Source of the DNA: Pseudobutyrivibrio sp. OR37
GTDB taxonomy: Bacteria; Bacillota; Clostridia; Lachnospirales; Lachnospiraceae
Reading direction: 5' to 3'
Assembly: GCF_900113655.1 (NCBI RefSeq)
Contig: NZ_FOQF01000019.1
Location: forward strand, 1 to 64,000
Length of the DNA stretch: 64,000 nt
Shown: piece by piece, positions 1-64,000 of the stretch
How positions within the stretch are numbered: position 1 is the first letter of the stretch
How the letters are laid out: each line of letters opens with the position of its first letter
The notes under the pieces: model-generated
Seen by the model: only the letters and a program-made list of their open reading frames with translations
Told to the model about the DNA's origin: nothing
Databases searched by the model: none
Translations under genes and position numbers: made by a program

Positions 1-329
1 TTTGTACGAACAGCTTCCATTGGGAAGAATTCGCATGAAGGCACCTGCTTAAGTGCTGCTGCGTGGAAGATGAAATCTACGCCTGGCATAGCATCCTGAA
101 CTGAACGCATGTTACGAACATCGCCAATGTAAAATTTAACCTTACCTGCAAGGTCTGGATGCTCAGCCTGAAGCTGATGTCTCATATCATCCTGCTTCTT
201 CTCATCACGTGAGAAAATTCGGATTTCTTTTAAATCTGAATCTAAGAAATGTTTAAGTACAGTGCTTCCGAATGAGCCTGTACCACCTGTAATCATAAGT
301 GTTTTGTCTTTAAATAATTCGCAATTCAT
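1..329 (-). CDS. UDP-GlcNAc 4,6-dehydratase/5-epimerase-like (CapE/FnlA family), N-terminal fragment
   Basis: The first 109 residues of a short-chain dehydrogenase/reductase start with ATG at 329 and run off the left edge of the window. The Rossmann motif GGTGSFG lies near residue 14, followed by SRDEKKQDDMR and HAAALKQVPSCEFFP. This combination is typical of the inverting dehydratases that begin UDP-L-FucNAc synthesis (CapE, FnlA, WbjB) rather than of FlaA1/PglF membrane enzymes. The product would be the 4-keto-6-deoxy sugar nucleotide used for L-FucNAc. Base composition is normal for the locus, unlike the AT-rich genes that follow at 365-8529. The catalytic YxxxK region is outside the window, so the exact subfamily is not proven. 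Confidence 0.85.
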   Translation of the reverse strand, partial: MNCELFKDKTLMITGGTGSFGSTVLKHFLDSDLKEIRIFSRDEKKQDDMRHQLQAEHPDLAGKVKFYIGDVRNMRSVQDAMPGVDFIFHAAALKQVPSCEFFPMEAVRT

Positions 330-364
330 AATTATTTACCTCGTATTCGAAAAATATTACTCTT

Positions 365-1513
365 TCATATCATTCTTTTTATTGTTTCAACAATATAAAC
401 TAAATCCTTTTTTAACACACCACTAGTATTGATTTTTATATTTTGCTCGAACTTCATTTTGTCTAAATTATCAAAAAACAGCTTTCTTTTCTCATTCTCT
501 GAAACACTTTTTAAAGCTGCCGTATTATATTTATACGCTTCTCTTACATCAACTTCTTCACTTTCAAAATTATTACTTACCCTATCCCATAATTCCTTAC
601 CTTTTTCAGAATAAATTACAATCAATGACGTTCCTTTATCATCATTCATTTTATGTGAGAAATTTTCTACTCCCCAAAAATCTCCTACTGTTATATCAGC
701 TTGTCGTTTCTCCCCTTTAAATTTGCAATTATAACAACTTTTTCTTAAAAATAAATTTTCAAAATAACCTCGCATAAATATATCTTTATATGCTTTTTTT
801 TGATATATAAAACCTAGCTTTCCCTTTATAATCAAACTAAAAAATTTCCAACCATATTTTTTATTCCTAAAAGAAATATAGTTAATATCTTTTTCCACAC
901 TAGGCACAACATCTTCTAAATAGTTATTCCAAACCAAATTTGAAGGGACTCCATGGCATATAATATCCTGCGTGAATAAATTATCATATTTTTTATCCAA
1001 ATAACTATACAAACCAGCCACTTGACAAGGCGTACCAGAAAAATAAACCATTTTTCCTTCTTTTAATGCAATACTTATCTTTTTATATATTTCATTAATA
1101 TCGCTTTGAATATATTTTGAACCCATTAGTCTTTCTATTTCATCTTTGGAGTCAATCAAGACATGTTCAACACTTCTATAATCTTTTGAAAATGCTGCCC
1201 CAGCAACTATTCCACCTTGTGAAATAATATACTCAGCCAAGGCTGAAAATATGCCTCCGGATGAGCTATTCAATCTTATAACACTATTTTTATTATACGC
1301 AGCATAACCTTGCTTAATATCATTTACCGCAAAGTTATCCTTCAAAACAGGACATTTTTTCTCACATAACAAGCAACCCAAACATTTTTTCTCATCTACT
1401 TGCGGGTATAAAAATCCCTCTTCATCTTGTATCATTTTAATACAATTCGCTTGACATATATTATAACAAGCACCACAACCAATACATTTTTCTATCTCTT
1501 CAGCTAGCAACAT
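365..1513 (-). CDS. F420 hydrogenase/dehydrogenase beta-subunit-like iron-sulfur protein of a polysaccharide locus
   Basis: This 382-residue protein has an N-terminal ferredoxin-like region with two 4Fe-4S motifs (CIGCGACYNIC at residues 10-20 and CLGCLLCEKKCP at 44-55). An FrhB-type core follows, with GTPCQ, DIICHGVPS and a further cysteine group CYNCKF. Proteins of this family are widespread in capsule and exopolysaccharide loci and commonly accompany polysaccharide pyruvyltransferases; one is encoded here at 4899-6065. A redox role in sugar or pyruvyl chemistry is inferred and the true substrate is unknown. The start ATG has an AAGGG ribosome site. The gene lies in a strongly AT-rich cassette, and genuine F420 use is unlikely from context. 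Confidence 0.8.
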   Translation of the reverse strand: MLLAEEIEKCIGCGACYNICQANCIKMIQDEEGFLYPQVDEKKCLGCLLCEKKCPVLKDNFAVNDIKQGYAAYNKNSVIRLNSSSGGIFSALAEYIISQGGIVAGAAFSKDYRSVEHVLIDSKDEIERLMGSKYIQSDINEIYKKISIALKEGKMVYFSGTPCQVAGLYSYLDKKYDNLFTQDIICHGVPSNLVWNNYLEDVVPSVEKDINYISFRNKKYGWKFFSLIIKGKLGFIYQKKAYKDIFMRGYFENLFLRKSCYNCKFKGEKRQADITVGDFWGVENFSHKMNDDKGTSLIVIYSEKGKELWDRVSNNFESEEVDVREAYKYNTAALKSVSENEKRKLFFDNLDKMKFEQNIKINTSGVLKKDLVYIVETIKRMI

Positions 1514-1523
1514 ATCTACACCC

Positions 1524-2357
1524 TTAGACTCTCAAATACAAACTTTTATAAATTCTATCAAAGAATAATCTCCAAAAAACAGCTTTAAAAATATCCTTAG
1601 GAAAGTTCTTTTTTATTGAATATACATCTCCGCCTCGATTCTTTGATTCAAAAAAACCTCTTTTTTGAAAATCGATATTAATATTGTATTCTTTTGCTAA
1701 TTCAACTACTTCTCTTCTCCACTTGCCTTTACCAATCACTCCACCTTCTGCAAAATGGAAAAAATTATTTTCACTATTCAATAATGCATATTCTTTTTCT
1801 TTTCTGTGCCACGCATATTTACTTCTATACACTTCCCATTCCCATGGATTTTCGATTCCTTTAATACACTCTAACAAATAGTCTTTTCGCCATAAACCAG
1901 GCTGTGTGGTAAGTTTATAATCACATTTTTGAGGTAATTTACCATATATTTGGTTCCATGGTTCATTTACATTTGTACTAGGATGATGATGCAAGTATAT
2001 AACACCAATACTTTTATCATTTTCCATCTCTTCAACTAACTCATCTAAATCTATATTCGAATTTACAGGAGCAGAAAGAACAAAATCTTCCAATAGCATT
2101 ATTACATATGGCGAATCTATTTTTTGTAAAGTGTTTATTAGCCTCTTTCCCCAACAATCTTTCTCCTTATATTCAGGAGAAGTAAAAACCTTCAAATCTT
2201 TGATTTTTTCATTACAATAAGTGCTAGATTGTGTATTTAAATATATTGGAAGACTACAATCACTCCAACAATTACTAATGCCCGCAAAAAATAAATCCCA
2301 GCAATCTTCAAACGCGTCACATGTATTTATTAATATAGCTATTTTTTTATCTGACAT
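1524..2357 (-). CDS. Glycosyltransferase-like protein of unknown specificity
   Basis: This soluble protein of 277 residues begins KIAILINTCDAFEDCW, with a short beta-strand and Cys/Asp pattern that opens several uncharacterised polysaccharide-locus proteins. The segment SPYVIMLLEDFVLS near residue 90 resembles the acidic nucleotide-sugar loop of GT-A enzymes (LEDF in place of DXD). There is no signal peptide or membrane segment. It sits 21 bases downstream of a GT2 gene and 10 bases upstream of the iron-sulfur gene, inside the AT-rich Wzx/Wzy-type cassette. A transferase for one residue of the repeat unit is the most likely role. I do not recognise a named family with certainty. Confidence 0.55.
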   Translation of the reverse strand: MSDKKIAILINTCDAFEDCWDLFFAGISNCWSDCSLPIYLNTQSSTYCNEKIKDLKVFTSPEYKEKDCWGKRLINTLQKIDSPYVIMLLEDFVLSAPVNSNIDLDELVEEMENDKSIGVIYLHHHPSTNVNEPWNQIYGKLPQKCDYKLTTQPGLWRKDYLLECIKGIENPWEWEVYRSKYAWHRKEKEYALLNSENNFFHFAEGGVIGKGKWRREVVELAKEYNINIDFQKRGFFESKNRGGDVYSIKKNFPKDIFKAVFWRLFFDRIYKSLYLRV

Positions 2358-2378
2358 ATTTTATATTCCTTCCATTAA

Positions 2379-3353
2379 TTATAATCCAATTCTTCTTTTT
2401 ATATATCGCTGTATTCGGAATATATACCACGTATAATACTTTTCAAAAAAGCCCAACTTAAATCCACTATCCAGGAGTTGTTTTTTATATTCTCTGTAGC
2501 TCATATATTTTTTTGATTCAATTGAATTCACATATCTATTATAAATAGTTTGTTTTTTTACATATTGAATCCAATACTGTTTTTCTTCTTGAGGCATTGC
2601 ACTAATATTCTCTATTGTTAAACAGATCATTTTTTCAAAGTTATCTATTCTATCATTCATAGCACTAAAATCTCTATGATAGTGAGAATGACTAGACTTT
2701 CTTAATACATATTTAAAAAGCACCTCATCGATATAGCCATATTTACAATTATATGCTAGTGGTAACATTAATTGATAATTCTGTCCCTCTCTACTTTCGT
2801 AGATATTCATGTTAGGGATTGCTTTCTTTAAGGAACTTGTTTTTACAAATATTGTTCCAGGGCAAAATACTACATTTTTATTATCTATTAAATCTTTAAA
2901 TAAATTGTCGTCGTTTCTCTCCATTCTTTTTAATAAACGTATGGATTTATCTCTATTATTCTCATCAACAATAACGCCCCAATTTAAAACAAAATCTATT
3001 GATTCATTTTCACATAAATAGTTTACTTTTTTTTCGATAGCTTCTGGCAAAAATATATCGTCTGCATCCATCCACATCATATAATCGCCCGAAAAACAAT
3101 GTAATGCCACATTTATAGCAGCGGCTTGCCCCATATTTTTTTCAAGTTTTTTATATATCAGTTTGTATCCACGGACATTAAATTTTTTTTCATATTCTTT
3201 TACAATTTCAAAAGTATTGTCTGTTGATGCATCATCAATAAAAATTAATTCAATATAATCATAAGTTTGAGCTAATATTGAGTCTAAATAATATTTCACA
3301 TAATTTGCCCCGTTATAACAAGGTGTCAAAATTGAAACTAAATTATTTCCCAT
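2379..3353 (-). CDS. Family 2 glycosyltransferase
   Basis: This is a GT-A glycosyltransferase of 324 residues. The N-terminus VSILTPCYNGANYV and the acidic pair FIDDAS (D40, D41) bind the nucleotide, and MDADD (residues 95-99) is the metal-binding DXD-type motif. The C-terminal region has no membrane helices, so the enzyme is probably cytoplasmic and adds one sugar to the lipid-linked repeat unit. The ATG at 3353 overlaps the end of the flippase gene by 11 bases, which suggests translational coupling. Donor and acceptor cannot be read from the sequence. Confidence 0.9.
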   Translation of the reverse strand: MGNNLVSILTPCYNGANYVKYYLDSILAQTYDYIELIFIDDASTDNTFEIVKEYEKKFNVRGYKLIYKKLEKNMGQAAAINVALHCFSGDYMMWMDADDIFLPEAIEKKVNYLCENESIDFVLNWGVIVDENNRDKSIRLLKRMERNDDNLFKDLIDNKNVVFCPGTIFVKTSSLKKAIPNMNIYESREGQNYQLMLPLAYNCKYGYIDEVLFKYVLRKSSHSHYHRDFSAMNDRIDNFEKMICLTIENISAMPQEEKQYWIQYVKKQTIYNRYVNSIESKKYMSYREYKKQLLDSGFKLGFFEKYYTWYIFRIQRYIKRRIGL

Positions 3354-4893
3354 TTTCTCTTCCCAACTTTATAGTTTTCAGTTTTGTAACTAATATAATC
3401 TTTATATATTTAAATTCATCAGTACGCTGCAAGCACAAATAAAACCAAATATTTACCATTATTGTATAGATAATTGCCATTATCACAAATCTAATATATG
3501 TGATGTCTTGTATTAACACATTTGTTAACAGCAAAACTACAATCATTGGTGGTGCCAAGCGGACTAAATCTTTAATAAAACAACTAAAATATATTTTAAC
3601 TGATTCACCTGTAATTCTTTCATATGAAATTATAGGTCTCCTAATAGATTGATACAGTCCCGAAACCAATGTTCCTAAATAAATACCAGGCAATCCCAAT
3701 ATTTTTCCTGCAATAATTGAAATAATAAGATTTAAAGTTGCAGAAAATAATACAACATACTTATCATCATAAAATACTCCATATACTGTTTTGTAATTCA
3801 AAAATGAAATTCGCCTTCCGGAAAAATAAAAATTCAGACATATCAAAATTAATGAAAAACTATCAATTAATTTATCGCCGCCAATCCAAATCTTAATAAA
3901 CGGCTGAAACAAAAATAATAAAGCTAAAGAACAAAATCCATATATCCAATAATTTAATAATTCATATACCTTATATATTTTTAGTGTCTCTTCTCTCCCA
4001 TCTGCTGCAACCTTATTCCCCAAACTTGGTGTTATATTATTAAAAATAATAGTTACAAACATACTAACAGCATTAATTATCATATTATAATTGTCAACAA
4101 TACCTATTTGTATAATACTCAAAAAACCCGCTATTATTATGTTGTCAGTCTGATGAATGGCCACTTCTCCCAATTTATGCCATACCAACCCCTTCACATT
4201 TTTTTTTATACTATCTAAATCATCTTTCTGAATTTTAGCAGCTCTTTTTTCTTTAATAAATGGATAGTGTACATTAAAATATCTTTGAATGCATATTTTT
4301 TGTATGATACGTAGAAATAAACCTATCAATAAATAAAATATAAAATTTTTATATATAATCATACACACTATTTGAACAACATTTGTAGTTATAGACAAAA
4401 CCATATCAAATAATGTATTAATATATACCTTTTGCTCAGCATTTGTTAAACAAAACTGATAAGAAACAAAGTAGGACAAAATAGTATTTAATAAGTATAT
4501 AAAATAATATATATATACATTTCCAACATTACTAGGCACTTCAATTATCAAATGTAAAATAGGAATTATACCGACTCCTAACATAAATACCAATATAGCG
4601 ATTTTCCTATATGTTTTTCGATAAAAATCTAGCAATAACCCTATTTTATAAGAATCATTTTCAGAAACTGGTTTGTACAATGTATAATTCATTGCGGTAC
4701 CGAATCCAAGCTCTGCAAGTGAAAGTATTCCCAATACATTAGAAAACAGCCCACTTATACCCAAATATTCCATACCAAGATATTTGATAAAAATAGTTCT
4801 AGAAATAAATGACAATAATACATTTATAATTTGAGCTATATATGCAATTTTAATATTTTTAAGTGAATTATCTATTCTAGAATTCTTTTCCAT
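3343..4893 (-). CDS. Wzx-type oligosaccharide flippase
   Basis: This is a polytopic membrane protein of 516 residues with about 12-14 hydrophobic helices and few charged residues between them, the size and layout of MOP-superfamily Wzx/RfbX flippases. The N-terminal stretch with ISRTIFIKYLGMEYLGISGLF is characteristic of polysaccharide-locus members. The inferred role is to move the undecaprenyl-diphosphate repeat unit from the cytoplasmic to the outer leaflet. It lies between the pyruvyltransferase and GT2 genes of the AT-rich cassette, which also carries a Wzy-like gene at 7306-8529. Two further flippase-like genes, at 30597 and 58561, may serve other glycans. Confidence 0.88.
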   Translation of the reverse strand: MEKNSRIDNSLKNIKIAYIAQIINVLLSFISRTIFIKYLGMEYLGISGLFSNVLGILSLAELGFGTAMNYTLYKPVSENDSYKIGLLLDFYRKTYRKIAILVFMLGVGIIPILHLIIEVPSNVGNVYIYYFIYLLNTILSYFVSYQFCLTNAEQKVYINTLFDMVLSITTNVVQIVCMIIYKNFIFYLLIGLFLRIIQKICIQRYFNVHYPFIKEKRAAKIQKDDLDSIKKNVKGLVWHKLGEVAIHQTDNIIIAGFLSIIQIGIVDNYNMIINAVSMFVTIIFNNITPSLGNKVAADGREETLKIYKVYELLNYWIYGFCSLALLFLFQPFIKIWIGGDKLIDSFSLILICLNFYFSGRRISFLNYKTVYGVFYDDKYVVLFSATLNLIISIIAGKILGLPGIYLGTLVSGLYQSIRRPIISYERITGESVKIYFSCFIKDLVRLAPPMIVVLLLTNVLIQDITYIRFVIMAIIYTIMVNIWFYLCLQRTDEFKYIKIILVTKLKTIKLGRENGK

Positions 4894-4898
4894 CTATC

Positions 4899-6065
4899 TT
4901 ACCCTATTATATTTTTTAAATAATTTATCGATTTTATTTTTTCCTTTTTTATTTTCTCGTCTATATAATTATAATCAAGTATTCTTCTATTCACGATTTC
5001 GTCAATAGTATTATTTCTACTTACAATCCTATTTTCGCAGTTTGTCATATTTAGTAAACTATATAGTCTTTCATTCATAGACTCTTTACTTCTATCAGAT
5101 GTTCTTCTAAACACAATAAAATTTTTATGAAATATCAAAGAGAACACTACTGCATGAAAGGAATCTGTACAGACTATATCAGCATCTCTGATCAATGCCA
5201 ACCATCGTTCTGGCGAAACATCAAATAGTCTTTCATCACCAAAATTCATATCACAACATCTAAACTGACCTAACATATATGGTATTGTAATAATCTTATA
5301 ATTATTATTTTGAGCCCATAATTTTATTCTTTTCCTTGCGCTAATACTATTCCCTAAAAAATAACAAAATACATATTTTTCATTTTGATAAGAGTTCGGT
5401 TCAGCTATTTTTTCCCATTGCTCCGTTTCCAATAATAATGTTGGATCCATTACCCATTCAATATTTTTATCATTGATAATATTGGTTAAATTATTAACAT
5501 CACTTTTTTCTCTTACTGAAATATAATCATAATCGTAAAGCCATTTTTTTATTAAATTCTTATAATTATTTGGAATGTTTTTAGATGAAATGCTAGCTGC
5601 ATAAGATGCTTTTATACCACTCTTTACAAAAGTTAACCAATAGAATTTTTTATAATAATCATTCAATGTTAAATTCCATACTTGATCACTTCCCGTTATA
5701 TAAATATCAAAATCATCACATTCATCTATAGTATTTTCATCATAGATTATATTTGTATGGGGAATACTGAATCTAAATTCATTAAATGACTTTCTCAATA
5801 CAGCTATCTTTTTATCCGAATTAATTATCTTCCCAATCAAATTGTTTATACTTGAAATGCACTGATTTTTTAGAACTGGTACAAATCTATGTTCAATAAA
5901 TGCCCTATTAATTCTATTAACCATGCTTTCATTTTTAGGCACATAACATATTTGTTTTGCGTCTTCACCCAAATTATTTATCACTGTACAAAGAGCATAT
6001 GCTTGTAACACACCACCATAATTACATGAATTAGTATAATGCGTTGTGATTCCAACTTTTTTCAT
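4899..6065 (-). CDS. Polysaccharide pyruvyltransferase family protein
   Basis: This protein of 388 residues opens with VGITTHYTNSCNYGGVLQAYAL and has YITGSDQVWN near residue 110. Both are hallmark segments of the polysaccharide pyruvyltransferase family (CsaB/WcaK/ExoV type). These enzymes transfer a pyruvyl ketal from phosphoenolpyruvate onto a sugar hydroxyl pair, giving the polymer a negative charge. DADIVCTDSFHAVVFSLIF near residues 285-305 is the conserved donor-site region of the GT-B-like fold. The iron-sulfur FrhB-like gene at 365-1513 is its usual genomic companion. Some members of this family are non-pyruvyl transferases, so the exact reaction is inferred. Confidence 0.85.
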   Translation of the reverse strand: MKKVGITTHYTNSCNYGGVLQAYALCTVINNLGEDAKQICYVPKNESMVNRINRAFIEHRFVPVLKNQCISSINNLIGKIINSDKKIAVLRKSFNEFRFSIPHTNIIYDENTIDECDDFDIYITGSDQVWNLTLNDYYKKFYWLTFVKSGIKASYAASISSKNIPNNYKNLIKKWLYDYDYISVREKSDVNNLTNIINDKNIEWVMDPTLLLETEQWEKIAEPNSYQNEKYVFCYFLGNSISARKRIKLWAQNNNYKIITIPYMLGQFRCCDMNFGDERLFDVSPERWLALIRDADIVCTDSFHAVVFSLIFHKNFIVFRRTSDRSKESMNERLYSLLNMTNCENRIVSRNNTIDEIVNRRILDYNYIDEKIKKEKIKSINYLKNIIG

Positions 6066-6092
6066 AATATTATTCCTTTTCTAAAAATATAT

Positions 6093-7241
6093 TTATTTAA
6101 AAATATTCTCATATCCACTACAAGCAATTGCATCTATCATTTTTTTCTCTGCATAATCTAACGCCATTTTCTTTGTAACTAGTAATTGTTCATCACTCAT
6201 ATTCATATAATACTTAATGCTTTTCCTAAACTGCTCATTATCATCTAAATCAACTATTTTTCCACAATGATATTGTTCTATATCGCTCCAAGGAGTCTTG
6301 TTTGAAATAACTGGTATGCACCCAGAAGCCAATGCTTCAAATACAACATGTCCATAATTCTCACCTTTTGTAGGAAACATAAAGATATCATATTTTGAAA
6401 AAATATCTATTATTTCAAAAGGTTGAGGTTGACCACAGTATCTAACCTTAATATTATTTGGCAACTCAGCTATTTTATCTTCACACAATTTCCAATAATC
6501 TTTATCCTCAACAACACCGTAAATATCAAAATTTACATTTTCATCTATTAGCATTAAAACTTCTATGCATTTTAAAAGATTCTTATGCTCACATATCCTT
6601 GATAAAAAGACAATACTATTACTTTTTTGATATAATCTAGCAATGTTTTTTCTTTGTACTTTAAAATCAATTTTCCTAGGTAAATCCTCTGCTATAATAT
6701 AATTTTTGAGATATTTTGCACCTACTTTATTTGTAAATCCAATCTTTTCATTTTCAGAACTAAATGACCATATTACATTTTTGAAAAAACCTCCTACTGC
6801 AAAAAGATATAGAAATACTTTTTTCTTAATACTTTTTGAAGAAAATGCACCTTCTTCAAGTACTCCCATAGGTGCAATAAATATCTGCTTATTATTTCTA
6901 TTAAATAATCTGCCTTTATTAAGTAATAATAATAGTATTGAATTATTTGCAAACAGACTACATGAATATATAATATTAAATTCTTTATATAATTTGTAAA
7001 ACATTGGGCCATAATATTCACTATCAGGCATATACATAACTTTTGCATTCTTATAAGGCAACCAGATTTTAGTCTCTATACCCTCATAGACCTTTTTTTC
7101 ACCCATATCATGATTTTTAGTATATATGTAAATTGATGCCTCTTCACCATAATAATCAACTACATTTTCAATAGTCCTTTGTGGACCTCCTATTTTAAAA
7201 CCAGGGAAAAAATGAGGGATTATTATTAATACTTTTTTCAC
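6093..7241 (-). CDS. Family 4 glycosyltransferase (GTG start)
   Basis: This is a GT-B glycosyltransferase of 382 residues. It has a glycine-rich N-terminal motif (HFFPGFKIGGPQRTIENV) and a C-terminal GT4 donor-site segment, FPTKGENYGHVVFEALASGCIPVI, which contains the EX7E-type glutamates. The start codon is GTG at 7241, following a weak GATGAGAT ribosome site. It lies 64 bases downstream of the polymerase-like gene. The inferred role is retaining transfer of one sugar to the lipid-linked repeat unit on the cytoplasmic face. Specificity is unknown. Confidence 0.88.
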   Translation of the reverse strand: MKKVLIIIPHFFPGFKIGGPQRTIENVVDYYGEEASIYIYTKNHDMGEKKVYEGIETKIWLPYKNAKVMYMPDSEYYGPMFYKLYKEFNIIYSCSLFANNSILLLLLNKGRLFNRNNKQIFIAPMGVLEEGAFSSKSIKKKVFLYLFAVGGFFKNVIWSFSSENEKIGFTNKVGAKYLKNYIIAEDLPRKIDFKVQRKNIARLYQKSNSIVFLSRICEHKNLLKCIEVLMLIDENVNFDIYGVVEDKDYWKLCEDKIAELPNNIKVRYCGQPQPFEIIDIFSKYDIFMFPTKGENYGHVVFEALASGCIPVISNKTPWSDIEQYHCGKIVDLDDNEQFRKSIKYYMNMSDEQLLVTKKMALDYAEKKMIDAIACSGYENIFK

Positions 7242-7305
7242 TTATCTCATCTACATGATTAAACAACCATGCACCTTTCTTTATAAATTGTTAATAATCA
7301 AACAA

Positions 7306-8529
7306 TTAGCACATTTTATTTATTATTCCGCTAACAAAAATAAAAAATATAACATAATAATATGAAGGATTGGCGCCAACTGGCTCCATATTCATATATA
7401 TTAACATTGATATAACTGCCCCTAACACAAGATATTTTATATTATCCTTGCTAAAAATCTGCTTTGCACAATTAATCAGCGTAAAACAAATATAAAGTAT
7501 CATTATAACAAACACAAATGTGTTATATCTTCTAGCAAATTCCAGCCAAGTGTTATGAGAACCACCTCCGCGTAATAATTCACTCCCATACCAGCCACCT
7601 TGTGGTACATTAATAGCATCCCTTAAACTTTGTATAGCAATTTGAATTCTCACATTATGTAATATTCCACCATCTCTGCCTAAAAAAGAATTCATATATA
7701 AATCATGTATTCCCAATATATTTGAAGTAAACATAAGGATTCCTACTAATGCTATTATTAAAATAATACTTAATATGATTACAATTCTCTTTTTTGCTTG
7801 TGCAGAATAATTAGGAAAACTGTAAATGACATCGGCACCACCAAGAACTAATAACATAACAGCGCACATAAATACCGTTGTTCTTCCACCTGACTCCAAT
7901 GAAAAAACAATACACAAAATAACGTTTATAATAGTTATTCTATAAAGATATTTTCTTTTCTTTCGTTCCTTAAATGCATAATATAGAGACGAAACCATTA
8001 TAATAAATCCAATATCAAAAACCGTACTAACTTCATAATCGTCTTTCCAAAACGAATACCAAGTTCTATCTGTTCGAGGCTCAAAAAATTTATTTATATG
8101 ATCTAATATTGCCTGAAAAAACATTCCAAAGTTCAATGCTGTTATTCCCCAACATGTTCTAACAGCATATTTTCTCCTATCGTTTCCGACACTTGCATTT
8201 CCAAGCAAATATATCATTGGTAAAACAAATACCAGTCTCACATCACTCCACATCATATTCAACCACGGTTCGCGCATATAAGCAATATTTGCAATTATAA
8301 GGGTTGCCGTACTGATTAATATAAAACTAATATCAAAAGGATTCTTTTTTATATCTTCAAATATATGATATAAAACAAAAGGAATTGAACACCAAAATGT
8401 TGTTCTCAAATCAATAATTCTATACATAAATCCGTACACAAACACAGTTGTGCACAGTGCTAAGAACATATATTGCTTCGACTTTTCCGAATATAATAAT
8501 TTATGCAGTGCTTCTAGTTTTTCTTGCAT
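7306..8529 (-). CDS. Wzy/O-antigen ligase-like polysaccharide polymerase
   Basis: This integral membrane protein of about 407 residues has around ten hydrophobic helices. It has a large extracytoplasmic loop around GGWYGSELLRGGGSHNTWLEFARRYN, matching the Wzy_C loop that carries arginines and a histidine in WaaL/Wzy proteins. The likely role is polymerisation or ligation of undecaprenyl-linked repeat units outside the membrane. The ATG at 8529 is chosen because GGAG stands 7 bases before it; the in-frame ATG at 8541 has no ribosome site. It is the first gene of the AT-rich cassette, and a possible promoter lies at 8580-8610. Confidence 0.8.
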   Translation of the reverse strand: MQEKLEALHKLLYSEKSKQYMFLALCTTVFVYGFMYRIIDLRTTFWCSIPFVLYHIFEDIKKNPFDISFILISTATLIIANIAYMREPWLNMMWSDVRLVFVLPMIYLLGNASVGNDRRKYAVRTCWGITALNFGMFFQAILDHINKFFEPRTDRTWYSFWKDDYEVSTVFDIGFIIMVSSLYYAFKERKKRKYLYRITIINVILCIVFSLESGGRTTVFMCAVMLLVLGGADVIYSFPNYSAQAKKRIVIILSIILIIALVGILMFTSNILGIHDLYMNSFLGRDGGILHNVRIQIAIQSLRDAINVPQGGWYGSELLRGGGSHNTWLEFARRYNTFVFVIMILYICFTLINCAKQIFSKDNIKYLVLGAVISMLIYMNMEPVGANPSYYYVIFFIFVSGIINKMC

Positions 8530-8579
8530 TCTAATCTCCATTAATAATATCTATACTTTTTATGAATGTGCATCTATCA

Positions 8580-8610
8580 TTTATACCATACAATAATTTA
8601 ATAACTTCAA
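8580..8610 (-). promoter_or_regulatory. Possible extended -10 promoter for the AT-rich cassette
   Basis: Read on the minus strand, TTGAAG (8605-8610) is followed after 19 bases by TGG-TATAAA (TATAAA at 8580-8585). The TGn element could compensate for the long spacer. It stands about 50 bases before the polymerase start, in the only gene-free gap of the region. AT-rich DNA gives many chance matches, so this is tentative. Confidence 0.35.
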
Positions 8611-8624
8611 AATGATTTATAATT

Positions 8625-8760
8625 CTATACTTTTTCTATCTTACAAACATGATGCTTATTTCCTTCAGCATTAACATTAACATCCTTATCATAATTAATT
8701 TCAACTAATACTATTTTGCCCTCGTATTTCTTTAAAGCACATCATTAATTGCCAATGCTG
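8625..8760 (-). pseudogene. Decayed C-terminal remnant, possibly of an AAA-ATPase/PD-(D/E)XK (DUF1703-like) protein
   Basis: On the minus strand the codons from 8732 down to the TAG at 8625-8627 read KKYEGKIVLVEINYDKDV, then NVNAEGNKHHVCKIEKV and stop. In another frame just upstream is ALAINDVL, so a small indel near 8735-8745 separates two parts of what may once have been one reading frame. No start codon or complete domain remains. The pattern recalls the end of the AAA-ATPase/nuclease proteins common in anaerobic Firmicutes (a strand such as VLLVGINYD, then a basic strand and CxIE). That family call is from memory of the pattern and is uncertain; the decay itself is visible. Confidence 0.4.
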
Positions 8761-8768
8761 TTTCCTAA

Positions 8769-10235
8769 TTATTGTCTAATGCATCTATATCCTAGTATTT
8801 TAGTATGTCCCAGCAAGCCATAGTCTAATATAGTTTCGCATCCAATTCCCTGCTCTGCAAGTTTCCCAGCAATATCATCATAGCTCCAAGCATCGCCAAC
8901 AAGTAACCAATAATTTTTTCCATCATCAGGTATTTTTAATTCATTTATGTCCAACACTACTTCATATTTTTTCCCGCTGAAGTAATAATTAGGCATGGTC
9001 AAATCTTCGAAATCAGTAATAATAACATCATCTTCATCCATATTAGCAACGATGCCTCGTACCATATTAGTGCGATTAGATATATCTAAATCTTCATAAT
9101 AAATTGCTTTGTAAGAAGGAATAAAAGAAACAATACTATACACCAAAAAAATTGCGACCCATACATGACCTAATTTCATTCTTGAAAAGGCCACCCCAAG
9201 CACTAACCATGCCACTGGACATACTACATAAATATACCGTGTTACAAAGAATGGGCTTAACAACGCTGAAATACCTATTCCTACCGCCATTGTGCCAACC
9301 ACACTAATCAGTCCTGCTGCTATAAATGGTACTAATACAGACATCTCTGGCTTTTTTGAAATCAGTAGATGATAGCCTGCTATATATGGTACACTGATAT
9401 CCTCATCCTTTTCCCATTGAAGAATTCTTACTTCATATAAAATAGCAATAACTAACATCGTAATCATTATCAACCATATTCCAAGTGTGAACTTGTATGA
9501 CACTATAAAATTGAAACAATCACTAAACGTAGAATTCTCTGATATCCAATAATTATTGATTCGCGCTGTTAAGCTATTTATAAGAACAATTAACCATGGT
9601 AAATAAACTACTATGGCTACTAGTATTATTATCAATATCCTTTTTATGTCTTTTCTCTTTAAGACACACCTAAAAAACAAGAACGCATAAAAGAATGCTA
9701 CAGCTATAAGAGCATAGTAGTGTGTATATGCTGCTGCAAGTGAAAATACAGAAAATAGTAACCAATCCCTTATTCTATTTTCAATCATAATATTGTAAAA
9801 ACAATAATAGCTGAAAAATACCAACATTGCAGCCCATGAATACATACGTATTTCTACATTAAAACGTAATGCTGCATCCGAAATAGATGTAAAGGTCATT
9901 ACTATTAAAGCAGCTTCTGCTCCAAATTTATCCCAAATTACTGTTAATGAAAATACTAGCAACACTGCCAGCGGAACAATCGAAACTAAATGAAGTGACC
10001 AACCATGCTCCCCTACAACGGCACAAAATGCCTTTGTAATTAAGTAATACAGAGGAGGATGCACGTCATTGGCAGTAGTTTGTAATAAGCCTGGTATATT
10101 CTGCTTTATAATGTTACCTGTGAAGGCTTCATCTAGCCAAAGAGCTTCATCAAAAATCCTTATAAAATTTACATAAAATAAAACGATTGCATATATTGCA
10201 GCTATTATTCTTGGAAACTTTTTTATAATTCTCAT
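8769..10235 (-). CDS. GT-C membrane glycosyltransferase (GT39/ArnT-like)
   Basis: This 488-residue protein has about 11 membrane helices. The first extracytoplasmic loop carries LWLDEAFT (D35, E36) and NDVHPPLYY (D57 to Y63), the acidic and HPPLYY signatures of dolichyl- or polyprenyl-phosphate-sugar transferases of the GT39/ArnT type. The last 100 residues form a small soluble domain with a nucleotide-fold-like pattern (VIITDFEDL, YWLLVGDAW). The inferred function is transfer of a sugar from a polyprenyl-phosphate donor to the glycan outside the membrane. Donors could come from the GtrB-like enzymes at 24835, 27701 and 36615. Composition returns to the locus norm from this gene onward. Confidence 0.82.
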   Translation of the reverse strand: MRIIKKFPRIIAAIYAIVLFYVNFIRIFDEALWLDEAFTGNIIKQNIPGLLQTTANDVHPPLYYLITKAFCAVVGEHGWSLHLVSIVPLAVLLVFSLTVIWDKFGAEAALIVMTFTSISDAALRFNVEIRMYSWAAMLVFFSYYCFYNIMIENRIRDWLLFSVFSLAAAYTHYYALIAVAFFYAFLFFRCVLKRKDIKRILIIILVAIVVYLPWLIVLINSLTARINNYWISENSTFSDCFNFIVSYKFTLGIWLIMITMLVIAILYEVRILQWEKDEDISVPYIAGYHLLISKKPEMSVLVPFIAAGLISVVGTMAVGIGISALLSPFFVTRYIYVVCPVAWLVLGVAFSRMKLGHVWVAIFLVYSIVSFIPSYKAIYYEDLDISNRTNMVRGIVANMDEDDVIITDFEDLTMPNYYFSGKKYEVVLDINELKIPDDGKNYWLLVGDAWSYDDIAGKLAEQGIGCETILDYGLLGHTKILGYRCIRQ

Positions 10236-10258
10236 CTACTCTACTATGTCCTCAATAT

Positions 10259-12223
10259 TTATTCAAAATCAATATCAATCCTATCGAACTCCACCGACTC
10301 AGCATTATCATTAACTAAATAAAACTGAATATCTTCAACATAGTTTGCAATTTCCACTTCCAACTCAATCTTATTATCATCCTGAGAAATAATATTGTAC
10401 TCTATACTATCTGGAGATATTTCTGATTTTACATCTACGCCACAATCTCCTAGATTTCTACCATTGTAAACTACTGTATACTTTCCTGGAGCTATCTTTT
10501 TATAAGGTCCATGGATCACGCCACCTTGTGAAAGAACAATACTATCATCGCTACGGCTTCCAACATAATTATAGAACATCTCTCTAGGGCTTAATACACC
10601 ATCTTTCAATCCATCCGTAAGTCTATCGCATATGTCTTCCGCAAATACATATACCAATATGTTTTCCGTTCCATATAATTCATCGAAATATGGATTAGAT
10701 ATTACAAAAGTATCAATTGGCTTAGTAGCAAATGTTGATATAAAATCTCCTCCTGCCACGCTAACCAAATACTCAACCTCTGAATCTGTTAATAATACAC
10801 AGCACTTTCCATCCTTATATTCATAGCAGCTGTTATCACAGTTCGAGTACTGTTTCATGAAAGATGCTTCTGCAATGTCTACTCCTCCAAATGTAAGCTT
10901 TCCATCAGAATAAACTTCATTTGGATATCCAAGCCAAAAAGTAGCATAACCTTTTGTCACGCCATGTGACACCAGCTCTGCGCCGATAGATTTCTGCGCT
11001 TCATACTTTTCCTGCCAATTAGTTGTAATCTTTAAAAGGTTTTTACAATAAAGACCTGAAAGTATCAAGAAACAACATGCGCAGGCTATCTGAACCTGTA
11101 TCATCTTGACTGAAACTATTTTTTTGTAAATATAGTTTGCAGAAACAATTACCAACAAAAATGATGTGCTTAATAAATATCTAACCTGAAGCAAATCACC
11201 TAATACTGTAGCAAGGAGCATCTCCGCATTATGCATAAGCATAAAAGTAAAAAATACTTTTTCTGCTTCCTTCATGCTTTTATACTCCACAGCCTGAAGT
11301 ACAGGAATCAATAGACATACAGCAACACATACCAAAATGCACACTATATTAGCAAGCCCAGATCTGTCTGAACCATAACCAAATATAATAAACAAATTCG
11401 AAAAGTATATTTTCAAATTTCCTATGATATGGCTCATGCCAAAGCTTAATGTAGGATTACTGTTACCACCGAAATTCATATTATGTGTGCTACAAACAAC
11501 TTTGTATAACAAATATCCTAATGCTGCTGGTATAACTAGCTTTAATATGCTATCTCTTACCACGGCAACTATATTATTTCGGTCTCGGTTAATTATTACA
11601 AAATAAATAAAAAGTGTCGCTATAGTAGGCAATAAGTATTCTGCAATATGACGTTTGCCACCAAGTATCATCAAAAAGAAAATCACACTGTGAATGGCTG
11701 TATGGAATAGTGTAGTCTTTCTATTAATAACATCCAGCCAAAACATTCCTAAAACAAATGTGAATATTATTATGAATCCACAGTATGCACCATGTAGAAA
11801 TATCATCATGCGTGCTTCTTTACCGCACAAGAAAACACTGAATAATGGTATAAAAACTAGCCAAAAATTGTTATTAAAAAACTTTTTTGCAAACCATATA
11901 ACCGAAGCTATTGATAAAGTAAATACAATACAGTTTGAGATAACGATAGCCAGTACCTTATCCTTTAGAATAGCAAGCATTAGTACATTCACAGGAACTC
12001 TGGTAAATGCATAGATTTCACCATTTACTGCATTCCATGATGTAGGATATATGCTTTTAGCATTTACTATTGCATGATAAAAACGATATACCAGCGCAAC
12101 GTCTGAGTTTATCGTTACTCTTCCATATGTAAGTGCCGTAAAGATTACTGCTAGATAGCAGATTAGGGCTGTAACAAATAAAACTATATTTAGCTTTCCA
12201 CTATCTTTAATTCTTTTTAACAT
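10259..12223 (-). CDS. Large polytopic membrane protein, GT-C-like, with C-terminal soluble domain
   Basis: This protein of about 654 residues has roughly 12 hydrophobic helices in the first 400 residues. A soluble C-terminal part follows, with a beta-sandwich look near the end (KYTVVYNGRNLG, IELEVEIANYVEDIQFYLV). No named family is certain. Size, first-loop architecture and neighbours (GT39-like at 8769, DUF6056-like at 12238) support a GT-C type sugar transferase. The ATG at 12223 is preferred, with GGGAG 7 bases upstream; an in-frame TTG lies one codon earlier. It is 11 bases from the upstream gene and probably in the same operon. Confidence 0.6.
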   Translation of the reverse strand: MLKRIKDSGKLNIVLFVTALICYLAVIFTALTYGRVTINSDVALVYRFYHAIVNAKSIYPTSWNAVNGEIYAFTRVPVNVLMLAILKDKVLAIVISNCIVFTLSIASVIWFAKKFFNNNFWLVFIPLFSVFLCGKEARMMIFLHGAYCGFIIIFTFVLGMFWLDVINRKTTLFHTAIHSVIFFLMILGGKRHIAEYLLPTIATLFIYFVIINRDRNNIVAVVRDSILKLVIPAALGYLLYKVVCSTHNMNFGGNSNPTLSFGMSHIIGNLKIYFSNLFIIFGYGSDRSGLANIVCILVCVAVCLLIPVLQAVEYKSMKEAEKVFFTFMLMHNAEMLLATVLGDLLQVRYLLSTSFLLVIVSANYIYKKIVSVKMIQVQIACACCFLILSGLYCKNLLKITTNWQEKYEAQKSIGAELVSHGVTKGYATFWLGYPNEVYSDGKLTFGGVDIAEASFMKQYSNCDNSCYEYKDGKCCVLLTDSEVEYLVSVAGGDFISTFATKPIDTFVISNPYFDELYGTENILVYVFAEDICDRLTDGLKDGVLSPREMFYNYVGSRSDDSIVLSQGGVIHGPYKKIAPGKYTVVYNGRNLGDCGVDVKSEISPDSIEYNIISQDDNKIELEVEIANYVEDIQFYLVNDNAESVEFDRIDIDFE

Positions 12224-12237
12224 CAAATGTCTCCCTT

Positions 12238-13713
12238 TTATTCCTCTATAACATATCTTATCGAAGCTTTTTTGTAATATACATTAGGCATGATTATATC
12301 GTTTGAAAAAATTTCATCTAATGGTAGATTATAAACATCTTCTTCCACTAATCCTACATACAAGAAATATGGAGACCAAGCTGGTTCTGATTCTCTAGTA
12401 ATAACCACATCATCTTCTTTAGAATTTTCTATTTCTAAAATAATACCATTCCAATAATCATAGCTTTCTGCTATAAGCTGGCGTTTATCAACAATATCTA
12501 TCTGTACTATCTTTGAATAATTATTATTATGCAGGAGTGCAATTATTGATAGCACTCCAAAAATTCCGTATACAATAAACTGTTTATTACCTTCAAGAAT
12601 GCTTGCACACTTAGGCGCTATTAATCGTCCAAAACGTACACATCCTATAGATATTCCAATCATTATTATGTAATCAAAAAGATATTGCATTCTAACATCT
12701 AGATATGTAGTAGTCATTGCTCGTCCATATACGTATGGGAACACTGCTCCAAAAACAACTATAAAAGTTAAGATTGCAGTAACAATAATATTGTTTTTGC
12801 CAGCCATTTTACCTGCTTTAATTCCGAATAGAACAAGACAAACAAAAATAATTATTGCTAACGGATGACGTGCTAACATGTCCTTAAGTCTTACAATAAT
12901 ATCTATCACTATCTGTTTCGCTGACATCAACGCGCTAGGCTGTACATCATAAGAATCCTGTCTTGAAAAATTACCCGGTGCAAACACGCAAGATATTCCA
13001 CCGATAACAAACACTATCAATGGCATTAATCTGTTTATAAGTTTCTTTTGGTCCTTTAAGTCTAATCTATAAAGAACAAAAACCACATATAAATATAATA
13101 CGCCTATTGGCACATCCATAAATTCATTGGTCGCAGGAATCAATCCTGCAAGGATAAGTCCAATATAAAACTTTCTATCAAGTGTTTCCTCATAACGTAT
13201 CGTAAATGCGATAGTAAGCATTAACAATGCAAATGGAACGGTATACGCCGTTGAACCAATGTACCAATTGTATGCTTCTGAATAATAATATGTGGTAAAT
13301 AGCACTGCTATAATCAAAAACGTAACTATCTTTACCTGTCTATCGTTTAGTTCTAGCACTTTTCCAAGGATAATTCTAAAAGAATAAAGCATCAGTGCAA
13401 AAACTAGTAAGAATACAACAATATCGCAAATACCATAAAATCTACCCATATGTCTTTGTATATTCAATGGATTTATCAAGTTCTGCAAGAAAAATGTAAG
13501 CCATCTTCCACTATGATTCTTCCAGTTCCATACAGCATAGCCAATAGCATTGAATAATACATTATTCGAAATTGTCTTGCTTCCAAATGAAAAATCATCA
13601 CATGCTGGAACTGAATTATACATGCTATATGCCATAGGAAGTATCAATAGTACATAGCAAAATCCCAATATTATGTTAATACTCTTTCCATCTAGTTTTC
13701 CTTTTAGGCCCAT
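12238..13713 (-). CDS. Membrane protein of DUF6056-like GT-C type
   Basis: This protein of 491 residues has around 11 membrane helices. The first extracytoplasmic loop carries PACDDFSFG and WNWKNHSGRWLTFFLQNL. The acidic D-D-F/Y plus W..H.GRW pattern is what I associate with DUF6056 and related GT-C-type proteins in cell-envelope loci. Its exact reaction is unknown. The C-terminal portion after the last helix is short and soluble. It sits between a GT4 gene (16-base gap) and another large membrane protein, consistent with extracellular glycan assembly. Confidence 0.6.
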   Translation of the reverse strand: MGLKGKLDGKSINIILGFCYVLLILPMAYSMYNSVPACDDFSFGSKTISNNVLFNAIGYAVWNWKNHSGRWLTFFLQNLINPLNIQRHMGRFYGICDIVVFLLVFALMLYSFRIILGKVLELNDRQVKIVTFLIIAVLFTTYYYSEAYNWYIGSTAYTVPFALLMLTIAFTIRYEETLDRKFYIGLILAGLIPATNEFMDVPIGVLYLYVVFVLYRLDLKDQKKLINRLMPLIVFVIGGISCVFAPGNFSRQDSYDVQPSALMSAKQIVIDIIVRLKDMLARHPLAIIIFVCLVLFGIKAGKMAGKNNIIVTAILTFIVVFGAVFPYVYGRAMTTTYLDVRMQYLFDYIIMIGISIGCVRFGRLIAPKCASILEGNKQFIVYGIFGVLSIIALLHNNNYSKIVQIDIVDKRQLIAESYDYWNGIILEIENSKEDDVVITRESEPAWSPYFLYVGLVEEDVYNLPLDEIFSNDIIMPNVYYKKASIRYVIEE

Positions 13714-13729
13714 CTATCTGTATTATCTC

Positions 13730-14941
13730 CTAATATATTTTCTCAAACAGGTCATTATACCTATCATACATAGCCTTTTTTTCAAAACCATTAGCCTTCT
13801 GCACGCAGGCATTCACTTTTGCTTCATCCTTAGCTCCCAGTCTTGTAATTCCAGCAATAAGACCTTCTTTATCGTACTTGTTCACAAGCACTCCGCAGCT
13901 TTCGTCTATTTCTTCCCTGCATCCACCTGTATCATAAGTAACCACAGGTGTGCCACAGGCCAATGCCTCTAAGATAACTGTAGGAAAATTGTCCTCCACA
14001 GAAGCATTTACAAATACATCTGCCTCTGAATAAATCTGCACAAGCTGCTGCACGTTATCGGTACGAGTAATGGCAACGATTTCTTCAGGTACTTCCGCCA
14101 CTTGCTCTTCCTGCAAGCCCACGATAACCAGCTTGTAATCCTCAGGCAGATGAGTGCCTATATATTTAATATCTTCAAAGCCCTTTCGCACTGTCCATTC
14201 TGACGCAAGTGCCAAGACAACCTTTTTTCCTTCCAGGCCATAGCTTTCCTTGAAGCGTCCCTTATCAGGCTTGAACACATTCAAATCTATTCCATTATTA
14301 ATGACTTCCACTCTGCAATCCTTTAGGAATGACTGCTTTACTAGCTCTCCCAGCCATGCAGATGGAGTAACAATTGTCAGGTTCTTGCTGATTCCGGCAA
14401 ACAGAGCCTTCTTCTTATCAAAGTTAGCACTAGACCTATCTAACAAGCTAGATGCTGGGTATGATTTCTTTTGAGGGCAATGCTCACAATGGCTCTGCCA
14501 TTTATCACAGCCGGCCAAATCAAAATAAGCACAATGCCCTGTAAAAGGCCAACAATCGTGTAGTGTCCATACCACTGGAATGTCAGCCTCTTTCAGATAA
14601 TTAAATAATATTTCGTAATTTAAATAATAGCCGTGAATGTTGTGAAGATTCACCACATCTGGCTTGTATTCTTTAAGCTTGTTAACAAGCTTTCTGGTAG
14701 CCATTTTAGAGCCTAAGCCATGGGCATCAAATAGCCTGGTCAGCATGAAATGCCAAACCAAATCCCACTTGCTACCAATCTTATATCTATTTACATCTGT
14801 GTTTTCGTTGCACTGTCTTCCGTAGCACACCAACGCTTCATTCTCATCACTGGCTGATACGAAATTAGCATATATATCATCACAGATAGTGGCAGGGCCG
14901 CCGCCTTTACCACTTTCTGCATTTATAAGCACAAGTTTCAT
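13730..14941 (-). CDS. Family 4 glycosyltransferase (WcaC-like)
   Basis: This is a GT-B enzyme of 403 residues. The N-terminus has AESGKGGGPATI. The central block VWTLHDCWPFTGHC is followed by a cysteine cluster (AGCDKWQSHCEHCPQ) seen in colanic-acid WcaC-type transferases. The C-terminal domain carries VEDNFPTVILEALACGTPVVTY, the GT4 donor-binding signature. It follows the AAC(3)-like gene with only 3 intervening bases, so transfer and acylation may be consecutive steps on the same sugar; that is inference. The cysteine cluster could bind metal or be structural. Confidence 0.87.
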   Translation of the reverse strand: MKLVLINAESGKGGGPATICDDIYANFVSASDENEALVCYGRQCNENTDVNRYKIGSKWDLVWHFMLTRLFDAHGLGSKMATRKLVNKLKEYKPDVVNLHNIHGYYLNYEILFNYLKEADIPVVWTLHDCWPFTGHCAYFDLAGCDKWQSHCEHCPQKKSYPASSLLDRSSANFDKKKALFAGISKNLTIVTPSAWLGELVKQSFLKDCRVEVINNGIDLNVFKPDKGRFKESYGLEGKKVVLALASEWTVRKGFEDIKYIGTHLPEDYKLVIVGLQEEQVAEVPEEIVAITRTDNVQQLVQIYSEADVFVNASVEDNFPTVILEALACGTPVVTYDTGGCREEIDESCGVLVNKYDKEGLIAGITRLGAKDEAKVNACVQKANGFEKKAMYDRYNDLFEKIY

Positions 14942-14944
14942 TTT

Positions 14945-15889
14945 CTATCTCTTTCTAAGATATTTTTTAGGAATCATGTACATAAGCTTACCCTGCTTGC
15001 ACAGTGTCTTTAGCACGCTTATCATTTCCTTAGAGCTATTAATCACGCCTAGGTTACAGCCTAGCTTATCATCCTCTTCAAGTACGCCTGCTTCCTTTAA
15101 TCGGCCTGATGTACGTTCTTCCATGCAGTACTGATACCAATGGTCTGCCTGCACGCTGATAGTCTTTTCTGTAACCTCACCATCTATTCTAACCTTATAG
15201 GTGCGCTGTTCGTACCAATCCATAACTGGCCACTCGTCACCCATAAATTCGCACAGTGCATGTATACCCATGGTATTGCTACCACTTGCCTTAACGCCTA
15301 CAAACAATATCTTTGCATCCTGATCTAGCAGATACTGCCATGCACTATTTTTATCATAAACTCCTACCTGCTCAGTATCCTTCGACATCATTTCTGCTGC
15401 CTTAGGTCCCATGGCAGCCAAGGAATTATATGGGAAGCTAGTGCGTATTACATCAGCATCTCCTATAAACATGTTTGGTAGCATTCCTGTCCAACACAAG
15501 GTTTTCTTTGGATCGTATGGTCTGCTTTTAGCTGTAGGTGGCTTTAGATTAGTGATAGGAAAACATGGTAATACAAATGTAACCTGTTTATCCGCAACCT
15601 GTTGCTTCATAAATACCATAAAGGCTTCTGCAGTGATTCCAATAGCCTCTAAGCCATCCATAGATGAATGGATGAGAACTACATCATCCTTAACAAGAAC
15701 GCTATCAAGCCTTGCAAAATAATCCTTAGCAAGCTGTGGGTTAATATCTTTTGTCTCTGGCACCTCACTAGACTTATTGCTATTAGCTCTCAGCTTCTTA
15801 GCCATCTTTTTAAGTTTTGTACAATTGTTAAGTATGATTCTTGAACCTACTTCAATAAAACCATACTTTTCTAACAATGAAAGCTCCAT
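14945..15889 (-). CDS. AAC(3)-family acyltransferase (Antibiotic_NAT fold), probably glycan-modifying
   Basis: This 314-residue protein has an unusual basic leader of about 60 residues, then an Antibiotic_NAT domain from VVLIHSSMDGL (residues 70-80). Family motifs include IRTSFPYNSLAAMGP and GSNTMGIHALCEF. The histidine of the usual R-S-x-H-P motif is phenylalanine here, while the later histidine and glutamate remain. The ATG lies just after the stop of a carrier-protein gene, and an adenylating enzyme precedes that. This suggests the acyl donor is a carrier-bound aminoacyl thioester rather than acetyl-CoA. Drug resistance is not supported by context. Confidence 0.75.
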   Translation of the reverse strand: MELSLLEKYGFIEVGSRIILNNCTKLKKMAKKLRANSNKSSEVPETKDINPQLAKDYFARLDSVLVKDDVVLIHSSMDGLEAIGITAEAFMVFMKQQVADKQVTFVLPCFPITNLKPPTAKSRPYDPKKTLCWTGMLPNMFIGDADVIRTSFPYNSLAAMGPKAAEMMSKDTEQVGVYDKNSAWQYLLDQDAKILFVGVKASGSNTMGIHALCEFMGDEWPVMDWYEQRTYKVRIDGEVTEKTISVQADHWYQYCMEERTSGRLKEAGVLEEDDKLGCNLGVINSSKEMISVLKTLCKQGKLMYMIPKKYLRKR

Positions 15890-15890
15890 A

Positions 15891-16121
15891 TTACAATCTA
15901 GCCTCTACAAATGCTACGAGCTTGTTTGGTGTAGCCATCTCGTCCTTCTTAATATCTTCTGGTGGAATTTCAATATCGAACTCTTCCTCAATGCTCATGA
16001 GAAGCTCGATAAAATCCATAGACTCTAAAAGTCCAGTATCAAACATATTTACATCCTTCTTGGTGTAAATAATTTTGTCATCGCAAACTTCGTAAATTAA
16101 ATCTAAAATCTTCTGTTCCAT
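15891..16121 (-). CDS. DltC-like acyl/aminoacyl carrier protein
   Basis: This carrier protein of 76 residues has the phosphopantetheine site FDTGLLESMDF, with attachment serine S34, very close to the D-alanyl carrier protein DltC (FDTGLLDSM). Length and acidic character fit. The start has a good AGGAGA ribosome site. It lies 9 bases downstream of the DltA-like ligase and immediately before the AAC(3)-like gene. The inferred role is to carry an aminoacyl group, possibly D-alanine, from ligase to transferase. A holo-ACP synthase is not encoded in the window. Confidence 0.9.
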   Translation of the reverse strand: MEQKILDLIYEVCDDKIIYTKKDVNMFDTGLLESMDFIELLMSIEEEFDIEIPPEDIKKDEMATPNKLVAFVEARL

Positions 16122-16130
16122 GTTTATCTC

Positions 16131-17660
16131 CTATAGCATTTCCTTCAACGCTCTTCTATCAGCCTTACCATTATTTGTCATAGGCATTTCATCTAGCACA
16201 ATGCATTTCTTTGGCACCATGTAGTGTGGGAGCTTTTCAGCAATATATTTTCTGACACTCTGTGAATACTCGAATTCATCCTCAACAGGATGATCAAGTG
16301 TTACGAAAGCTGCCAGTCCCTTTACTTCTCCACGCTTTTCAATTGGAAGAACTACGCAGTAGGTTACATCATCCATTTCTAGGATGTTGCTTTCAATGTC
16401 TCCAAGCTCAATACGATAACCGTTCAGCTTAATCTGAAAATCCATTCTGCCGCAATAATAAAGGAGCTCTTTTTCCTTGTAGCCCTCATCGCCAGTCTTG
16501 TAAGCCCACATCTCGCCATCTGGTGTAGATAGCTTGAAGAACTTATCTGCAGTAAGCTCTGGCTGGTTCAAATAACCTGCTGCAACAGTGTTTCCAGCAA
16601 TAACTATTTCGCCCTTTTCACCCTCTGGCTTGCCTGGGTATGTATATTTATCATCCATGATGAAAATCTTTGTTCCTGGCTTGTCGTATCCAATAGAAAG
16701 TGGATGTTCCGAGCCGGCCATTTCATCATTTATAACTACTTCTGTAACAGCAACTGTGGATTCTGTAGGGCCATAGGTGTTAATAACCTCTGCATTAGGG
16801 AAACGCTTCATAAGCTCCCTTGCTGTCTTGTTTGTAAGTACCTCTCCACAGAATAAGAATGTTGTGAAATCTGGAAGATTCTCACCGTTAAACTCCTTGT
16901 TAAGGAGACATACATTCATAAAAGAAGGAGTAGACACCCAAACATTTAATCCGCTTTCTTTAAGCTTAGAGTGCATAAGGCCCATATCCTCCTGCACGCG
17001 CTTTTCCATAGACCAAATAGTACCGCCTGTGTAAAGTGATGTGTATGTATCCATCACTGAAAGGTCAAATGAAAATGGAGCCTGATTAAGATAAGTAAGT
17101 TGCTTCTTATCTGTGCTGCGATTCATTATCTGCTCCATCCAGTCCAGATAATTATCAAGGCAATCTGCTGTAATCATTACGCCCTTTGGCTTACCAGTAC
17201 TTCCTGATGTAAAGATGATGTAATATACATCACTTCCACTTACATAGTTATCCTTTGGAAGCTCTACCGCATCCTCAGATACCATGGTATCAACCTCTGA
17301 TTTATTCCATTTATTTACAGCTGTAACCTCTGTATCTACCATTGCAATAAGAAGCTTTGTCTCGGAAGCCTCTACTATATCCTTAAGACGTTCCTGTGGC
17401 ATTGAAATATCTACTGGGCAATAAGGATGGCCTGTCTTTACACATGCCAAAAATGCTGCAAGCATAAGTGGTGATTTATGACCATAAACAACTACTGGCT
17501 TTTTATCACATTCCACAGTTTCATTAATGTGCTTTGCTATCTTATCTGAATAGCTCCAAAGCTCACTGTAAGTAATGGTCTCATCTGTGAATGCATTCTT
17601 AAATGCCACAACCTCTGCTTCTGTTTTTGAATAGTTTTCTAATCTCTTTAGTAATTCCAT
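16131..17660 (-). CDS. DltA-like amino-acid adenylating enzyme
   Basis: This protein of about 509 residues has the complete adenylation-domain motif series: IIFTSGSTGKPKGVMI (A3), APFSFDLSVMD (A4, with the aspartate that binds a substrate amino group), NTYGPTES (A5), YKTGDEG (A7), IKLNGYRIELGDIE (A8) and the lysine in NNGKADRRAL (A10). The whole pattern closely follows D-alanine:carrier ligase DltA. ATG 17660 is chosen because AGAGAG stands 8 bases before it; a GTG lies at 17669. No DltB or DltD homologue is seen, so this is unlikely to be the housekeeping teichoic-acid system. Confidence 0.88.
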   Translation of the reverse strand: MELLKRLENYSKTEAEVVAFKNAFTDETITYSELWSYSDKIAKHINETVECDKKPVVVYGHKSPLMLAAFLACVKTGHPYCPVDISMPQERLKDIVEASETKLLIAMVDTEVTAVNKWNKSEVDTMVSEDAVELPKDNYVSGSDVYYIIFTSGSTGKPKGVMITADCLDNYLDWMEQIMNRSTDKKQLTYLNQAPFSFDLSVMDTYTSLYTGGTIWSMEKRVQEDMGLMHSKLKESGLNVWVSTPSFMNVCLLNKEFNGENLPDFTTFLFCGEVLTNKTARELMKRFPNAEVINTYGPTESTVAVTEVVINDEMAGSEHPLSIGYDKPGTKIFIMDDKYTYPGKPEGEKGEIVIAGNTVAAGYLNQPELTADKFFKLSTPDGEMWAYKTGDEGYKEKELLYYCGRMDFQIKLNGYRIELGDIESNILEMDDVTYCVVLPIEKRGEVKGLAAFVTLDHPVEDEFEYSQSVRKYIAEKLPHYMVPKKCIVLDEMPMTNNGKADRRALKEML

Positions 17661-17673
17661 AATTGTCACTCTC

Positions 17674-18750
17674 TTATAAATCTATAGAAAATGTTTTATT
17701 ATCGTATTTACGAACTGCTTGGCCTGTTACCAAAAGCTTACCAGCTCCTGCCGGAAACATTAATGTACCAAACTGACCAGCTCCCATTGGAAGAATATCC
17801 TTCTTAGCTTTAAATATCTCATCAGCGGTGATGCCTGTAGCATCAGCCTTTACATAATATAGGTGAGTGTATCTATCTTTTACACCCGGGCCAAGCTTTC
17901 TGGTGAATTGATATCTTATTCCTGTTATTCTGCTGTCTGGCTCGACTGATGTTGAAAATACCATTTCATTATCAGAAACAACCTTACCATATATGCATGG
18001 TCCTGCTATAGGAATCATTGGTGTGATTTCCTTTGTATCAAAGCTTAAATGATACAGATAATTATCCTCTAGCGGTGTGTCCGTAGTATATAAAAGCCCA
18101 TCCGCCACTGGAAGTGCCACACATGCTCTATATGCCTGCTTACCAGTTACAACAGGTACAACCTGTTTAAAATCATCTTTGCACTCATATATGCCTGATT
18201 CACTGTCCTTATCTCCTGTTAAGATAAATACACTGTTTCGGCTTTTGCAAGGTATGATGCCGTGGATATGATATATGCTACCTGCCTCGAAGGTATAAAC
18301 AATCTTCCAGCTTCCAGCTTCATCATTTCTTCTGAAGATATTCACTTCTTTATTTTCATGGTTCAAGTAATATTCGCCGTAGTAAATACCATCTGCGAAG
18401 CCCTCAATACCCTCAAGCTTTGTGAAGCATAGTGGATTATTCATCTGTGGCCTATATGCGTGCTCCAATGTGATTTCACCAGTGCTACAATCTACATGAT
18501 AAATAGCCCCATGGTATGACACTAGTGCATGGCTTTCATCAACAAATATTCCGCATCTAGGCTCTAATCTAAGTGCTCTGGCAAATAGTCGCATTGAACC
18601 TAAAACAGCCTTAGCATTACCTACTGGAAGTACACCAAGTATACTTTGTTTTCCATCAACACTTTTAGCAAGGTACAGCTTTGGGCCCTTGCTAAAAAGA
18701 TAATATTCATTTGAATAACATATTAATTTATTCTTTGAAACAATATTCAT
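17674..18750 (-). CDS. Beta-propeller-like protein of unknown function
   Basis: This soluble protein of 358 residues has no signal peptide or membrane helix. The chain is a succession of short beta strands with repeated Tyr/Asp and Gly-containing turns (YYLFSKGPKLYLAKS, IYYGEYYLNHENKEV, LYTTDTPLEDNYLYHL, HLYYVKADA), suggesting a propeller or sialidase-like fold. No catalytic motif is recognised. Its ATG overlaps the stop of the YfhO gene by 4 bases (ATGA), so the two are translationally coupled. It is followed after 4-13 bases by the DltA-like gene. A sensing or scaffolding role for the decoration module is possible but unproven. Confidence 0.5.
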   Translation of the reverse strand: MNIVSKNKLICYSNEYYLFSKGPKLYLAKSVDGKQSILGVLPVGNAKAVLGSMRLFARALRLEPRCGIFVDESHALVSYHGAIYHVDCSTGEITLEHAYRPQMNNPLCFTKLEGIEGFADGIYYGEYYLNHENKEVNIFRRNDEAGSWKIVYTFEAGSIYHIHGIIPCKSRNSVFILTGDKDSESGIYECKDDFKQVVPVVTGKQAYRACVALPVADGLLYTTDTPLEDNYLYHLSFDTKEITPMIPIAGPCIYGKVVSDNEMVFSTSVEPDSRITGIRYQFTRKLGPGVKDRYTHLYYVKADATGITADEIFKAKKDILPMGAGQFGTLMFPAGAGKLLVTGQAVRKYDNKTFSIDL

Positions 18751-20966
18751 TTCATTTTACCATTTTGCTTATAAAATGTAAAAACAAGGAAGATGAGAAT
18801 ACAGATACCGCTAATCACCAATCCCACCTTCAATCCAGGTGTATAGTAATCAAACCTTACAGTATGCTCTCCAGCTGGTACCTTCACCATCATCATACCG
18901 CCCGATTCAATTATATCTAACTGCTTGTCGTCAGCATAAGCTGACCAGCCTGCATCATAAGGAACACTGAAATATACATAGGTATCCTTATCGTAAGCTG
19001 TAACACAGCTCATGCCATGTCCATCCTTATTAAATCCAAGTACTGCACCATCAAGGTGTTCGTTTACATAATCAGAAATTGATTTGTCTAAATCTATATC
19101 TGCTGGAGCACATCTTGGTAAATCAGCCTTTATTTCTTTTGTAAGACTATCAGCATCAAGTACTGCGCTGTCTAAAAGTGCGATACCGCGCTGATTCAAG
19201 TCCATGCTCATCAAGTCATCCTTAGTAATATAGGAATCTACTGCAAAGCCTATTGGGCAAGCTTCGCGCTCCATTAAATAGACTTTTCCCATATCTGTAT
19301 CGTATTCAGCCACGCATAATCCAGGTACCTGCTCAAAAGCAAAATAATACTTACCTGCCAATAATTCAGCAACACCAGGCACATCATTTTTAGGCATTCC
19401 AACTACTTCTGCATAATAATCAAACAATGCCTCAAAATCACGTATGCTATTAGTATCTGTGGATGATTGATTTGTAAAACCTGCCACATGGGCTGTCATG
19501 CTAATCAAATTCATAGTATCGTTTAGTCGATACTGATTGCTAGGAAGCTCTAGCTGTGTAGCCACCTGATAACGCTGCTTGTACGCCTGATATCCCATCC
19601 AGTCACAAGTTTTATAGACAAACATTGTTGCAAACATAATACCAAGTGCAAAAATGGTCACATTAAAGGTCACAGCCTTCCACTTAATCTGTTCACCAGT
19701 GGCAATTCTACAGGTCACAAGAGCACCAATAACAGTTAATACCACGTATGTATAAAAGCGCTTTGGATTTGATATCCAATCTAATCCCTGCACATTTAAT
19801 CTATTTAATACATTGATTACGATAACAAATGCAGCGATAAGAGAAATATATATGCCTGTTCCAAGCTTAATTGATTTTACATCCGGCTCCTCCAGCATAC
19901 GCACTGAAGCTAAAGCTGCCATAAGGGTAAACATATACCACCAGCGCATCTGAGCTGCACTGTACATGTAGAACAAATCACTTAGAAGCGGAATAAAGCT
20001 TGCTACAGCCAGATAAACTATTAGCTTTGAAAGCCAGTCTTTTTTTCGAACAACATAAGCTATTACAAGCACAAGGCCAATCATTGGTAGATAGAAGCCA
20101 TGGCTTGAAAATCTTGTAGTATAAACAGCACTAATACTAGTCATTGGATCTGCTGGAAGCAACAATGTCTTAAGAATATACATATATTCTGGAAGTGATG
20201 TCCTAAGCATTGAAAGAATTCCACCAAACTGGCCTGTACGTGGATTGCCTGATATAAAGATGATATTTGGTATGAACACAAAGGCAGCCATTCCAACACC
20301 TAAGATGCCGCACAGCACACACTTAACCGCATCCACCAACATGCCCTTTATATCCTTGCGGCCAAATCTGCAAAGATAATATATTACAAGGAAAACCACC
20401 TCTCCTACAAAGAAGAAATAGTTGATTATACAATTTAAAAATACAGTGAAAATGAAGAATGGATAATCCTTCTTTTCCTTCAATCTTTCCAACCCAATAA
20501 GCAGTAATGGGAAGAAACAGATTGCATCATGAAAATGATAGAAAACAAGGTTAACCAAAGAAAAGCCTGAAAAGGCATAAAGCACCGAGCCAAGTATAGC
20601 CCATTTGCTATCCTTTACAAACCTACGCAAATACAGGCAAGATATTAATCCTGCAAAAGAAAATTTAAGCATGAATAGCCATGCTACTATATATGGAAAT
20701 GCATTGGCTGGAAACAGCATGCTTAACCAGAAAAATGGGCTTCCTAATTCGTAAAAGCTGAAGCCGTCCATAGTGGAAGTGCCAAGATCTATGTCCCAGC
20801 TGAAGCCACTGATGCCACTATCTAAAAGTGCATTGTGAAGACCTATTGTAAAAGGAATCTGCTGGTCATTAAAATCGTTTGTTAACACAAAAAAGCCTTC
20901 CCCCTTAATTACGAATGGTAAAAAAGAGAGAAAAGCTATAATAAAGCATATGAAGAAGGATTTCAT
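18747..20966 (-). CDS. YfhO-family membrane protein
   Basis: This protein of about 740 residues has around 12-13 membrane helices followed by a soluble domain of roughly 200 residues and a final helix. The early loop (FVLTNDFNDQQIPF, then WDIDLGTSTMDGFSFYELGSPFFWL) and the C-terminal region (FSVPYDAGWSAYADDKQLDII, VPAGEHTVRFDYYTPGLKVGLVISG) are typical of YfhO. That family is a GT-C relative linked in Gram-positives to glycosylation of lipoteichoic acid and other envelope polymers. ATG 20966 is preferred, with AAAAAAGGA upstream; in-frame ATGs at 21002, 21005 and 21029 would overlap the decarboxylase gene. An extracellular glycosyl-transfer role is inferred. Confidence 0.85.
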   Translation of the reverse strand: MKSFFICFIIAFLSFLPFVIKGEGFFVLTNDFNDQQIPFTIGLHNALLDSGISGFSWDIDLGTSTMDGFSFYELGSPFFWLSMLFPANAFPYIVAWLFMLKFSFAGLISCLYLRRFVKDSKWAILGSVLYAFSGFSLVNLVFYHFHDAICFFPLLLIGLERLKEKKDYPFFIFTVFLNCIINYFFFVGEVVFLVIYYLCRFGRKDIKGMLVDAVKCVLCGILGVGMAAFVFIPNIIFISGNPRTGQFGGILSMLRTSLPEYMYILKTLLLPADPMTSISAVYTTRFSSHGFYLPMIGLVLVIAYVVRKKDWLSKLIVYLAVASFIPLLSDLFYMYSAAQMRWWYMFTLMAALASVRMLEEPDVKSIKLGTGIYISLIAAFVIVINVLNRLNVQGLDWISNPKRFYTYVVLTVIGALVTCRIATGEQIKWKAVTFNVTIFALGIMFATMFVYKTCDWMGYQAYKQRYQVATQLELPSNQYRLNDTMNLISMTAHVAGFTNQSSTDTNSIRDFEALFDYYAEVVGMPKNDVPGVAELLAGKYYFAFEQVPGLCVAEYDTDMGKVYLMEREACPIGFAVDSYITKDDLMSMDLNQRGIALLDSAVLDADSLTKEIKADLPRCAPADIDLDKSISDYVNEHLDGAVLGFNKDGHGMSCVTAYDKDTYVYFSVPYDAGWSAYADDKQLDIIESGGMMMVKVPAGEHTVRFDYYTPGLKVGLVISGICILIFLVFTFYKQNGKMK

Positions 20967-20988
20967 ATAATCCTTTTTTATGAATAGT

Positions 20989-22122
20989 TTAATTCTGTCC
21001 ATCATTAAATCGGTATGACTCCAATCCATCTCTAAGCTGTTTTAATCCTAAATCCTTGCCTTCTACATAGATGCAAGGCATACGTCTTGATAGGAACAGG
21101 TTTGGTGCTTCTGTAACTGAATATGCACCACATCTATTAAATGTAAGAACATCGCCTTCTGCAAGTGTGGATAATTCTACCTCGCGAACCAGAACATCAG
21201 CTGTAGTACATAAGCTACCAACGATGCAGTATTTATCACTGCCATTTCTTACATCACTAACTGAAATCTCAGGTATCTTCATCCCTTGAATCTGCCCATA
21301 GTAGTTCAAATGATGTATACCACCATCCACTAGCACATAATTGATGCCCTTTGACTTTTTAATTTCCTTAACTGTAGTTTCGAATCTACCACAAGGACTG
21401 GCAATGAAACGTCCCATTTCGATACCAAGGTGAACATCCTTTTCTAAATCCTTAATAAGAGGAAGTGCTGTTTCGAAATTAGCAAAATCTTTATCATCTG
21501 AAGGACCATCAAAATATTCTACACCTGCACCTGGACCGAATTCCAAAAATGCTGGCATACTGCCTGTGGCATTCTTGTAGGCATCAAACAATGAATACAG
21601 ATTATTTCTGTCTGCTTCAAATTTAGCCTCGCGAACCTTCTGTGTGCCTGAGAAATAATGAATTCCTGCAAGGTCTACATGGGGATAATCAGCTATGTTA
21701 TTAACTAAATCCATGAGAGTCTCTTCATCCATACCAAACTGATTACCACTGGTAAGGCGAAGAAGTACCTTAGCCTTTTTATCTGCGGCAGCACATACCT
21801 TTTCGATAAGCTTAAGCTGTCTAGGGCTTTCTGCTGTGATAATATCTACCCTGTATTCGATAGCTTCTGTGATATCCCATTCTTCCTTTAAAAGACCAGA
21901 ATAGATAATCTTAGATGCTGGGATGGAATCTGCCTTACAAATGGCAAGCTCGCCTGGGCTACAGACTTCTACATGGCGCACCATATCAATAATGTATGGC
22001 ACCAAAAAAGGGTTAGCCTTGATAGAAAAGGTTAACTCAATATCAGGGACGAGGGATTTGATTCTATCCACTCGTTCCTGCAAAATATCCAAATTAAAAA
22101 TGTATGCTGGTGTATTAATCAT
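20989..22122 (-). CDS. Fold-III PLP-dependent decarboxylase (DapDC/OrnDC-like), probably carrier-linked substrate
   Basis: This enzyme of 377 residues has LTFSIKANPF with the PLP lysine K35, GIHYFSGTQ, EFGPGAGVEYF (phosphate-binding glycines), EMGRFIASPCG, GSLCTTADVL and NRCGAYSVTEAPNLF. All are landmarks of the LysA/ODC alanine-racemase-fold decarboxylases. Its ATG overlaps the carrier-protein stop by one base (TAATG), and the adenylating enzyme precedes that. The ligase/carrier/decarboxylase triad matches butirosin BtrJ-BtrI-BtrK, where the substrate is a carrier-bound amino acid, and also exosortase-A-associated exopolysaccharide loci. A role making an omega-amino acyl group is inferred; lysine biosynthesis is unlikely. 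Confidence 0.85.
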   Translation of the reverse strand: MINTPAYIFNLDILQERVDRIKSLVPDIELTFSIKANPFLVPYIIDMVRHVEVCSPGELAICKADSIPASKIIYSGLLKEEWDITEAIEYRVDIITAESPRQLKLIEKVCAAADKKAKVLLRLTSGNQFGMDEETLMDLVNNIADYPHVDLAGIHYFSGTQKVREAKFEADRNNLYSLFDAYKNATGSMPAFLEFGPGAGVEYFDGPSDDKDFANFETALPLIKDLEKDVHLGIEMGRFIASPCGRFETTVKEIKKSKGINYVLVDGGIHHLNYYGQIQGMKIPEISVSDVRNGSDKYCIVGSLCTTADVLVREVELSTLAEGDVLTFNRCGAYSVTEAPNLFLSRRMPCIYVEGKDLGLKQLRDGLESYRFNDGQN

Positions 22123-22349
22123 TATTTGCTAAGCAGCTCCACAAGTGAAACCATAGCATCTAATGAATTAAAGTGAGCTGCTGTAAGATACTGTGGCTCT
22201 ACCTCTATGTTAAACTCTGACTCAAACTGTGAAATGATAGCTACGATATCAAATGACTCTAAAACGCCACCATCTACTAAATTATCTTCTGAAGCGTAAT
22301 CAATATCAGGTCTTACGCCCTCTAAAATTGCAAGAACTTTATTTTTCAT
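22122..22349 (-). CDS. Acyl/aminoacyl carrier protein
   Basis: This is a carrier protein of 75 residues when started at ATG 22349, which has AAAGGA 9 bases upstream; an in-frame TTG at 22367 is rejected. The phosphopantetheine motif is VDGGVLESFDIVAII, with serine S32. It overlaps the ligase gene upstream by 11 bases and the decarboxylase gene downstream by one, so the three are a tightly coupled unit. It differs clearly from the DltC-like protein at 15891, implying two separate loading systems. A fatty-acid ACP role is not supported by context. Confidence 0.88.
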   Translation of the reverse strand: MKNKVLAILEGVRPDIDYASEDNLVDGGVLESFDIVAIISQFESEFNIEVEPQYLTAAHFNSLDAMVSLVELLSK

Positions 22350-23865
22350 TTCTATACATCCTTTCAAGCTCTTTTAAATCGATTTTACTATTAGGCAACT
22401 TTGGTAAGGCATCTACTGCAAACATCTTTCTAGGTATCATAAAGCCTGGAAGAGTCTTTCTAAGAGCGATAGAAATATCCTTCACGGTCGCCTCGCCCAC
22501 ATAGTATAGCACAAGAACCTCATTATTTGCATCATAAAATGCAACATTCTCTCCCACGTGCTCTACTGTGCTAACTGCTGCCTCGATTTCGTCAAGCTCG
22601 ATTCTATGTCCCATGTGCTTAATCTGGCGGTCTTTTCTTCCGTGGAATTCCAGATTTCCGTCAGGGAGAAGCTTTCCTATGTCTCCTGTTTTATAGATAA
22701 GCTCACGGTATTTATTATTGATAGGATTCTGTACAAAATCCTGGTTTGTCTTTTCAAGATTGCCATAATAGCCAAGTGCTAGGGTAGGGCCTGTTACGCA
22801 GATTTCTCCAAGCTCACCATCTGCTGCAGCCTTACCATCGTCTGTAATAAGGTAAATTTTGTAATCATCATAAGCCTTACCGATAGGCACTGAATCATAA
22901 TCAAATGTATGGTCATCAACCACATAGTAGGTACATGAAGCGGTAGCTTCTGTTGGACCATACTGGTTAACGAACAGTGCTCCTGGCATGTTATCCATCC
23001 AGTATTTGAGTACTGGCTTTGTCATGACTGACCCTGAAAAGCATACCTTTTTGATGTTAGGCACACTATCATTTTTGAAAGCATGAAGTGTTTGAAGCAA
23101 TGTCATGGATGATGATGTCCAGCCGATGGATGTAACGCCTGCATCATTCATGGCACCAAACAGCTTACCAGGCTGCATGAAATATTCCTTTGGTGTAAGG
23201 AAAGATGATGCGCCTGTCAAAAGTGGAATATATATATCACGAATCGCTGCTATGTAATCAAGTGGTGACTGATTGCCCAAAATATCATCAGCTGTAATGC
23301 CCATCACCTTAACGTATGATCTGATGTAGCACATTACGTTTCTATGGCTGGCAATTACACCCTTTGGCACACCTGATGAACCAGATGTATATATGATATA
23401 AAGAGGATCAAGCTCTGTCATTTCATTTCTTACAGCATCCAGCCTATCCTGCTGCACTGGGGATTTTTCCAATTCATCTACAGTAAGAAGCTTAACCTCA
23501 GACTTACCCACCTGATTTAGTATGTCGCTAACCTTTTCTGTAAGTGTTTCGCTAGTTACTACTGCTACTGGCTCAAGGTTTCCTAAGATTGCTTCTAATC
23601 TTTTGATAGGAAGTGTTACATCTACTGGTGCATAGATACGACCTGAGTATGCAACTCCTAAATAGCTTGCAATCATCTTTGGTTCCTTATCCATGATGAC
23701 TGCGATAGGGCCTGCTGGAAGGTTCATGGCGATGATGCCGCTTCCTAGTGATTTAGCGATGTTGCTAACTTCAGAAAAGGTCAGGCCGTAGTTTATGTTT
23801 GAATATACTGTTTTGTTTGGATTGTTGGTTGTGCTAGATTCTAGCCATTCTAATATGTTTTTCAT
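22339..23865 (-). CDS. Amino-acid/acyl adenylating enzyme, second DltA-like ligase
   Basis: This ANL-superfamily ligase has about 508 residues: IIYTSGSSGVPKGV (A3), QSPLDYIAAIRDIY (A4, aspartate retained), NQYGPTEATASC (A5), YKTGDIGKL (A7), IKHMGHRIELDEIE (A8) and the lysine in LPNSKIDLKEL (A10). The retained A4 aspartate suggests an amino-acid substrate. ATG 23865 is the start; the open frame continues upstream, but only through a repeat element and the lpxD-like gene in the wrong frame. GAGGG, contributed by that repeat at 23870-23916, acts as its ribosome site. The next gene is its carrier protein. Confidence 0.87.
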   Translation of the reverse strand: MKNILEWLESSTTNNPNKTVYSNINYGLTFSEVSNIAKSLGSGIIAMNLPAGPIAVIMDKEPKMIASYLGVAYSGRIYAPVDVTLPIKRLEAILGNLEPVAVVTSETLTEKVSDILNQVGKSEVKLLTVDELEKSPVQQDRLDAVRNEMTELDPLYIIYTSGSSGVPKGVIASHRNVMCYIRSYVKVMGITADDILGNQSPLDYIAAIRDIYIPLLTGASSFLTPKEYFMQPGKLFGAMNDAGVTSIGWTSSSMTLLQTLHAFKNDSVPNIKKVCFSGSVMTKPVLKYWMDNMPGALFVNQYGPTEATASCTYYVVDDHTFDYDSVPIGKAYDDYKIYLITDDGKAAADGELGEICVTGPTLALGYYGNLEKTNQDFVQNPINNKYRELIYKTGDIGKLLPDGNLEFHGRKDRQIKHMGHRIELDEIEAAVSTVEHVGENVAFYDANNEVLVLYYVGEATVKDISIALRKTLPGFMIPRKMFAVDALPKLPNSKIDLKELERMYRNEK

Positions 23866-23869
23866 TTTG

Positions 23870-23916
23870 CCCTCATCAGTCAGCTGCGCTGACAGCTTCT
23901 CCCAGAGGGAGAAGCC
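23870..23916 (-). repeat. Double-hairpin intergenic repeat, copy A
   Basis: Read on the minus strand: a GCTTCTCCC-tct-GGGAGAAGC hairpin, then the GTCAGC-gca-GCTGAC hairpin, then TGATGAGGG. Three other copies lie at 37589, 38486 and 48862. Here it fills the gap between the lpxD-like stop and the adenylating-enzyme start, and its last bases form the ribosome site. Confidence 0.9.
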
Positions 23917-23924
23917 TTTCCTTT

Positions 23925-24818
23925 TTATTTCTGGAATGATTTTTTCAAAATTGGGATTGGCTTTGCAAGATTTCCGAATACTGTCTCGCCGTCTTTTACG
24001 GCACGGCCTACTACGGAGCCCATGCCTACGGTTACGTCTTTTCCGATAGTGATTCGGTTCTTTACGTTGGCGCCGACACCGATGAATGTGCGCTCGCCAA
24101 CCTCTACGAAACCAGCAAGTGTGGCCTGTGCTGCCATACAAACATTTTTGTGAAGGATGGATTCGTGGCCGATACTTACCAGGTTATCAAGCTTAACATT
24201 ATCACCGATTACTGTTTCGCCACATGTAGCAAGCTCGATAACATCACAGGCACCAATCTCTACATTATTTCCAATTACTACTCTTCCAAGGGAAGGCATA
24301 GAAATTAAATCTCCGTTAGGGTCTTTAGCCTTTGTAAATGAATTGCAACCGATAACTACATTTTCGTTACAAATGAAATTGTCACCGATTGTAGCATGCT
24401 TAATCTTTGCCCCTGGAAGGATAAGCGCATTATCACCAATGTGTACATTAGGACCGATAAAGCAACCAGGATAGATAGTGCAATTCTCACCGATTGTAGA
24501 ATCTGATGTAATGTAGTAGCCTTCCTCCTCGAAGAAATCTGGAAGTGGAGCTCTCACATCTCGATAATCTACAGCGAATAAGAAATATTCATACTGTGGA
24601 TACTCGCAAAAGATTACATGGTTGTTTGCAATAATCTCATCAGAAAATGTAATGTTATCCTCTGCAAAAACCAAACAATCCTTATGCCCTTCCAAATTAG
24701 GTGCAAGGTATTCTACCTGTTTTTTGATAAACATAAATGTGTTATCTACAGGCTCACCTACATAGGATGTTCCGTTTAATGTTTCTATGAATTTTGCTTT
24801 TTCTTCTGCAGTCAACAT
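23925..24818 (-). CDS. LpxD-like hexapeptide-repeat acyltransferase
   Basis: This protein of about 297 residues has an N-terminal LpxD-type adaptor domain and, from about residue 95, a left-handed beta-helix of hexapeptide repeats (IGENCTIYPGCFIGPNVHIGDNALILPG and onward). A histidine in VSIGHESILHKN could be the catalytic base. LpxD enzymes N-acylate amino sugars from acyl carrier protein. In a Gram-positive without lipid A, the substrate is probably an amino-sugar nucleotide or lipid intermediate. The ATG at 24818 has AGAGGA 6 bases upstream. It immediately precedes a ligase/carrier/decarboxylase unit that could supply the acyl group, which makes it the candidate transferase of that module. 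Confidence 0.82.
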   Translation of the reverse strand: MLTAEEKAKFIETLNGTSYVGEPVDNTFMFIKKQVEYLAPNLEGHKDCLVFAEDNITFSDEIIANNHVIFCEYPQYEYFLFAVDYRDVRAPLPDFFEEEGYYITSDSTIGENCTIYPGCFIGPNVHIGDNALILPGAKIKHATIGDNFICNENVVIGCNSFTKAKDPNGDLISMPSLGRVVIGNNVEIGACDVIELATCGETVIGDNVKLDNLVSIGHESILHKNVCMAAQATLAGFVEVGERTFIGVGANVKNRITIGKDVTVGMGSVVGRAVKDGETVFGNLAKPIPILKKSFQK

Positions 24819-24834
24819 AGTCATTCCTCTTTTC

Positions 24835-25782
24835 TTATTTATCTTCCCCAAGCTTCTCTTCCTGAACTAAATATTTAGGACGTGATTTTGTTTCCAAATA
24901 TGTTTTAGCAAGATACTGCCCTTGAATTCCAAGGCAAAGCATCTGCACGCCAGACACAAGAAGGATTATACATACCATTGATGGCCAACCACTTGTTGGG
25001 TCACCAAATACCAATGTTCTAACAATTATTATTAATATAAATATGAATGCAACAAGGCACATGATTGTTCCTAGTATCGAAGCTATCATAAGCGGCGCTG
25101 TGCTAAAAGCCTCTATTCCATCTAATGCATAGATAAACAGCTTCCAGAAGGACCACTTGGTTTCGCCCGCTACACGCTCTACATTTTCAAACTCTAGCCA
25201 TTTACGCTTAAAGCCAACCCAACCAAATATACCTTTGCTGAATCTATTATACTCGCCCATGTCAAGTATTGCATTTACTACACGTCTTGTCATCATCTGA
25301 TAATCTCTGGCGCCATCCACGATATCTGCATCACTTATCTTATTCATAAGCTTGTAAAATCTTCTAGCAAACCATGAACGAATTGGTGGCTCGCCCTTTC
25401 TGTCTACACGACGTGTTGCCACGCACTGATACTCTCCGCTTTCAAGATAACCTAACATTTCTGGAAGAAGTGCTGGTGGATCCTGCAAATCCGCATCCAT
25501 TATTACCACATAATCTCCTTTGGCATTCTGAAGACCGGCAAATATGCCAGCTTCTTTGCCAAAGTTTCTAGAGAATGATACATAATGTACTCTTTCATCC
25601 TTAGCGTTCAAATCCCTCAATACCTGTAAGGTGTTATCCTTTGAACCATCATCTATAAATAGATATTCTATATCTACTGATGGCATCTGTGATTCTATTC
25701 CTTTTACAGTTTCGTAAAAAATTGGTGCAGCCTCCTGCTCGTTGTAGGCTGGTACAATTATTGATAATAGTTTCTTTCCCAT
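24835..25782 (-). CDS. GtrB/DPM1-like polyprenyl-phosphate glycosyltransferase
   Basis: This is a GT2 enzyme of 315 residues. The GT-A domain has IIVPAYNEQEAAP, FIDDGSKDNT and the metal motif MDADLQDPP. After about residue 225 come two membrane helices (STAPLMIASILGTIMCLVAFIFIL and a second ending near VQMLCLGIQGQYLAK). This layout is that of GtrB/DPM1-type synthases that attach a sugar to undecaprenyl phosphate for use by GT-C enzymes. Several GT-C-like proteins lie nearby. The gene is 16 bases downstream of one of them. Confidence 0.9.
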   Translation of the reverse strand: MGKKLLSIIVPAYNEQEAAPIFYETVKGIESQMPSVDIEYLFIDDGSKDNTLQVLRDLNAKDERVHYVSFSRNFGKEAGIFAGLQNAKGDYVVIMDADLQDPPALLPEMLGYLESGEYQCVATRRVDRKGEPPIRSWFARRFYKLMNKISDADIVDGARDYQMMTRRVVNAILDMGEYNRFSKGIFGWVGFKRKWLEFENVERVAGETKWSFWKLFIYALDGIEAFSTAPLMIASILGTIMCLVAFIFILIIIVRTLVFGDPTSGWPSMVCIILLVSGVQMLCLGIQGQYLAKTYLETKSRPKYLVQEEKLGEDK

Positions 25783-25798
25783 TTAATTAACTACCTCT

Positions 25799-27697
25799 TT
25801 ACTGATAAAGATTCCCCTGATTATCTACCTTGTACAATTGCAATGCATCTACTACATTTCCGTTAGCAAATATACTAGCGTAGTAATCAGTTATTGCTTC
25901 TGTAGGGCTATAAATTGCTACATAATCAAAATTATTCTTAAGCAATTCTTTAAAATCTTCTACACTCATGCCTACCTCATCATTTTCATCGAGTGTGGCA
26001 TTAAAATATACAGAACTTTCCATGAACCATCGTGGCTTACATATTGTAGAAAGAACTGGTGTATATAAATCATCGCTACTTTCGCCAATAACCAGGATTC
26101 TGGCATTCTCCTGACATTCGCTATTTATCACCGCTGCAAGAGCATTTACATTCTGCCTAAAAGCTAATGAATCCTCAACTGATCTACGGCTCACATAATA
26201 GTCTATATCATCTAATTTGCTATGGCGAACGCTAAGAAGCATCAAGCATGCTAACAATACCGGAAGTACCTTGCCATCCATATCAATAAGCATATCTCTA
26301 AGAAGCCAAAACATAAGTAACATTCCAGTCAAAAACATTATACCGCAATATCTATCGAAGGACGCCAGATTGATAGCCTCCTCTTCTACGAAGCGGGATA
26401 TGTAAAGTGGAAACATAGATAATATATATGCAATGATTGCAATACCCGGTACAATGGCACCTGCAATTGCTGACGCTTTGCTAAGAACCCCTCGCCTGTA
26501 CAAGCTAACATGTAAGCATACAAAAGCTACAACAAACAAAAACATGATAGCAGTGTAATTAAAGCCAATTCTTTCGTAATAAATATATCTATAGGTAATA
26601 GCAGCTCTAAAGTTATCATAAACTGTAGTGTAAAACTCACTACCATTACCTTTTATAGTATCAATAGTTCCTGCTATATCAAATGGCTGGCTAAACTTTT
26701 GGGCTGTGTCACTTACCGCCAACTCAATCTTCCATAACAGCTTTGCAGCTATCATAGCAAGCATCGGAATAAGGCAGCAAACACTGTATTTTGCTATACT
26801 CTTTGGGCTTCGCTGTATATCTGCCACCTTATTTCTAGATATATAATCAATGAAATAATATAGTGATACAAACATTGCCAAATAAATACCCACATCTTTA
26901 GAGATAGTAAGCACTGCACATAACATGCCCACATAGGTACTGTACAACCAATCCTTATTTTTAGTAACAGAGATAGCAGCGAATCCGCATCCTCCAAGGA
27001 TTCCCAAAAATGGATCTATGTACAATGAAGAGTAGACCTCGGCAAAGAAATATAATGGAATAAATAGGCATATTGGCCAGCTTATTATTCCAACAAGCTT
27101 CTTTGAAATTGGCATATCCTTCATACCGGCAAACCATATCATTACTGATACTGCAAATAGTTGGTATGCGTAGTACACCTTCCATTCTGCGAAATCGCCA
27201 GTTACAGTCATATTAATCTTTTCAAGTAAATACTGAAACAATGACATTGCAGGTGGATAAGATGGAAAGATTGCTGTAGAGCCTGGTGCTGTTCCAAATG
27301 CATCAATACCTGTCATGATTACCACTGTATCAAGCCAGTGAGAGAACTCATCGGTATGCATAGCCAGTCTATCCTTGTTGAAGTAAGCAATTAAAATTGC
27401 CAAGACCGCAAAAATAATAGTTCCAGGCGTGATTAAATTAAAAATATTCTTTTTTAATGTAGGAGTTACTCCATTCTTACCTATCCAATAAAACGTATAT
27501 ACGTACATGGCCACAGCTGCCACACACACTATTATCCAGCCAATCCCCAACAGATTACACATGCCGCACAAAAACAGAAACAACACTATGCCCATACATG
27601 AAATAGGCATAGTGCTTTCAAATGTACGTCCTAATCTAAATGCCGCAAAAAAGCTGAATGCTGATATCACTAAAAGAAAAATAATAATCGCAAGCAT
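25799..27697 (-). CDS. GT-C-like polytopic membrane protein
   Basis: This protein of about 632 residues has roughly 13 membrane helices and a C-terminal soluble domain. The first large loop contains LAMHTDEFSHWLDTV and, later, FPSYPPAMSLFQYLLEK. An acidic-histidine motif followed by YPP resembles GT39/ArnT-type catalytic loops. The soluble end has ILVIGESSDDLY. It is very probably an extracellular sugar transferase, but donor and acceptor are unknown. ATG codons at 27700 and 27697 are adjacent; the second is better placed for the AAGGAG site. It directly follows the GT2-GtrA gene, which may supply its donor. Confidence 0.68.
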   Translation of the reverse strand: MLAIIIFLLVISAFSFFAAFRLGRTFESTMPISCMGIVLFLFLCGMCNLLGIGWIIVCVAAVAMYVYTFYWIGKNGVTPTLKKNIFNLITPGTIIFAVLAILIAYFNKDRLAMHTDEFSHWLDTVVIMTGIDAFGTAPGSTAIFPSYPPAMSLFQYLLEKINMTVTGDFAEWKVYYAYQLFAVSVMIWFAGMKDMPISKKLVGIISWPICLFIPLYFFAEVYSSLYIDPFLGILGGCGFAAISVTKNKDWLYSTYVGMLCAVLTISKDVGIYLAMFVSLYYFIDYISRNKVADIQRSPKSIAKYSVCCLIPMLAMIAAKLLWKIELAVSDTAQKFSQPFDIAGTIDTIKGNGSEFYTTVYDNFRAAITYRYIYYERIGFNYTAIMFLFVVAFVCLHVSLYRRGVLSKASAIAGAIVPGIAIIAYILSMFPLYISRFVEEEAINLASFDRYCGIMFLTGMLLMFWLLRDMLIDMDGKVLPVLLACLMLLSVRHSKLDDIDYYVSRRSVEDSLAFRQNVNALAAVINSECQENARILVIGESSDDLYTPVLSTICKPRWFMESSVYFNATLDENDEVGMSVEDFKELLKNNFDYVAIYSPTEAITDYYASIFANGNVVDALQLYKVDNQGNLYQ

Positions 27698-27700
27698 CAT

Positions 27701-28738
27701 TTACTCCTTGCTTTTAAATATAAATGCTCTCTGAATTGTATAATTAAATAAATACAAAATTATTTCCACTGGGACCTTAATGATTACTGGCGCAACCATA
27801 GGAAGTAGTGCCGCCAAATTTGTTACTGCCCAACCAGAAATTGTTCCAGAAACAACTACAAGTACTAAATATTTAGCAAGCTGTGCTCCTGTGTTTCCCT
27901 TTCCTTTGAAAACAACATTCTTGTTTAATGTAAAATTAATCAAGCAAGAACAAGCTCTAGCTATGTAAGTTGCAATCATAATTGGCGCGCCACAAGCACC
28001 TGCAATTATGAATACAATATAATCAATCAATGCGGAAAACAGTGATGCAAATGAGTACTTAATGATAATGCTATAAATCCTAATAGAATCTCTAACCGGA
28101 TTAAAATGAGACGACTCGTTGTTATTCTCGTAAACTGTTTCAATTGTAACTTCCTGTATTCCAACACCATTGCTCTTAATATCTAAAAGCATGTTTGTCT
28201 CGTATTCGTATTTCTCTCCATCACATTTTGCTGCAATTTCAAGGAAGCTAAATGGTAAACCTCTAAGGCCAGTCTGTGTATCTGATACATTGATTCCACA
28301 TGCCCATTTGTAAACCTTGCGAGAAATCCCATTGCCCATACGGCTTTTCCATGGAACATTATTGGTATCAAACTTTCTACATCCTAATACCACATCATTT
28401 GGATGAGCTTCCATACAATCTGCTATTCGCACAATATCTGCTGGTCTATGCTGGCCGTCCGCATCTACTGTAATTATTCCTGCTTCAGCAATCTCAGGAT
28501 GAAGCAAACAGTAGTTTACTGCCGATTTAAGGGCGCGTCCTTTACCCTGATTAATTGCATGGGTAATAATAATTGCTCCCATTTCCTCAAGCTTTTTAAA
28601 AATATGAGCATACTCTGCCTTACCGCCATCATCAATTACTAATACATTTTCAAAGTACTCAAATATCTCCTCTGTAAGAGGCACAAGACTTTCTAATGGC
28701 TGGTATGCTGGTATTACTATTAATTCTTTTTTCATCAT
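27701..28738 (-). CDS. Bifunctional GT2 - GtrA fusion protein
   Basis: This protein of 345 residues joins two modules. Residues 1 to about 215 are a GT-A glycosyltransferase (VIPAYQPLESL, VIDDGG, VDADGQHRP, and TQTGLRGLP of the polyprenyl-phosphate type). Residues 225-345 are a four-helix GtrA domain (FASLFSALIDYIVFIIAG, then ARACSCLINFTLNKNVVF). GtrA proteins are proposed to assist flipping of the polyprenyl-phosphate-linked sugar, so the fusion would make and present the donor for a GT-C enzyme such as the ones on either side. The neighbours are spaced by 4-15 bases. Confidence 0.9.
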   Translation of the reverse strand: MMKKELIVIPAYQPLESLVPLTEEIFEYFENVLVIDDGGKAEYAHIFKKLEEMGAIIITHAINQGKGRALKSAVNYCLLHPEIAEAGIITVDADGQHRPADIVRIADCMEAHPNDVVLGCRKFDTNNVPWKSRMGNGISRKVYKWACGINVSDTQTGLRGLPFSFLEIAAKCDGEKYEYETNMLLDIKSNGVGIQEVTIETVYENNNESSHFNPVRDSIRIYSIIIKYSFASLFSALIDYIVFIIAGACGAPIMIATYIARACSCLINFTLNKNVVFKGKGNTGAQLAKYLVLVVVSGTISGWAVTNLAALLPMVAPVIIKVPVEIILYLFNYTIQRAFIFKSKE

Positions 28739-28753
28739 TAAATCCCTTTACAT

Positions 28754-30460
28754 CTATTCCTTACTTAATAATACAAAATCACCTTCACGAGCAACCTCGT
28801 GTGTATATGTTTCAAGCAAGTATTTACCTGTTTCATTATCAACAAAATACTGATATTTATCATGGCCGGTATCAAGAAGAACATAATCAGCCATATTATC
28901 AGGATTAATCTTATAATAATCTATCAGCTTAGTATTAAGCTGTGTCCTTGCATAAACTGAATATGTAGCCTGCCAAGCATTACTATTTAAGTAGCCTGCA
29001 CAATTAGCTCCAAATGCAACCAGCAATTTATTGTCAGCTGTTACATTTTCTTCCAAAAGATTAATGACAACATCATTAACCTCGTATTCATCCTGTGGAA
29101 GTGCTACGCCCTTTAATTCTCCTTCAGTAACGTAAATCATTCTTTCAAACACATGACAGAATCCACCGTTACTATCTGCCACCCAAATTCCCATAAAGAA
29201 CATAGCAACTAATACAAGGAAGTTCTTCAGGCCGAAGTACTCGTGCCTCTCCTCACAGAATAGAAGAATCATCATAATTACTACATAAAGAGTCATATAT
29301 CCTGGCTCTGTTACTTGCTGATTATTAAAAACAGACCAAACAATCTGAGCGACCACTGAAATAACAAACACAGTCCACATAGCCATCTTGTCCTCATCCT
29401 GTCTAGTGGCAAATGAACCTATTTTGACAAATTCACTTTTTTCTTTATCCCTCATAAAATAAGGGAACCAGAAAAAGATTATCAAGCAACCATATATAAA
29501 TCTGGATGTGCTGATGCCTTCTATTCTAAGTAAGCACGCTGATATCATAAAGATAATAAAATATAGTGTTAAGATAGCCTTTTCAGCATATTCATCAATG
29601 CCTCTTAGCTTATTAAGTATCCACACAAATACTATTGGAATATAAGCAATCACTGCAAATACACCATAAGATAAAAGCATTATTCCAAAGCAAATATATA
29701 CTGGATAATCATAATCCTGATTACCTAGATTCGGAAGCTGTGCTATTACATTTCCTAATCCGCTAGTAAATTGCAAATAAACAAGTACTAATCCGCCAAG
29801 CACAAAACATGTAATGACGTATAACACCACTGTAAGTGTAGGTGCCTCATCCTTTATTACAAGATAAAGCCATAACACTCCAATAAATACGGCCATTATT
29901 ATCATAGATGGATAAGCCACTACTGCCACGCTGGCTGCAATAGCTGTCAGTAGTCCGTACACGATCTTTCTAGTCTTGTAAAACCTGAACATATAGCACA
30001 TTATAAGAACCATTGCAAAATCACAGTATGATTTATATGAGAAATCCTTCCAGCCTATCACAAACATGTAATAGAAAATAACTGCTGGGAATGCTCCCTT
30101 TTCGTAATCGCTATCAACTAGCACTATATAAAGATAGACTGATATGATTAGACGTACTGTCATATAACAAATACGCATATATAAGACTAATCCTATATTC
30201 AAAGATAAGGATGCAAACAGCGGCTGTAGCACCTGATAGTATAATGCAAGCAAAGGATAGGTAAGCAAGCCACCTGTCTGTAGTGTCTCCCAACTATCTA
30301 CAAACATATGCTGCCCCTGATATATCCCCTTATAAATAGATAACAGACCATTCTCGTCCACATAAAAACCATAAGAAATAGTGGCATAAGACAACATCAC
30401 TATTATCGCTGCAATTATTATTTTGAAAATGTTATTCTTATTATCTTCTATTGTAATCAT
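28754..30460 (-). CDS. GT-C-like polytopic membrane protein
   Basis: This is a membrane protein of about 568 residues with 12 or so helices and a C-terminal soluble region. The first loop carries FYVDENGLLSIYKGIYQGQHMFVDSWE, an acidic loop similar to GT-C enzymes of Gram-positive glycan loci. ATG 30460 is selected because AGGTGG stands 8 bases before it; the in-frame GTG at 30472 would sit within that site. It is the first gene of the left-hand minus-strand block and is divergent from the MurJ-like gene, so its promoter should lie in 30473-30540. I could not identify a convincing one. The specific reaction is unknown. Confidence 0.65.
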   Translation of the reverse strand: MITIEDNKNNIFKIIIAAIIVMLSYATISYGFYVDENGLLSIYKGIYQGQHMFVDSWETLQTGGLLTYPLLALYYQVLQPLFASLSLNIGLVLYMRICYMTVRLIISVYLYIVLVDSDYEKGAFPAVIFYYMFVIGWKDFSYKSYCDFAMVLIMCYMFRFYKTRKIVYGLLTAIAASVAVVAYPSMIIMAVFIGVLWLYLVIKDEAPTLTVVLYVITCFVLGGLVLVYLQFTSGLGNVIAQLPNLGNQDYDYPVYICFGIMLLSYGVFAVIAYIPIVFVWILNKLRGIDEYAEKAILTLYFIIFMISACLLRIEGISTSRFIYGCLIIFFWFPYFMRDKEKSEFVKIGSFATRQDEDKMAMWTVFVISVVAQIVWSVFNNQQVTEPGYMTLYVVIMMILLFCEERHEYFGLKNFLVLVAMFFMGIWVADSNGGFCHVFERMIYVTEGELKGVALPQDEYEVNDVVINLLEENVTADNKLLVAFGANCAGYLNSNAWQATYSVYARTQLNTKLIDYYKINPDNMADYVLLDTGHDKYQYFVDNETGKYLLETYTHEVAREGDFVLLSKE

Positions 30461-30513
30461 ATTAAAGACCACCTATTTATACTCATAGTCTTTTATATTT
30501 TAAACTATTATCT

Positions 30514-30542
30514 TTGCTTATGCTAGTAGTCTATTGTATAAT
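30514..30542 (+). promoter_or_regulatory. Sigma-A type promoter of the MurJ-like gene
   Basis: TTGCTT at 30514-30519 and a perfect TATAAT at 30537-30542 are separated by 17 bases. A long leader of about 50 bases with an inverted repeat precedes the ATG at 30597. It lies in the 136-base divergent gap. Confidence 0.7.
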
Positions 30543-30552
30543 TTACTTACTT

Positions 30553-30571
30553 CGTTGCAATTATTGCAACG
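30553..30571 (+). promoter_or_regulatory. Perfect inverted repeat in the MurJ-like leader
   Basis: CGTTGCAA-TTA-TTGCAACG is a perfect 8-base inverted repeat starting about ten bases downstream of the -10 hexamer. Position and symmetry fit either a repressor operator over the initial transcribed region or a small 5' hairpin. It is not followed by a T-run and so is not a terminator. Confidence 0.5.
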
Positions 30572-30596
30572 ATTCTTGCATTATTTGGAGGTCATT

Positions 30597-32132
30597 ATGG
30601 CAAAAAAGACTCATGGTATTATGGCAACCACTGCCATACTTACCGTTTTAACCTTATGCTTTAAGGCATTAGGGTTTGTAAAACAAGCTGTTATAGCTTA
30701 TTATTTCGGTACAACATTCGAAACAGATATTTACAATGTTGCATTCAACTTCGTTGGTATGCTATCTTCAGCCTTTATCAAATCTATAACATTATCAATC
30801 GTTAGTATTTACACTCATACTCTAGTACAAAAGGGTAGGGAAGCTGCATCCAAAATCATATCAGCCTGTTTAGAGCTTCTGCTCCCAATAGTTCTACTAG
30901 TGCTTTTGTTAGTGTATATGCTTACACCTATCATTGCAAAAATGTTAGCACCTACTTACAGTCCTACAGAATCAATTTTGTTGCAGCACTATCTACAGAT
31001 TTGTTATCCATTCTTTTTATTTGCTGTAATTACGCTTATATGGACATCATTAATGGATTCCAACAAAGATTTTGTTGTAAGCCGTACAGAATCCTTCATT
31101 ACAAGTTCTATTACTATAATTTGCTGTATCGTATTTTACAAAAGCTTAGCTGTTGGTTCTTTGGTATTAGCTCAGTATCTTAGCTATATTATATTTGGAG
31201 CTTTACTAATTATTCGTGGTCGCAGATATTTCAAATATTCATTTGTACGTATATCCGAAGTACCAGAAGTAAAAACGGTGTTAATCACTGCTCTACCTAT
31301 TTTTATTGGAGGTTCTGTTTCTCAGATTAACAAGATAGTAGATAACTCTATTTCAACAGGATTAGCCCATGGTAGTGCCACTGCTCTTTCTTATGCAGTT
31401 TCATTGGAAGATTTTGTTTGTATCGTTTTAATCAATAATGTTGTTGATATTTTGTATGTAAACTTTGCAAACTACATTGCAGAAGACAATAAGGAACAGC
31501 TTAGTGCAACAATGAAGTTTGCTATTAATTCAATGATTTGTTTGATGATTCCAATTACTATTATCACCTGCATGTGTTCAAAAGAAATTGTGTCTATCGC
31601 ATACTTTAGAGGTAATTTTAATAAGGATTCATTAGTCATGACCAGTGCAGCCTTAATAGGTTATGCCGTTGGCTTCACCAGTTCAGGCGTCAGAGATATC
31701 GTAATCAGAGTTTTATATTCCTTTAAGGATACAAAAGGACCTATGATAACTGGTTCCTTTGCTGTGGCAGTTAACATTATAAGCAGTATCATCTTATCCA
31801 GATATATTGGTATTATGGGTGTTTCAATTGCAAGCTCCATATGTTTGACTGTAAACTTTTTCATTAATTCACATATGATTAAAAAACATATGCCGGAATA
31901 TACAATCAGTCAGTTTTTACCTACTCTTTTAAAACAGATTCCAGGAGCATTTGTGTTGGTTATACTTATACTTGTGATTAAACAATTCTTCAATAGCAAT
32001 ATTATTATCTTTGTACTTTCTGCTGTGTTAGGACTAGGTGTTTACGCACTTATACTTAACGTTATGAAAATTGATGAAGTATATGCTATAAAAGAAAAGC
32101 TTTTATCTAAACTTAAAAGGAATGAGGCCTAA
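30597..32132 (+). CDS. MurJ/MviN-like lipid-linked glycan flippase
   Basis: This membrane protein of 511 residues has about 14 helices in the MviN/MurJ arrangement. The N-terminus is typical of that branch (ALGFVKQAVIAYYFGTTFETDIYNVAF). ATG 30597 follows GGAGG with a 5-base spacer; the longer open frame from 30534 begins inside the promoter. It is the only gene on the plus strand, with its own promoter, leader inverted repeat and terminator. It could flip lipid II, but its location suggests a surface-glycan intermediate. Its separate control sets it apart from the other flippases at 3343 and 58561. Confidence 0.85.
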   Translation: MAKKTHGIMATTAILTVLTLCFKALGFVKQAVIAYYFGTTFETDIYNVAFNFVGMLSSAFIKSITLSIVSIYTHTLVQKGREAASKIISACLELLLPIVLLVLLLVYMLTPIIAKMLAPTYSPTESILLQHYLQICYPFFLFAVITLIWTSLMDSNKDFVVSRTESFITSSITIICCIVFYKSLAVGSLVLAQYLSYIIFGALLIIRGRRYFKYSFVRISEVPEVKTVLITALPIFIGGSVSQINKIVDNSISTGLAHGSATALSYAVSLEDFVCIVLINNVVDILYVNFANYIAEDNKEQLSATMKFAINSMICLMIPITIITCMCSKEIVSIAYFRGNFNKDSLVMTSAALIGYAVGFTSSGVRDIVIRVLYSFKDTKGPMITGSFAVAVNIISSIILSRYIGIMGVSIASSICLTVNFFINSHMIKKHMPEYTISQFLPTLLKQIPGAFVLVILILVIKQFFNSNIIIFVLSAVLGLGVYALILNVMKIDEVYAIKEKLLSKLKRNEA

Positions 32133-32148
32133 TAACCTCATTCCTTTT
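32115..32148. terminator. Bidirectional rho-independent terminator
   Basis: A perfect 13-base stem, AAAAGGAATGAGG (32115-32127) with CCTCATTCCTTTT (32136-32148), closes an 8-base loop that contains the MurJ-like stop codon. T-runs follow in both directions (TTTTATTTTA on plus). It separates the convergent MurJ-like and aldolase genes. Confidence 0.92.
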
Positions 32149-32151
32149 ATT

Positions 32152-33738
32152 TTACTCATATTTAGAAGGTGTGATAAACTCTACCTTTGTTCCTTCTTCT
32201 CTTACTCTGTTAAATAATTTCTTGTGATAAGCATTTCGCTTTTGTGCTTCCTCCGCATTATATGGATGTCTCATAGATGCATCATAGTAGTTCTCATTAA
32301 TATCTACTGAGAATCCATCAAAGCCTGCAAGTAACAATTCCTTGGCTTCGCATTTACGAAGTAAATTGACAGCTATTACAGCGGCAGAATCATGTGTCTG
32401 CTCATCTACATCAATCCACTTGCTGTAATCAAGCACCTTAACATTTCCTCTTCCACCTTTAGAAATATTAGATGGTACAATAACATTCTTGGCTTCTGCA
32501 ACAGCCTTGTTATATGCTTCTGTTCTTGTAGTAAGCTGATAATCAAAATCTATAGGAAGAGTGCTGTTAAGACCTATGCTTAACACATCCTCTTCTTTAA
32601 TCAATTCAGCTATCTTATCCTGAGCCTCAATTACACTTCTACCAGGCGCAACAAGAAGGACACGCTTACCTTCAACTGACGCTTTAATATCTTTAACAGC
32701 ACTTTCATCGTCTACAGATTTGCTCTTGTTATACTCAAGATATACATTCTCTGCATACACCTTATCAAAAGATATCTTCTTTTCCTCTGCAAGCATATTT
32801 AAAAGCTCGCTTACCTGATCTATTGGAAGCATGTGCTTATTGAAGTAATAGCTAGCATAGCTAGGTGTACAGTGATTAGCTGATGATAAATAATACTCTG
32901 GTGCGTAGCCCCAGTAAAATTCATTGTGTAACTGATTAATAACTTTATCTATTACATCAAGAAGTGGCTGCACAGTGTATTTTCCACCGTAGAACAAGTT
33001 TAAATGCTCTAGTAATAATTCAGTATTAAGATTTCCTGCACCTTTACCCATTCCCATGATTGAACTATCAACCATAATCTCTCTTGTTGTAGGGAATTGA
33101 AGCATTGAAATAGCATTTGAATATGATAACTGTAAATTGTTATGTGAATGGAATCCAATTGGCATTGAACGTATCAAATTATAATCTACAAGATTAAGCA
33201 TACGCTCCATATCGTTAGGTCTCATTTCACCAAAGCTATCTACAATATAAAATCCACTTGCATCTGCAAGTTGCTCGTTTACTGTTTCAATAAGCTCTAA
33301 CAGTTCTTTATCTGTATAACGCATAGTAATCATAGGCTGAATATAAAATTCATAACCCTTAGACATGATAATTCTTGCTTTTTCTATCATGTTAAAACGG
33401 TCTTTTTTATGAAAAGCCATTCTGATACCATCGATTGTATCTTCACCTCTTGGAGCTAGATTATTTACATCAAACTTGCCATAGTCTATCATGGCCACAT
33501 ATTTGATACCTGGCTTTTTATTCTTAAGAATGCTTTCCTTTATGGCAGTATCATTAATAAATTTTGTTCTACCTTCTTTAGAGCCATCCTTATCATCAAT
33601 GTAACCCATCTCGATAATATCGATATTTGCTGCTTCCTGAGCTGCTAATATCTTTTCCATGTAGTCCTGTCCGAAATTAAAATCATTTACGCAACCACCA
33701 TCTCTAAGGGTTACATCTAATACTTTTATTCTATCCAT
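32152..33738 (-). CDS. HMGL-family (DRE-TIM) aldolase with an extra C-terminal domain
   Basis: This protein has 528 residues. Residues 1-300 form a DRE-TIM aldolase barrel: VTLRDGG with R12 and D13 as the metal and catalytic signature, and GFHSHNN with H197 and H199 as metal ligands, as in 4-hydroxy-2-oxovalerate aldolase. Residues from about 355 form a second Rossmann-like domain (GKRVLLVAPGRSV, LSIGLN, AKELLLAGFDGFSV, a late NAEEAQKRNAYHKK helix). That pattern resembles MptE-like/DUF115 and GT42 proteins. It is last in a three-gene operon with a CMP-transferase. A pyruvate aldol reaction making a keto-acid sugar is inferred. Confidence 0.8.
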   Translation of the reverse strand: MDRIKVLDVTLRDGGCVNDFNFGQDYMEKILAAQEAANIDIIEMGYIDDKDGSKEGRTKFINDTAIKESILKNKKPGIKYVAMIDYGKFDVNNLAPRGEDTIDGIRMAFHKKDRFNMIEKARIIMSKGYEFYIQPMITMRYTDKELLELIETVNEQLADASGFYIVDSFGEMRPNDMERMLNLVDYNLIRSMPIGFHSHNNLQLSYSNAISMLQFPTTREIMVDSSIMGMGKGAGNLNTELLLEHLNLFYGGKYTVQPLLDVIDKVINQLHNEFYWGYAPEYYLSSANHCTPSYASYYFNKHMLPIDQVSELLNMLAEEKKISFDKVYAENVYLEYNKSKSVDDESAVKDIKASVEGKRVLLVAPGRSVIEAQDKIAELIKEEDVLSIGLNSTLPIDFDYQLTTRTEAYNKAVAEAKNVIVPSNISKGGRGNVKVLDYSKWIDVDEQTHDSAAVIAVNLLRKCEAKELLLAGFDGFSVDINENYYDASMRHPYNAEEAQKRNAYHKKLFNRVREEGTKVEFITPSKYE

Positions 33739-33759
33739 TAAATAATTCCTCCATATGGA

Positions 33760-34404
33760 TTATAAATCTATATCAACAATCTTTTCTGCCAAAATAAAGT
33801 CCTCTGGATTATCGATATCTACAGCTTCCTTAAAGGAAACTTCACTTACATAAGGCTTATCACCTATTCTACGGTGTTTGTTCTTAAATACATCCTTTGT
33901 AAATACATATACACCTGATGTTTCCTGGTATATTGGTGTTAAATCCTGAGTACGTGGCACATTAGTAGCGTCAAAATTAAGTGGCTCACCATTCTGCCAC
34001 AAATAGTCTTGAAGCTTCAGTGCACAAAATGCTGAGTCATATTCACCTGATTTAACTGCATTAATACACTGTTCCATTGTTTCTTTCTTAATGAATGGTG
34101 CTGTGGCATGAGCATATACATAAATATCAGCATCTACTTCATTCATAAAGGTCTCAAATATCTGTGAAAAATTAGAAGTTGGTAAATCTAATACTTCTGG
34201 CCTCTTAACAAAATTAACACCTTCTGGAAGATATGGCACCACATCTTCAGAACTGCAATATACATTAATGCTATCACATAACCCTGTTTCTTTGAGACTA
34301 TCAAGCTCATATTGCAACAGTGGCTTTGTTCCAAGCATTCTTGTGTTCTTTCCAGGACATCTTTCATTTTTAAGTTTAATTGGCATTATTGCAACGATTT
34401 TCAT
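33760..34404 (-). CDS. Variant acylneuraminate-type cytidylyltransferase
   Basis: This protein of 214 residues belongs to the CMP-nonulosonate/CMP-KDO synthetase superfamily. The N-terminal nucleotide loop reads MPIKLKNERCPGKN instead of the standard IPARGGSKGxxGKN, a recognisable variant subgroup. AHATAPFIKKETMEQ and a late DIDNPEDFILAE are conserved superfamily segments. It would activate a 2-keto-acid sugar with CTP. It is distinct from the classical NeuA/LegF-like enzyme at 46129. It lies 21 bases before the aldolase gene, so that enzyme may make its substrate. Confidence 0.82.
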   Translation of the reverse strand: MKIVAIMPIKLKNERCPGKNTRMLGTKPLLQYELDSLKETGLCDSINVYCSSEDVVPYLPEGVNFVKRPEVLDLPTSNFSQIFETFMNEVDADIYVYAHATAPFIKKETMEQCINAVKSGEYDSAFCALKLQDYLWQNGEPLNFDATNVPRTQDLTPIYQETSGVYVFTKDVFKNKHRRIGDKPYVSEVSFKEAVDIDNPEDFILAEKIVDIDL

Positions 34405-34420
34405 TTGAATATCTCCAATC

Positions 34421-35827
34421 TTAAATAAAATCCTTTATAAAATTGCAGATGTTATCCATAGCATTTGGTTCAAAAATACTTTCTGGATCAACATATACAA
34501 CCTTATCATTATCTAGTATATCAATAATCTGTTCGGCATTTTCTACAATTGGTACGTTGTAACCTTCTATTAAATATGCCATATTTCTTGCAGTTTCTCC
34601 TATATCGAGAAGAATCGTGCCACATCCAAAGCCTATACTTTCCCACACTGACGCGGAAACAGTACTTACGGTAACATTACTTTCTGCCAGATATCTAAAA
34701 ATATGATTATCAAGTGTATCAATTATATCCACCTTTTTATCTAATAACCATGGATATCTCTCTTTATAAAATCCAAATTCCTTTGGGTGTAATTTATATA
34801 TAATACGATATTCATCTCCCACTTTTTCCGCTAAATCTGCTGCAATCTTGCTGATATAAATACCTTCACGCTCTGTAGAAATAAAACAAATAGTTTTTTC
34901 TTCTTTAGGATACTTAGACTTATACTTTTCTCTTTCTCTTTCAAAGAAAGGAAAGCCCACCGTATGCATCTTAACTTTTGATGGCAAATGAACTATTTCT
35001 TCCTGTGTTCTACTGTATATGAGCTCATGATCTGGTAAAACCTCAGAATTATCCTCGGGATTAAACTGCATAGGGGTTAATGTTGGAAAGGCAAAGCCAT
35101 GGGCGTATTCAGCTGTAGGAATGCCTCTCTCCTTTCCCAATGCACTATATGCAAATGATTCCATAGAATAATAGCAAAGCTCCATTATAAGCTTTGGCTG
35201 CACTCTATCAAGTATTTGAGAACAATACTTTTTGGTAATCTCATAATAGAATATTCGCTCAACAAATCCATCTATTAATTCATCAGCTATATCAGTGCCA
35301 AATGTTTTCTCTATTTCTACAAATATATTTCCATAGCTGTTTTTTACAGCATCGGTGTACTGTTGTTTCTTTTTTGTATTAAAGCGATTTGCCAACTTTA
35401 CAGCAATGTTAGTTTTAAATGCTACTCTATCTGTAAAGAACACATTATTCATACCATTAGGCTGTAAATGAGTATGATTATCAGGATGTTCTACTAGAAG
35501 ACTGTTGAATTGCTTTGAGACTTCATCAAAAAATATATTTTCGTATACACCTGTTTCGATATTGCGATTTCTTCTTCCATCAGCAACAAACAAAACATCA
35601 ACTTTTTTGTGTGGAAGAGGCTTCAAAGCGTTCATTGCCATGTTAAGCAGCTCTTTTTTACTAAAAGGAGTCTGTGTACCTTCTTCTCTTCCTACAGTAT
35701 ATTTTTTGATTGTGTTATGTATTTCATATCGATATAAAGTCCATACCGGTATTCCATTTACCTTTATATTATTACAATTGTATTTTCTCTCGAAAGCTAA
35801 AAAATTCTCTATCGAAGGAGCTTGCAT
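34421..35827 (-). CDS. GT-B fold glycan transferase, KpsS/CDP-glycerophosphotransferase-like
   Basis: This is a soluble protein of 468 residues. The C-terminal half has TICFISTEREG, YRIIYKLHPKEFGF, and NVTVSTVSASVWESIGFGCGTILLD. The KLHP and late S/T-x-S-x-x-x-E segments are seen in the donor domain of KpsS-like and TagF-like transferases. As first gene of the operon with the variant cytidylyltransferase and aldolase, it is the natural candidate to transfer the CMP-activated sugar. It has a good GAGGAAGG ribosome site and its own promoter. Donor identity is inferred. Confidence 0.68.
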   Translation of the reverse strand: MQAPSIENFLAFERKYNCNNIKVNGIPVWTLYRYEIHNTIKKYTVGREEGTQTPFSKKELLNMAMNALKPLPHKKVDVLFVADGRRNRNIETGVYENIFFDEVSKQFNSLLVEHPDNHTHLQPNGMNNVFFTDRVAFKTNIAVKLANRFNTKKKQQYTDAVKNSYGNIFVEIEKTFGTDIADELIDGFVERIFYYEITKKYCSQILDRVQPKLIMELCYYSMESFAYSALGKERGIPTAEYAHGFAFPTLTPMQFNPEDNSEVLPDHELIYSRTQEEIVHLPSKVKMHTVGFPFFEREREKYKSKYPKEEKTICFISTEREGIYISKIAADLAEKVGDEYRIIYKLHPKEFGFYKERYPWLLDKKVDIIDTLDNHIFRYLAESNVTVSTVSASVWESIGFGCGTILLDIGETARNMAYLIEGYNVPIVENAEQIIDILDNDKVVYVDPESIFEPNAMDNICNFIKDFI

Positions 35828-35870
35828 GTTATACCTTCCTCTCTTTTTTAGATTATGTCTTTCGCGTCAT

Positions 35871-35898
35871 ATTATACACTATATATTTAGTTTGTAAA
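35871..35898 (-). promoter_or_regulatory. Sigma-A type promoter of the aldolase/cytidylyltransferase operon
   Basis: Minus strand: TTTACA (35893-35898), 16 bases, TATAAT (35871-35876), about 43 bases before the ATG at 35827. It lies immediately downstream of a terminator, so the three-gene operon is an independent transcription unit. Confidence 0.7.
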
Positions 35899-35923
35899 AT
35901 CTGGGGAATTTGGAATTAGCTAT

Positions 35924-35961
35924 AAAAAAAGAGGTTGGAATCCTTGTAAATCCCAACCTCT
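35924..35961 (-). terminator. Rho-independent terminator of the secreted repeat protein gene
   Basis: Minus strand: AGAGGTTGG pairs with CCAACCTCT (9 bp, 14-base loop), followed by seven T. It lies about 35 bases after the stop codon at 35996. Confidence 0.92.
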
Positions 35962-35995
35962 ATCTCTTGTTATGATCTGTTAATCCCTAACTCCC

Positions 35996-36526
35996 TTAGT
36001 CATCAATACCTGGATGGTAGTTAAGTGTCTGTACAGGAACTGCTCCTGCCTTAGGACCTGTTTGGCCCTTTACGAAATCGTATACACTGTAGATAGTGCA
36101 GTTATTCCATAATGCATCACGCTTTGTAGGAATTGGTCTCCAGCCTTCTGTCTTTTTTGTGTTTGCATAATGAAGGTAATATCCTACGATATCGTCTCCA
36201 TAAACAGCCTGAAGATCAGAATTTCTTGAAGCGTATACATCTACGTTAAAAGCAACTGTTGGCTGTCTCTGCTCCCAAATACCAAATGTAACGAAGTGTG
36301 TGAAGAGTGTAAGTTCATCATCTCCAAGCTCCTTCTGAACATCTGGATACATTGCAGCGTATTCTTTAGCATTAAATACTGTGTAGATAGTCTTAACTTC
36401 GTCGCTTGTGAGCTCTCTTCTATGAGCCTCGCCCTGAGCTGACATTGCAAAACTGTCAATTGTGAATACTGAAACGGCCATGAGAGTAGCTAATGCTAAT
36501 GATAAAGCCTTAACAAATTTCTTCAT
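35996..36526 (-). CDS. Secreted protein with two YPDV-type repeats
   Basis: This protein of 176 residues has a clear signal peptide (MKKFVKALSLALATLMAVSV, probable cleavage after SFA, residue 27). The mature part has two tandem repeats of about 40 residues. The first is FNAKEYAAMYPDVQKELGDD ending HFVTFGIWEQRQP; the second is FNVDVYASRNSDLQAVYGDD ending YLHYANTKKTEGWRP. Such Y-x-x-x-Y-P-D-V units recur in secreted Lachnospiraceae proteins and probably bind cell-wall or surface glycan, which is inference. There is no sortase or anchor motif. It has a very strong AGGAGGGG ribosome site, its own promoter and terminator, so high expression is likely. Confidence 0.85.
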   Translation of the reverse strand: MKKFVKALSLALATLMAVSVFTIDSFAMSAQGEAHRRELTSDEVKTIYTVFNAKEYAAMYPDVQKELGDDELTLFTHFVTFGIWEQRQPTVAFNVDVYASRNSDLQAVYGDDIVGYYLHYANTKKTEGWRPIPTKRDALWNNCTIYSVYDFVKGQTGPKAGAVPVQTLNYHPGIDD

Positions 36527-36563
36527 TCCATTCCCCTCCTAAATTATATTATTATTTAGAATA

Positions 36564-36592
36564 ATTCTATATTAACAATATGTCCAAATCAA
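36564..36592 (-). promoter_or_regulatory. Promoter of the secreted repeat protein gene
   Basis: Minus strand: TTGATT (36587-36592), 17 bases, TAGAAT (36564-36569), about 37 bases before the ATG at 36526. The gene has a terminator after it, so a promoter is expected here. Confidence 0.55.
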
Positions 36593-36614
36593 GGTAAAGT
36601 TGTGAAAAATTGTT

Positions 36615-37565
36615 TTATTTTTCGTAAGTTTTCTCACTGATTATATAGCGTGGTCGTTGCTTTGTTTCCATATATGTTTTGCCCACATATTCGCCGATAA
36701 CGCCAAGGGAAATAAGCTGAATTCCACCAAGGAAGCATACTGCTACCATGATACTAGACCAACCACCAAGTGTATTTCCAAGGAAGTGCTGAACTACTGA
36801 ATAAATTAAAAGTATAAGGCTGATAAATGCCACAAAAACACCAAAACCAGTAATCATGCGAATAGGCTTGATACTAAGTGATGTGATACCATCAAATGCA
36901 AGTGATAACATCTTTGATAGTGGATAGTGGCTCTCACCTGCGATACGCTCATTACGCTCGTAATACACACTAGTGCTCTTGAAACCTACAAGTGGGAACA
37001 TTCCTCTAAGGAAGATATTAACCTCTTTATAGTTTGCAAATTCATCAAGCACACGGCTTGAAACCAATCTATAATCTGCATGATTATATACAACCTCTGC
37101 GCCCATGCTGTTAAGTAGCTTATAAAAGCTTTCTGCTGTGAATCTCTTAAAGAATGTATCTGTATCGCGCTTGCTACGAACACCGTATACAATTTCACAA
37201 CCATCAGCGTATGCATCTACCATTTCGTTCATGGCATTGATATCATCCTGTCCATCACAGTCAATAGATATTGTAATATCACAAAGCTCCTTTGCTTCCA
37301 TAAGGCCTGCAAGAACAGCGTTCTGATGTCCGCGATTACGGCTCTGTGTGATTCCGACGAAGTGCTCATCCTGCATTGCCAGGTCTTTGATGATGTCCCA
37401 GGTTTTATCTTTTGAGCCGTCGTTTACGAACATTACGCGGGATTTATCATCAATCTTATCTAGGCTTACTAATTCCTTTATTTTATCTAAGAATAATGGT
37501 GCTGTAATTGGTAGAACCTCTTCCTCGTTGTAGCATGGTATTACTATGTATAATATAGGTTTCAT
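36615..37565 (-). CDS. GtrB-like polyprenyl-phosphate glycosyltransferase
   Basis: This GT2 enzyme of 316 residues has YIVIPCYNEEEVLP, FVNDGSKDKT and the metal motif SIDCDGQDD, with an aspartate-rich variation of DXD. Two C-terminal helices follow (GFGVFVAFISLILLIYSV and a second ending at GVIGEYVGKTYMETKQRPRY), the mark of GtrB/DPM1-like synthases. It would charge undecaprenyl phosphate with a sugar for GT-C enzymes. It lies after the double-hairpin repeat copy B but has its own AAGGAG ribosome site. No clear terminator follows it. Confidence 0.9.
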   Translation of the reverse strand: MKPILYIVIPCYNEEEVLPITAPLFLDKIKELVSLDKIDDKSRVMFVNDGSKDKTWDIIKDLAMQDEHFVGITQSRNRGHQNAVLAGLMEAKELCDITISIDCDGQDDINAMNEMVDAYADGCEIVYGVRSKRDTDTFFKRFTAESFYKLLNSMGAEVVYNHADYRLVSSRVLDEFANYKEVNIFLRGMFPLVGFKSTSVYYERNERIAGESHYPLSKMLSLAFDGITSLSIKPIRMITGFGVFVAFISLILLIYSVVQHFLGNTLGGWSSIMVAVCFLGGIQLISLGVIGEYVGKTYMETKQRPRYIISEKTYEK

Positions 37566-37588
37566 TTTTCTATCTCCTTTTAGTTACA

Positions 37589-37635
37589 CCCTCATCAGTC
37601 AGCTGCGCTGACAGCTTCCCCCAAAAGGGGAAGCC
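37589..37635 (-). repeat. Double-hairpin intergenic repeat, copy B
   Basis: Same layout as the copy at 23870: GCTTCCCC-tttt-GGGGGAAGC hairpin, GTCAGC-gca-GCTGAC hairpin, TGATGAGGG. It overlaps the end of the epimerase gene and provides its last residues (GGSCQRS) and TGA stop. Confidence 0.9.
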
Positions 37636-38453
37636 TTTAGGATTTGGTCGATTTTGGTGTTGTCGCCCCAGACGGCTTTGCTGTCGTATGGGCGGTCTGG
37701 GAAGGTACCGTAGGCTAGGCTGATGCTGTAGCCGTTGTCTTCGATGAATTTTTCAACTCGATCTGCCAACTTCATAGGCTTACCTGTACAACATTCAATG
37801 ATGCCAAGTACCTCATCCTGCATAGATGCCTTTGCAACCTGCTCACAGAATAAATCATAATCTGTAAAATCAAACTGATTCTGTCCTGTAGTAAATGGGA
37901 ATGTAACATCTCCTGCCTCAGCCGCTGCTGTAAGCTTAGAAAAAATGCTACAACCCTTATGTGCGTTACCTACAATGTAGTAGCCTCTAAGCCACTGAAG
38001 TTTTACTCCTGTTTCCTTGCACAAAAGAACTGTGGCCTGTCTCAATGCATTTTTTGCAATCCCATATAAGGACTGAGGTGCGCATGGAGTATCTGCCTTA
38101 ATACAGCCCTCCATAAAGCCTACCTCATGCATTGTTCCCATTACACAAAGCTTTCTAATTCCAGCCCTACACATCTTCTCTAGGAACTCATAATGATGTG
38201 GCAAATCCTTCATGTGATTTTCTGATGCATGTCTGAAGCCATCACGCCAAGCCAAATGAATTACTACATCTGGCTTTTCAAAATAGCCATATGGGTCTTC
38301 TAAAGTGAAGATATCTGCATCTATTCTCTTTGCTCTGGAGTCTACATCATCTGTGTGAAAATCAGTGGCGATGACTTCAGCTCCAAGGTCTAGCATTGTC
38401 TTTACAACGCCTTGACCTATGTAGCCGTTGGCGCCTGTTATTAGGTATTTCAT
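37599..38453 (-). CDS. NAD-dependent epimerase/dehydratase family protein
   Basis: This short-chain dehydrogenase of 284 residues has a Rossmann ITGANGYIGQG motif (residues 4-14), DVVIHLAWRDGF, and the catalytic YGIAKNA (Y-x-x-x-K). The usual serine region is VMGTMHEVG. It is shorter than most sugar-nucleotide epimerases (about 310-350), and its last residues, ASPFGGSCQRS, come from a dispersed DNA repeat rather than from the ancestral gene. It probably reduces, epimerises or dehydrates a sugar nucleotide of the locus; the substrate is unknown. Confidence 0.8.
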   Translation of the reverse strand: MKYLITGANGYIGQGVVKTMLDLGAEVIATDFHTDDVDSRAKRIDADIFTLEDPYGYFEKPDVVIHLAWRDGFRHASENHMKDLPHHYEFLEKMCRAGIRKLCVMGTMHEVGFMEGCIKADTPCAPQSLYGIAKNALRQATVLLCKETGVKLQWLRGYYIVGNAHKGCSIFSKLTAAAEAGDVTFPFTTGQNQFDFTDYDLFCEQVAKASMQDEVLGIIECCTGKPMKLADRVEKFIEDNGYSISLAYGTFPDRPYDSKAVWGDNTKIDQILKASPFGGSCQRS

Positions 38454-38485
38454 AGTGTTCTCCTTTGGGGCTAGCGAGAATCATA

Positions 38486-38535
38486 CCCTCATCAGTCAGC
38501 TGCGCTGACAGCTTCTCCCTACTAAGGGAGAAGCC
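38486..38535 (-). repeat. Double-hairpin intergenic repeat, copy C
   Basis: Minus strand: GCTTCTCCC-ttagta-GGGAGAAGC, then GTCAGC-gca-GCTGAC, then TGATGAGGGTATGA. It begins at the stop codon of the upstream transferase gene and ends 33 bases before the epimerase start. Confidence 0.9.
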
Positions 38536-39608
38536 TAGGCGAAGAGGTTGTCTAGCCATGCATGAATGCTGTATTTCTTGCGGATTGATTCGTTTTCCGC
38601 ATATGGGTTGTCTAGCCAGTCTGTGTCGGGTAGGACGAAGGCTGAGTAGTCGCCGGTGGCTTCGGCCTGGTCGGCCTTGGCAGCCAGGTCTGTAAGTACA
38701 GTATGGTTATTTTCATTATAGAACTCATAGTCTTTTAAATATATGTTGTTTGTAACCAACTTTCTCTTGATTCCAAGTGTCTCCATTGTACGCATTGTCA
38801 AACCCTGCTGATTTTCTGATGCAAGATCAAGGACTGCCTTTGAATGAAGACACATATCCCTAATGGAATCTGCTGCAAATGGAGTAAAGCTGATAATATC
38901 CATATCAAGATCCTTAACAAGCTTTGGATCTCTAAGCTTTTTGCCACGATAAACGCTTGGCGCCAGATAAAGCTTTAATGCCAGCTTCTTGTCAGGATTA
39001 GCTTTTTTGAAAGCCTTGAAATATCTATATCTAAATGGGAAAAATGCAGAAACACTTACATAATCGTATTTATATTCTGCTTGTTTTTCCAGTTTGTTGG
39101 CATCAAAATCATCTGAGTAAAACAAAGGGATTAATTCATAATCAGGATTGTTTTTTGCATCGACAGAATCAAAGGTTGCACGTCTGTCAAACAATCTTCC
39201 CAATTCTCCCTTATGTCGCATATTCTCAAATGAATCCCAAGAATAATAAATAGTCTTTGCACCTGGTTTTAATGCCTGTTCTTTAATATCCTTAATCACA
39301 TCATCAGTAAGGACATTTCCTCTGATAACAAGGAAATAGTCATAGCCTCCAGCAGGCATTTCTGCTATTATCCTATCCTTCAATTGATTGTTGAATTTTT
39401 TAAAGATATTATCCTTTTTCAAGAACTTCTCTAGATTCTTTAAAATCAAAAATCTGGTCTTTTCAGGCTCTTCATCATAAAATGCCACGTTAGCCCCTCG
39501 CGCTATCAAATCATCATGAATCTTGGTCTGATAAGAATAGAACTTAGGCATAATAATCAAAATATTTTTCAGTTTTAGGTCTACATTGTAGTCAAAAATC
39601 GGTTGCAT
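38535..39608 (-). CDS. Glycosyltransferase-like protein (CgeB-like GT-B)
   Basis: This soluble protein of 357 residues starts at ATG 39608, with AGAGGA 4 bases upstream; the open frame to 39653 overlaps the previous gene and is rejected. NILIIMPKFYSYQTKI begins an N-terminal Rossmann domain. The C-terminal LDLASENQQGLTMRTMETLGIKRKLVTNN matches the GT-B donor-site region of CgeB/LPS-type transferases that replace EX7E with Q-x-G-x-x-x-R-x-x-E. It is likely a cytoplasmic transferase for the repeat unit. Specificity is not known. Confidence 0.7.
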   Translation of the reverse strand: MQPIFDYNVDLKLKNILIIMPKFYSYQTKIHDDLIARGANVAFYDEEPEKTRFLILKNLEKFLKKDNIFKKFNNQLKDRIIAEMPAGGYDYFLVIRGNVLTDDVIKDIKEQALKPGAKTIYYSWDSFENMRHKGELGRLFDRRATFDSVDAKNNPDYELIPLFYSDDFDANKLEKQAEYKYDYVSVSAFFPFRYRYFKAFKKANPDKKLALKLYLAPSVYRGKKLRDPKLVKDLDMDIISFTPFAADSIRDMCLHSKAVLDLASENQQGLTMRTMETLGIKRKLVTNNIYLKDYEFYNENNHTVLTDLAAKADQAEATGDYSAFVLPDTDWLDNPYAENESIRKKYSIHAWLDNLFA

Positions 39609-39609
39609 T

Positions 39610-40773
39610 TTATCCTCTTGTATAAATTCTTCTAGATATAACCTGATAATCAAAGGTTAGCTTAGCATAGGCGTAAGATTTAGCCTTTGCCTGTTCTAAC
39701 ACATTTGGATTCTCAGTAATTTGCTTAAATACAGAAACCATATCCTCTTCATTTTCTACAAAGAAATAGTTCTGACCGTCGCAGTCTGTGTAGGTAGCAT
39801 CTGTATAGCTATCCCATGGATAAGTCATGTTGACACAACCACAGCACATAGCTGTTTCAAAGGTAGATGATTGAGTACCAGGCTGGCAGTATAAATCTGT
39901 ACCTGCAAGGAACTCCTCAATCTCCTTGTTAACCTTCCATCCCATAAAATGTACTCTGGAATCTGCTTCCATGAGTGGTCTGATTACACCCTCCATATCC
40001 TCTGGAATAGAACCAAATATAAAAAGGGCCATTCTTGGATCCTGAACCTTAGAAAAGGCCTTTAATAATTCCTCTGTACGTTTTGTTGCTGCAAGCTTTC
40101 CAGAATGTGCCATAATAATTGCATCCATAGGAAGGCTGTATTTATTGATGATATCCTGTCTTGCCTGCTTCTGCTGCTCTGGTGTATATATTGTTCCACC
40201 TGGAGCTAAAAATTCCTGCTTATCTTCTGGTATTGAATATAAATCGTTCATCCATGCCTTCATATCAGCACCGATATAAAGCACCTTATCTACTTCAGGC
40301 ATTGCCTTAGAAATATAATGTCCATGGATAATCTTATAAAATGCCTTGCTTAAGAAGGTTCTTGCTGAATCACTATAATCCTCATGGCAATCCATAAATA
40401 ACAGACATTCAGGATGCTTCTTGCAATAATCTGCTGCATCCATAATTTCATATCCACACATACCGTGAAATAAAATTGTGTCTGGCTGAATATCCTCTAA
40501 AAGCTTTTTAACTCTTCTGCACTTTTGAATTTTCTCAGTCCATAAATCGCTAAACATTACACGGTCATGAGCCCATCTAATTAAACGGGCGCCGTTGTCC
40601 ATGATAGTGTCTTCCTCTTCGCCCTTAACAAGATTTCCTCTCTCATAATGCCATAAATCAGTAACAATAGTTACATCATGCCCATCAGCTCTCTGGCAAT
40701 TAATCATCTGATTTTCCTGGTAAAGCATCCCTATAGTAAAATGTGATGCTAATGCAATATGAAGTATCTTCAT
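39610..40773 (-). CDS. Family 4 glycosyltransferase
   Basis: This GT-B enzyme of 387 residues has MKILHIALASHFTIGMLYQENQ at its start and a C-terminal donor domain (MAHSGKLAATKRTEELLKAF, then ADSRVHFMGW, GTDLYCQPGTQSSTFETAMCCGCVNMTYPW). The EX7E-type region is modified (QSSTFETAMCCG). It follows the initiating phosphosugar transferase by 3 bases, so it may add the second sugar to the undecaprenyl-diphosphate primer. That placement is inferred from gene order only. Confidence 0.83.
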   Translation of the reverse strand: MKILHIALASHFTIGMLYQENQMINCQRADGHDVTIVTDLWHYERGNLVKGEEEDTIMDNGARLIRWAHDRVMFSDLWTEKIQKCRRVKKLLEDIQPDTILFHGMCGYEIMDAADYCKKHPECLLFMDCHEDYSDSARTFLSKAFYKIIHGHYISKAMPEVDKVLYIGADMKAWMNDLYSIPEDKQEFLAPGGTIYTPEQQKQARQDIINKYSLPMDAIIMAHSGKLAATKRTEELLKAFSKVQDPRMALFIFGSIPEDMEGVIRPLMEADSRVHFMGWKVNKEIEEFLAGTDLYCQPGTQSSTFETAMCCGCVNMTYPWDSYTDATYTDCDGQNYFFVENEEDMVSVFKQITENPNVLEQAKAKSYAYAKLTFDYQVISRRIYTRG

Positions 40774-40776
40774 TTC

Positions 40777-42147
40777 TTATTCTCCGTTATTACTATTATT
40801 ATCTAGAGTTGCAAGAATCTCATCCGCAGTGATAACCTTGTCGAATCCTTCTGTACTTTCCTTCTTGAATACAATCCTGATAGTCATAAGGATAAGCTTT
40901 AAATCCAACAAGAAACTATAGTTTTCAATATACATCAAATCAAGCTTAAGCTTGTCATAAGCTGATGTATTATATTTACCATAAATCTGAGCAAAGCCTG
41001 TTAGTCCGCCCTTTACTTTACTTCTGAATTCAAATTCAGGAATTGCTTCTGTATATTTTTGCACATGTTCTATGCGCTCAGGTCTTGGTCCTACTATAGA
41101 CATCTCACCCTTTATGATATTAAACAACTGTGGAAGCTCGTCCACTCGGGTAGCTCTTATTACATGACCAACCTTTGTGATTCTATCATCATCATCTGTA
41201 GCAGGACGCTGTTCAGCATCCTCAACCATACTTCTAAATTTCAGAATGTCGAAAACCTTACCATCTCTGGTAACTCTGGCCTGCTTGTAAAATACCGGAC
41301 CATGATCCTCCAGCTTAATTGCGACAGCAATAATAAGCATAAGTGGTGAAAGTACAACCGCTGCTATTACACAAAGAACCACATCAAAGAATCGTTTTAC
41401 AATTCTTTGCTCAGGTTTAAGACCTGTAGTGTTAATCAATACAATAGGGGTATCAAACTGATGGATACCCTCACCGCCTGAAATAATAACATCGGAAATC
41501 TTAGGGGTAATATATGTCTCAATCTCATGCATGTAGCAATACTTAAGCAAATCGTTACGCTGCTCGGCACTGACATCGGAGATAACTATACCGTCATAAT
41601 CCACAAGCAAATCGATAATATTATCAATACCCTCATCTATACTTACGATGCGACAAATATTATAGCTATCAGTACGCGTGTCCATCTTTAGCTTGAGGCT
41701 AACTGATTCTTTATTTCCATAAACCATCAATAGCTTGCTGGCCTTAGTATGACTGTTGTAGATAGCAAAGAATATATATACAAATATTCCTGATATTACA
41801 AAATCCCCAAACGTAAGCCAAATCATTGCCTTGGCAGGAATCATTACATTAGCCATAAGTGAAAGCTGAAGATAGGTAACAACATTCACTATGAATATGG
41901 CAATCCACTGAGAAAATAGTACATCGGCAATCTTTAGGATTCCATATTTAAATCCCTCACATAGATGAATAATAAGTAAGCTAAGGATAAAATAGATTCC
42001 CATAAGGACATATTTTCCACGACCAAGCATAGGCCAGAAATACTCCTTATCAAATATAAAGTTTCTCCACACGTAATAATAAATCAGAGATAATACAACT
42101 AGTTCTATTACGCTTTCGATTTTTCTGATAGTATTTTTATTTTTCAC
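40777..42147 (-). CDS. Initiating polyprenyl-phosphate sugar-phosphotransferase (WcaJ/WbaP family)
   Basis: This protein of 456 residues has four N-terminal helices, a Rossmann-like middle region (LLMVYGNKESV) and a C-terminal bacterial sugar-transferase domain. KRFFDVVLCVIAAVVLSPLM, FYKQARVTRDGKVFDILKFRSMVEDAE, RVDELPQLFNIIKGEMSIVGPRPE and GLTGFAQIYGKY are its signature blocks. It would transfer a sugar-1-phosphate to undecaprenyl phosphate and so start the repeat unit. The start is GTG at 42147 behind AGGGTG. It is the only such initiating enzyme in the window, placing it at the head of polymer synthesis. Confidence 0.93.
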   Translation of the reverse strand: MKNKNTIRKIESVIELVVLSLIYYYVWRNFIFDKEYFWPMLGRGKYVLMGIYFILSLLIIHLCEGFKYGILKIADVLFSQWIAIFIVNVVTYLQLSLMANVMIPAKAMIWLTFGDFVISGIFVYIFFAIYNSHTKASKLLMVYGNKESVSLKLKMDTRTDSYNICRIVSIDEGIDNIIDLLVDYDGIVISDVSAEQRNDLLKYCYMHEIETYITPKISDVIISGGEGIHQFDTPIVLINTTGLKPEQRIVKRFFDVVLCVIAAVVLSPLMLIIAVAIKLEDHGPVFYKQARVTRDGKVFDILKFRSMVEDAEQRPATDDDDRITKVGHVIRATRVDELPQLFNIIKGEMSIVGPRPERIEHVQKYTEAIPEFEFRSKVKGGLTGFAQIYGKYNTSAYDKLKLDLMYIENYSFLLDLKLILMTIRIVFKKESTEGFDKVITADEILATLDNNSNNGE

Positions 42148-42156
42148 TTATTCACC

Positions 42157-43413
42157 CTATGCTCTTTCATTTTTATTAGTTTCAACCATAAAATATGCCA
42201 AGAAATATGAATAGTAAGGCAATAGATATCTATAATACATATCTAATCCCAAATCCATAAACAAAAAAGAAATCATTATAGAAAATACAATAATCTTTGC
42301 CTTTTTATTAGCCTTGAAGCTATTTACTATTGTAAGCACAGGGAACCAGTAGTAGGCAATAAATCCAAATATACCATAAGAGAAAAGCAGTTCGCAGAAA
42401 TTCATATGAATCTGAATGTGCCTGTAAGTGATTTCTGTTCCCTGTCTAAACTCTTCAATAGCAGAGTATGGCATTTCTTTAAACGCGTAGAAACCATGTC
42501 CAAAGATCGGATATTCCATGAAATGCTCCTTAAAGGCTGCCATCATTGCCATACGCTGACCTGTGCTGGTGTGAAGGTCATACTCTTCTGCCACAACCCC
42601 TGTAAACAATTCAGCTATCCTATATCCAATAACTCCGTAAAGTGGTGGTATAACCATAATAGCTGTAAATGCGATTATAGCAAGTACCAACAGTATTATT
42701 AAGTTTCGTCTTATCACCCTTTTATCATCTGATGCTCCCACTATCATTATCGCAAATACGAATACAATTGGAAGTACAGAAGATTTAGCACCTGTAGCGA
42801 TTATTTCAAACAAACCAATAATTGTAATCCAAAGATACTGTTTAACCTTCTTTAGAACTATTAGCTGATAGAGAATTGGTATAAGTAGAATCAATACCAG
42901 ATTTCCTGTATCAATTACTCCACCTGCAGGAGTTGCTCCCACTCTAGAATACATTCCATCAAGCCACTCACTCCATTCAGTATCAAAGCATAAGCTAACA
43001 ATAAGGGTTGTTATAATTATAACTGTTCCACTAATTGATAGAATATCAAGTATGTCATCCTTGTTATAAAACATTAAAACAAGTAGCAAAATAGCAGGTA
43101 CTACCGTAAGTATTGTAATCATCCTGCTAAAGTATTCAGCGCCTAACCTAATTCTAAAATGGCCATATATCATTATGATTGCAGAAAAAGCCAATGCCCA
43201 TACAACAGCCTTGTTACACAAACCTTTTTTCATAGGCTCTTTATCGTTAATGAATAGCCATAGACAGTATACGAATGCCAATCCATCAAACAGCAGATTA
43301 ACCGGTACACAAGCCTTGTAAACTGTCAAACCCAGATTACATCTGGCAAATATGATTCCTGTAATTATTATAATCGTTATAAGCTTCTGTTTTTTATTTA
43401 ATAGCTCTTTCAC
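42157..43413 (-). CDS. O-antigen ligase/polymerase family membrane protein
   Basis: This protein of 418 residues has about 11 helices and a large extracytoplasmic loop. In that loop STGQRMAMMAAFKEHFMEYPIFGHGFYAF gives the Wzy_C/WaaL signature (arginine, then G-H-G). This is the second such protein in the window; the other is at 7306. It would polymerise or ligate the glycan begun by the WcaJ-like enzyme 9 bases downstream. It has a GTG start at 43413 with AGGAG upstream. Confidence 0.85.
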   Translation of the reverse strand: MKELLNKKQKLITIIIITGIIFARCNLGLTVYKACVPVNLLFDGLAFVYCLWLFINDKEPMKKGLCNKAVVWALAFSAIIMIYGHFRIRLGAEYFSRMITILTVVPAILLLVLMFYNKDDILDILSISGTVIIITTLIVSLCFDTEWSEWLDGMYSRVGATPAGGVIDTGNLVLILLIPILYQLIVLKKVKQYLWITIIGLFEIIATGAKSSVLPIVFVFAIMIVGASDDKRVIRRNLIILLVLAIIAFTAIMVIPPLYGVIGYRIAELFTGVVAEEYDLHTSTGQRMAMMAAFKEHFMEYPIFGHGFYAFKEMPYSAIEEFRQGTEITYRHIQIHMNFCELLFSYGIFGFIAYYWFPVLTIVNSFKANKKAKIIVFSIMISFLFMDLGLDMYYRYLLPYYSYFLAYFMVETNKNERA

Positions 43414-43427
43414 TTAATCACTCCTAT

Positions 43428-44981
43428 TTATAATCCAAATACATTCGGTGCCGATTTGTACCAAACTATCCTTGCGTTTAACTGCTGTAAATAAGCTGCC
43501 AAGGCTCCCGCTGTATAGTTTGGGCTGGTCATTATTTTATCTGGTGTATCAAATATAGCCACCTCTGGACTAACCGCCTCATAAAATTCTGTGTCCTCTG
43601 GCATACTATTGTTACCATGGTGACCACATTGCAAAATATCTGACTGAAGCTTATCGCCATAGGTATTTACTAGATAATCTGCCATATATCTACTATGGCA
43701 ATCACCACATATCAACATGCTTCTATTAGCTGTTTCCATCTTAAATACTAAGGAATCATTGTTTGGAATGTCCTCAACACAATCCTCAACCACCTCATCA
43801 TAAGCGTTGAAGAATGTGATTTTTAAATCATCGAAGGATAATTCATCATTTCTGGAAACATAATTGATGTTATTAGCACCTTCTGTGATTTCTATAAATT
43901 TATCAAAAGAATCAACATCATCCCACTCTTGAGCCACCTGATAAAACTTGTCTGCATCAAGAGGTGTTACGTACACTTCCTTAATATCAATTCCCTGAGG
44001 GTTCTCATAAATTGCATTAAACGAATCAACATGATCCTGATGGTAATGGGTTAAAATCCAGGCATCAACCGTACCGCCTCGTTCATTAATGGCGTCACGT
44101 ACTGTCTGCTCATTTTTAGCATCTCCACCATCAATTACGATAAGTGTTCCATCAGAAATATTTTCCATAGTATAGCACATTCCCTGGTCACCTGATGCCA
44201 TAGAATATTCTGTTAATATCCAGCTAGGTGTAAACACTTTTAAAATTGCATAATAAGGTGTGCGCCCATATATTTCAAAACCATAGTTTAGATAAGCATT
44301 TAACACATTATCTACTGCTGATACAACAACGTAATCAACGTTATTTTCATTAGCATATTTTACCACCTCAGAGACTTCTGGGTTTGGATTTGAAAGCTCG
44401 TATGCCTCATCTGGTAAAAATCTGGAATATGGCATAGAAAATTTTGAATCCATCTGACGTAAATAAACGGCAATATCCTGAGGGGCCATAATTCTTACCA
44501 CATCGCCCTGATAATCCGCAAACAAATCGCAGATAGTAACAACATCCTGTGGAACCTTGTTACGATTTTCAGCCTTTGTAAACCAATCCTCTGTATAAAT
44601 GCAATTGCCTAGCACAGCTATAATTAAGCATGATGCCAAAACACCTGCTAGCTTCTTCATGCCCTGTAGCCTCTTAAGTAACAGCGTAAACATATAAGCA
44701 ATTACTGCCATTACAGGAATCAGGCTGAAGTATCTAAGATAATACTGATCAAAGGTTGTGCTTTCTAAAAATTTTCTACTTAGCAATAATGTAATGGGAT
44801 TATATATGAAAACTAATACCAATAGTGAATACCACAAAAAGGCATATCGTTTTATTTTTTCCTTTTCTAATACCAGTATAACTATCAAGCCTACCACGAA
44901 CAGGAAAGCAAAGCCTATGTTTCCCCAGTATGCCTTTGTCATACTAAAAAAATATTTTAATGAAACCATCTCAGTATCCAT
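43428..44981 (-). CDS. Membrane protein fused to a metallo-beta-lactamase-fold hydrolase
   Basis: This protein of 517 residues has about four helices in residues 20-130. A soluble stretch (QDIAVYLRQMDSKFSMPYSRF) resembles the C-terminal domain of GT-C proteins. From about 265 comes an MBL-fold domain: IVIDGGDA, ILTHYHQDHVDS (H312, H314, D316, H317), GDCHSRY and QCGHHGNN, like the ComEC/Rec2-type hydrolase. Its start overlaps the end of the preceding membrane gene by 25 bases, and its first part looks like the continuation of that protein. Together they could be one split gene. The substrate is unknown. Confidence 0.7.
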   Translation of the reverse strand: MDTEMVSLKYFFSMTKAYWGNIGFAFLFVVGLIVILVLEKEKIKRYAFLWYSLLVLVFIYNPITLLLSRKFLESTTFDQYYLRYFSLIPVMAVIAYMFTLLLKRLQGMKKLAGVLASCLIIAVLGNCIYTEDWFTKAENRNKVPQDVVTICDLFADYQGDVVRIMAPQDIAVYLRQMDSKFSMPYSRFLPDEAYELSNPNPEVSEVVKYANENNVDYVVVSAVDNVLNAYLNYGFEIYGRTPYYAILKVFTPSWILTEYSMASGDQGMCYTMENISDGTLIVIDGGDAKNEQTVRDAINERGGTVDAWILTHYHQDHVDSFNAIYENPQGIDIKEVYVTPLDADKFYQVAQEWDDVDSFDKFIEITEGANNINYVSRNDELSFDDLKITFFNAYDEVVEDCVEDIPNNDSLVFKMETANRSMLICGDCHSRYMADYLVNTYGDKLQSDILQCGHHGNNSMPEDTEFYEAVSPEVAIFDTPDKIMTSPNYTAGALAAYLQQLNARIVWYKSAPNVFGL

Positions 44982-46129
44982 TGTTCTTCAATTCTTGTTT
45001 TAAAGTACTTAAATTCTGAAGTCTGCATATCCTGCTGCAGCATCCATATCAAAATATAGAAGACGCCCATATAAACAGGACCAAGAAGACTTGCGATTAA
45101 ATACCTGATGCCGTATAACCTGCGGTTGTAAACACATGCCATTATCCAAACTAAAATAGTAATGATTGGAATAAGCATAAGGCCCAGCGAGGTTAATGAG
45201 CTTGCACCTAGTGATATAGCTGCTATTGGTAACATATATGATGTCTTAACATCCTTTCTGTAAAGACGAATGAGATATAGCATCATAAATGGAATGGCTA
45301 TCATGGTAAGTACAGCCTTTCCCTGCCAAATAGCTCCTAACAATCTAAAGGTAGCTGAATAATGTGAATACAAGCCAAATATATGGGCCACCGACAGAAC
45401 TATCAAAAATACCAGTCTATCCTCCATTTTGGAGAATAAAAAGCTTGCCATATAATAAAAATTCACATAGGCAATCAAAATAAGGAATCCTGGCAAAATA
45501 GTATGATAAATGGTGGTCACTTCAAAACCAGTTGTAGCTGAAAGCATTGACACGTATGTACCCCAGGAAGCAACTGCACGTTTTTCCTGAACATTTGGCA
45601 TGGTGCCATCTATATAATTCACATAAGAAATAGTGTCGCTTTCAATATTATCCTTGCTGGTTACAACATAATCGTAATCATCATAGGACCACTGATTTAT
45701 TTCATAGGCAAATGCCATATACAGCTGAGCTACAAGCAATACTGCAAATAATATCGTATATACGATAGCGAACTTATCTCTAATTGTATTTACCTTTGCA
45801 TCAGCATACTTAAACCTAACCTTTGTAACAACCCTCTTAAGCCTGCGTCTGTCAAGCCATGCCCACAATAGCACTAATATGCCCATGGTAATCCCGTACA
45901 CTACAAGCAATAATGAAAAAGCCCCTCGTACTGGATCCTTAACTGTGCACCAATTTTGCAACCATTCAACAATAGAATACAAAATGTAAAAGATTGCCAG
46001 ATTACCGAAGAAACCTACCAGATAATCGGCAATCCAATTAGTCCTAGCCCTATATGTAATTAGTCTGCCAACAACTATTGGCACCAATGTAAAGTGCAAT
46101 AGGAAGGCCAACGCTCTAATTATTATCAT
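44957..46129 (-). CDS. DUF6077-like/GT-C-like membrane protein, possibly 5' half of a split gene
   Basis: This protein of 390 residues has about ten helices and a long first loop (YEINQWSYDDYDYVVTSKDNIESDTISYVNYIDG) rich in acidic and aromatic residues, as in GT-C-type DUF6077 proteins. It ends abruptly after KYFKTRIEEQWILRWFH, just past a helix, where related proteins continue with more helices. The next gene, in another frame with a 25-base overlap, supplies such a continuation. Either a frameshift has split one gene or the pair is naturally coupled. Its ATG overlaps the CMP-transferase stop (TAATG). Confidence 0.62.
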   Translation of the reverse strand: MIIIRALAFLLHFTLVPIVVGRLITYRARTNWIADYLVGFFGNLAIFYILYSIVEWLQNWCTVKDPVRGAFSLLLVVYGITMGILVLLWAWLDRRRLKRVVTKVRFKYADAKVNTIRDKFAIVYTILFAVLLVAQLYMAFAYEINQWSYDDYDYVVTSKDNIESDTISYVNYIDGTMPNVQEKRAVASWGTYVSMLSATTGFEVTTIYHTILPGFLILIAYVNFYYMASFLFSKMEDRLVFLIVLSVAHIFGLYSHYSATFRLLGAIWQGKAVLTMIAIPFMMLYLIRLYRKDVKTSYMLPIAAISLGASSLTSLGLMLIPIITILVWIMACVYNRRLYGIRYLIASLLGPVYMGVFYILIWMLQQDMQTSEFKYFKTRIEEQWILRWFH

Positions 46130-46830
46130 TAGTTCTTTCCTAATTTCTTTTTCATCATAAATTCTGCGATTTCAAAATCGATTGGATAATCAATATCGAT
46201 TGAATCTGCTCTGCTCATAATGTAAGCATAGGTGTTATCGCAGTAGTATGTGCGCTGCTCCTTGAGAAGCTGATAATCTAAAATATAGATTGCGCCGTTT
46301 GGGATGTAGTATGTGGCATTAGTCTGGCGATTAGCTACGTTAGAGCCCTTAGCACCAAAGCCTGCATTTTTAATACGTCCCTGTTCGTCCATGGTGTGAT
46401 ACCAGCCTACTGGGCATTCTGCCTCTGTGAAAGATATAAGTGTAGTGGCACCATCATGTTCAAACTGCTCAATTGCTTCGTTTATGTTTTTCTCATCACG
46501 AAGTGGTGCTGTTGGAAGAAGCACCATAAATTTCTCAACAGGCTTGCCTGTTTCATTTGCTACAAACTCTGCTGCATGCAGATATACATCTACAGCTGAT
46601 GCGGTATCGCTGGCAAGCTCTGCAGGACGCATAAATGGAACCTCTGCACCTGCTTCGCGTGCAACACGGGCAATATCTTCATCATCTGTTGTAACGATTA
46701 CTCTGTCTATTTTATCTGCTTTAAGGGCAGCCTGGATTGTGTGAGCAATCAAAGGCTTGCCGCAGATTTCTTTTATGTTTTTGCCTGGGACACCTTTTGA
46801 GCCGCCCCTAGCTGGTATAAATGCAATCAT
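46129..46830 (-). CDS. CMP-nonulosonate synthetase (NeuA/LegF/PseF family)
   Basis: This protein of 233 residues has the classical nucleotide loop IPARGGSKGVPGKN (residues 5-18), LPTAPLRDEKNINEA and a C-terminal DIDYPIDFEIAE motif. It activates a nonulosonic acid with CTP. Close linkage to a NeuB-type synthase (46951), LegC, LegB and a PtmE/LegX-like enzyme makes CMP-legionaminic acid or a derivative the best guess. CMP-Neu5Ac and CMP-pseudaminate cannot be excluded from this protein alone. Confidence 0.88.
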   Translation of the reverse strand: MIAFIPARGGSKGVPGKNIKEICGKPLIAHTIQAALKADKIDRVIVTTDDEDIARVAREAGAEVPFMRPAELASDTASAVDVYLHAAEFVANETGKPVEKFMVLLPTAPLRDEKNINEAIEQFEHDGATTLISFTEAECPVGWYHTMDEQGRIKNAGFGAKGSNVANRQTNATYYIPNGAIYILDYQLLKEQRTYYCDNTYAYIMSRADSIDIDYPIDFEIAEFMMKKKLGKN

Positions 46831-46861
46831 TTTTCTCTATTCCCTATAATCCGGCTGTTAC

Positions 46862-46926
46862 GATAACAAGCATTATATTTCTCTGCTCATAAATTATTCG
46901 CTTGAGAAACATAATAGCTTGTTATC
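46862..46926 (-). other. Long imperfect hairpin after the synthase gene
   Basis: GATAACAAGC-ATTATATTTCTC pairs with GAGAAACATAAT-A-GCTTGTTATC (one mismatch, one bulge, 20-base loop). It begins 25 bases after the NeuB-type stop. There is no T-run, so it is not a classical terminator. A hairpin with related arms stands after legC at 53091-53152. Confidence 0.8.
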
Positions 46927-46950
46927 TACAGCCTCATCTATATGCTTGTT

Positions 46951-48003
46951 CTACGATAAGTCACTCCACTGGAAGATGTCGTCGTATTTAACGTCATGCT
47001 TAAGCTCACGGCCAAGAACCATTTCGTAGTACTTTGGTGAGATTCCTGTGCCTGGACGCTTGTAATCAAGGTCGTCCATTGTAAGTACATGGCCTGCTGG
47101 CATGTCGTGCTTTGCAACGATAGAGCGCTTGAACTCCTCTCGACGCTTCTCGTCTTCAACTACTACCTTGCGGTAGCTTCCAAGCATGTTGTAACCACTT
47201 CTTGCAGCGTCACAAATAGCCTTAAGCTCTGCTGGATCTGCACTAACCTTGTGATCCCAACCTTCCATGTTCTTGTCCATTGTAAAGTGCTTCTCAATGA
47301 TGCAAGCATTCTTTGCAATACTCATAATTGGTGCAACAGTACCGATTGTATGATCAGAATATCCAACTGGGTAATCAAATACCATGTTGTACATATCCAT
47401 GTTGTTAAGGTTTACGATTTCATCTGTTGGTGGGTACATAGATACGCAGTGAAGGATTGCGATTTCGTGGCATCCACCTTCCTCAAGTGCCTGGATAGCT
47501 GCGCAAACATCATCCATACCTGTAAGACCTGTAGAGATAACAACAGGTACACCCTTGCTACCTACATGCTTTAAGAATGGAATGTTCTCAACATCAAGTG
47601 ATGCAATCTTAAGGAATGGAACATGAAGCTCATCAACAAGCATATCTGCTCCAGCCATAGAAAATGGTGTAGAACAGAAATCGATGTCTAACTCATCACA
47701 GTACTTCTTAAGCTCGATGTGCTGCTCCTTAGATACAGCATACTTTTCCATGATAGACTTAAGTGTATAATCTGTACGGTTACGATAATCATCACCAAGG
47801 AAATAGTTATCCTCGTACTTCTTCTTAGAGAAGAGGTCGTCAACTGTCCAAGACTGAAGCTTTACAGCGTCAGCACCGCACTCCTTTGCTGTCTTTATAA
47901 GTGTTTTAGCTAAATCCATATCACCATTGTGGTTAGCACCAAGCTCTGCAATGACGTATGGTCTCTGATTACCTGCAACTAAATCTGCATAATTAAATCT
48001 CAT
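46951..48003 (-). CDS. legI: Nonulosonic acid synthase (NeuB/LegI family)
   Basis: This protein of 350 residues starts at ATG 48003 with a strong GGAGG 6 bases upstream; the longer frame to 48084 overlaps the previous gene. The NeuB TIM barrel has YVIAELGANHNGDMDLAK, DAVKLQSWTVDDLF, FCSTPFS and GYSDHT. An SAF/antifreeze-like C-terminal domain follows (KHDMPAGHVLTMDDLDYKRPGTGISP). It condenses phosphoenolpyruvate with a hexose derivative. Context with LegB and LegC homologues favours legionaminic acid synthase over sialic acid synthase. The start overlaps the upstream gene by 11 bases. Confidence 0.85.
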   Translation of the reverse strand: MRFNYADLVAGNQRPYVIAELGANHNGDMDLAKTLIKTAKECGADAVKLQSWTVDDLFSKKKYEDNYFLGDDYRNRTDYTLKSIMEKYAVSKEQHIELKKYCDELDIDFCSTPFSMAGADMLVDELHVPFLKIASLDVENIPFLKHVGSKGVPVVISTGLTGMDDVCAAIQALEEGGCHEIAILHCVSMYPPTDEIVNLNNMDMYNMVFDYPVGYSDHTIGTVAPIMSIAKNACIIEKHFTMDKNMEGWDHKVSADPAELKAICDAARSGYNMLGSYRKVVVEDEKRREEFKRSIVAKHDMPAGHVLTMDDLDYKRPGTGISPKYYEMVLGRELKHDVKYDDIFQWSDLS

Positions 48004-48835
48004 ATGAATCCTCCATTTGAATATCACTCCACCAGTATCCCTGGTGATTATTTGAAAGCTTAAGTGTGGTCTTATCCACCTCACTTAGCTTAGCCTGTAA
48101 ATTTTTAAAGTAATCATATCTTTTGGCAAGATTACTATAGTGAGTAGCTTTAACAGCATACTCCTTTGATAAATCTCTGGTAGTGCCTGCAGTATTATCT
48201 TCATAAATGCGATAGATAGTGTCGGCGTTTTCTACACAAGCACCGGAACCAATATCAAGAATAATTCTACTAAACAGATACCAGTCAAATACTGCTACTG
48301 CCCCTTCATTAAGGCTGTCTAGAAAAGCATCTGTAAGGCTGGATAATCTAATACCTGTATTAGACAATCCAAGAAAATTACCTTGCGCAACTGCCTTAAT
48401 GCTAGTTACTGTCTTTGGCAAGGATTTAAACACATCCTCACCCTTCTCTGTAACGAATTTATTATAAAAGAATACTTTGTCTTTGTCTAATTCAAAAGCC
48501 TGCTTGTAGCTAGCCATTCTAGATGGCGCGATGGTATCATCTGCATCCACAAGTACAAGCTGTTCATATCCTAATTTCTTGGCCACTCGCAGCATTTCGA
48601 TACGTGTGCCGGCAATGCTTAGCTTTTTTTCACTAATATCTTCAATGTGGATATTAATGCCATGAACGGTATTACGTATTTGCGTTTCTACCTCTTCAAG
48701 CTCTTCTTTTGTGTAGTTGTCGTTAATTATCAACAAGTCGAAGTCCTTATCGGATTGGTTATCCACGGATGTTAGTAGGTCCTGTAGATAAGGGTGGGCT
48801 TGTTTGTAGATTACGGTTGATAAAGCTGTTTTCAT
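47993..48835 (-). CDS. Family 2-like glycosyltransferase
   Basis: This GT-A protein of 280 residues begins TALSTVIYKQAHPYLQDLL and has LLIINDNYTKEE and the metal motif LVDADDTIAPSR near residue 95. It has no membrane segments. It lies directly upstream of, and overlapping, the nonulosonate synthase gene, so it may act on the same glycan. The start at 48835 uses the GAGGG at the end of a tandemly duplicated part of the double-hairpin repeat as ribosome site. Specificity is not known. Confidence 0.8.
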   Translation of the reverse strand: MKTALSTVIYKQAHPYLQDLLTSVDNQSDKDFDLLIINDNYTKEELEEVETQIRNTVHGINIHIEDISEKKLSIAGTRIEMLRVAKKLGYEQLVLVDADDTIAPSRMASYKQAFELDKDKVFFYNKFVTEKGEDVFKSLPKTVTSIKAVAQGNFLGLSNTGIRLSSLTDAFLDSLNEGAVAVFDWYLFSRIILDIGSGACVENADTIYRIYEDNTAGTTRDLSKEYAVKATHYSNLAKRYDYFKNLQAKLSEVDKTTLKLSNNHQGYWWSDIQMEDSYEI

Positions 48836-48861
48836 TATTCATACCCTCATCAGATTGTATG

Positions 48862-48907
48862 CCCTCATCAGTCAGCTACGCTGACAGCTTCCCCCAGAGG
48901 GGGAAGC
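48862..48907 (-). repeat. Double-hairpin intergenic repeat, copy D, with duplicated tail
   Basis: Minus strand: GCTTCCCCC-tct-GGGGGAAGC, GTCAGC-gta-GCTGAC, TGATGAGGG. A second CTGATGAGGG follows at 48844-48853 and serves as ribosome site for the next gene. It encodes the GGSCQRS tail and stop of the upstream transferase. Confidence 0.9.
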
Positions 48908-50098
48908 CAGAAAAGTGTCCATGTAGTCCATTAAGTTTTTCTTAGAAAAGTGTTCATTGTTATACTCTAAAGCATTTTCACCCATTTGTAAGCGAAGTAC
49001 CTTAGGGAGATTTCTCATGGCTATGATATTCATAGCTAAGGCTCTTGCATCTCCTATGTCTGAACACATGCCACATTTTGCTTCAGCAATAACTCTTTCT
49101 GTTTCACCCTTGGCAGAGGCAATAATTGGCATTGCGCAAGCCATATAGGATTGAAGCTTGGCTGGAATGGTTTTAGCAAAAAGCTCATCATCAGCAAATG
49201 AAATAAATGCTGCATCTCCCTTTGCCAAAAGTCCTGGGACCTCGGTAGGCTTTACTCTGCCTGCAAATTCAAATAAATCCCATACACCTGCTTCTGTAAT
49301 GCTTTCTTTAAAGCTTTCTCTTGCTCTGCCATCGCCAACGATAGTGAACCTTACATCCTTCACACCTTCATTTCTGATGATAGCTGCTGCCTTTGGTAAA
49401 ATCTCAAGTCCCTGGGCCTGTCCAATGTTTCCTGTAAATATTACATTGAAGCCCTTGTGTTCCACCTTTTCCTTTGGCTCGTAGAATTCCTCTGCATACT
49501 GAGGCCAGAAGCTTACCTTGTCCTGCTCATCCTCATCTACGTATTTACGAATTGAATCTACGAAGCTTGGGCTTGTTCCCCAGATATGAGTACATCCCTT
49601 ATATATCTTTCTCACCATTCGCTCAATAGGCTTTACAAGAAGTGGCGAATGGATGCCTGTTATCATTTCTACGTTTTCTGGCCACAAATCCTGAACATAT
49701 AAGTAGCAAGGTACATTATGCTTCTTTGCGTATGCAACGCCTACCTTACACTGATTCATAGGAGATGTCTCGAACATGTAAACCTCATCAGCCTTTATTC
49801 TTGTAAACATGTTCCAGAAAAAGCCAAAGAATGGGAAGCTAAAATAGTTAAGTACCAATCCAAGCTTACCCTTTCCTCTTGGTATCAATGGAATTCTATG
49901 AACCTCTACTCCATTTATTATTTCATGTCTCTTCTTAAAAAGGCCGTAGTCTTCAAATATTTTCCCCTCTGGATAATTAGGCAAGCCTGTTACTACTGTA
50001 ACCTTGTAGCCTCTTTTTACCCACTCAAATGCCATATCATTTATTCTGAACTGCTCAGGATAAAAATATTGGCATACTATCAATATATGTTTGTTCAT
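48872..50098 (-). CDS. Family 4 glycosyltransferase (WbuB-like)
   Basis: This GT-B enzyme of 408 residues starts HILIVCQYFYPEQFRINDMA, the typical opening of WbuB/WcaI-type transferases, with LYVQDLWPENV and NVIFTGNIGQAQGLEIL. The C-terminal EX7E region is altered (FAKTIPAKLQSYMACAMPIIA). WbuB-type enzymes often transfer L-FucNAc, which would fit the CapE/FnlA-like gene at the left edge, though this is speculative. The last residues ASPSGGSCQRS are encoded by repeat copy D and match the tail of the unrelated epimerase at 37599. Confidence 0.85.
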   Translation of the reverse strand: MNKHILIVCQYFYPEQFRINDMAFEWVKRGYKVTVVTGLPNYPEGKIFEDYGLFKKRHEIINGVEVHRIPLIPRGKGKLGLVLNYFSFPFFGFFWNMFTRIKADEVYMFETSPMNQCKVGVAYAKKHNVPCYLYVQDLWPENVEMITGIHSPLLVKPIERMVRKIYKGCTHIWGTSPSFVDSIRKYVDEDEQDKVSFWPQYAEEFYEPKEKVEHKGFNVIFTGNIGQAQGLEILPKAAAIIRNEGVKDVRFTIVGDGRARESFKESITEAGVWDLFEFAGRVKPTEVPGLLAKGDAAFISFADDELFAKTIPAKLQSYMACAMPIIASAKGETERVIAEAKCGMCSDIGDARALAMNIIAMRNLPKVLRLQMGENALEYNNEHFSKKNLMDYMDTFLASPSGGSCQRS

Positions 50099-50135
50099 TT
50101 ACTCTCTCAAATCTATCTATATTTTAAACGTACGA

Positions 50136-50162
50136 ATATCGTCCGAGAGTTTCGGACGATAT
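50136..50162 (-). other. Perfect GC-rich hairpin between genes
   Basis: ATATCGTCCGA-gagtt-TCGGACGATAT is a perfect 11-bp stem in the 69-base gap between the DUF2142-like and WbuB-like genes. It is not followed by a T-run on the minus strand. It could be an attenuator, an mRNA processing site or a weak terminator. Confidence 0.7.
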
Positions 50163-50167
50163 AAGTC

Positions 50168-51826
50168 TTAGAATGGCGCTGGCATTCCATCTCTTAAATG
50201 GAATAAGAAATGTAATAAACTACACATTGAAAAGATTAGCGCAATATTCTGTATATAAATTAATGAAAGTGCAAGCTTATTTTCCTTTGCATCTGTTCCA
50301 AGTCCAATACACATGCACATATAAATTGGTATCAAATATCTAAATGAAATTTGGATACGCTGGCTGCCTTCAGCAGGAGTAAATCTTGTCATGCAACCTA
50401 CAAAAATCGCGATTACACAAATCAACATTCCTAGACCAAATACAACCATCTGCCATTTCTTGATGCGATTTCCTTTAATGAAAATCATACCGATAATCAA
50501 GCAGGCAAGCATAACTATGATACATGCCCATGCCACCTGGGCATTAAGCAATACGTGGCCAATCTCTCGACCAACAATATGATTAATGTTATACCAGAAA
50601 TCTACCTTTATACCATCCCAAGCAAATTTCAAGGTCTCAAGCTTATGTGCCTTAAAGTAGTTCCAAGTCAATGCGTCTCTTGATGTATCAGTTTCGATTC
50701 CACCATCATATTTCCAGAAGACGTTTTGCATTATTACATAATAGTATTTGATTACGATCTTTCTTCCTACAACGATGAGGCCAGCACCTAAGACAGCTAG
50801 AATACTGTATTCATACCATTTCTTGGAAAGTGCAACATCTGTCCACCATTTCTTAAGAGGAATAGCAAAAATCCATACAGCAAACAGTGCGTAAACAATC
50901 TTGTTTGGAATCAAAATAACTACGCAGCCTGCCAGAATAATGATATCCCACGCATGTAATTTTACCTGTGGCTGACTGTAATACAAACACAGTGTAAATA
51001 GCGCAAGTGAAAACAGAATACTCATATTATCGTAGGAATAAGAACTACAAATATGAAGCACTCCTGGGAACAATGCAAAAATAAAGAACTGATGCTTTCC
51101 AACTGGAAGCAGCTTTAATGCAATGTAGCCCGCAATAATAAGAAATATGGAATTGAAAAATCTTCCCATAAATATTACGCCGGCAAAGCCAAAGCCAAGA
51201 AGTCTTGCAAGTGTGATTCCTGCACCAGAAACCAAATATCTGGAAGCCTTTGAAGGTGCGATATAAACCTCTACATTATCCTGTAATTCCTCTGAATGCT
51301 TGATGAAATTTCCCTGTGCCAGTACTGCATACTGATATGGGAAGGTAACATCAAGGTAAGGCATCATGTAATAATCCTCACCGCGCATATAGAAGAAGGA
51401 TTCATCCTGCACCCAGCTACCAAGCTTACTGGTGTCCATGCTAAGATTATGATCCTTCATACCTAGCATAATATTTGAGCAATGATATGCACTGTAGTAA
51501 TGCTGCACCTCGTCAGGACCTGATATCGGAGGCATTACCAGCTGCATACAGAAGGTCCAGCCTATAGCCATTAATACAAACAGCCTTGGATAAGACCAGT
51601 TTTTATCAAGTATCAGCAGCCTTGCCAAATAAACGGTCAAGGCAATCATTACAATAAATATAACAGCAAAATAAGCATTATATCTTTTGGTAGCTGTTAG
51701 GTTTACACAATTATTAAAGAAAAAGATTAAAGCCGCTACTATACTAGCCAATGCCACCACAGCAACACCTATTTGAAATCCTTTTTCTTTATTCATGTCC
51801 GAAAAATAAGATTTTATTTTTTCCAC
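50168..51826 (-). CDS. DUF2142 family membrane protein
   Basis: This protein of 552 residues has about 13 helices. The first outer loop carries PPISGPDEVQHYYSAYHCSNI, the P-x-D-E-x-x-H-Y motif of DUF2142, a GT-C-like family of polysaccharide loci. The long loop between helices 3 and 4 (YYMMPYLDVTFPYQYA) fits. It starts with GTG at 51826 behind AAGGGA. It is inferred to be an extracytoplasmic sugar transferase. It follows the nucleotidyltransferase gene by 17 bases. Confidence 0.8.
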   Translation of the reverse strand: MEKIKSYFSDMNKEKGFQIGVAVVALASIVAALIFFFNNCVNLTATKRYNAYFAVIFIVMIALTVYLARLLILDKNWSYPRLFVLMAIGWTFCMQLVMPPISGPDEVQHYYSAYHCSNIMLGMKDHNLSMDTSKLGSWVQDESFFYMRGEDYYMMPYLDVTFPYQYAVLAQGNFIKHSEELQDNVEVYIAPSKASRYLVSGAGITLARLLGFGFAGVIFMGRFFNSIFLIIAGYIALKLLPVGKHQFFIFALFPGVLHICSSYSYDNMSILFSLALFTLCLYYSQPQVKLHAWDIIILAGCVVILIPNKIVYALFAVWIFAIPLKKWWTDVALSKKWYEYSILAVLGAGLIVVGRKIVIKYYYVIMQNVFWKYDGGIETDTSRDALTWNYFKAHKLETLKFAWDGIKVDFWYNINHIVGREIGHVLLNAQVAWACIIVMLACLIIGMIFIKGNRIKKWQMVVFGLGMLICVIAIFVGCMTRFTPAEGSQRIQISFRYLIPIYMCMCIGLGTDAKENKLALSLIYIQNIALIFSMCSLLHFLFHLRDGMPAPF

Positions 51827-51843
51827 TATACATCCCTTTCAAG

Positions 51844-52890
51844 CTAGCTTAGCTTTCCTGTGAGTCTACGTTCCATCTTATTAAGCTCATCAAGCTGGCC
51901 CATATCCATCCATGTGTTTTCATTGATTGGATAAACGCCTACCTTTTTGCCATCATCCTTAAGTCGATTGATGATATCTGGGAAGCCTAACGCTTCGTCA
52001 TCCTTGATATAATCAATAACCTCAGGCTCAACTATATAAATACCAGTGTTTGTAAAAAAGCTGAACTCTGGTTTTTCTTTCATATCGATAATATTTCCAT
52101 GCTCTCCAAATTCGACCACGCCATAAGCAACCTGGAAGTTTCTAAGGGAGCATACCATAGTAATTAGATTACCCTCTTTTTTATGATGCTCATAAATTTT
52201 AGAGTAATCCTCTTCAATTAAGATATCACAATTAGTTAAGATAAATGTTTCGTCGATTTTCCCTCTTAACAAGGCAAGTCCTCCGCCTGTGCCAAGTGGC
52301 TTATCTTCATCAACAAAATCAATGTGATATGGTCTTTCAGCCTCGCCAAAATATGACTTAATCATATTCTTCTTATGATTAACAATCATAATCATTCTAT
52401 CAATTCCATAATCTGCAAAGCTATCCATGATAAGCTCGGCAATAGGCTTCTCGCCCACAGGAATAAGAGGCTTTGGAAGGATTCTGGTATATGGATAAAG
52501 CCTTGTGCCCTTGCCGCCTGCCATCATTACAACAGGGGTGTTAAGCTCTGCATGCTTTTTATAATGATTCTCACTCCAGAAGACAGTATCAATTACATGA
52601 CCTTCGTCATCAACAATAGGAAGACCTTCGATGTTATGGCGATAGAGGAAATTGCGAGCATCCTCTTTTTCTTCCTCTTTCAAGCTTCTAGGCTTATAGT
52701 TTGCAATTGTTTTTACAGGCTCGTTTAAATCTCCACCTGATAAAATGTATCTACGAACATCACCTTCTGAAAGAGCTGCCAAAAGTTTATTGTCATCATC
52801 AACAACAAAAACTGTGCGGCGGCTGCTAGCATCAAATGTTCGCATTGCATGTAAAATTGTGTCATCTTCCTTTATGAATACATTTTCCAT
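51844..52890 (-). CDS. CBS-domain nucleotidyltransferase (PtmE/LegX-like)
   Basis: This protein of 348 residues has two CBS domains (residues 1 to about 115, TVFVVDDDNKLLAALSEGDVRRY and NIEGLPIVDDEG). A nucleotidyltransferase follows with VVMMAGGKGTRLYPYTRILPKPLIPVG (residues 120-148). This architecture is that of PtmE/LegX, which makes GDP-glucosamine for the GDP-linked legionaminic acid pathway. Its neighbours LegC and LegB support this. The CBS pair may bind nucleotides and regulate activity. Repeat copy 1 (52898-53064) fills its leader. Confidence 0.88.
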   Translation of the reverse strand: MENVFIKEDDTILHAMRTFDASSRRTVFVVDDDNKLLAALSEGDVRRYILSGGDLNEPVKTIANYKPRSLKEEEKEDARNFLYRHNIEGLPIVDDEGHVIDTVFWSENHYKKHAELNTPVVMMAGGKGTRLYPYTRILPKPLIPVGEKPIAELIMDSFADYGIDRMIMIVNHKKNMIKSYFGEAERPYHIDFVDEDKPLGTGGGLALLRGKIDETFILTNCDILIEEDYSKIYEHHKKEGNLITMVCSLRNFQVAYGVVEFGEHGNIIDMKEKPEFSFFTNTGIYIVEPEVIDYIKDDEALGFPDIINRLKDDGKKVGVYPINENTWMDMGQLDELNKMERRLTGKLS

Positions 52891-52897
52891 AAGTTAT

Positions 52898-53064
52898 CCA
52901 ATCCGCAATCTTCCATTGACATATATATAAACACAACTGACACGCTTTCGCTCTACTTTCACTCGTTGCGTTACGTAAGATGCCACTGCGTGCCATCTAA
53001 GTAACGACGGCTCAAGACGGTCAGTCTTAGTTTATATATATGTCAATTCCAGATTGCTCATCTA
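52898..53064 (-). repeat. Structured 165-base intergenic repeat, copy 1 (leader of the PtmE/LegX-like gene)
   Basis: A long palindromic element. Outer arms TTGACATATATATAAAC (52916-52932) and GTTTATATATATGTCAA (53030-53046) are perfectly complementary, and GCAATC/GATTGC extends them. The conserved core includes TCGTTGCGTTACGTAAGATG and CATCTAAGTAACGACGG, with apical CACTGCGTG. The minus-strand end GCGGATTGGAT stands just before the gene start. A second copy is at 54341. Confidence 0.9.
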
Positions 53065-53090
53065 TATTTTTTACTCCATAAAATTCTACG

Positions 53091-53152
53091 CTAACAATAA
53101 AATATTTCTTTCAATCACTAGATGTTCATTCCAGAAATATTTTATTGTTATC
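53091..53152 (-). other. Long hairpin after legC
   Basis: AACAATAAAATATTTCT (53093-53109) and AGAAATATTTTATTGTT (53133-53149) form a perfect 17-bp stem around a 23-base loop, beginning about 7 bases after the legC stop. No T-run follows. The arms are related to the hairpin at 46862-46926. Confidence 0.85.
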
Positions 53153-53158
53153 TGAATT

Positions 53159-54325
53159 TTATTCACTGAAATTTTTAATTACATCTATTACACGACGTAC
53201 GCCGGACTCGTCGAGGTTGGTTGAGCATGGTACATTTACTACGCGGTGCCAGTACCATGGTGCGCAGGTTAAGTCGTAGGTGCGAGCGCCTTCGTATGGA
53301 AGCTGGTCAGAGATAAGTCCCCAAATTGGACGTGACTGAATATGAGCTTCCTTGAGTGCCTCGATAAGCTTGTCGCGGCCAGTTTCATCATTTTCAAATA
53401 CTACTGAATAGAACCAGTAGTTGCTACGGATGCCTGGTCTGAAATCCTGAACGTGAAGTCCTGGAATCTTATCGATAGCTTCCTTGTAAAGCTGATAGTT
53501 CTTTGTCTTAACCTTGATGAAATCTTCCAGCTGTTCCATCTGAGCAAGTCCAAGTGCTGCCTGAAGATTTGTAAGTCTATAGTTATAGCCGATTTCATCG
53601 TGGATGAAATTAGCCTGGTCAGCCTTTGCCTGAGTTGTTAAATGCTTTGCATGAGCAAGAAGTGCCTCATCATTAGAAACAATCATACCGCCACCACCAG
53701 TGGTAATAATCTTGTTTCCATTGAAGGAATAGCAGCCTAATGTACCGATTGTACCGGCAAACTTTCCAGCGTACTTACCCTCTGTATAATATGTTCCAAG
53801 TGCCTCTGTGGCATCCTCGATAACCTTGAGATTATACTTTTCAGCTATAGGCATGATGGCTTCCATATCTGCCATGTTACCAAATACATGCACTACAACC
53901 ATTGCCTTGATCTGACGACCAGTTGCTCTATCAACAAGCTTGCCATCTGTGAAATCACACTCTTCTTCACAGAACTTCTTAAGCTTTACTGGGTCCATAC
54001 AAAGGCTATCATCGCAGTCCATGAAAATTGGCTCTGCACCTGCATACTTTGTAGGGTTTACTGCTGCAATAAATGTAAGTGTAGGAACGATTACTGCATC
54101 ACCTGGCTTTACACCGCAAAGCATCAAGCTGATGTGAAGTGCTGATGTACCATTCTGTGTGCTGACTGCAGCTGGAGTATGAACATACTCGGCTACCTTC
54201 TTTTCGAAGTCTGATACATAAGGGCCTGCAGTGGATACCCACTCAGTCTCTACTGCATCAGTAACGTACTTCAATTCATTTCCCTTTAAATTTGGCACTG
54301 AAAGTGCGATAAATTCATCTGCCAT
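53159..54325 (-). CDS. legC: LegC family PLP aminotransferase
   Basis: This is a DegT/DnrJ-type aminotransferase of 388 residues. ATG 54325 has AGAGGT 6 bases before it; the longer frame to 54382 lies inside a repeat and is rejected. The N-terminus FIALSVPNLKGNELKYV, the block EWVSTAGPYVSDFE, VIEDATEALGT (PLP aspartate) and SFNGNKIITTGGGGM (PLP lysine) follow LegC. It converts the 4-keto sugar nucleotide made by LegB to a 4-amino sugar in the legionaminic acid route. It is flanked on both sides by copies of the structured repeat. Confidence 0.9.
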   Translation of the reverse strand: MADEFIALSVPNLKGNELKYVTDAVETEWVSTAGPYVSDFEKKVAEYVHTPAAVSTQNGTSALHISLMLCGVKPGDAVIVPTLTFIAAVNPTKYAGAEPIFMDCDDSLCMDPVKLKKFCEEECDFTDGKLVDRATGRQIKAMVVVHVFGNMADMEAIMPIAEKYNLKVIEDATEALGTYYTEGKYAGKFAGTIGTLGCYSFNGNKIITTGGGGMIVSNDEALLAHAKHLTTQAKADQANFIHDEIGYNYRLTNLQAALGLAQMEQLEDFIKVKTKNYQLYKEAIDKIPGLHVQDFRPGIRSNYWFYSVVFENDETGRDKLIEALKEAHIQSRPIWGLISDQLPYEGARTYDLTCAPWYWHRVVNVPCSTNLDESGVRRVIDVIKNFSE

Positions 54326-54340
54326 TTCTCTACCTCTAAT

Positions 54341-54501
54341 CCAATCCGCTAAAACATAAATCATATACACATACAACGACACGCTTGCGCTCTACTTGCC
54401 CTCGTTGCGTTACGTAAGATGCTCCCTTTGGGACCATCTAAGTAACGACGGGGCAAGACGGTCTTATGTATGTATATATGCTTTCTGTTTCAGCTCATCT
54501 A
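54341..54501 (-). repeat. Structured 165-base intergenic repeat, copy 2 (leader of legC)
   Basis: It has the same core as copy 1 (TCGTTGCGTTACGTAAGATG, CATCTAAGTAACGACGG) and the same ends (CCAATCCGC and GCTCATCTA on plus). The outer arms are different but still self-complementary (CATATACACATAC with GTATGTATATATG), and the apical hairpin TCCC-ttt-GGGA replaces CACTGCGTG. It fills the gap between legB and the legC ribosome site. Confidence 0.9.
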
Positions 54502-54515
54502 AATTTGTTAGTATT

Positions 54516-55493
54516 TTAAATGTTATAGATATCTACCTTGTATTTGTCAAGGTTGCCACGTAAGAACTCGATTGTCTCGGCGAGACCTTGTTCGAAGGTG
54601 TACTGTGGCTTCCAGTCTGTGAGGCGCATGATTTTTTCGTTGCTTCCAAGAAGGCGGTTTACCTCACTCTTTTCTGGGCGAAGACGGTCTTCGTCGCAGA
54701 TGATGCGAGCGTTTGGATTAATCTGACGGATAAGCTCTTCTGCAAGCTGTCCGATAGAGATTTCCTTCTGTGTCGCAATATTGATTTCCTGGCCGATTGT
54801 CTTATCGCTTTCGTACATAGCGATGAAACCGTTGGCTGTATCCTTAACGTAGTTAAAATCACGTGTTGGTGTTAAAGAACCAAGCTTGATTTCTTCCTTA
54901 CCTGCAAGAAGCTGTGTGATGATTGTAGGAATTACGGCACGAGCTGACTGACGTGGTCCAAATGTATTGAATGGACGCACGATTGTAACAGGTAAATCGA
55001 ATGAACGATAGAAAGACTCTGCTAATCTATCTGCACCAATCTTTGTAGCTGAATATGGTGACTGGCCCTGGTATGGGTGCTTCTCATCGATTGGCACGTA
55101 CTGAGCTGTACCATAAACCTCTGATGTAGATGTAACAAGTACACGGATGCCTTGGTCTCTAGCTGCCTGAAGCACATTTAATGTACCCTTGATGTTTGTA
55201 TCTACATAAGCATCTGGGCTGTGATAACTAAATGGTATTGCAATAAGTGCTGCTAAATGGAATACAGCATCTACGCCCTTCATAGACTCACGAACACCGT
55301 TAGGATCGCGGACATCACCAGCGAATACCTCAACATGATCCATGATATCCTTTGGAAGAGTATCGAGCCATCCCCAATTATTAAACGAATTATAATAAAC
55401 GAAGGCTCTTACCTCATATCCCTTTTTAACTAATTCCTCAACTAAGTGAGAACCAATAAATCCATCTGAACCTGTAACTAATACTTTACTCAT
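54516..55493 (-). CDS. legB: NAD-dependent 4,6-dehydratase LegB
   Basis: This short-chain dehydrogenase of 325 residues has VTGSDGFIGSHLVEELVKKGY (Rossmann), FVYYNSFNNWGWLDTLP, TSTSEVYGTAQYVPIDEKHP and catalytic YSATKIGAD. The N-S-F-N-x-W-G-W block is distinctive for LegB, the NDP-GlcNAc 4,6-dehydratase of legionaminic acid synthesis. The ATG is preceded by AAGGAG and overlaps the upstream gene by 8 bases. The product feeds LegC, encoded next. Confidence 0.92.
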   Translation of the reverse strand: MSKVLVTGSDGFIGSHLVEELVKKGYEVRAFVYYNSFNNWGWLDTLPKDIMDHVEVFAGDVRDPNGVRESMKGVDAVFHLAALIAIPFSYHSPDAYVDTNIKGTLNVLQAARDQGIRVLVTSTSEVYGTAQYVPIDEKHPYQGQSPYSATKIGADRLAESFYRSFDLPVTIVRPFNTFGPRQSARAVIPTIITQLLAGKEEIKLGSLTPTRDFNYVKDTANGFIAMYESDKTIGQEINIATQKEISIGQLAEELIRQINPNARIICDEDRLRPEKSEVNRLLGSNEKIMRLTDWKPQYTFEQGLAETIEFLRGNLDKYKVDIYNI

Positions 55494-56919
55494 GTTTCAT
55501 CTCCTTAAAATACGAATACATCGACTCTGCGACGAGCTTAAGATTGTCGTCTGCCAAGCGAGCTTCGCTCATTACGTATGTATTACCTGGTCTTGCATGG
55601 CTCATATAAACTGCCATGTACTGAATGACCTCTTCTCTTGTTGGGCGTTTGTATTCTGACATCATCTTCTGATAATTTCCGAATACCTCCTCAAGATACA
55701 TAACACCTGGGGCACCCTTGTATATAATGTCTCCACTCATGAATACTGGATGACGAAGCATCATTGCTTCCTGTCCTGCAGTACCTGTAAGGGTGGCTAC
55801 ACACTCACTCTTTTCAATGAGCTTGATTGAATCCTCCCATGGATCAATAAGAACCACATTTGGATAAATCTGAAGCTGCTCATAAAAGCTATTATCTCTA
55901 ATGCCAAGGAATGAATAATGCTCCTTTACATAAAGCATTGTATCTGCTGGCAAGGACTTAACAAGGTTATCAATGAAATATAACTGCTTTTCATACTTCT
56001 GAGCACATACGATTGTAGTAGCCTCTGGCTGCATGTGAAGTGGGAAGTATACGAACTTCTTGCTATAATCAGCCTTCTTGAAATATTTCTTGCCCTTTGA
56101 ATATCTAAGGTAGAATACAAGCTGATCCATTGTATGCTCATATGCCTTGTAATATATATAAGAACCTTTATCCCTTGTAAGTGGATTGAAAAATCTCTGT
56201 CTTAAATAGAAGAATGGCAATACGAAAAAGATTGGCTTCCATTTTGGCTTCTTTCCAGAGAACTGCATAAATGCAGGCTTTGAATGCTTCTCCTCAAACT
56301 TTGAAAGATAAGCCTCTGCTGCTGCACGCTGCTCTTCAGTAACAGGAATGTTTGCGTAATCCTCTGGCATATCATACATTTTTTCGAACGGATCATTAAG
56401 AATATAATGATGTGTTAAATCCATTCCGCAAGCTCTCATAAACATAAGAGAATAGTAGCCTGTTCCTGTCTTCTTTCCTACCAAATATGCTGCGTAAGTA
56501 AGAAGTGTAGCAATAACCTCATCATAGAAGAAATCCACATGGTATGTATTAAACACATACTCCCAAAACGCAAAAAGACCTGCAGCTGTATGCACGCAGT
56601 AATCATAATCTCTATAAATCAAATATCTGTCTGTGTAAATGTACTTCCAAATAGGAGCTGCATCATATTTAGCTTCCATTTCTGTAAGCTTATCTACTGT
56701 GAATTCGTCCCAATGGGCATTCATGAATTCTGAGATTTCACAGACTTCTATATCCTTCTTTTCTTCTTCTGTAAATTTTGCCCATATGTAAGCTGATTCC
56801 TGCTTGTCACAGGTGATAAATACAGCCTTCACATCATCATGAGCTTCCTTTAATTTCTTATATACTGCCGGCGAAAAATCCTCGAAGGGACGACGCGCCA
56901 TGAAACAAATAGTGTACAC
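55486..56919 (-). CDS. KpsS-like capsule transferase (Capsule_synth domain)
   Basis: This soluble GT-B protein of 477 residues starts at GTG 56919 with GGAG upstream. The C-terminal donor domain carries FVYFPLHMQPEATT, YVKEHYSFLGIR and the signature VATLTGTAGQEAMMLRHPVFMSG, as in KpsS/KpsC-type capsule proteins that transfer keto-deoxy sugars. Just upstream of legB, it is a good candidate for the transferase that uses the CMP-nonulosonate made here. The exact donor is not shown by the sequence. Confidence 0.72.
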   Translation of the reverse strand: MYTICFMARRPFEDFSPAVYKKLKEAHDDVKAVFITCDKQESAYIWAKFTEEEKKDIEVCEISEFMNAHWDEFTVDKLTEMEAKYDAAPIWKYIYTDRYLIYRDYDYCVHTAAGLFAFWEYVFNTYHVDFFYDEVIATLLTYAAYLVGKKTGTGYYSLMFMRACGMDLTHHYILNDPFEKMYDMPEDYANIPVTEEQRAAAEAYLSKFEEKHSKPAFMQFSGKKPKWKPIFFVLPFFYLRQRFFNPLTRDKGSYIYYKAYEHTMDQLVFYLRYSKGKKYFKKADYSKKFVYFPLHMQPEATTIVCAQKYEKQLYFIDNLVKSLPADTMLYVKEHYSFLGIRDNSFYEQLQIYPNVVLIDPWEDSIKLIEKSECVATLTGTAGQEAMMLRHPVFMSGDIIYKGAPGVMYLEEVFGNYQKMMSEYKRPTREEVIQYMAVYMSHARPGNTYVMSEARLADDNLKLVAESMYSYFKEMKHE

Positions 56920-56930
56920 TTTTTATTCTC

Positions 56931-57599
56931 CTAAAAACTATCCACGCGACTTCTGATAAGATAGAAAGCCTCGCTATATTTATAATGAGCTGTTGCCCCA
57001 CGGTATGAAGCCAATCCACGGATTGCGTCTTCATTACGAGGAAATGGGCTAGCGTCGATTTCGCTCTTGTAGGTCTTCATTATTTCGATTTTCTCATCCA
57101 AATAATCTGTAATATCTATAAACACATTTGGAATAAATCCATGAGAACGTTCTGCCTGATCAGTCTCTGATAAAATTTCCATGCAAAGTACTGTGTTTAA
57201 GTATGGTGCACGGAAGGATTTGGTGCATGAATATACCGCGTCAAATATCACTCGATGGTCTGAATGAACATCATACTGATATGGCATCAACAGTACCTGT
57301 GGCTTAACTTCTTCAAATACACTCTTGAACTGAGGTATAAGGTCTCCTAAATCGTATCCATCAACGCCTGCAGGCTGAAGCTCCATATTGTAAAAGCCGT
57401 CTACCTGATATGCATTAGCAACCTTTTCGATTTCTGCATTGCGCTCATCTACTCTCTCCTGAGTGTAGCCATATTCTGTCTTCATATTGGTCACGTTCAA
57501 CCAATAAATCTCGTGACCTTCTTTTTTTAGCTTAAGTAAAGTTCCGCCTGCGCCAAGTGTCTCATCATCTGGATGTGGCGAAATAACAAGTACTTTCAT
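56931..57599 (-). CDS. PIG-L/LmbE family deacetylase
   Basis: This protein of 222 residues has the metal motif SPHPDDETLGAGG (residues 7-19) and a later VHSDHRVIFDA, both typical of zinc-dependent N-acetyl-sugar deacetylases (PIG-L, LmbE, BshB). It would free an amine on an amino sugar. Its ATG overlaps the formyltransferase stop (TAATG), so deacetylation and N-formylation may be consecutive steps on one substrate. That pairing is inferred from gene order. Confidence 0.85.
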   Translation of the reverse strand: MKVLVISPHPDDETLGAGGTLLKLKKEGHEIYWLNVTNMKTEYGYTQERVDERNAEIEKVANAYQVDGFYNMELQPAGVDGYDLGDLIPQFKSVFEEVKPQVLLMPYQYDVHSDHRVIFDAVYSCTKSFRAPYLNTVLCMEILSETDQAERSHGFIPNVFIDITDYLDEKIEIMKTYKSEIDASPFPRNEDAIRGLASYRGATAHYKYSEAFYLIRSRVDSF

Positions 57600-58486
57600 T
57601 AGAGATACTCTCCTTCATTTAAATCCACTGGGTCTGAATCAATTATATGAACCAAACCGTCGTAGGCTTTTATTATATAATCTGTATTGGAATTAACCTT
57701 TATAATCTTGCCTGGCTCGATATTGGCATAGGCATCTGATGCCTCTACCTTACATTTCCAGACCTTAACCTCTGTATCGCCCTTCATAAAATGAGCGCCT
57801 ACATAAGGATGTGTAAGGCCTCTTACTAGATTATAGATAGCTGTTGCAGACATGCGCCAATCAATCTGACCATCCATTCTGCCGCGCTTTCTCCATGCAT
57901 TTCCTGCATTTATTTCCTGCTTTACAGGGCATACCTTATCCTCTGCAAAAGCCTTTGTAAACTCGATAACCTGTTCCTTAGCCACAGCTAGAACATTAGC
58001 ATATAAATCTGCTGCATCATCTGTATCTGCTATTGCTACAGGCTTCTGGCTGATGATATCTCCTGTATCCGCCCCTTCATCCATGATGAAAAATGTGGAT
58101 GCTGTTTCCTTAAGTCCAAGCACCAAAGCCCATATAAGTGGATGACGTCCCTTATTGCAAGGCAACGCTGCTGGATGAAAGCCTACCACTCCGTACTGTG
58201 GTATAGATAAAATCTCCTGGCCTATAAGTCTAGACCAACCAAAGCAATATATAACCTCAGGGGCTATATTTCTGATAAAGCCCACTGTCTCTTCATCGTT
58301 AACATTTTTTGTGCAAATGCATGGAACATTGTATTTTTCAGCCAAAGGAACAAGTGATTTAAAATCTGCATTGATAGCTGACTGCTCCATTGTGACTATT
58401 CCTGACACCTGAAAGCCCGCATTGAATAAGGCTTCCAGCAATACGTATGAACTTTCCACACATCCTATAAATAAAGTCTTTTTCAA
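57599..58486 (-). CDS. Sugar N-formyltransferase-like protein (Fmt family, TTG start)
   Basis: This protein of 295 residues has an N-terminal formyltransferase domain: VVGFHPAALPCNKGRHPLIWAL and STFFIMDEGADTGDII, matching the H-x-x-L-L-P and D-E-G-x-D-T-G blocks of tetrahydrofolate-dependent formyltransferases. The catalytic His and Asp are present, but the Asn of the usual N-x-H is glycine (G-F-H). The C-terminal part is Fmt-C-like. TTG at 58486 follows GAGGT by 7-8 bases. It probably formylates an amino group on a sugar of the legionaminate route; housekeeping methionyl-tRNA formylation is unlikely here. Confidence 0.78.
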   Translation of the reverse strand: MKKTLFIGCVESSYVLLEALFNAGFQVSGIVTMEQSAINADFKSLVPLAEKYNVPCICTKNVNDEETVGFIRNIAPEVIYCFGWSRLIGQEILSIPQYGVVGFHPAALPCNKGRHPLIWALVLGLKETASTFFIMDEGADTGDIISQKPVAIADTDDAADLYANVLAVAKEQVIEFTKAFAEDKVCPVKQEINAGNAWRKRGRMDGQIDWRMSATAIYNLVRGLTHPYVGAHFMKGDTEVKVWKCKVEASDAYANIEPGKIIKVNSNTDYIIKAYDGLVHIIDSDPVDLNEGEYL

Positions 58487-58512
58487 AATTAAACCTCGTA
58501 TCCCACATTAAA

Positions 58513-58549
58513 ACATTCTTCTAATTTTAAATAGAAGTCTCTATAATGT
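58513..58549 (-). other. Weak intergenic hairpin
   Basis: ACATTCTTCTA pairs with TAGAAG and, after a 7-base bulge, AATGT, in the 74-base gap between the flippase-like and formyltransferase genes. It is AT-rich and lacks a clear T-run; a weak terminator or nothing functional. Confidence 0.3.
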
Positions 58550-58560
58550 CAAATCTAACA

Positions 58561-59919
58561 CTAAAACACTAATTGATAAATCAAAAGACCAGGTATAATG
58601 ATTCCCACCGCTGGGCCCCAGCTATTAACAATTAGCTTCCAGAAAGAGAACTTAAATCTCTTTGATAGCTTTATTACAAGCAACAGCGAATATAATCCGT
58701 AAGATAAGCCTGTTCCAATAGCCACCATATTAATGCTTCGGTCTACAAATAAAACCAGGCCACTTGAAAAAATTGCATTAAAAATGCATAATGCCACAGA
58801 ATTTGCTATCAAGGATTTATTCAGCTTCAACACTGAAAAGATGTTTCCATAAAGCATTGTGGTTGCGTATATAGCAACACCGATAACAAGAATCTGAGTT
58901 GCCTTTGTTCCTTCTGTATACATTGGCATAAAGAAATGAACAAATATAGGCATTACAAAATATACAAATATGCAGGCTCCTCCAGAAATAAATGAGGTTA
59001 CTCTGCTGAAATATGCAGCCTTATCTAAAAGCTCTGTCTCGTCATGATTAGCACCGTAAAGATGACTAATCTTTATGTAAAACACCTGTGATATTGTCTG
59101 AGGCACAAGTACCATAGTGGTAAAGCCCATAAGTGGTACAGAGTACACTCCCAAATCGTCGGTTGATAAAAATCCAAGTATTACAAACTTATCCACTGAT
59201 TGAACTATAGTCCAAATCAGACTGTTTATCAAAAGTGGCAAACCGCCAATAATCATTACCTTCATGAAATTCCAATCAAAGGTAAGCTTTGCACCCTTGA
59301 AGGCTTCACTTCTGAAAAACAGAATTCCTAGAAGTGCCGAAGAAAATGTCATGGCATACAAACCATAATAACCAGCTACATTTATTGCAATTACACCTAT
59401 TGTCAATGCAAGTATTGTACGGACGAAACCGATTGCTGCGGATTTATTGTAATGTCCATTCATTCTGACCGTTGAATTAGACATATCATCAAAGCTCTTT
59501 AAAAGAATCATTATTGGGCAAAGCATATATCCAAAAGCATACTGGGTGCTATCTATATCTGCACCAATCCTGCCGCTATAATGAATAGCAACCCACATCT
59601 CAAATACCACAAATACTATCGCATATACGATAAGCATAAATGTCATTGCTGTGTTCTTTAGACGATTAGCCTCGTCATAATCCTTTCTGCCCAAAGCCTG
59701 AGGGTAATCCCTGTTGTAGGCATTTAACACACCAAACTGCGCATAGTTCATATATGTCTGTGCCAAAAGGCAGGTGCTATATATTCCAAGTGGATGTGTA
59801 GCCACAATCCTCTTGTTATATACACTAAACACAAATGACATAGCTGAACAGGCCACTGTGGATAAGGTTACCAATATAAAATCTGCGTTTTTAATCTTGT
59901 CTAATATTTTTCTTAACAT
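58561..59919 (-). CDS. Wzx-like polysaccharide flippase
   Basis: This membrane protein of 452 residues has about 12-14 helices in MOP-superfamily order. The N-terminus ADFILVTLSTVACSAMSFVFSVYNKRIV and the segment FVILGFLSTDDLGVYSVPLMGFTTMVLVP are typical of Wzx/RfbX-type proteins. It probably exports the lipid-linked unit built by the nonulosonate genes. It is the third flippase-like gene of the window, suggesting several separate polymers or glycolipids. Confidence 0.85.
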   Translation of the reverse strand: MLRKILDKIKNADFILVTLSTVACSAMSFVFSVYNKRIVATHPLGIYSTCLLAQTYMNYAQFGVLNAYNRDYPQALGRKDYDEANRLKNTAMTFMLIVYAIVFVVFEMWVAIHYSGRIGADIDSTQYAFGYMLCPIMILLKSFDDMSNSTVRMNGHYNKSAAIGFVRTILALTIGVIAINVAGYYGLYAMTFSSALLGILFFRSEAFKGAKLTFDWNFMKVMIIGGLPLLINSLIWTIVQSVDKFVILGFLSTDDLGVYSVPLMGFTTMVLVPQTISQVFYIKISHLYGANHDETELLDKAAYFSRVTSFISGGACIFVYFVMPIFVHFFMPMYTEGTKATQILVIGVAIYATTMLYGNIFSVLKLNKSLIANSVALCIFNAIFSSGLVLFVDRSINMVAIGTGLSYGLYSLLLVIKLSKRFKFSFWKLIVNSWGPAVGIIIPGLLIYQLVF

Positions 59920-59940
59920 TCTATTTCTAACAATCTATTT

Positions 59941-61755
59941 TTAATATGAGACTCCATTCCTTAAAAGAATACTCTCAAGATAATTTATAAAATCTATATG
60001 ATTTTCAATGGCGCTTTTCATGATATTAACTTCTAGCATACTTTCGTCAGTATCAAGCGGCTCCACTGATGCAACATATTCAATAAAATCACCTGTATCA
60101 CAAGTGATACAGCTGTCACCTACACCCTTATAAGCAACCATGAACATAATTATCACAGCAATACTTAAAAGGCCATATCCATATCTTAATTTTAAATTCT
60201 TAATGCCGCCTTCAGCTTTTAAAACCTCCAGCTTTTCCAATAATGCCTTATACCCCATTACTGCACAAGGTAACAGAAGTACCATGTAAGTCACTGAATA
60301 CTGAGTTTTGGCTTCCCAGAAAAGATGGAATAAAAATCCTCCGCAAAAGGCTAATACGAAAAATGAATCGGTATTAAATTTCTTTTTATCTCCACATATC
60401 AGCCAAAGTATTCCACCCAGGTAAATGATTACTTGGAAATAATCAAAGAATTCAGCCACCCTAACGTAGCCCTTCATATTCATAAGACTATTTATCCAGC
60501 CTGGTGTCTTTACTCGGTGTAATCGAAGCTGATTTAACCAAAAGCATTGGAAGGTTGGCTCAGCCCACATTGATGCTATCTTCTGCGTGAAGAAACGGTA
60601 GCCGTAGGCCTTATCCGTTGTAAATTCATTTAAGCGATTGCTTATTTCTTTTTTAGCTATAATGTCCTGTTTTGCTGTATTATAGCCTGCCCTTTCATAG
60701 GTAAGTGTACTATAGCCATTCCACCATCCCGGCGCAAACTCGCCATCCTGTAATCCCATGGCTATGAACCCAAGGTTACTTACACCCTGGTCTAATTTGT
60801 AGCCGGTCTGCTTTTCAACGATTACTGTAGGTAGCTTACTTAGGCTTAAGGATAAGATGCATATTGAAGCTACTAAAATAAGCTTTTTAGCTATATCCCT
60901 CTTTTCAGCAAATAATCCTACCAAATGATAAATAACAATTGCCATCAAGAAAATCATAGCATTTGTTTTCACAATAATAGATAGAGCCATTGTTAAAACA
61001 GAGACTACTGCCTGGCTCCATCTACTGGTTTCTATAAATAATATTGAACTATGAAAGGCCACAAGGGATAATGTTAAGTGCCAGATTGTTCCATACACAA
61101 AGGAGGTGTACATAATCATTGGCAGGAACAATACTCCCATGCCTAATGTGATAATCTGGGTAGCTCTAGCAACCTTCCAGGTATCTAAAATCTCAACTAT
61201 CTTTTTATATAGCAGCGTTAAACCAACAGCGTTTAACAGCTGCATGGCAACCACATTGAAATCGCCCCAAATTCTTGCCAGAACGAAATCGACTACCGCT
61301 GGCCCCACCTGGTTTGGCCATTTATTTAAATAGCCGCCTGGTTCTAACATATTGTACTCCTTGGCGTAAAGCTTATGAGCACAATCTAAAACATCTGCCT
61401 GATCTGCACCTGGCACATACTGTGTAAATAATACCCACACACAGCTAAGTCCAAGTATTATACAAAGTAATAGCTTTTTGATTTTTTTGTACTTAATTTC
61501 ATCCTCAAGATATAATCCTAATTTTTCGAAAACCTTCTTTCTGTTTAAACCAAACAGGATTAGAAGGAATACTACTATTCCTAACACATTTTTTGCCACA
61601 CTGTCATCCACAAAAAATGTATCCTCGTTACTATCACAGGTTTTATAGCAGGTGCATATAATGCTCATCGCAAAAATTATTGAAAGAGCAACCATGCCAA
61701 CTGCTGAAACAGCCACTCTATATAGATTTTCCAATATGCTGTTCAATCTCTTCAT
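59941..61755 (-). CDS. GT-C-like membrane glycosyltransferase
   Basis: This protein of 604 residues has about 12 helices. The outer loop has TQYVPGADQADVLDCAHKLYAKEYN and GGYLNKWPNQVGPAVVDFVLARIWG, similar to the acidic catalytic loop and following Y-x-x-x-x-P-x-Q block of GT39/ArnT-type enzymes. A helical C-terminal end follows the last helix. The ATG lies 38 bases inside the preceding GT4 gene, so a later start (for example at the methionine of MVALSIIF) is possible. Sugar and acceptor are unknown. Confidence 0.68.
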   Translation of the reverse strand: MKRLNSILENLYRVAVSAVGMVALSIIFAMSIICTCYKTCDSNEDTFFVDDSVAKNVLGIVVFLLILFGLNRKKVFEKLGLYLEDEIKYKKIKKLLLCIILGLSCVWVLFTQYVPGADQADVLDCAHKLYAKEYNMLEPGGYLNKWPNQVGPAVVDFVLARIWGDFNVVAMQLLNAVGLTLLYKKIVEILDTWKVARATQIITLGMGVLFLPMIMYTSFVYGTIWHLTLSLVAFHSSILFIETSRWSQAVVSVLTMALSIIVKTNAMIFLMAIVIYHLVGLFAEKRDIAKKLILVASICILSLSLSKLPTVIVEKQTGYKLDQGVSNLGFIAMGLQDGEFAPGWWNGYSTLTYERAGYNTAKQDIIAKKEISNRLNEFTTDKAYGYRFFTQKIASMWAEPTFQCFWLNQLRLHRVKTPGWINSLMNMKGYVRVAEFFDYFQVIIYLGGILWLICGDKKKFNTDSFFVLAFCGGFLFHLFWEAKTQYSVTYMVLLLPCAVMGYKALLEKLEVLKAEGGIKNLKLRYGYGLLSIAVIIMFMVAYKGVGDSCITCDTGDFIEYVASVEPLDTDESMLEVNIMKSAIENHIDFINYLESILLRNGVSY

Positions 61756-62815
61756 AAACCTTTACCACTTCTTCCATATATCTATCGAAATTATTTAATT
61801 CCTTGGCACGCTTTCTAGCGCCCTCTGATTTCATACGATAGATTTCGCTGTTATCCAGCAATTCGTTTATATTAGCTATAAAAGCTTCTCTATCCACAGG
61901 CTTCTTGTCTGTGCCGCATATTTTCCCACAATCGTCGTCAACGTTTGTCTTAAATCCACCAACCTTACTAGTAAGGACTGGCTTTCCAAAGGCCATCGCT
62001 TCAACAGGCGCAAGACCAAAGCCTTCGAATTTAGATGGAGCCACAAGAATCTTTGTCTGATTCATGTAAATATATGGGTTGTGCTGTAGTCCCACCATTT
62101 TAATATTATCATTAAGATTCAACCTTCCGATGAGCTCTAAGCATTCGCTGCCTAAATCTCCGCCACCTACCATAATGGCCTTAACATCAGGATGAGTCTT
62201 TTTAACCTCATTTACTATCCTTATAAACTCATAAGGATTCTTGTCCTCTGTAAGATAACCTACAAACAGAAGATCAGACTTAAATCCAGCAAGCTTTTCC
62301 TTGCTCATTTCATTCCCCGCCATAAAGCCCTTTTCGAAAATGGCAGGGGCGTTAAATGGAACACCAAGAACAACGGTCTTGCCTTCCATCTTATCTCTGA
62401 ACCAGGCTTTCTCCTCAACCTTTTTATCAGGGATGATTATGCTGGCGAAGTTTTTACAAGCTCCGCCATAAATAATTGATTTTGCACCAATCTTCTGCAC
62501 CCATCTAGGTATTGAATACAGATGGCTGATGATTGGAATAGTATCTGTAACCTTAGTGCACATAAGGCTACAATCATATTCATAAGCGTGAAGAATATCT
62601 GGGTGCACTTCTTCAATAGCTTTCTTGATAGCCTCCTCATCTACTTTTTCCACACCGATGTAGGAAATATCTGCTTCAAGAAGCTTTGTTTCGATAGAAC
62701 CAGTTGCAGTTAAGTAAACTGATTCTATATTCTCTGGCATTGATTTGATAATGTTTATAGCAACATTTTCCATGCCACTATAAGTATTTGACTTCGAAAT
62801 ATGCAATACCTTCAT
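61718..62815 (-). CDS. Family 4 glycosyltransferase
   Basis: This GT-B enzyme of 365 residues has MKVLHISKSNTYSGMENVAIN at the N-terminus and the GT4 donor motif APSKFEGFGLAPVEAMAFGKPVLTSKVGG (E-x7-E) near residues 260-290. It is probably cytoplasmic and acts on a lipid-linked intermediate. It is separated from the next GT4 gene upstream by 49 bases containing a small hairpin. The specificity is unknown. Confidence 0.9.
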   Translation of the reverse strand: MKVLHISKSNTYSGMENVAINIIKSMPENIESVYLTATGSIETKLLEADISYIGVEKVDEEAIKKAIEEVHPDILHAYEYDCSLMCTKVTDTIPIISHLYSIPRWVQKIGAKSIIYGGACKNFASIIIPDKKVEEKAWFRDKMEGKTVVLGVPFNAPAIFEKGFMAGNEMSKEKLAGFKSDLLFVGYLTEDKNPYEFIRIVNEVKKTHPDVKAIMVGGGDLGSECLELIGRLNLNDNIKMVGLQHNPYIYMNQTKILVAPSKFEGFGLAPVEAMAFGKPVLTSKVGGFKTNVDDDCGKICGTDKKPVDREAFIANINELLDNSEIYRMKSEGARKRAKELNNFDRYMEEVVKVYEEIEQHIGKSI

Positions 62816-62831
62816 AATAACTCCCTGGTCC

Positions 62832-62853
62832 GTTGACTGTTACTACAGTCAAC
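62832..62853 (-). other. Small perfect hairpin between two GT4 genes
   Basis: GTTGACTG-ttacta-CAGTCAAC forms an 8-bp stem with a 6-base loop. It is not followed by a T-run. It could be an attenuator, a processing site or a protein-binding palindrome. Confidence 0.6.
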
Positions 62854-62864
62854 TCACTTAAATT

Positions 62865-64000
62865 TTATAGGTTACTATATAATTCTTTCATAACACTATT
62901 AACACAAGTCTTGTCGAAAGACTTCATTGTTTCCACATTAATTTGCCCCATCTCTGCTCGCTTGGTTTCGTTATCCACCAAAGCTCTATTTAATGCAGAT
63001 ACTAAAGATTTTGCGTCCTTAGAATCAAATAGGTAGCCACCTTCACCATCCTGTATCAGATCTGTATTACCACGGATTTGACTACATACAACAGGCATTC
63101 CTACGCTCATTGCTTCCATAAGAGCCACTGGCAAGCCCTCCTGATGTGAAGGGAAAACATAGATATCGCTTGCTGCGAAAACATCAGCAATATCTGTTCT
63201 AAAGCCAAGCATCCTTACATTTTCTTCAAGGCCCAGGCTCTTAATCTGCTCTTCCAATTCAGTCTGAATCTTTCCTCGACCAGCAATGAGATACTTGATT
63301 TTATACTTAGGCTGAACTCGCTCGTCGCAACCTTCATATTCAAGAATGCCTCTATCCTTCATGATTTTCAGAGCTCTTAATACTTCGGCATGATTCTTAC
63401 GTGGAATCAGCTCTCCTACCGATAGTAACACTATTGTATTATCATCGATTCCAAGCTCTTTTCTTATCTTTGCACGAGCGCCTTCACTTGCCACAAACTT
63501 ATGAGTATCAACCCCAGCGCCTGGTACATATACTACCTGCTTTGCCTGAAACTTTTGAGCATTTGCGTAATCTTCCTTGTTGATGGTTATCAACATGTCA
63601 GTGAACTTTGCGCACCATTTTTCCACGTTGTAATAGATGAGCCAGTTGACAATTGACGCTCCCTTAAAGAAGTGGAAACCGTGGGCTGCATATATCACCT
63701 TGGTGCCATAAAGCTTGCGTGCCTTTCTACAGGCCAATCGACAAATTACACCACCTATTGGAGACTGAGTATGGACAATCTCATATTTATTAGCTTCGAC
63801 CTCAGCCTTAATCTGCTTGTAGGCCTTTGTAAGCTCACCAATATTAAATATCTTTCTTAAGCTGGCAGTCTCTATAACTCTGCAACCTAAATCATCTAAT
63901 ATCTGTCTACGCTTTATCATGGCCTCTGGGCTAAGTGCGCTGTCATCATCCCTCCAACAGCAAGCCACATCCACCGTATAGCCTAAATCCTGCAAAATCT
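62865..64000 (-). CDS. Family 4 glycosyltransferase, N-terminus beyond the window
   Basis: This GT-B enzyme is open to the right edge. The visible 376 residues begin within the first Rossmann strand (LQDLGYTVDVACC), so perhaps 20-25 residues are missing. IVHTQSPIGGVICRLACRKARK and the EpsD-like AAHGFHFFKGA precede the donor motif FPSHQEGLPVALMEAMSVGMPVVCS. This combination is typical of exopolysaccharide GT4 enzymes such as EpsD/CapM. The TTG at 63995 is not the true start. Confidence 0.9.
   Translation of the reverse strand, partial: ILQDLGYTVDVACCWRDDDSALSPEAMIKRRQILDDLGCRVIETASLRKIFNIGELTKAYKQIKAEVEANKYEIVHTQSPIGGVICRLACRKARKLYGTKVIYAAHGFHFFKGASIVNWLIYYNVEKWCAKFTDMLITINKEDYANAQKFQAKQVVYVPGAGVDTHKFVASEGARAKIRKELGIDDNTIVLLSVGELIPRKNHAEVLRALKIMKDRGILEYEGCDERVQPKYKIKYLIAGRGKIQTELEEQIKSLGLEENVRMLGFRTDIADVFAASDIYVFPSHQEGLPVALMEAMSVGMPVVCSQIRGNTDLIQDGEGGYLFDSKDAKSLVSALNRALVDNETKRAEMGQINVETMKSFDKTCVNSVMKELYSNL

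Follow-up and report, generated by a model that had tools for sequence, protein, structure and literature searches.

Covarying MITE-type hairpin elements of Lachnospiraceae and their operon-bound behaviour in Pseudobutyrivibrio

The stretch of DNA analysed here, 64,000 nt of Pseudobutyrivibrio sp. OR37 (contig NZ_FOQF01000019.1, positions 1 to 64,000; hereafter the window), contains two members of a previously undescribed family of MITE-type structured repeats with unusual, lineage-specific behaviour. The same core resembles neutral mobile DNA in most of the sampled Lachnospiraceae and is operon-restricted and strand-specific in one rumen genus, which offers a clean natural comparison. The explanation that we favour, with a probability of about 0.45, is that a MITE-type hairpin has been retained in Pseudobutyrivibrio as a generic intercistronic mRNA structure. 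The original prediction, which described two covarying structured elements in the leaders of nonulosonate genes, is confirmed as an observation, and the phenomenon is larger in extent than was stated.

Two copies in the legB–legC operon and their covarying core

Read along the minus strand, the region comprises, in order, legB (54516..55493, a LegB-type NAD-dependent 4,6-dehydratase, TIGR04180 above cut-off), copy 2 (54337..54501), legC (53159..54325, a LegC-family aminotransferase, TIGR04181 above cut-off), copy 1 (52896..53064) and a gene combining a CBS domain with a nucleotidyltransferase (51844..52890). The product of this last gene has no NCBIfam model above cut-off, and its PtmE/LegX-like label comes from the original prediction. 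Each copy, itself on the minus strand, measures about 165 nt and occupies much of its spacer. As had been claimed, each precedes legC or the CBS-nucleotidyltransferase gene; however, the spacers are intercistronic within this gene order rather than leaders. A third copy lies 5.1 kb past the end of the window, preceding rfbC.

Both copies read TA-GATGAGC on the 5′ side and GCGGA on the 3′ side, copy 1 ending in GCGGA-TTGGATA and copy 2 in GCGGA-TTGGATTA, after which comes the AGAGG that precedes the legC start. The terminal GCGGATTGGAT reported for both copies does lie near start codons, its end being 5 and 13 nt from the next one, but among the copies listed it is found only in these two, and the 3′ end common to copies is GCGGA-N-TA. 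When aligned, the window copies share two ungapped blocks of 93% identity (52939-52983/54378-54422 and 52993-53022/54434-54463). The conserved core extends over 52939..53022 in copy 1 (GACC...GTGTC, with a three-way junction, a bulged rod and an apical stem-loop) and over 54378..54463 in copy 2, and it includes a mini-hairpin with a GNRA tetraloop, GC-GAAA-GC at 52944..52951 and GC-GCAA-GC at 54383..54390, respectively, all on the minus strand. A 28-nt inverted repeat, 89% complementary, surrounds copy 1. The minus-strand (gene-sense) sequences fold as a single rod with z-scores of −4.74 and −6.96, and for either copy none of 200 shuffles folded as well as the native sequence. Adjoining copy 1 in the same spacer is a separate, perfect 18-bp inverted repeat (TAACAATAAAATATTTCT) with a 23-nt loop (53092-53150), which is found at the same place in another genome (G006, locus L017).

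The core shared by copies of the family, about 85 nt, consists of a three-way junction, a long bulged rod and a mini-hairpin; its structure was hand-drawn from the folds of 47 of the 53 DNA-search matches, which make up alignment A1. P2 is GAC/GUC in the core of the aligned copies. P3, the long rod, carries a conserved single A bulge, a YA bulge, a UU/UAY internal loop and a G.G mismatch, and its apical stem covaries freely. P4 is a 2-bp hairpin with a GNRA loop in all 47 aligned copies (GAAA 27, GCAA 15, GGAA 3, GCGA 2), its stem changing from GC-GC to GU-AC in two of them. The corresponding loop check in 20 copies from other genera demanded G first and A last, leaving only the purine at position three informative.

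Covariation in this core is very strong. Standard pairs fill 92.0% of the cells among the aligned Pseudobutyrivibrio copies, and 21 of 33 pairs have changed on both sides. The 46 distinct aligned copies hold 217 double-changed cells, whereas shuffling leaves 65.3 ± 6.5 and the slid controls 20-34. Of five covariation measures, four exceed every shuffle, while the fifth, further pair types, gives no excess in this alignment (39 vs. 38.6 shuffled). Among the matches listed under labels other than Pseudobutyrivibrio, 96 matches drawn from 82 of 94 loci hold 585 double-changed cells vs. 171.7 ± 14.1, and all five measures exceed every shuffle; these loci were sorted by label, so some may derive from a Pseudobutyrivibrio MAG. 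The pair counts of alignment A2 lean towards the model's structure, to which A2 was fitted; A1 was not model-fitted, but the structure was drawn from the folds of its own sequences.

When arms were exchanged between elements, their pairing had a median of 0, a 95% point of 4.5 and a maximum of 14.5; the arms of the elements themselves have a median of 14.5, and 123 of 127 copies lie above that 95% point. Compensatory change is also seen at fixed loci: two or more Watson-Crick types occur at 19 of 25 variable pairs in the tpi spacer (12 distinct sequences), at 24 of 35 at pyk (antisense) and at 27 of 38 in the pfl antisense copy, a count that favours G-U over A-C because it uses RNA folding. 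The covariation thus backs the view that the differing arms and apical loops remain self-complementary and that a folded element is under selection.

Distribution, ends and mobility

The element is short, non-coding, multi-copy and dispersed, as a MITE is. A DNA search gave matches in 22 of 29 Pseudobutyrivibrio genomes, and a covariance model (R1, E up to 0.001) in 26 of the 29, with up to 15 per genome. The covariance-model search of Lachnospiraceae that had been proposed returned matches in 86 of 397 family genomes, representing 75 of 334 genera, at most 9 candidates being scored per genome. At class level, 8 of 391 genomes matched, all 8 of them Lachnospiraceae; weak matches may be lost there because the class scan used stricter filters. 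Among the matches listed, those to the core pattern are labelled Pseudobutyrivibrio and mostly Lachnospiraceae, with a few MAGs labelled Muribaculum, Blautia or Gastranaerophilales, and the viral contigs scanned with this pattern gave none. Rfam yielded no match at gathering score in the window and 18 further sources, and four matches at E up to 5, none over the core. A literature search confined to open-licence papers recognised no description of the family. The copies are not a gene-unrelated scatter, since they covary and are tied to operon spacers, and the Rfam and literature searches gave no match to a described element or RNA family; the suggestion of a miniature mobile element holds as a resemblance, with MITE-like behaviour in other genera, but not as a match to a described one.

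The Pseudobutyrivibrio ends, GATGAGC and GCGGA, form no clear inverted repeat. In the consensus built for the 94 sense copies (52 motifs on the 5′ side, 47 on the 3′ side), TA flanks both ends at a frequency of at least 70%. Empty sites exist, but the spacers are too diverged to prove target-site duplication. Read by eye in 24 genomes, the pgk-tpi spacer contains the element in 13 and is empty in 6; two more carry hairpin B, one carries hairpin C and two have other sequence. Of 26 asnS-asnA loci, likewise read by eye, 5 are empty, 5 have the element in sense and 6 in antisense, the remainder having hairpins B or C or other sequence, or being unreadable. A motif scan recovered 38 units bearing the shared ends; the core pattern is present in 27 and missing from 11, three of which belong to subclass D. 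These shared-end units and the site occupancy are consistent with insertion and loss of exchangeable units.

Several related or irregular sequences were seen alongside. Hairpin family B (about 100 nt, AACAAGC...GCTTGT and GCGTAAC) occurs in the same spacers as the element, part of its copies carrying TA-GATGAGY...CGGAY-TA ends (loci L199, L186, L182, L210, L219, L095:2403, L019:9666 and L031:16575). The G+C-rich hairpin family C (GCGCGAGCAGG...CCTGCGGGAG) has 19 matches in 19 Pseudobutyrivibrio sources (among them L112:6527, L067:1986, L224, L172 and L183), and at asnS-asnA a block of hairpin C plus element is present in both orientations between species. Subclass D is a second-tier group of the element family whose R1 scores are about 42-58 bits or below; its core is of the CACTTAG type, and it shares the GNRA hairpin (L071:3330, L078:2197, L110:3138, L056, L057, L058 and L059). 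Three copies (L033:3146, L027:17581 and L081:4105) are broken by another small hairpin element (GATTGCnTnAGCAATC), located in L033 at the GNRA mini-hairpin. Split matches occur at L074:3607-3777 and L142:3871-4044, and L020:9378 has three successive TTAGATGAGY motifs on its 5′ side, the last being the copy's own 5′ end.

Terminal repeats are found in part of the other genera. Among the matches listed there, 23 of 26 repeat pairs closer than 250 bp enclose a core, most at 193-198 bp; end pairs occur at other distances too, so several units seem to share ends. The terminal repeat TAGGYAATTGCGAAACTC, allowing up to 3 mismatches, has 47+46 sites in genome G215 (control 4+10) and 28+22 in G122 (control 2+3), with no excess in G140 (1+5 vs. 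2+1). A search for an autonomous transposon with these repeats found short units, and several contigs end inside them.

No partner transposase with the same ends was found in limited searches of the DDE_3 and Y1 families. DDE_3 is absent from all 29 Pseudobutyrivibrio genomes. Y1 is encoded in 10 of them and does not track the number of elements: it is present in the element-rich G009, G010, G021 and G028, absent from the likewise element-rich G006, G011, G012 and G023, and carried by the element-free G020. By eye, the 18 most recurrent ORF clusters at the 94 non-Pseudobutyrivibrio loci (among the matches listed) include no transposase, the two largest resembling an ABC transporter and a response regulator. 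Where two elements lie close together, their 5′ ends point at each other in 7 of 7 cases in Pseudobutyrivibrio, most of them at one pfl spacer and two within one contig, and, for pairs within 500 bp read by eye, in 8 of 8 cases at the other-genera loci listed, which suggests a dimeric unit. Loci with facing pairs are L029, L032, L033, L074, L096 and L026, and L149, L164, L249, L251, L257, L283, L286 and L307.

Operon placement and strand bias

In Pseudobutyrivibrio, the 127 copies of at least 60 bits comprise 94 sense copies, which point the same way as both neighbours (++), 24 antisense copies, opposed to both (--), two in mixed context (one +- and one -+) and 7 that are not classifiable. Background spacers of at least 100 nt are co-directional in 209 cases, divergent in 45 and convergent in 12. 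Set against this background, the ratio of 118:2 for co-directional vs. other placement gives p = 2.6e-8, although the copies are not independent, orthologous ones being counted separately; by locus the figure is 33:1, a hand count. One of the two mixed contexts, L102, is probably miscalled, since its downstream gene was found in sense in the analysis of neighbouring proteins; ORFs were called mechanically at a minimum of 90 aa. Between convergent genes there is no enrichment (1 of 120 classified copies vs. 12 of 266 background spacers). From the core end of sense copies to the called start of the next ORF, the median distance is 49.5 nt.

Grouping of the 102 proteins whose starts lie no more than 140 nt from a Pseudobutyrivibrio copy gave 21 clusters, each named from one member. 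The largest are triose-phosphate isomerase (13), RmlC (13), LegC-type aminotransferase (12) and CBS-nucleotidyltransferase (10), followed by an Lrp/AsnC regulator (8), an epimerase/dehydratase (6) and the PFL activase (6); asnA, purD, a pfkB-type kinase, a FabA-domain gene and an MFS gene are also preceded by copies.

Outside the genus, the 69 elements among the matches listed, found by a pattern that requires a well-kept core, have neighbours in the classes ++ 16, -- 19, +- 8 and -+ 8, the other 18 having an open side, so that 51 have both neighbours. The mismatches in the arms differ likewise. In Pseudobutyrivibrio, isolated non-Watson-Crick arm pairs in unique contexts, read on the element's own strand, are G.T in 49 cases and A.C in 4, whereas the other genera give 33 and 37 among the matches listed, totals restricted to the four classes in which both neighbours are seen (Fisher p = 7e-8, the mismatch events coming from related sequences). 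This mixed context and these symmetric mismatches are as expected of neutral palindromic mobile DNA. The Pseudobutyrivibrio bias is independent of orientation, with G.T/A.C at 32/3 in sense copies, 16/1 in the antisense set (26 copies, two with one neighbour unseen) and 1/0 in a divergent copy; purine mismatches follow it, with A.G at 37 (sense) and 9 (antisense) vs. T.C at 3 and 0. Because G.T greatly outnumbers A.C when mismatches are read on the strand of the element, one strand of the element is under structural selection in Pseudobutyrivibrio. At the antisense copies this may mean that transcription covers the element strand as well, or that the strand is needed as ssDNA or RNA for mobility.

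Two other accounts of the mismatches were considered. Selection on a pure dsDNA palindrome, suggested by the scarcity of G-U in the core, was rejected on the arm counts. Strand-biased mutation, whether driven by transcription or by replication, should reverse the bias in antisense copies, and no such reversal is seen.

Competing readings and known systems

According to the favoured reading, this Lachnospiraceae family of short non-coding hairpins would have originated as MITE-type mobile DNA, and in Pseudobutyrivibrio the hairpin would be transcribed within polycistronic mRNA. There it may act as an exonuclease barrier or as a processing site for a double-strand-specific RNase, setting how stable the upstream part of the operon transcript is relative to the downstream part, and it would sense no pathway metabolite. 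We favour such a generic intercistronic structure because of the intra-operon placement, the sense bias, the roughly constant distance to the next start, the lack of a terminator in the window copies and the replaceability of the element. The covariation, with its preserved bulges and GNRA loop, the G.T excess in the genus compared with other genera and the compensatory change at the tpi spacer also speak for it, and Correia and ERIC elements provide precedents. Any effect is not essential, since at any one operon the element is missing from many species. The antisense copies count against this reading, because they keep G.T above A.C on their own strand (16:1), the reverse of what selection at the mRNA level predicts.

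That own-strand bias, independent of operon direction, fits a purely selfish mobile element without host function, whose sense-strand structure would serve mobility as ssDNA or through an RNA intermediate and whose intra-operon placement would mark where insertions are tolerated or targeted. Among the matches listed outside the genus, where gene context is mixed, the core moreover retains G.U pairs in its sense orientation (at one pair in 70 of 96 matches, at a second in 36 of 96), and the terminal repeats in some genomes, the empty sites, both orientations at asnS-asnA and the facing pairs in and beyond the genus all fit. However, compensatory change accumulates at orthologous copies, no enzyme was found through DDE_3 and Y1 or, by eye, among the recurrent ORF clusters, and the element is not enriched between convergent genes, unlike pneumococcal BOX, RUP and SPRITE (PMC3049150). 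We regard this alternative as serious but doubtful.

A wider form of the mRNA reading, which we think unlikely, is a modular set of intercistronic RNA hairpins that can stand in for one another; recruited from MITEs in Pseudobutyrivibrio, they would now tune, through one strand, the expression between cistrons within central-metabolism and surface-sugar operons. The element, subclass D and hairpins B and C can, on this proposal, share TA-GATGAGY...RCGGAY-TA ends and swap at the same operon spacers. Recruitment of bacterial MITE hairpins as mRNA elements becomes testable with operons that are occupied in some genomes and empty in others, such as pgk-tpi and asnS-asnA.

It is quite improbable that each copy is an independent small RNA gene, expressed from its own promoter on the element's strand also when antisense, even though this would account for the same strand bias in antisense copies. 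By a crude sigma-70 score, 6 of 94 sense copies reach at least 8 for a 5′ promoter and none of the reversed controls does, so some copies may start transcripts; however, the sense mean is 6.65 vs. 6.43 reversed and 6.6 shuffled, the antisense mean is 6.07 vs. 6.43 and 6.53 with 0 of 26 at 8 or above, and the number of promoter-like sites in the window region is that expected by chance (4 vs. 4.0).

Far less credible still is a riboswitch-like regulator of nonulosonate or surface-sugar genes, which the original prediction had offered from the position of both window copies and which the LegC-type, RmlC, CBS-nucleotidyltransferase and epimerase/dehydratase clusters among the relatives would suit. 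A special tie to nonulosonate genes is not supported, because copies also precede tpi, rfbC, asnA, pflA, purD, the pfkB-type kinase, lrp-type, FabA-domain and MFS genes, and because orthologous spacers exist with and without the element, which other hairpins can replace. This serves as a warning that a covarying structure in front of a biosynthesis gene can be a repeat and not a riboswitch. Intrinsic terminator or attenuator hairpins, which strong hairpins between genes might bring to mind, are equally implausible, with 0 terminator-like sites vs. 0.9 expected in the window region (window copies only) and no enrichment between convergent genes.

ERIC and Correia (NEMIS/CREE) elements measure about 100-200 bp. 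According to PMC10969869 and PMC3049150, Correia-containing mRNA is cut by RNase III and ERIC changes transcript levels. These elements resemble ours in being dispersed, small, palindromic and folding, and they are reported to affect how the mRNAs carrying them are processed or how abundant these are. By their descriptions they differ in host group; our element has a three-way junction, a GNRA hairpin, bulges kept by covariation and locus-specific arms, and is near-exclusively intra-operon in one genus. BOX, RUP and SPRITE are likewise small, interspersed, structured, MITE-like repeats, BOX being modular, but according to PMC3049150 they are over-represented between convergent genes, where only 1 of 120 classified Pseudobutyrivibrio copies lies. 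REP/REPIN sequences with RAYT share irregular hairpins and inverted close pairs; however, REPs are given as 20-40 bp in PMC3733652, compared with a unit of about 165-200 bp here, and the Y1 transposase does not track the number of our element. The main text of PMC8040213 reports 3161 candidate structured RNAs of human microbiomes, 250 of them palindromic, which are similar in being structured palindromes found by comparative genomics; that main text does not name Lachnospiraceae, and our element may be one of the 3161. Finally, integron attC sites are also bulged, strand-specific hairpins, whereas the copies described here lie in operons such as pgk-tpi rather than in cassette arrays.
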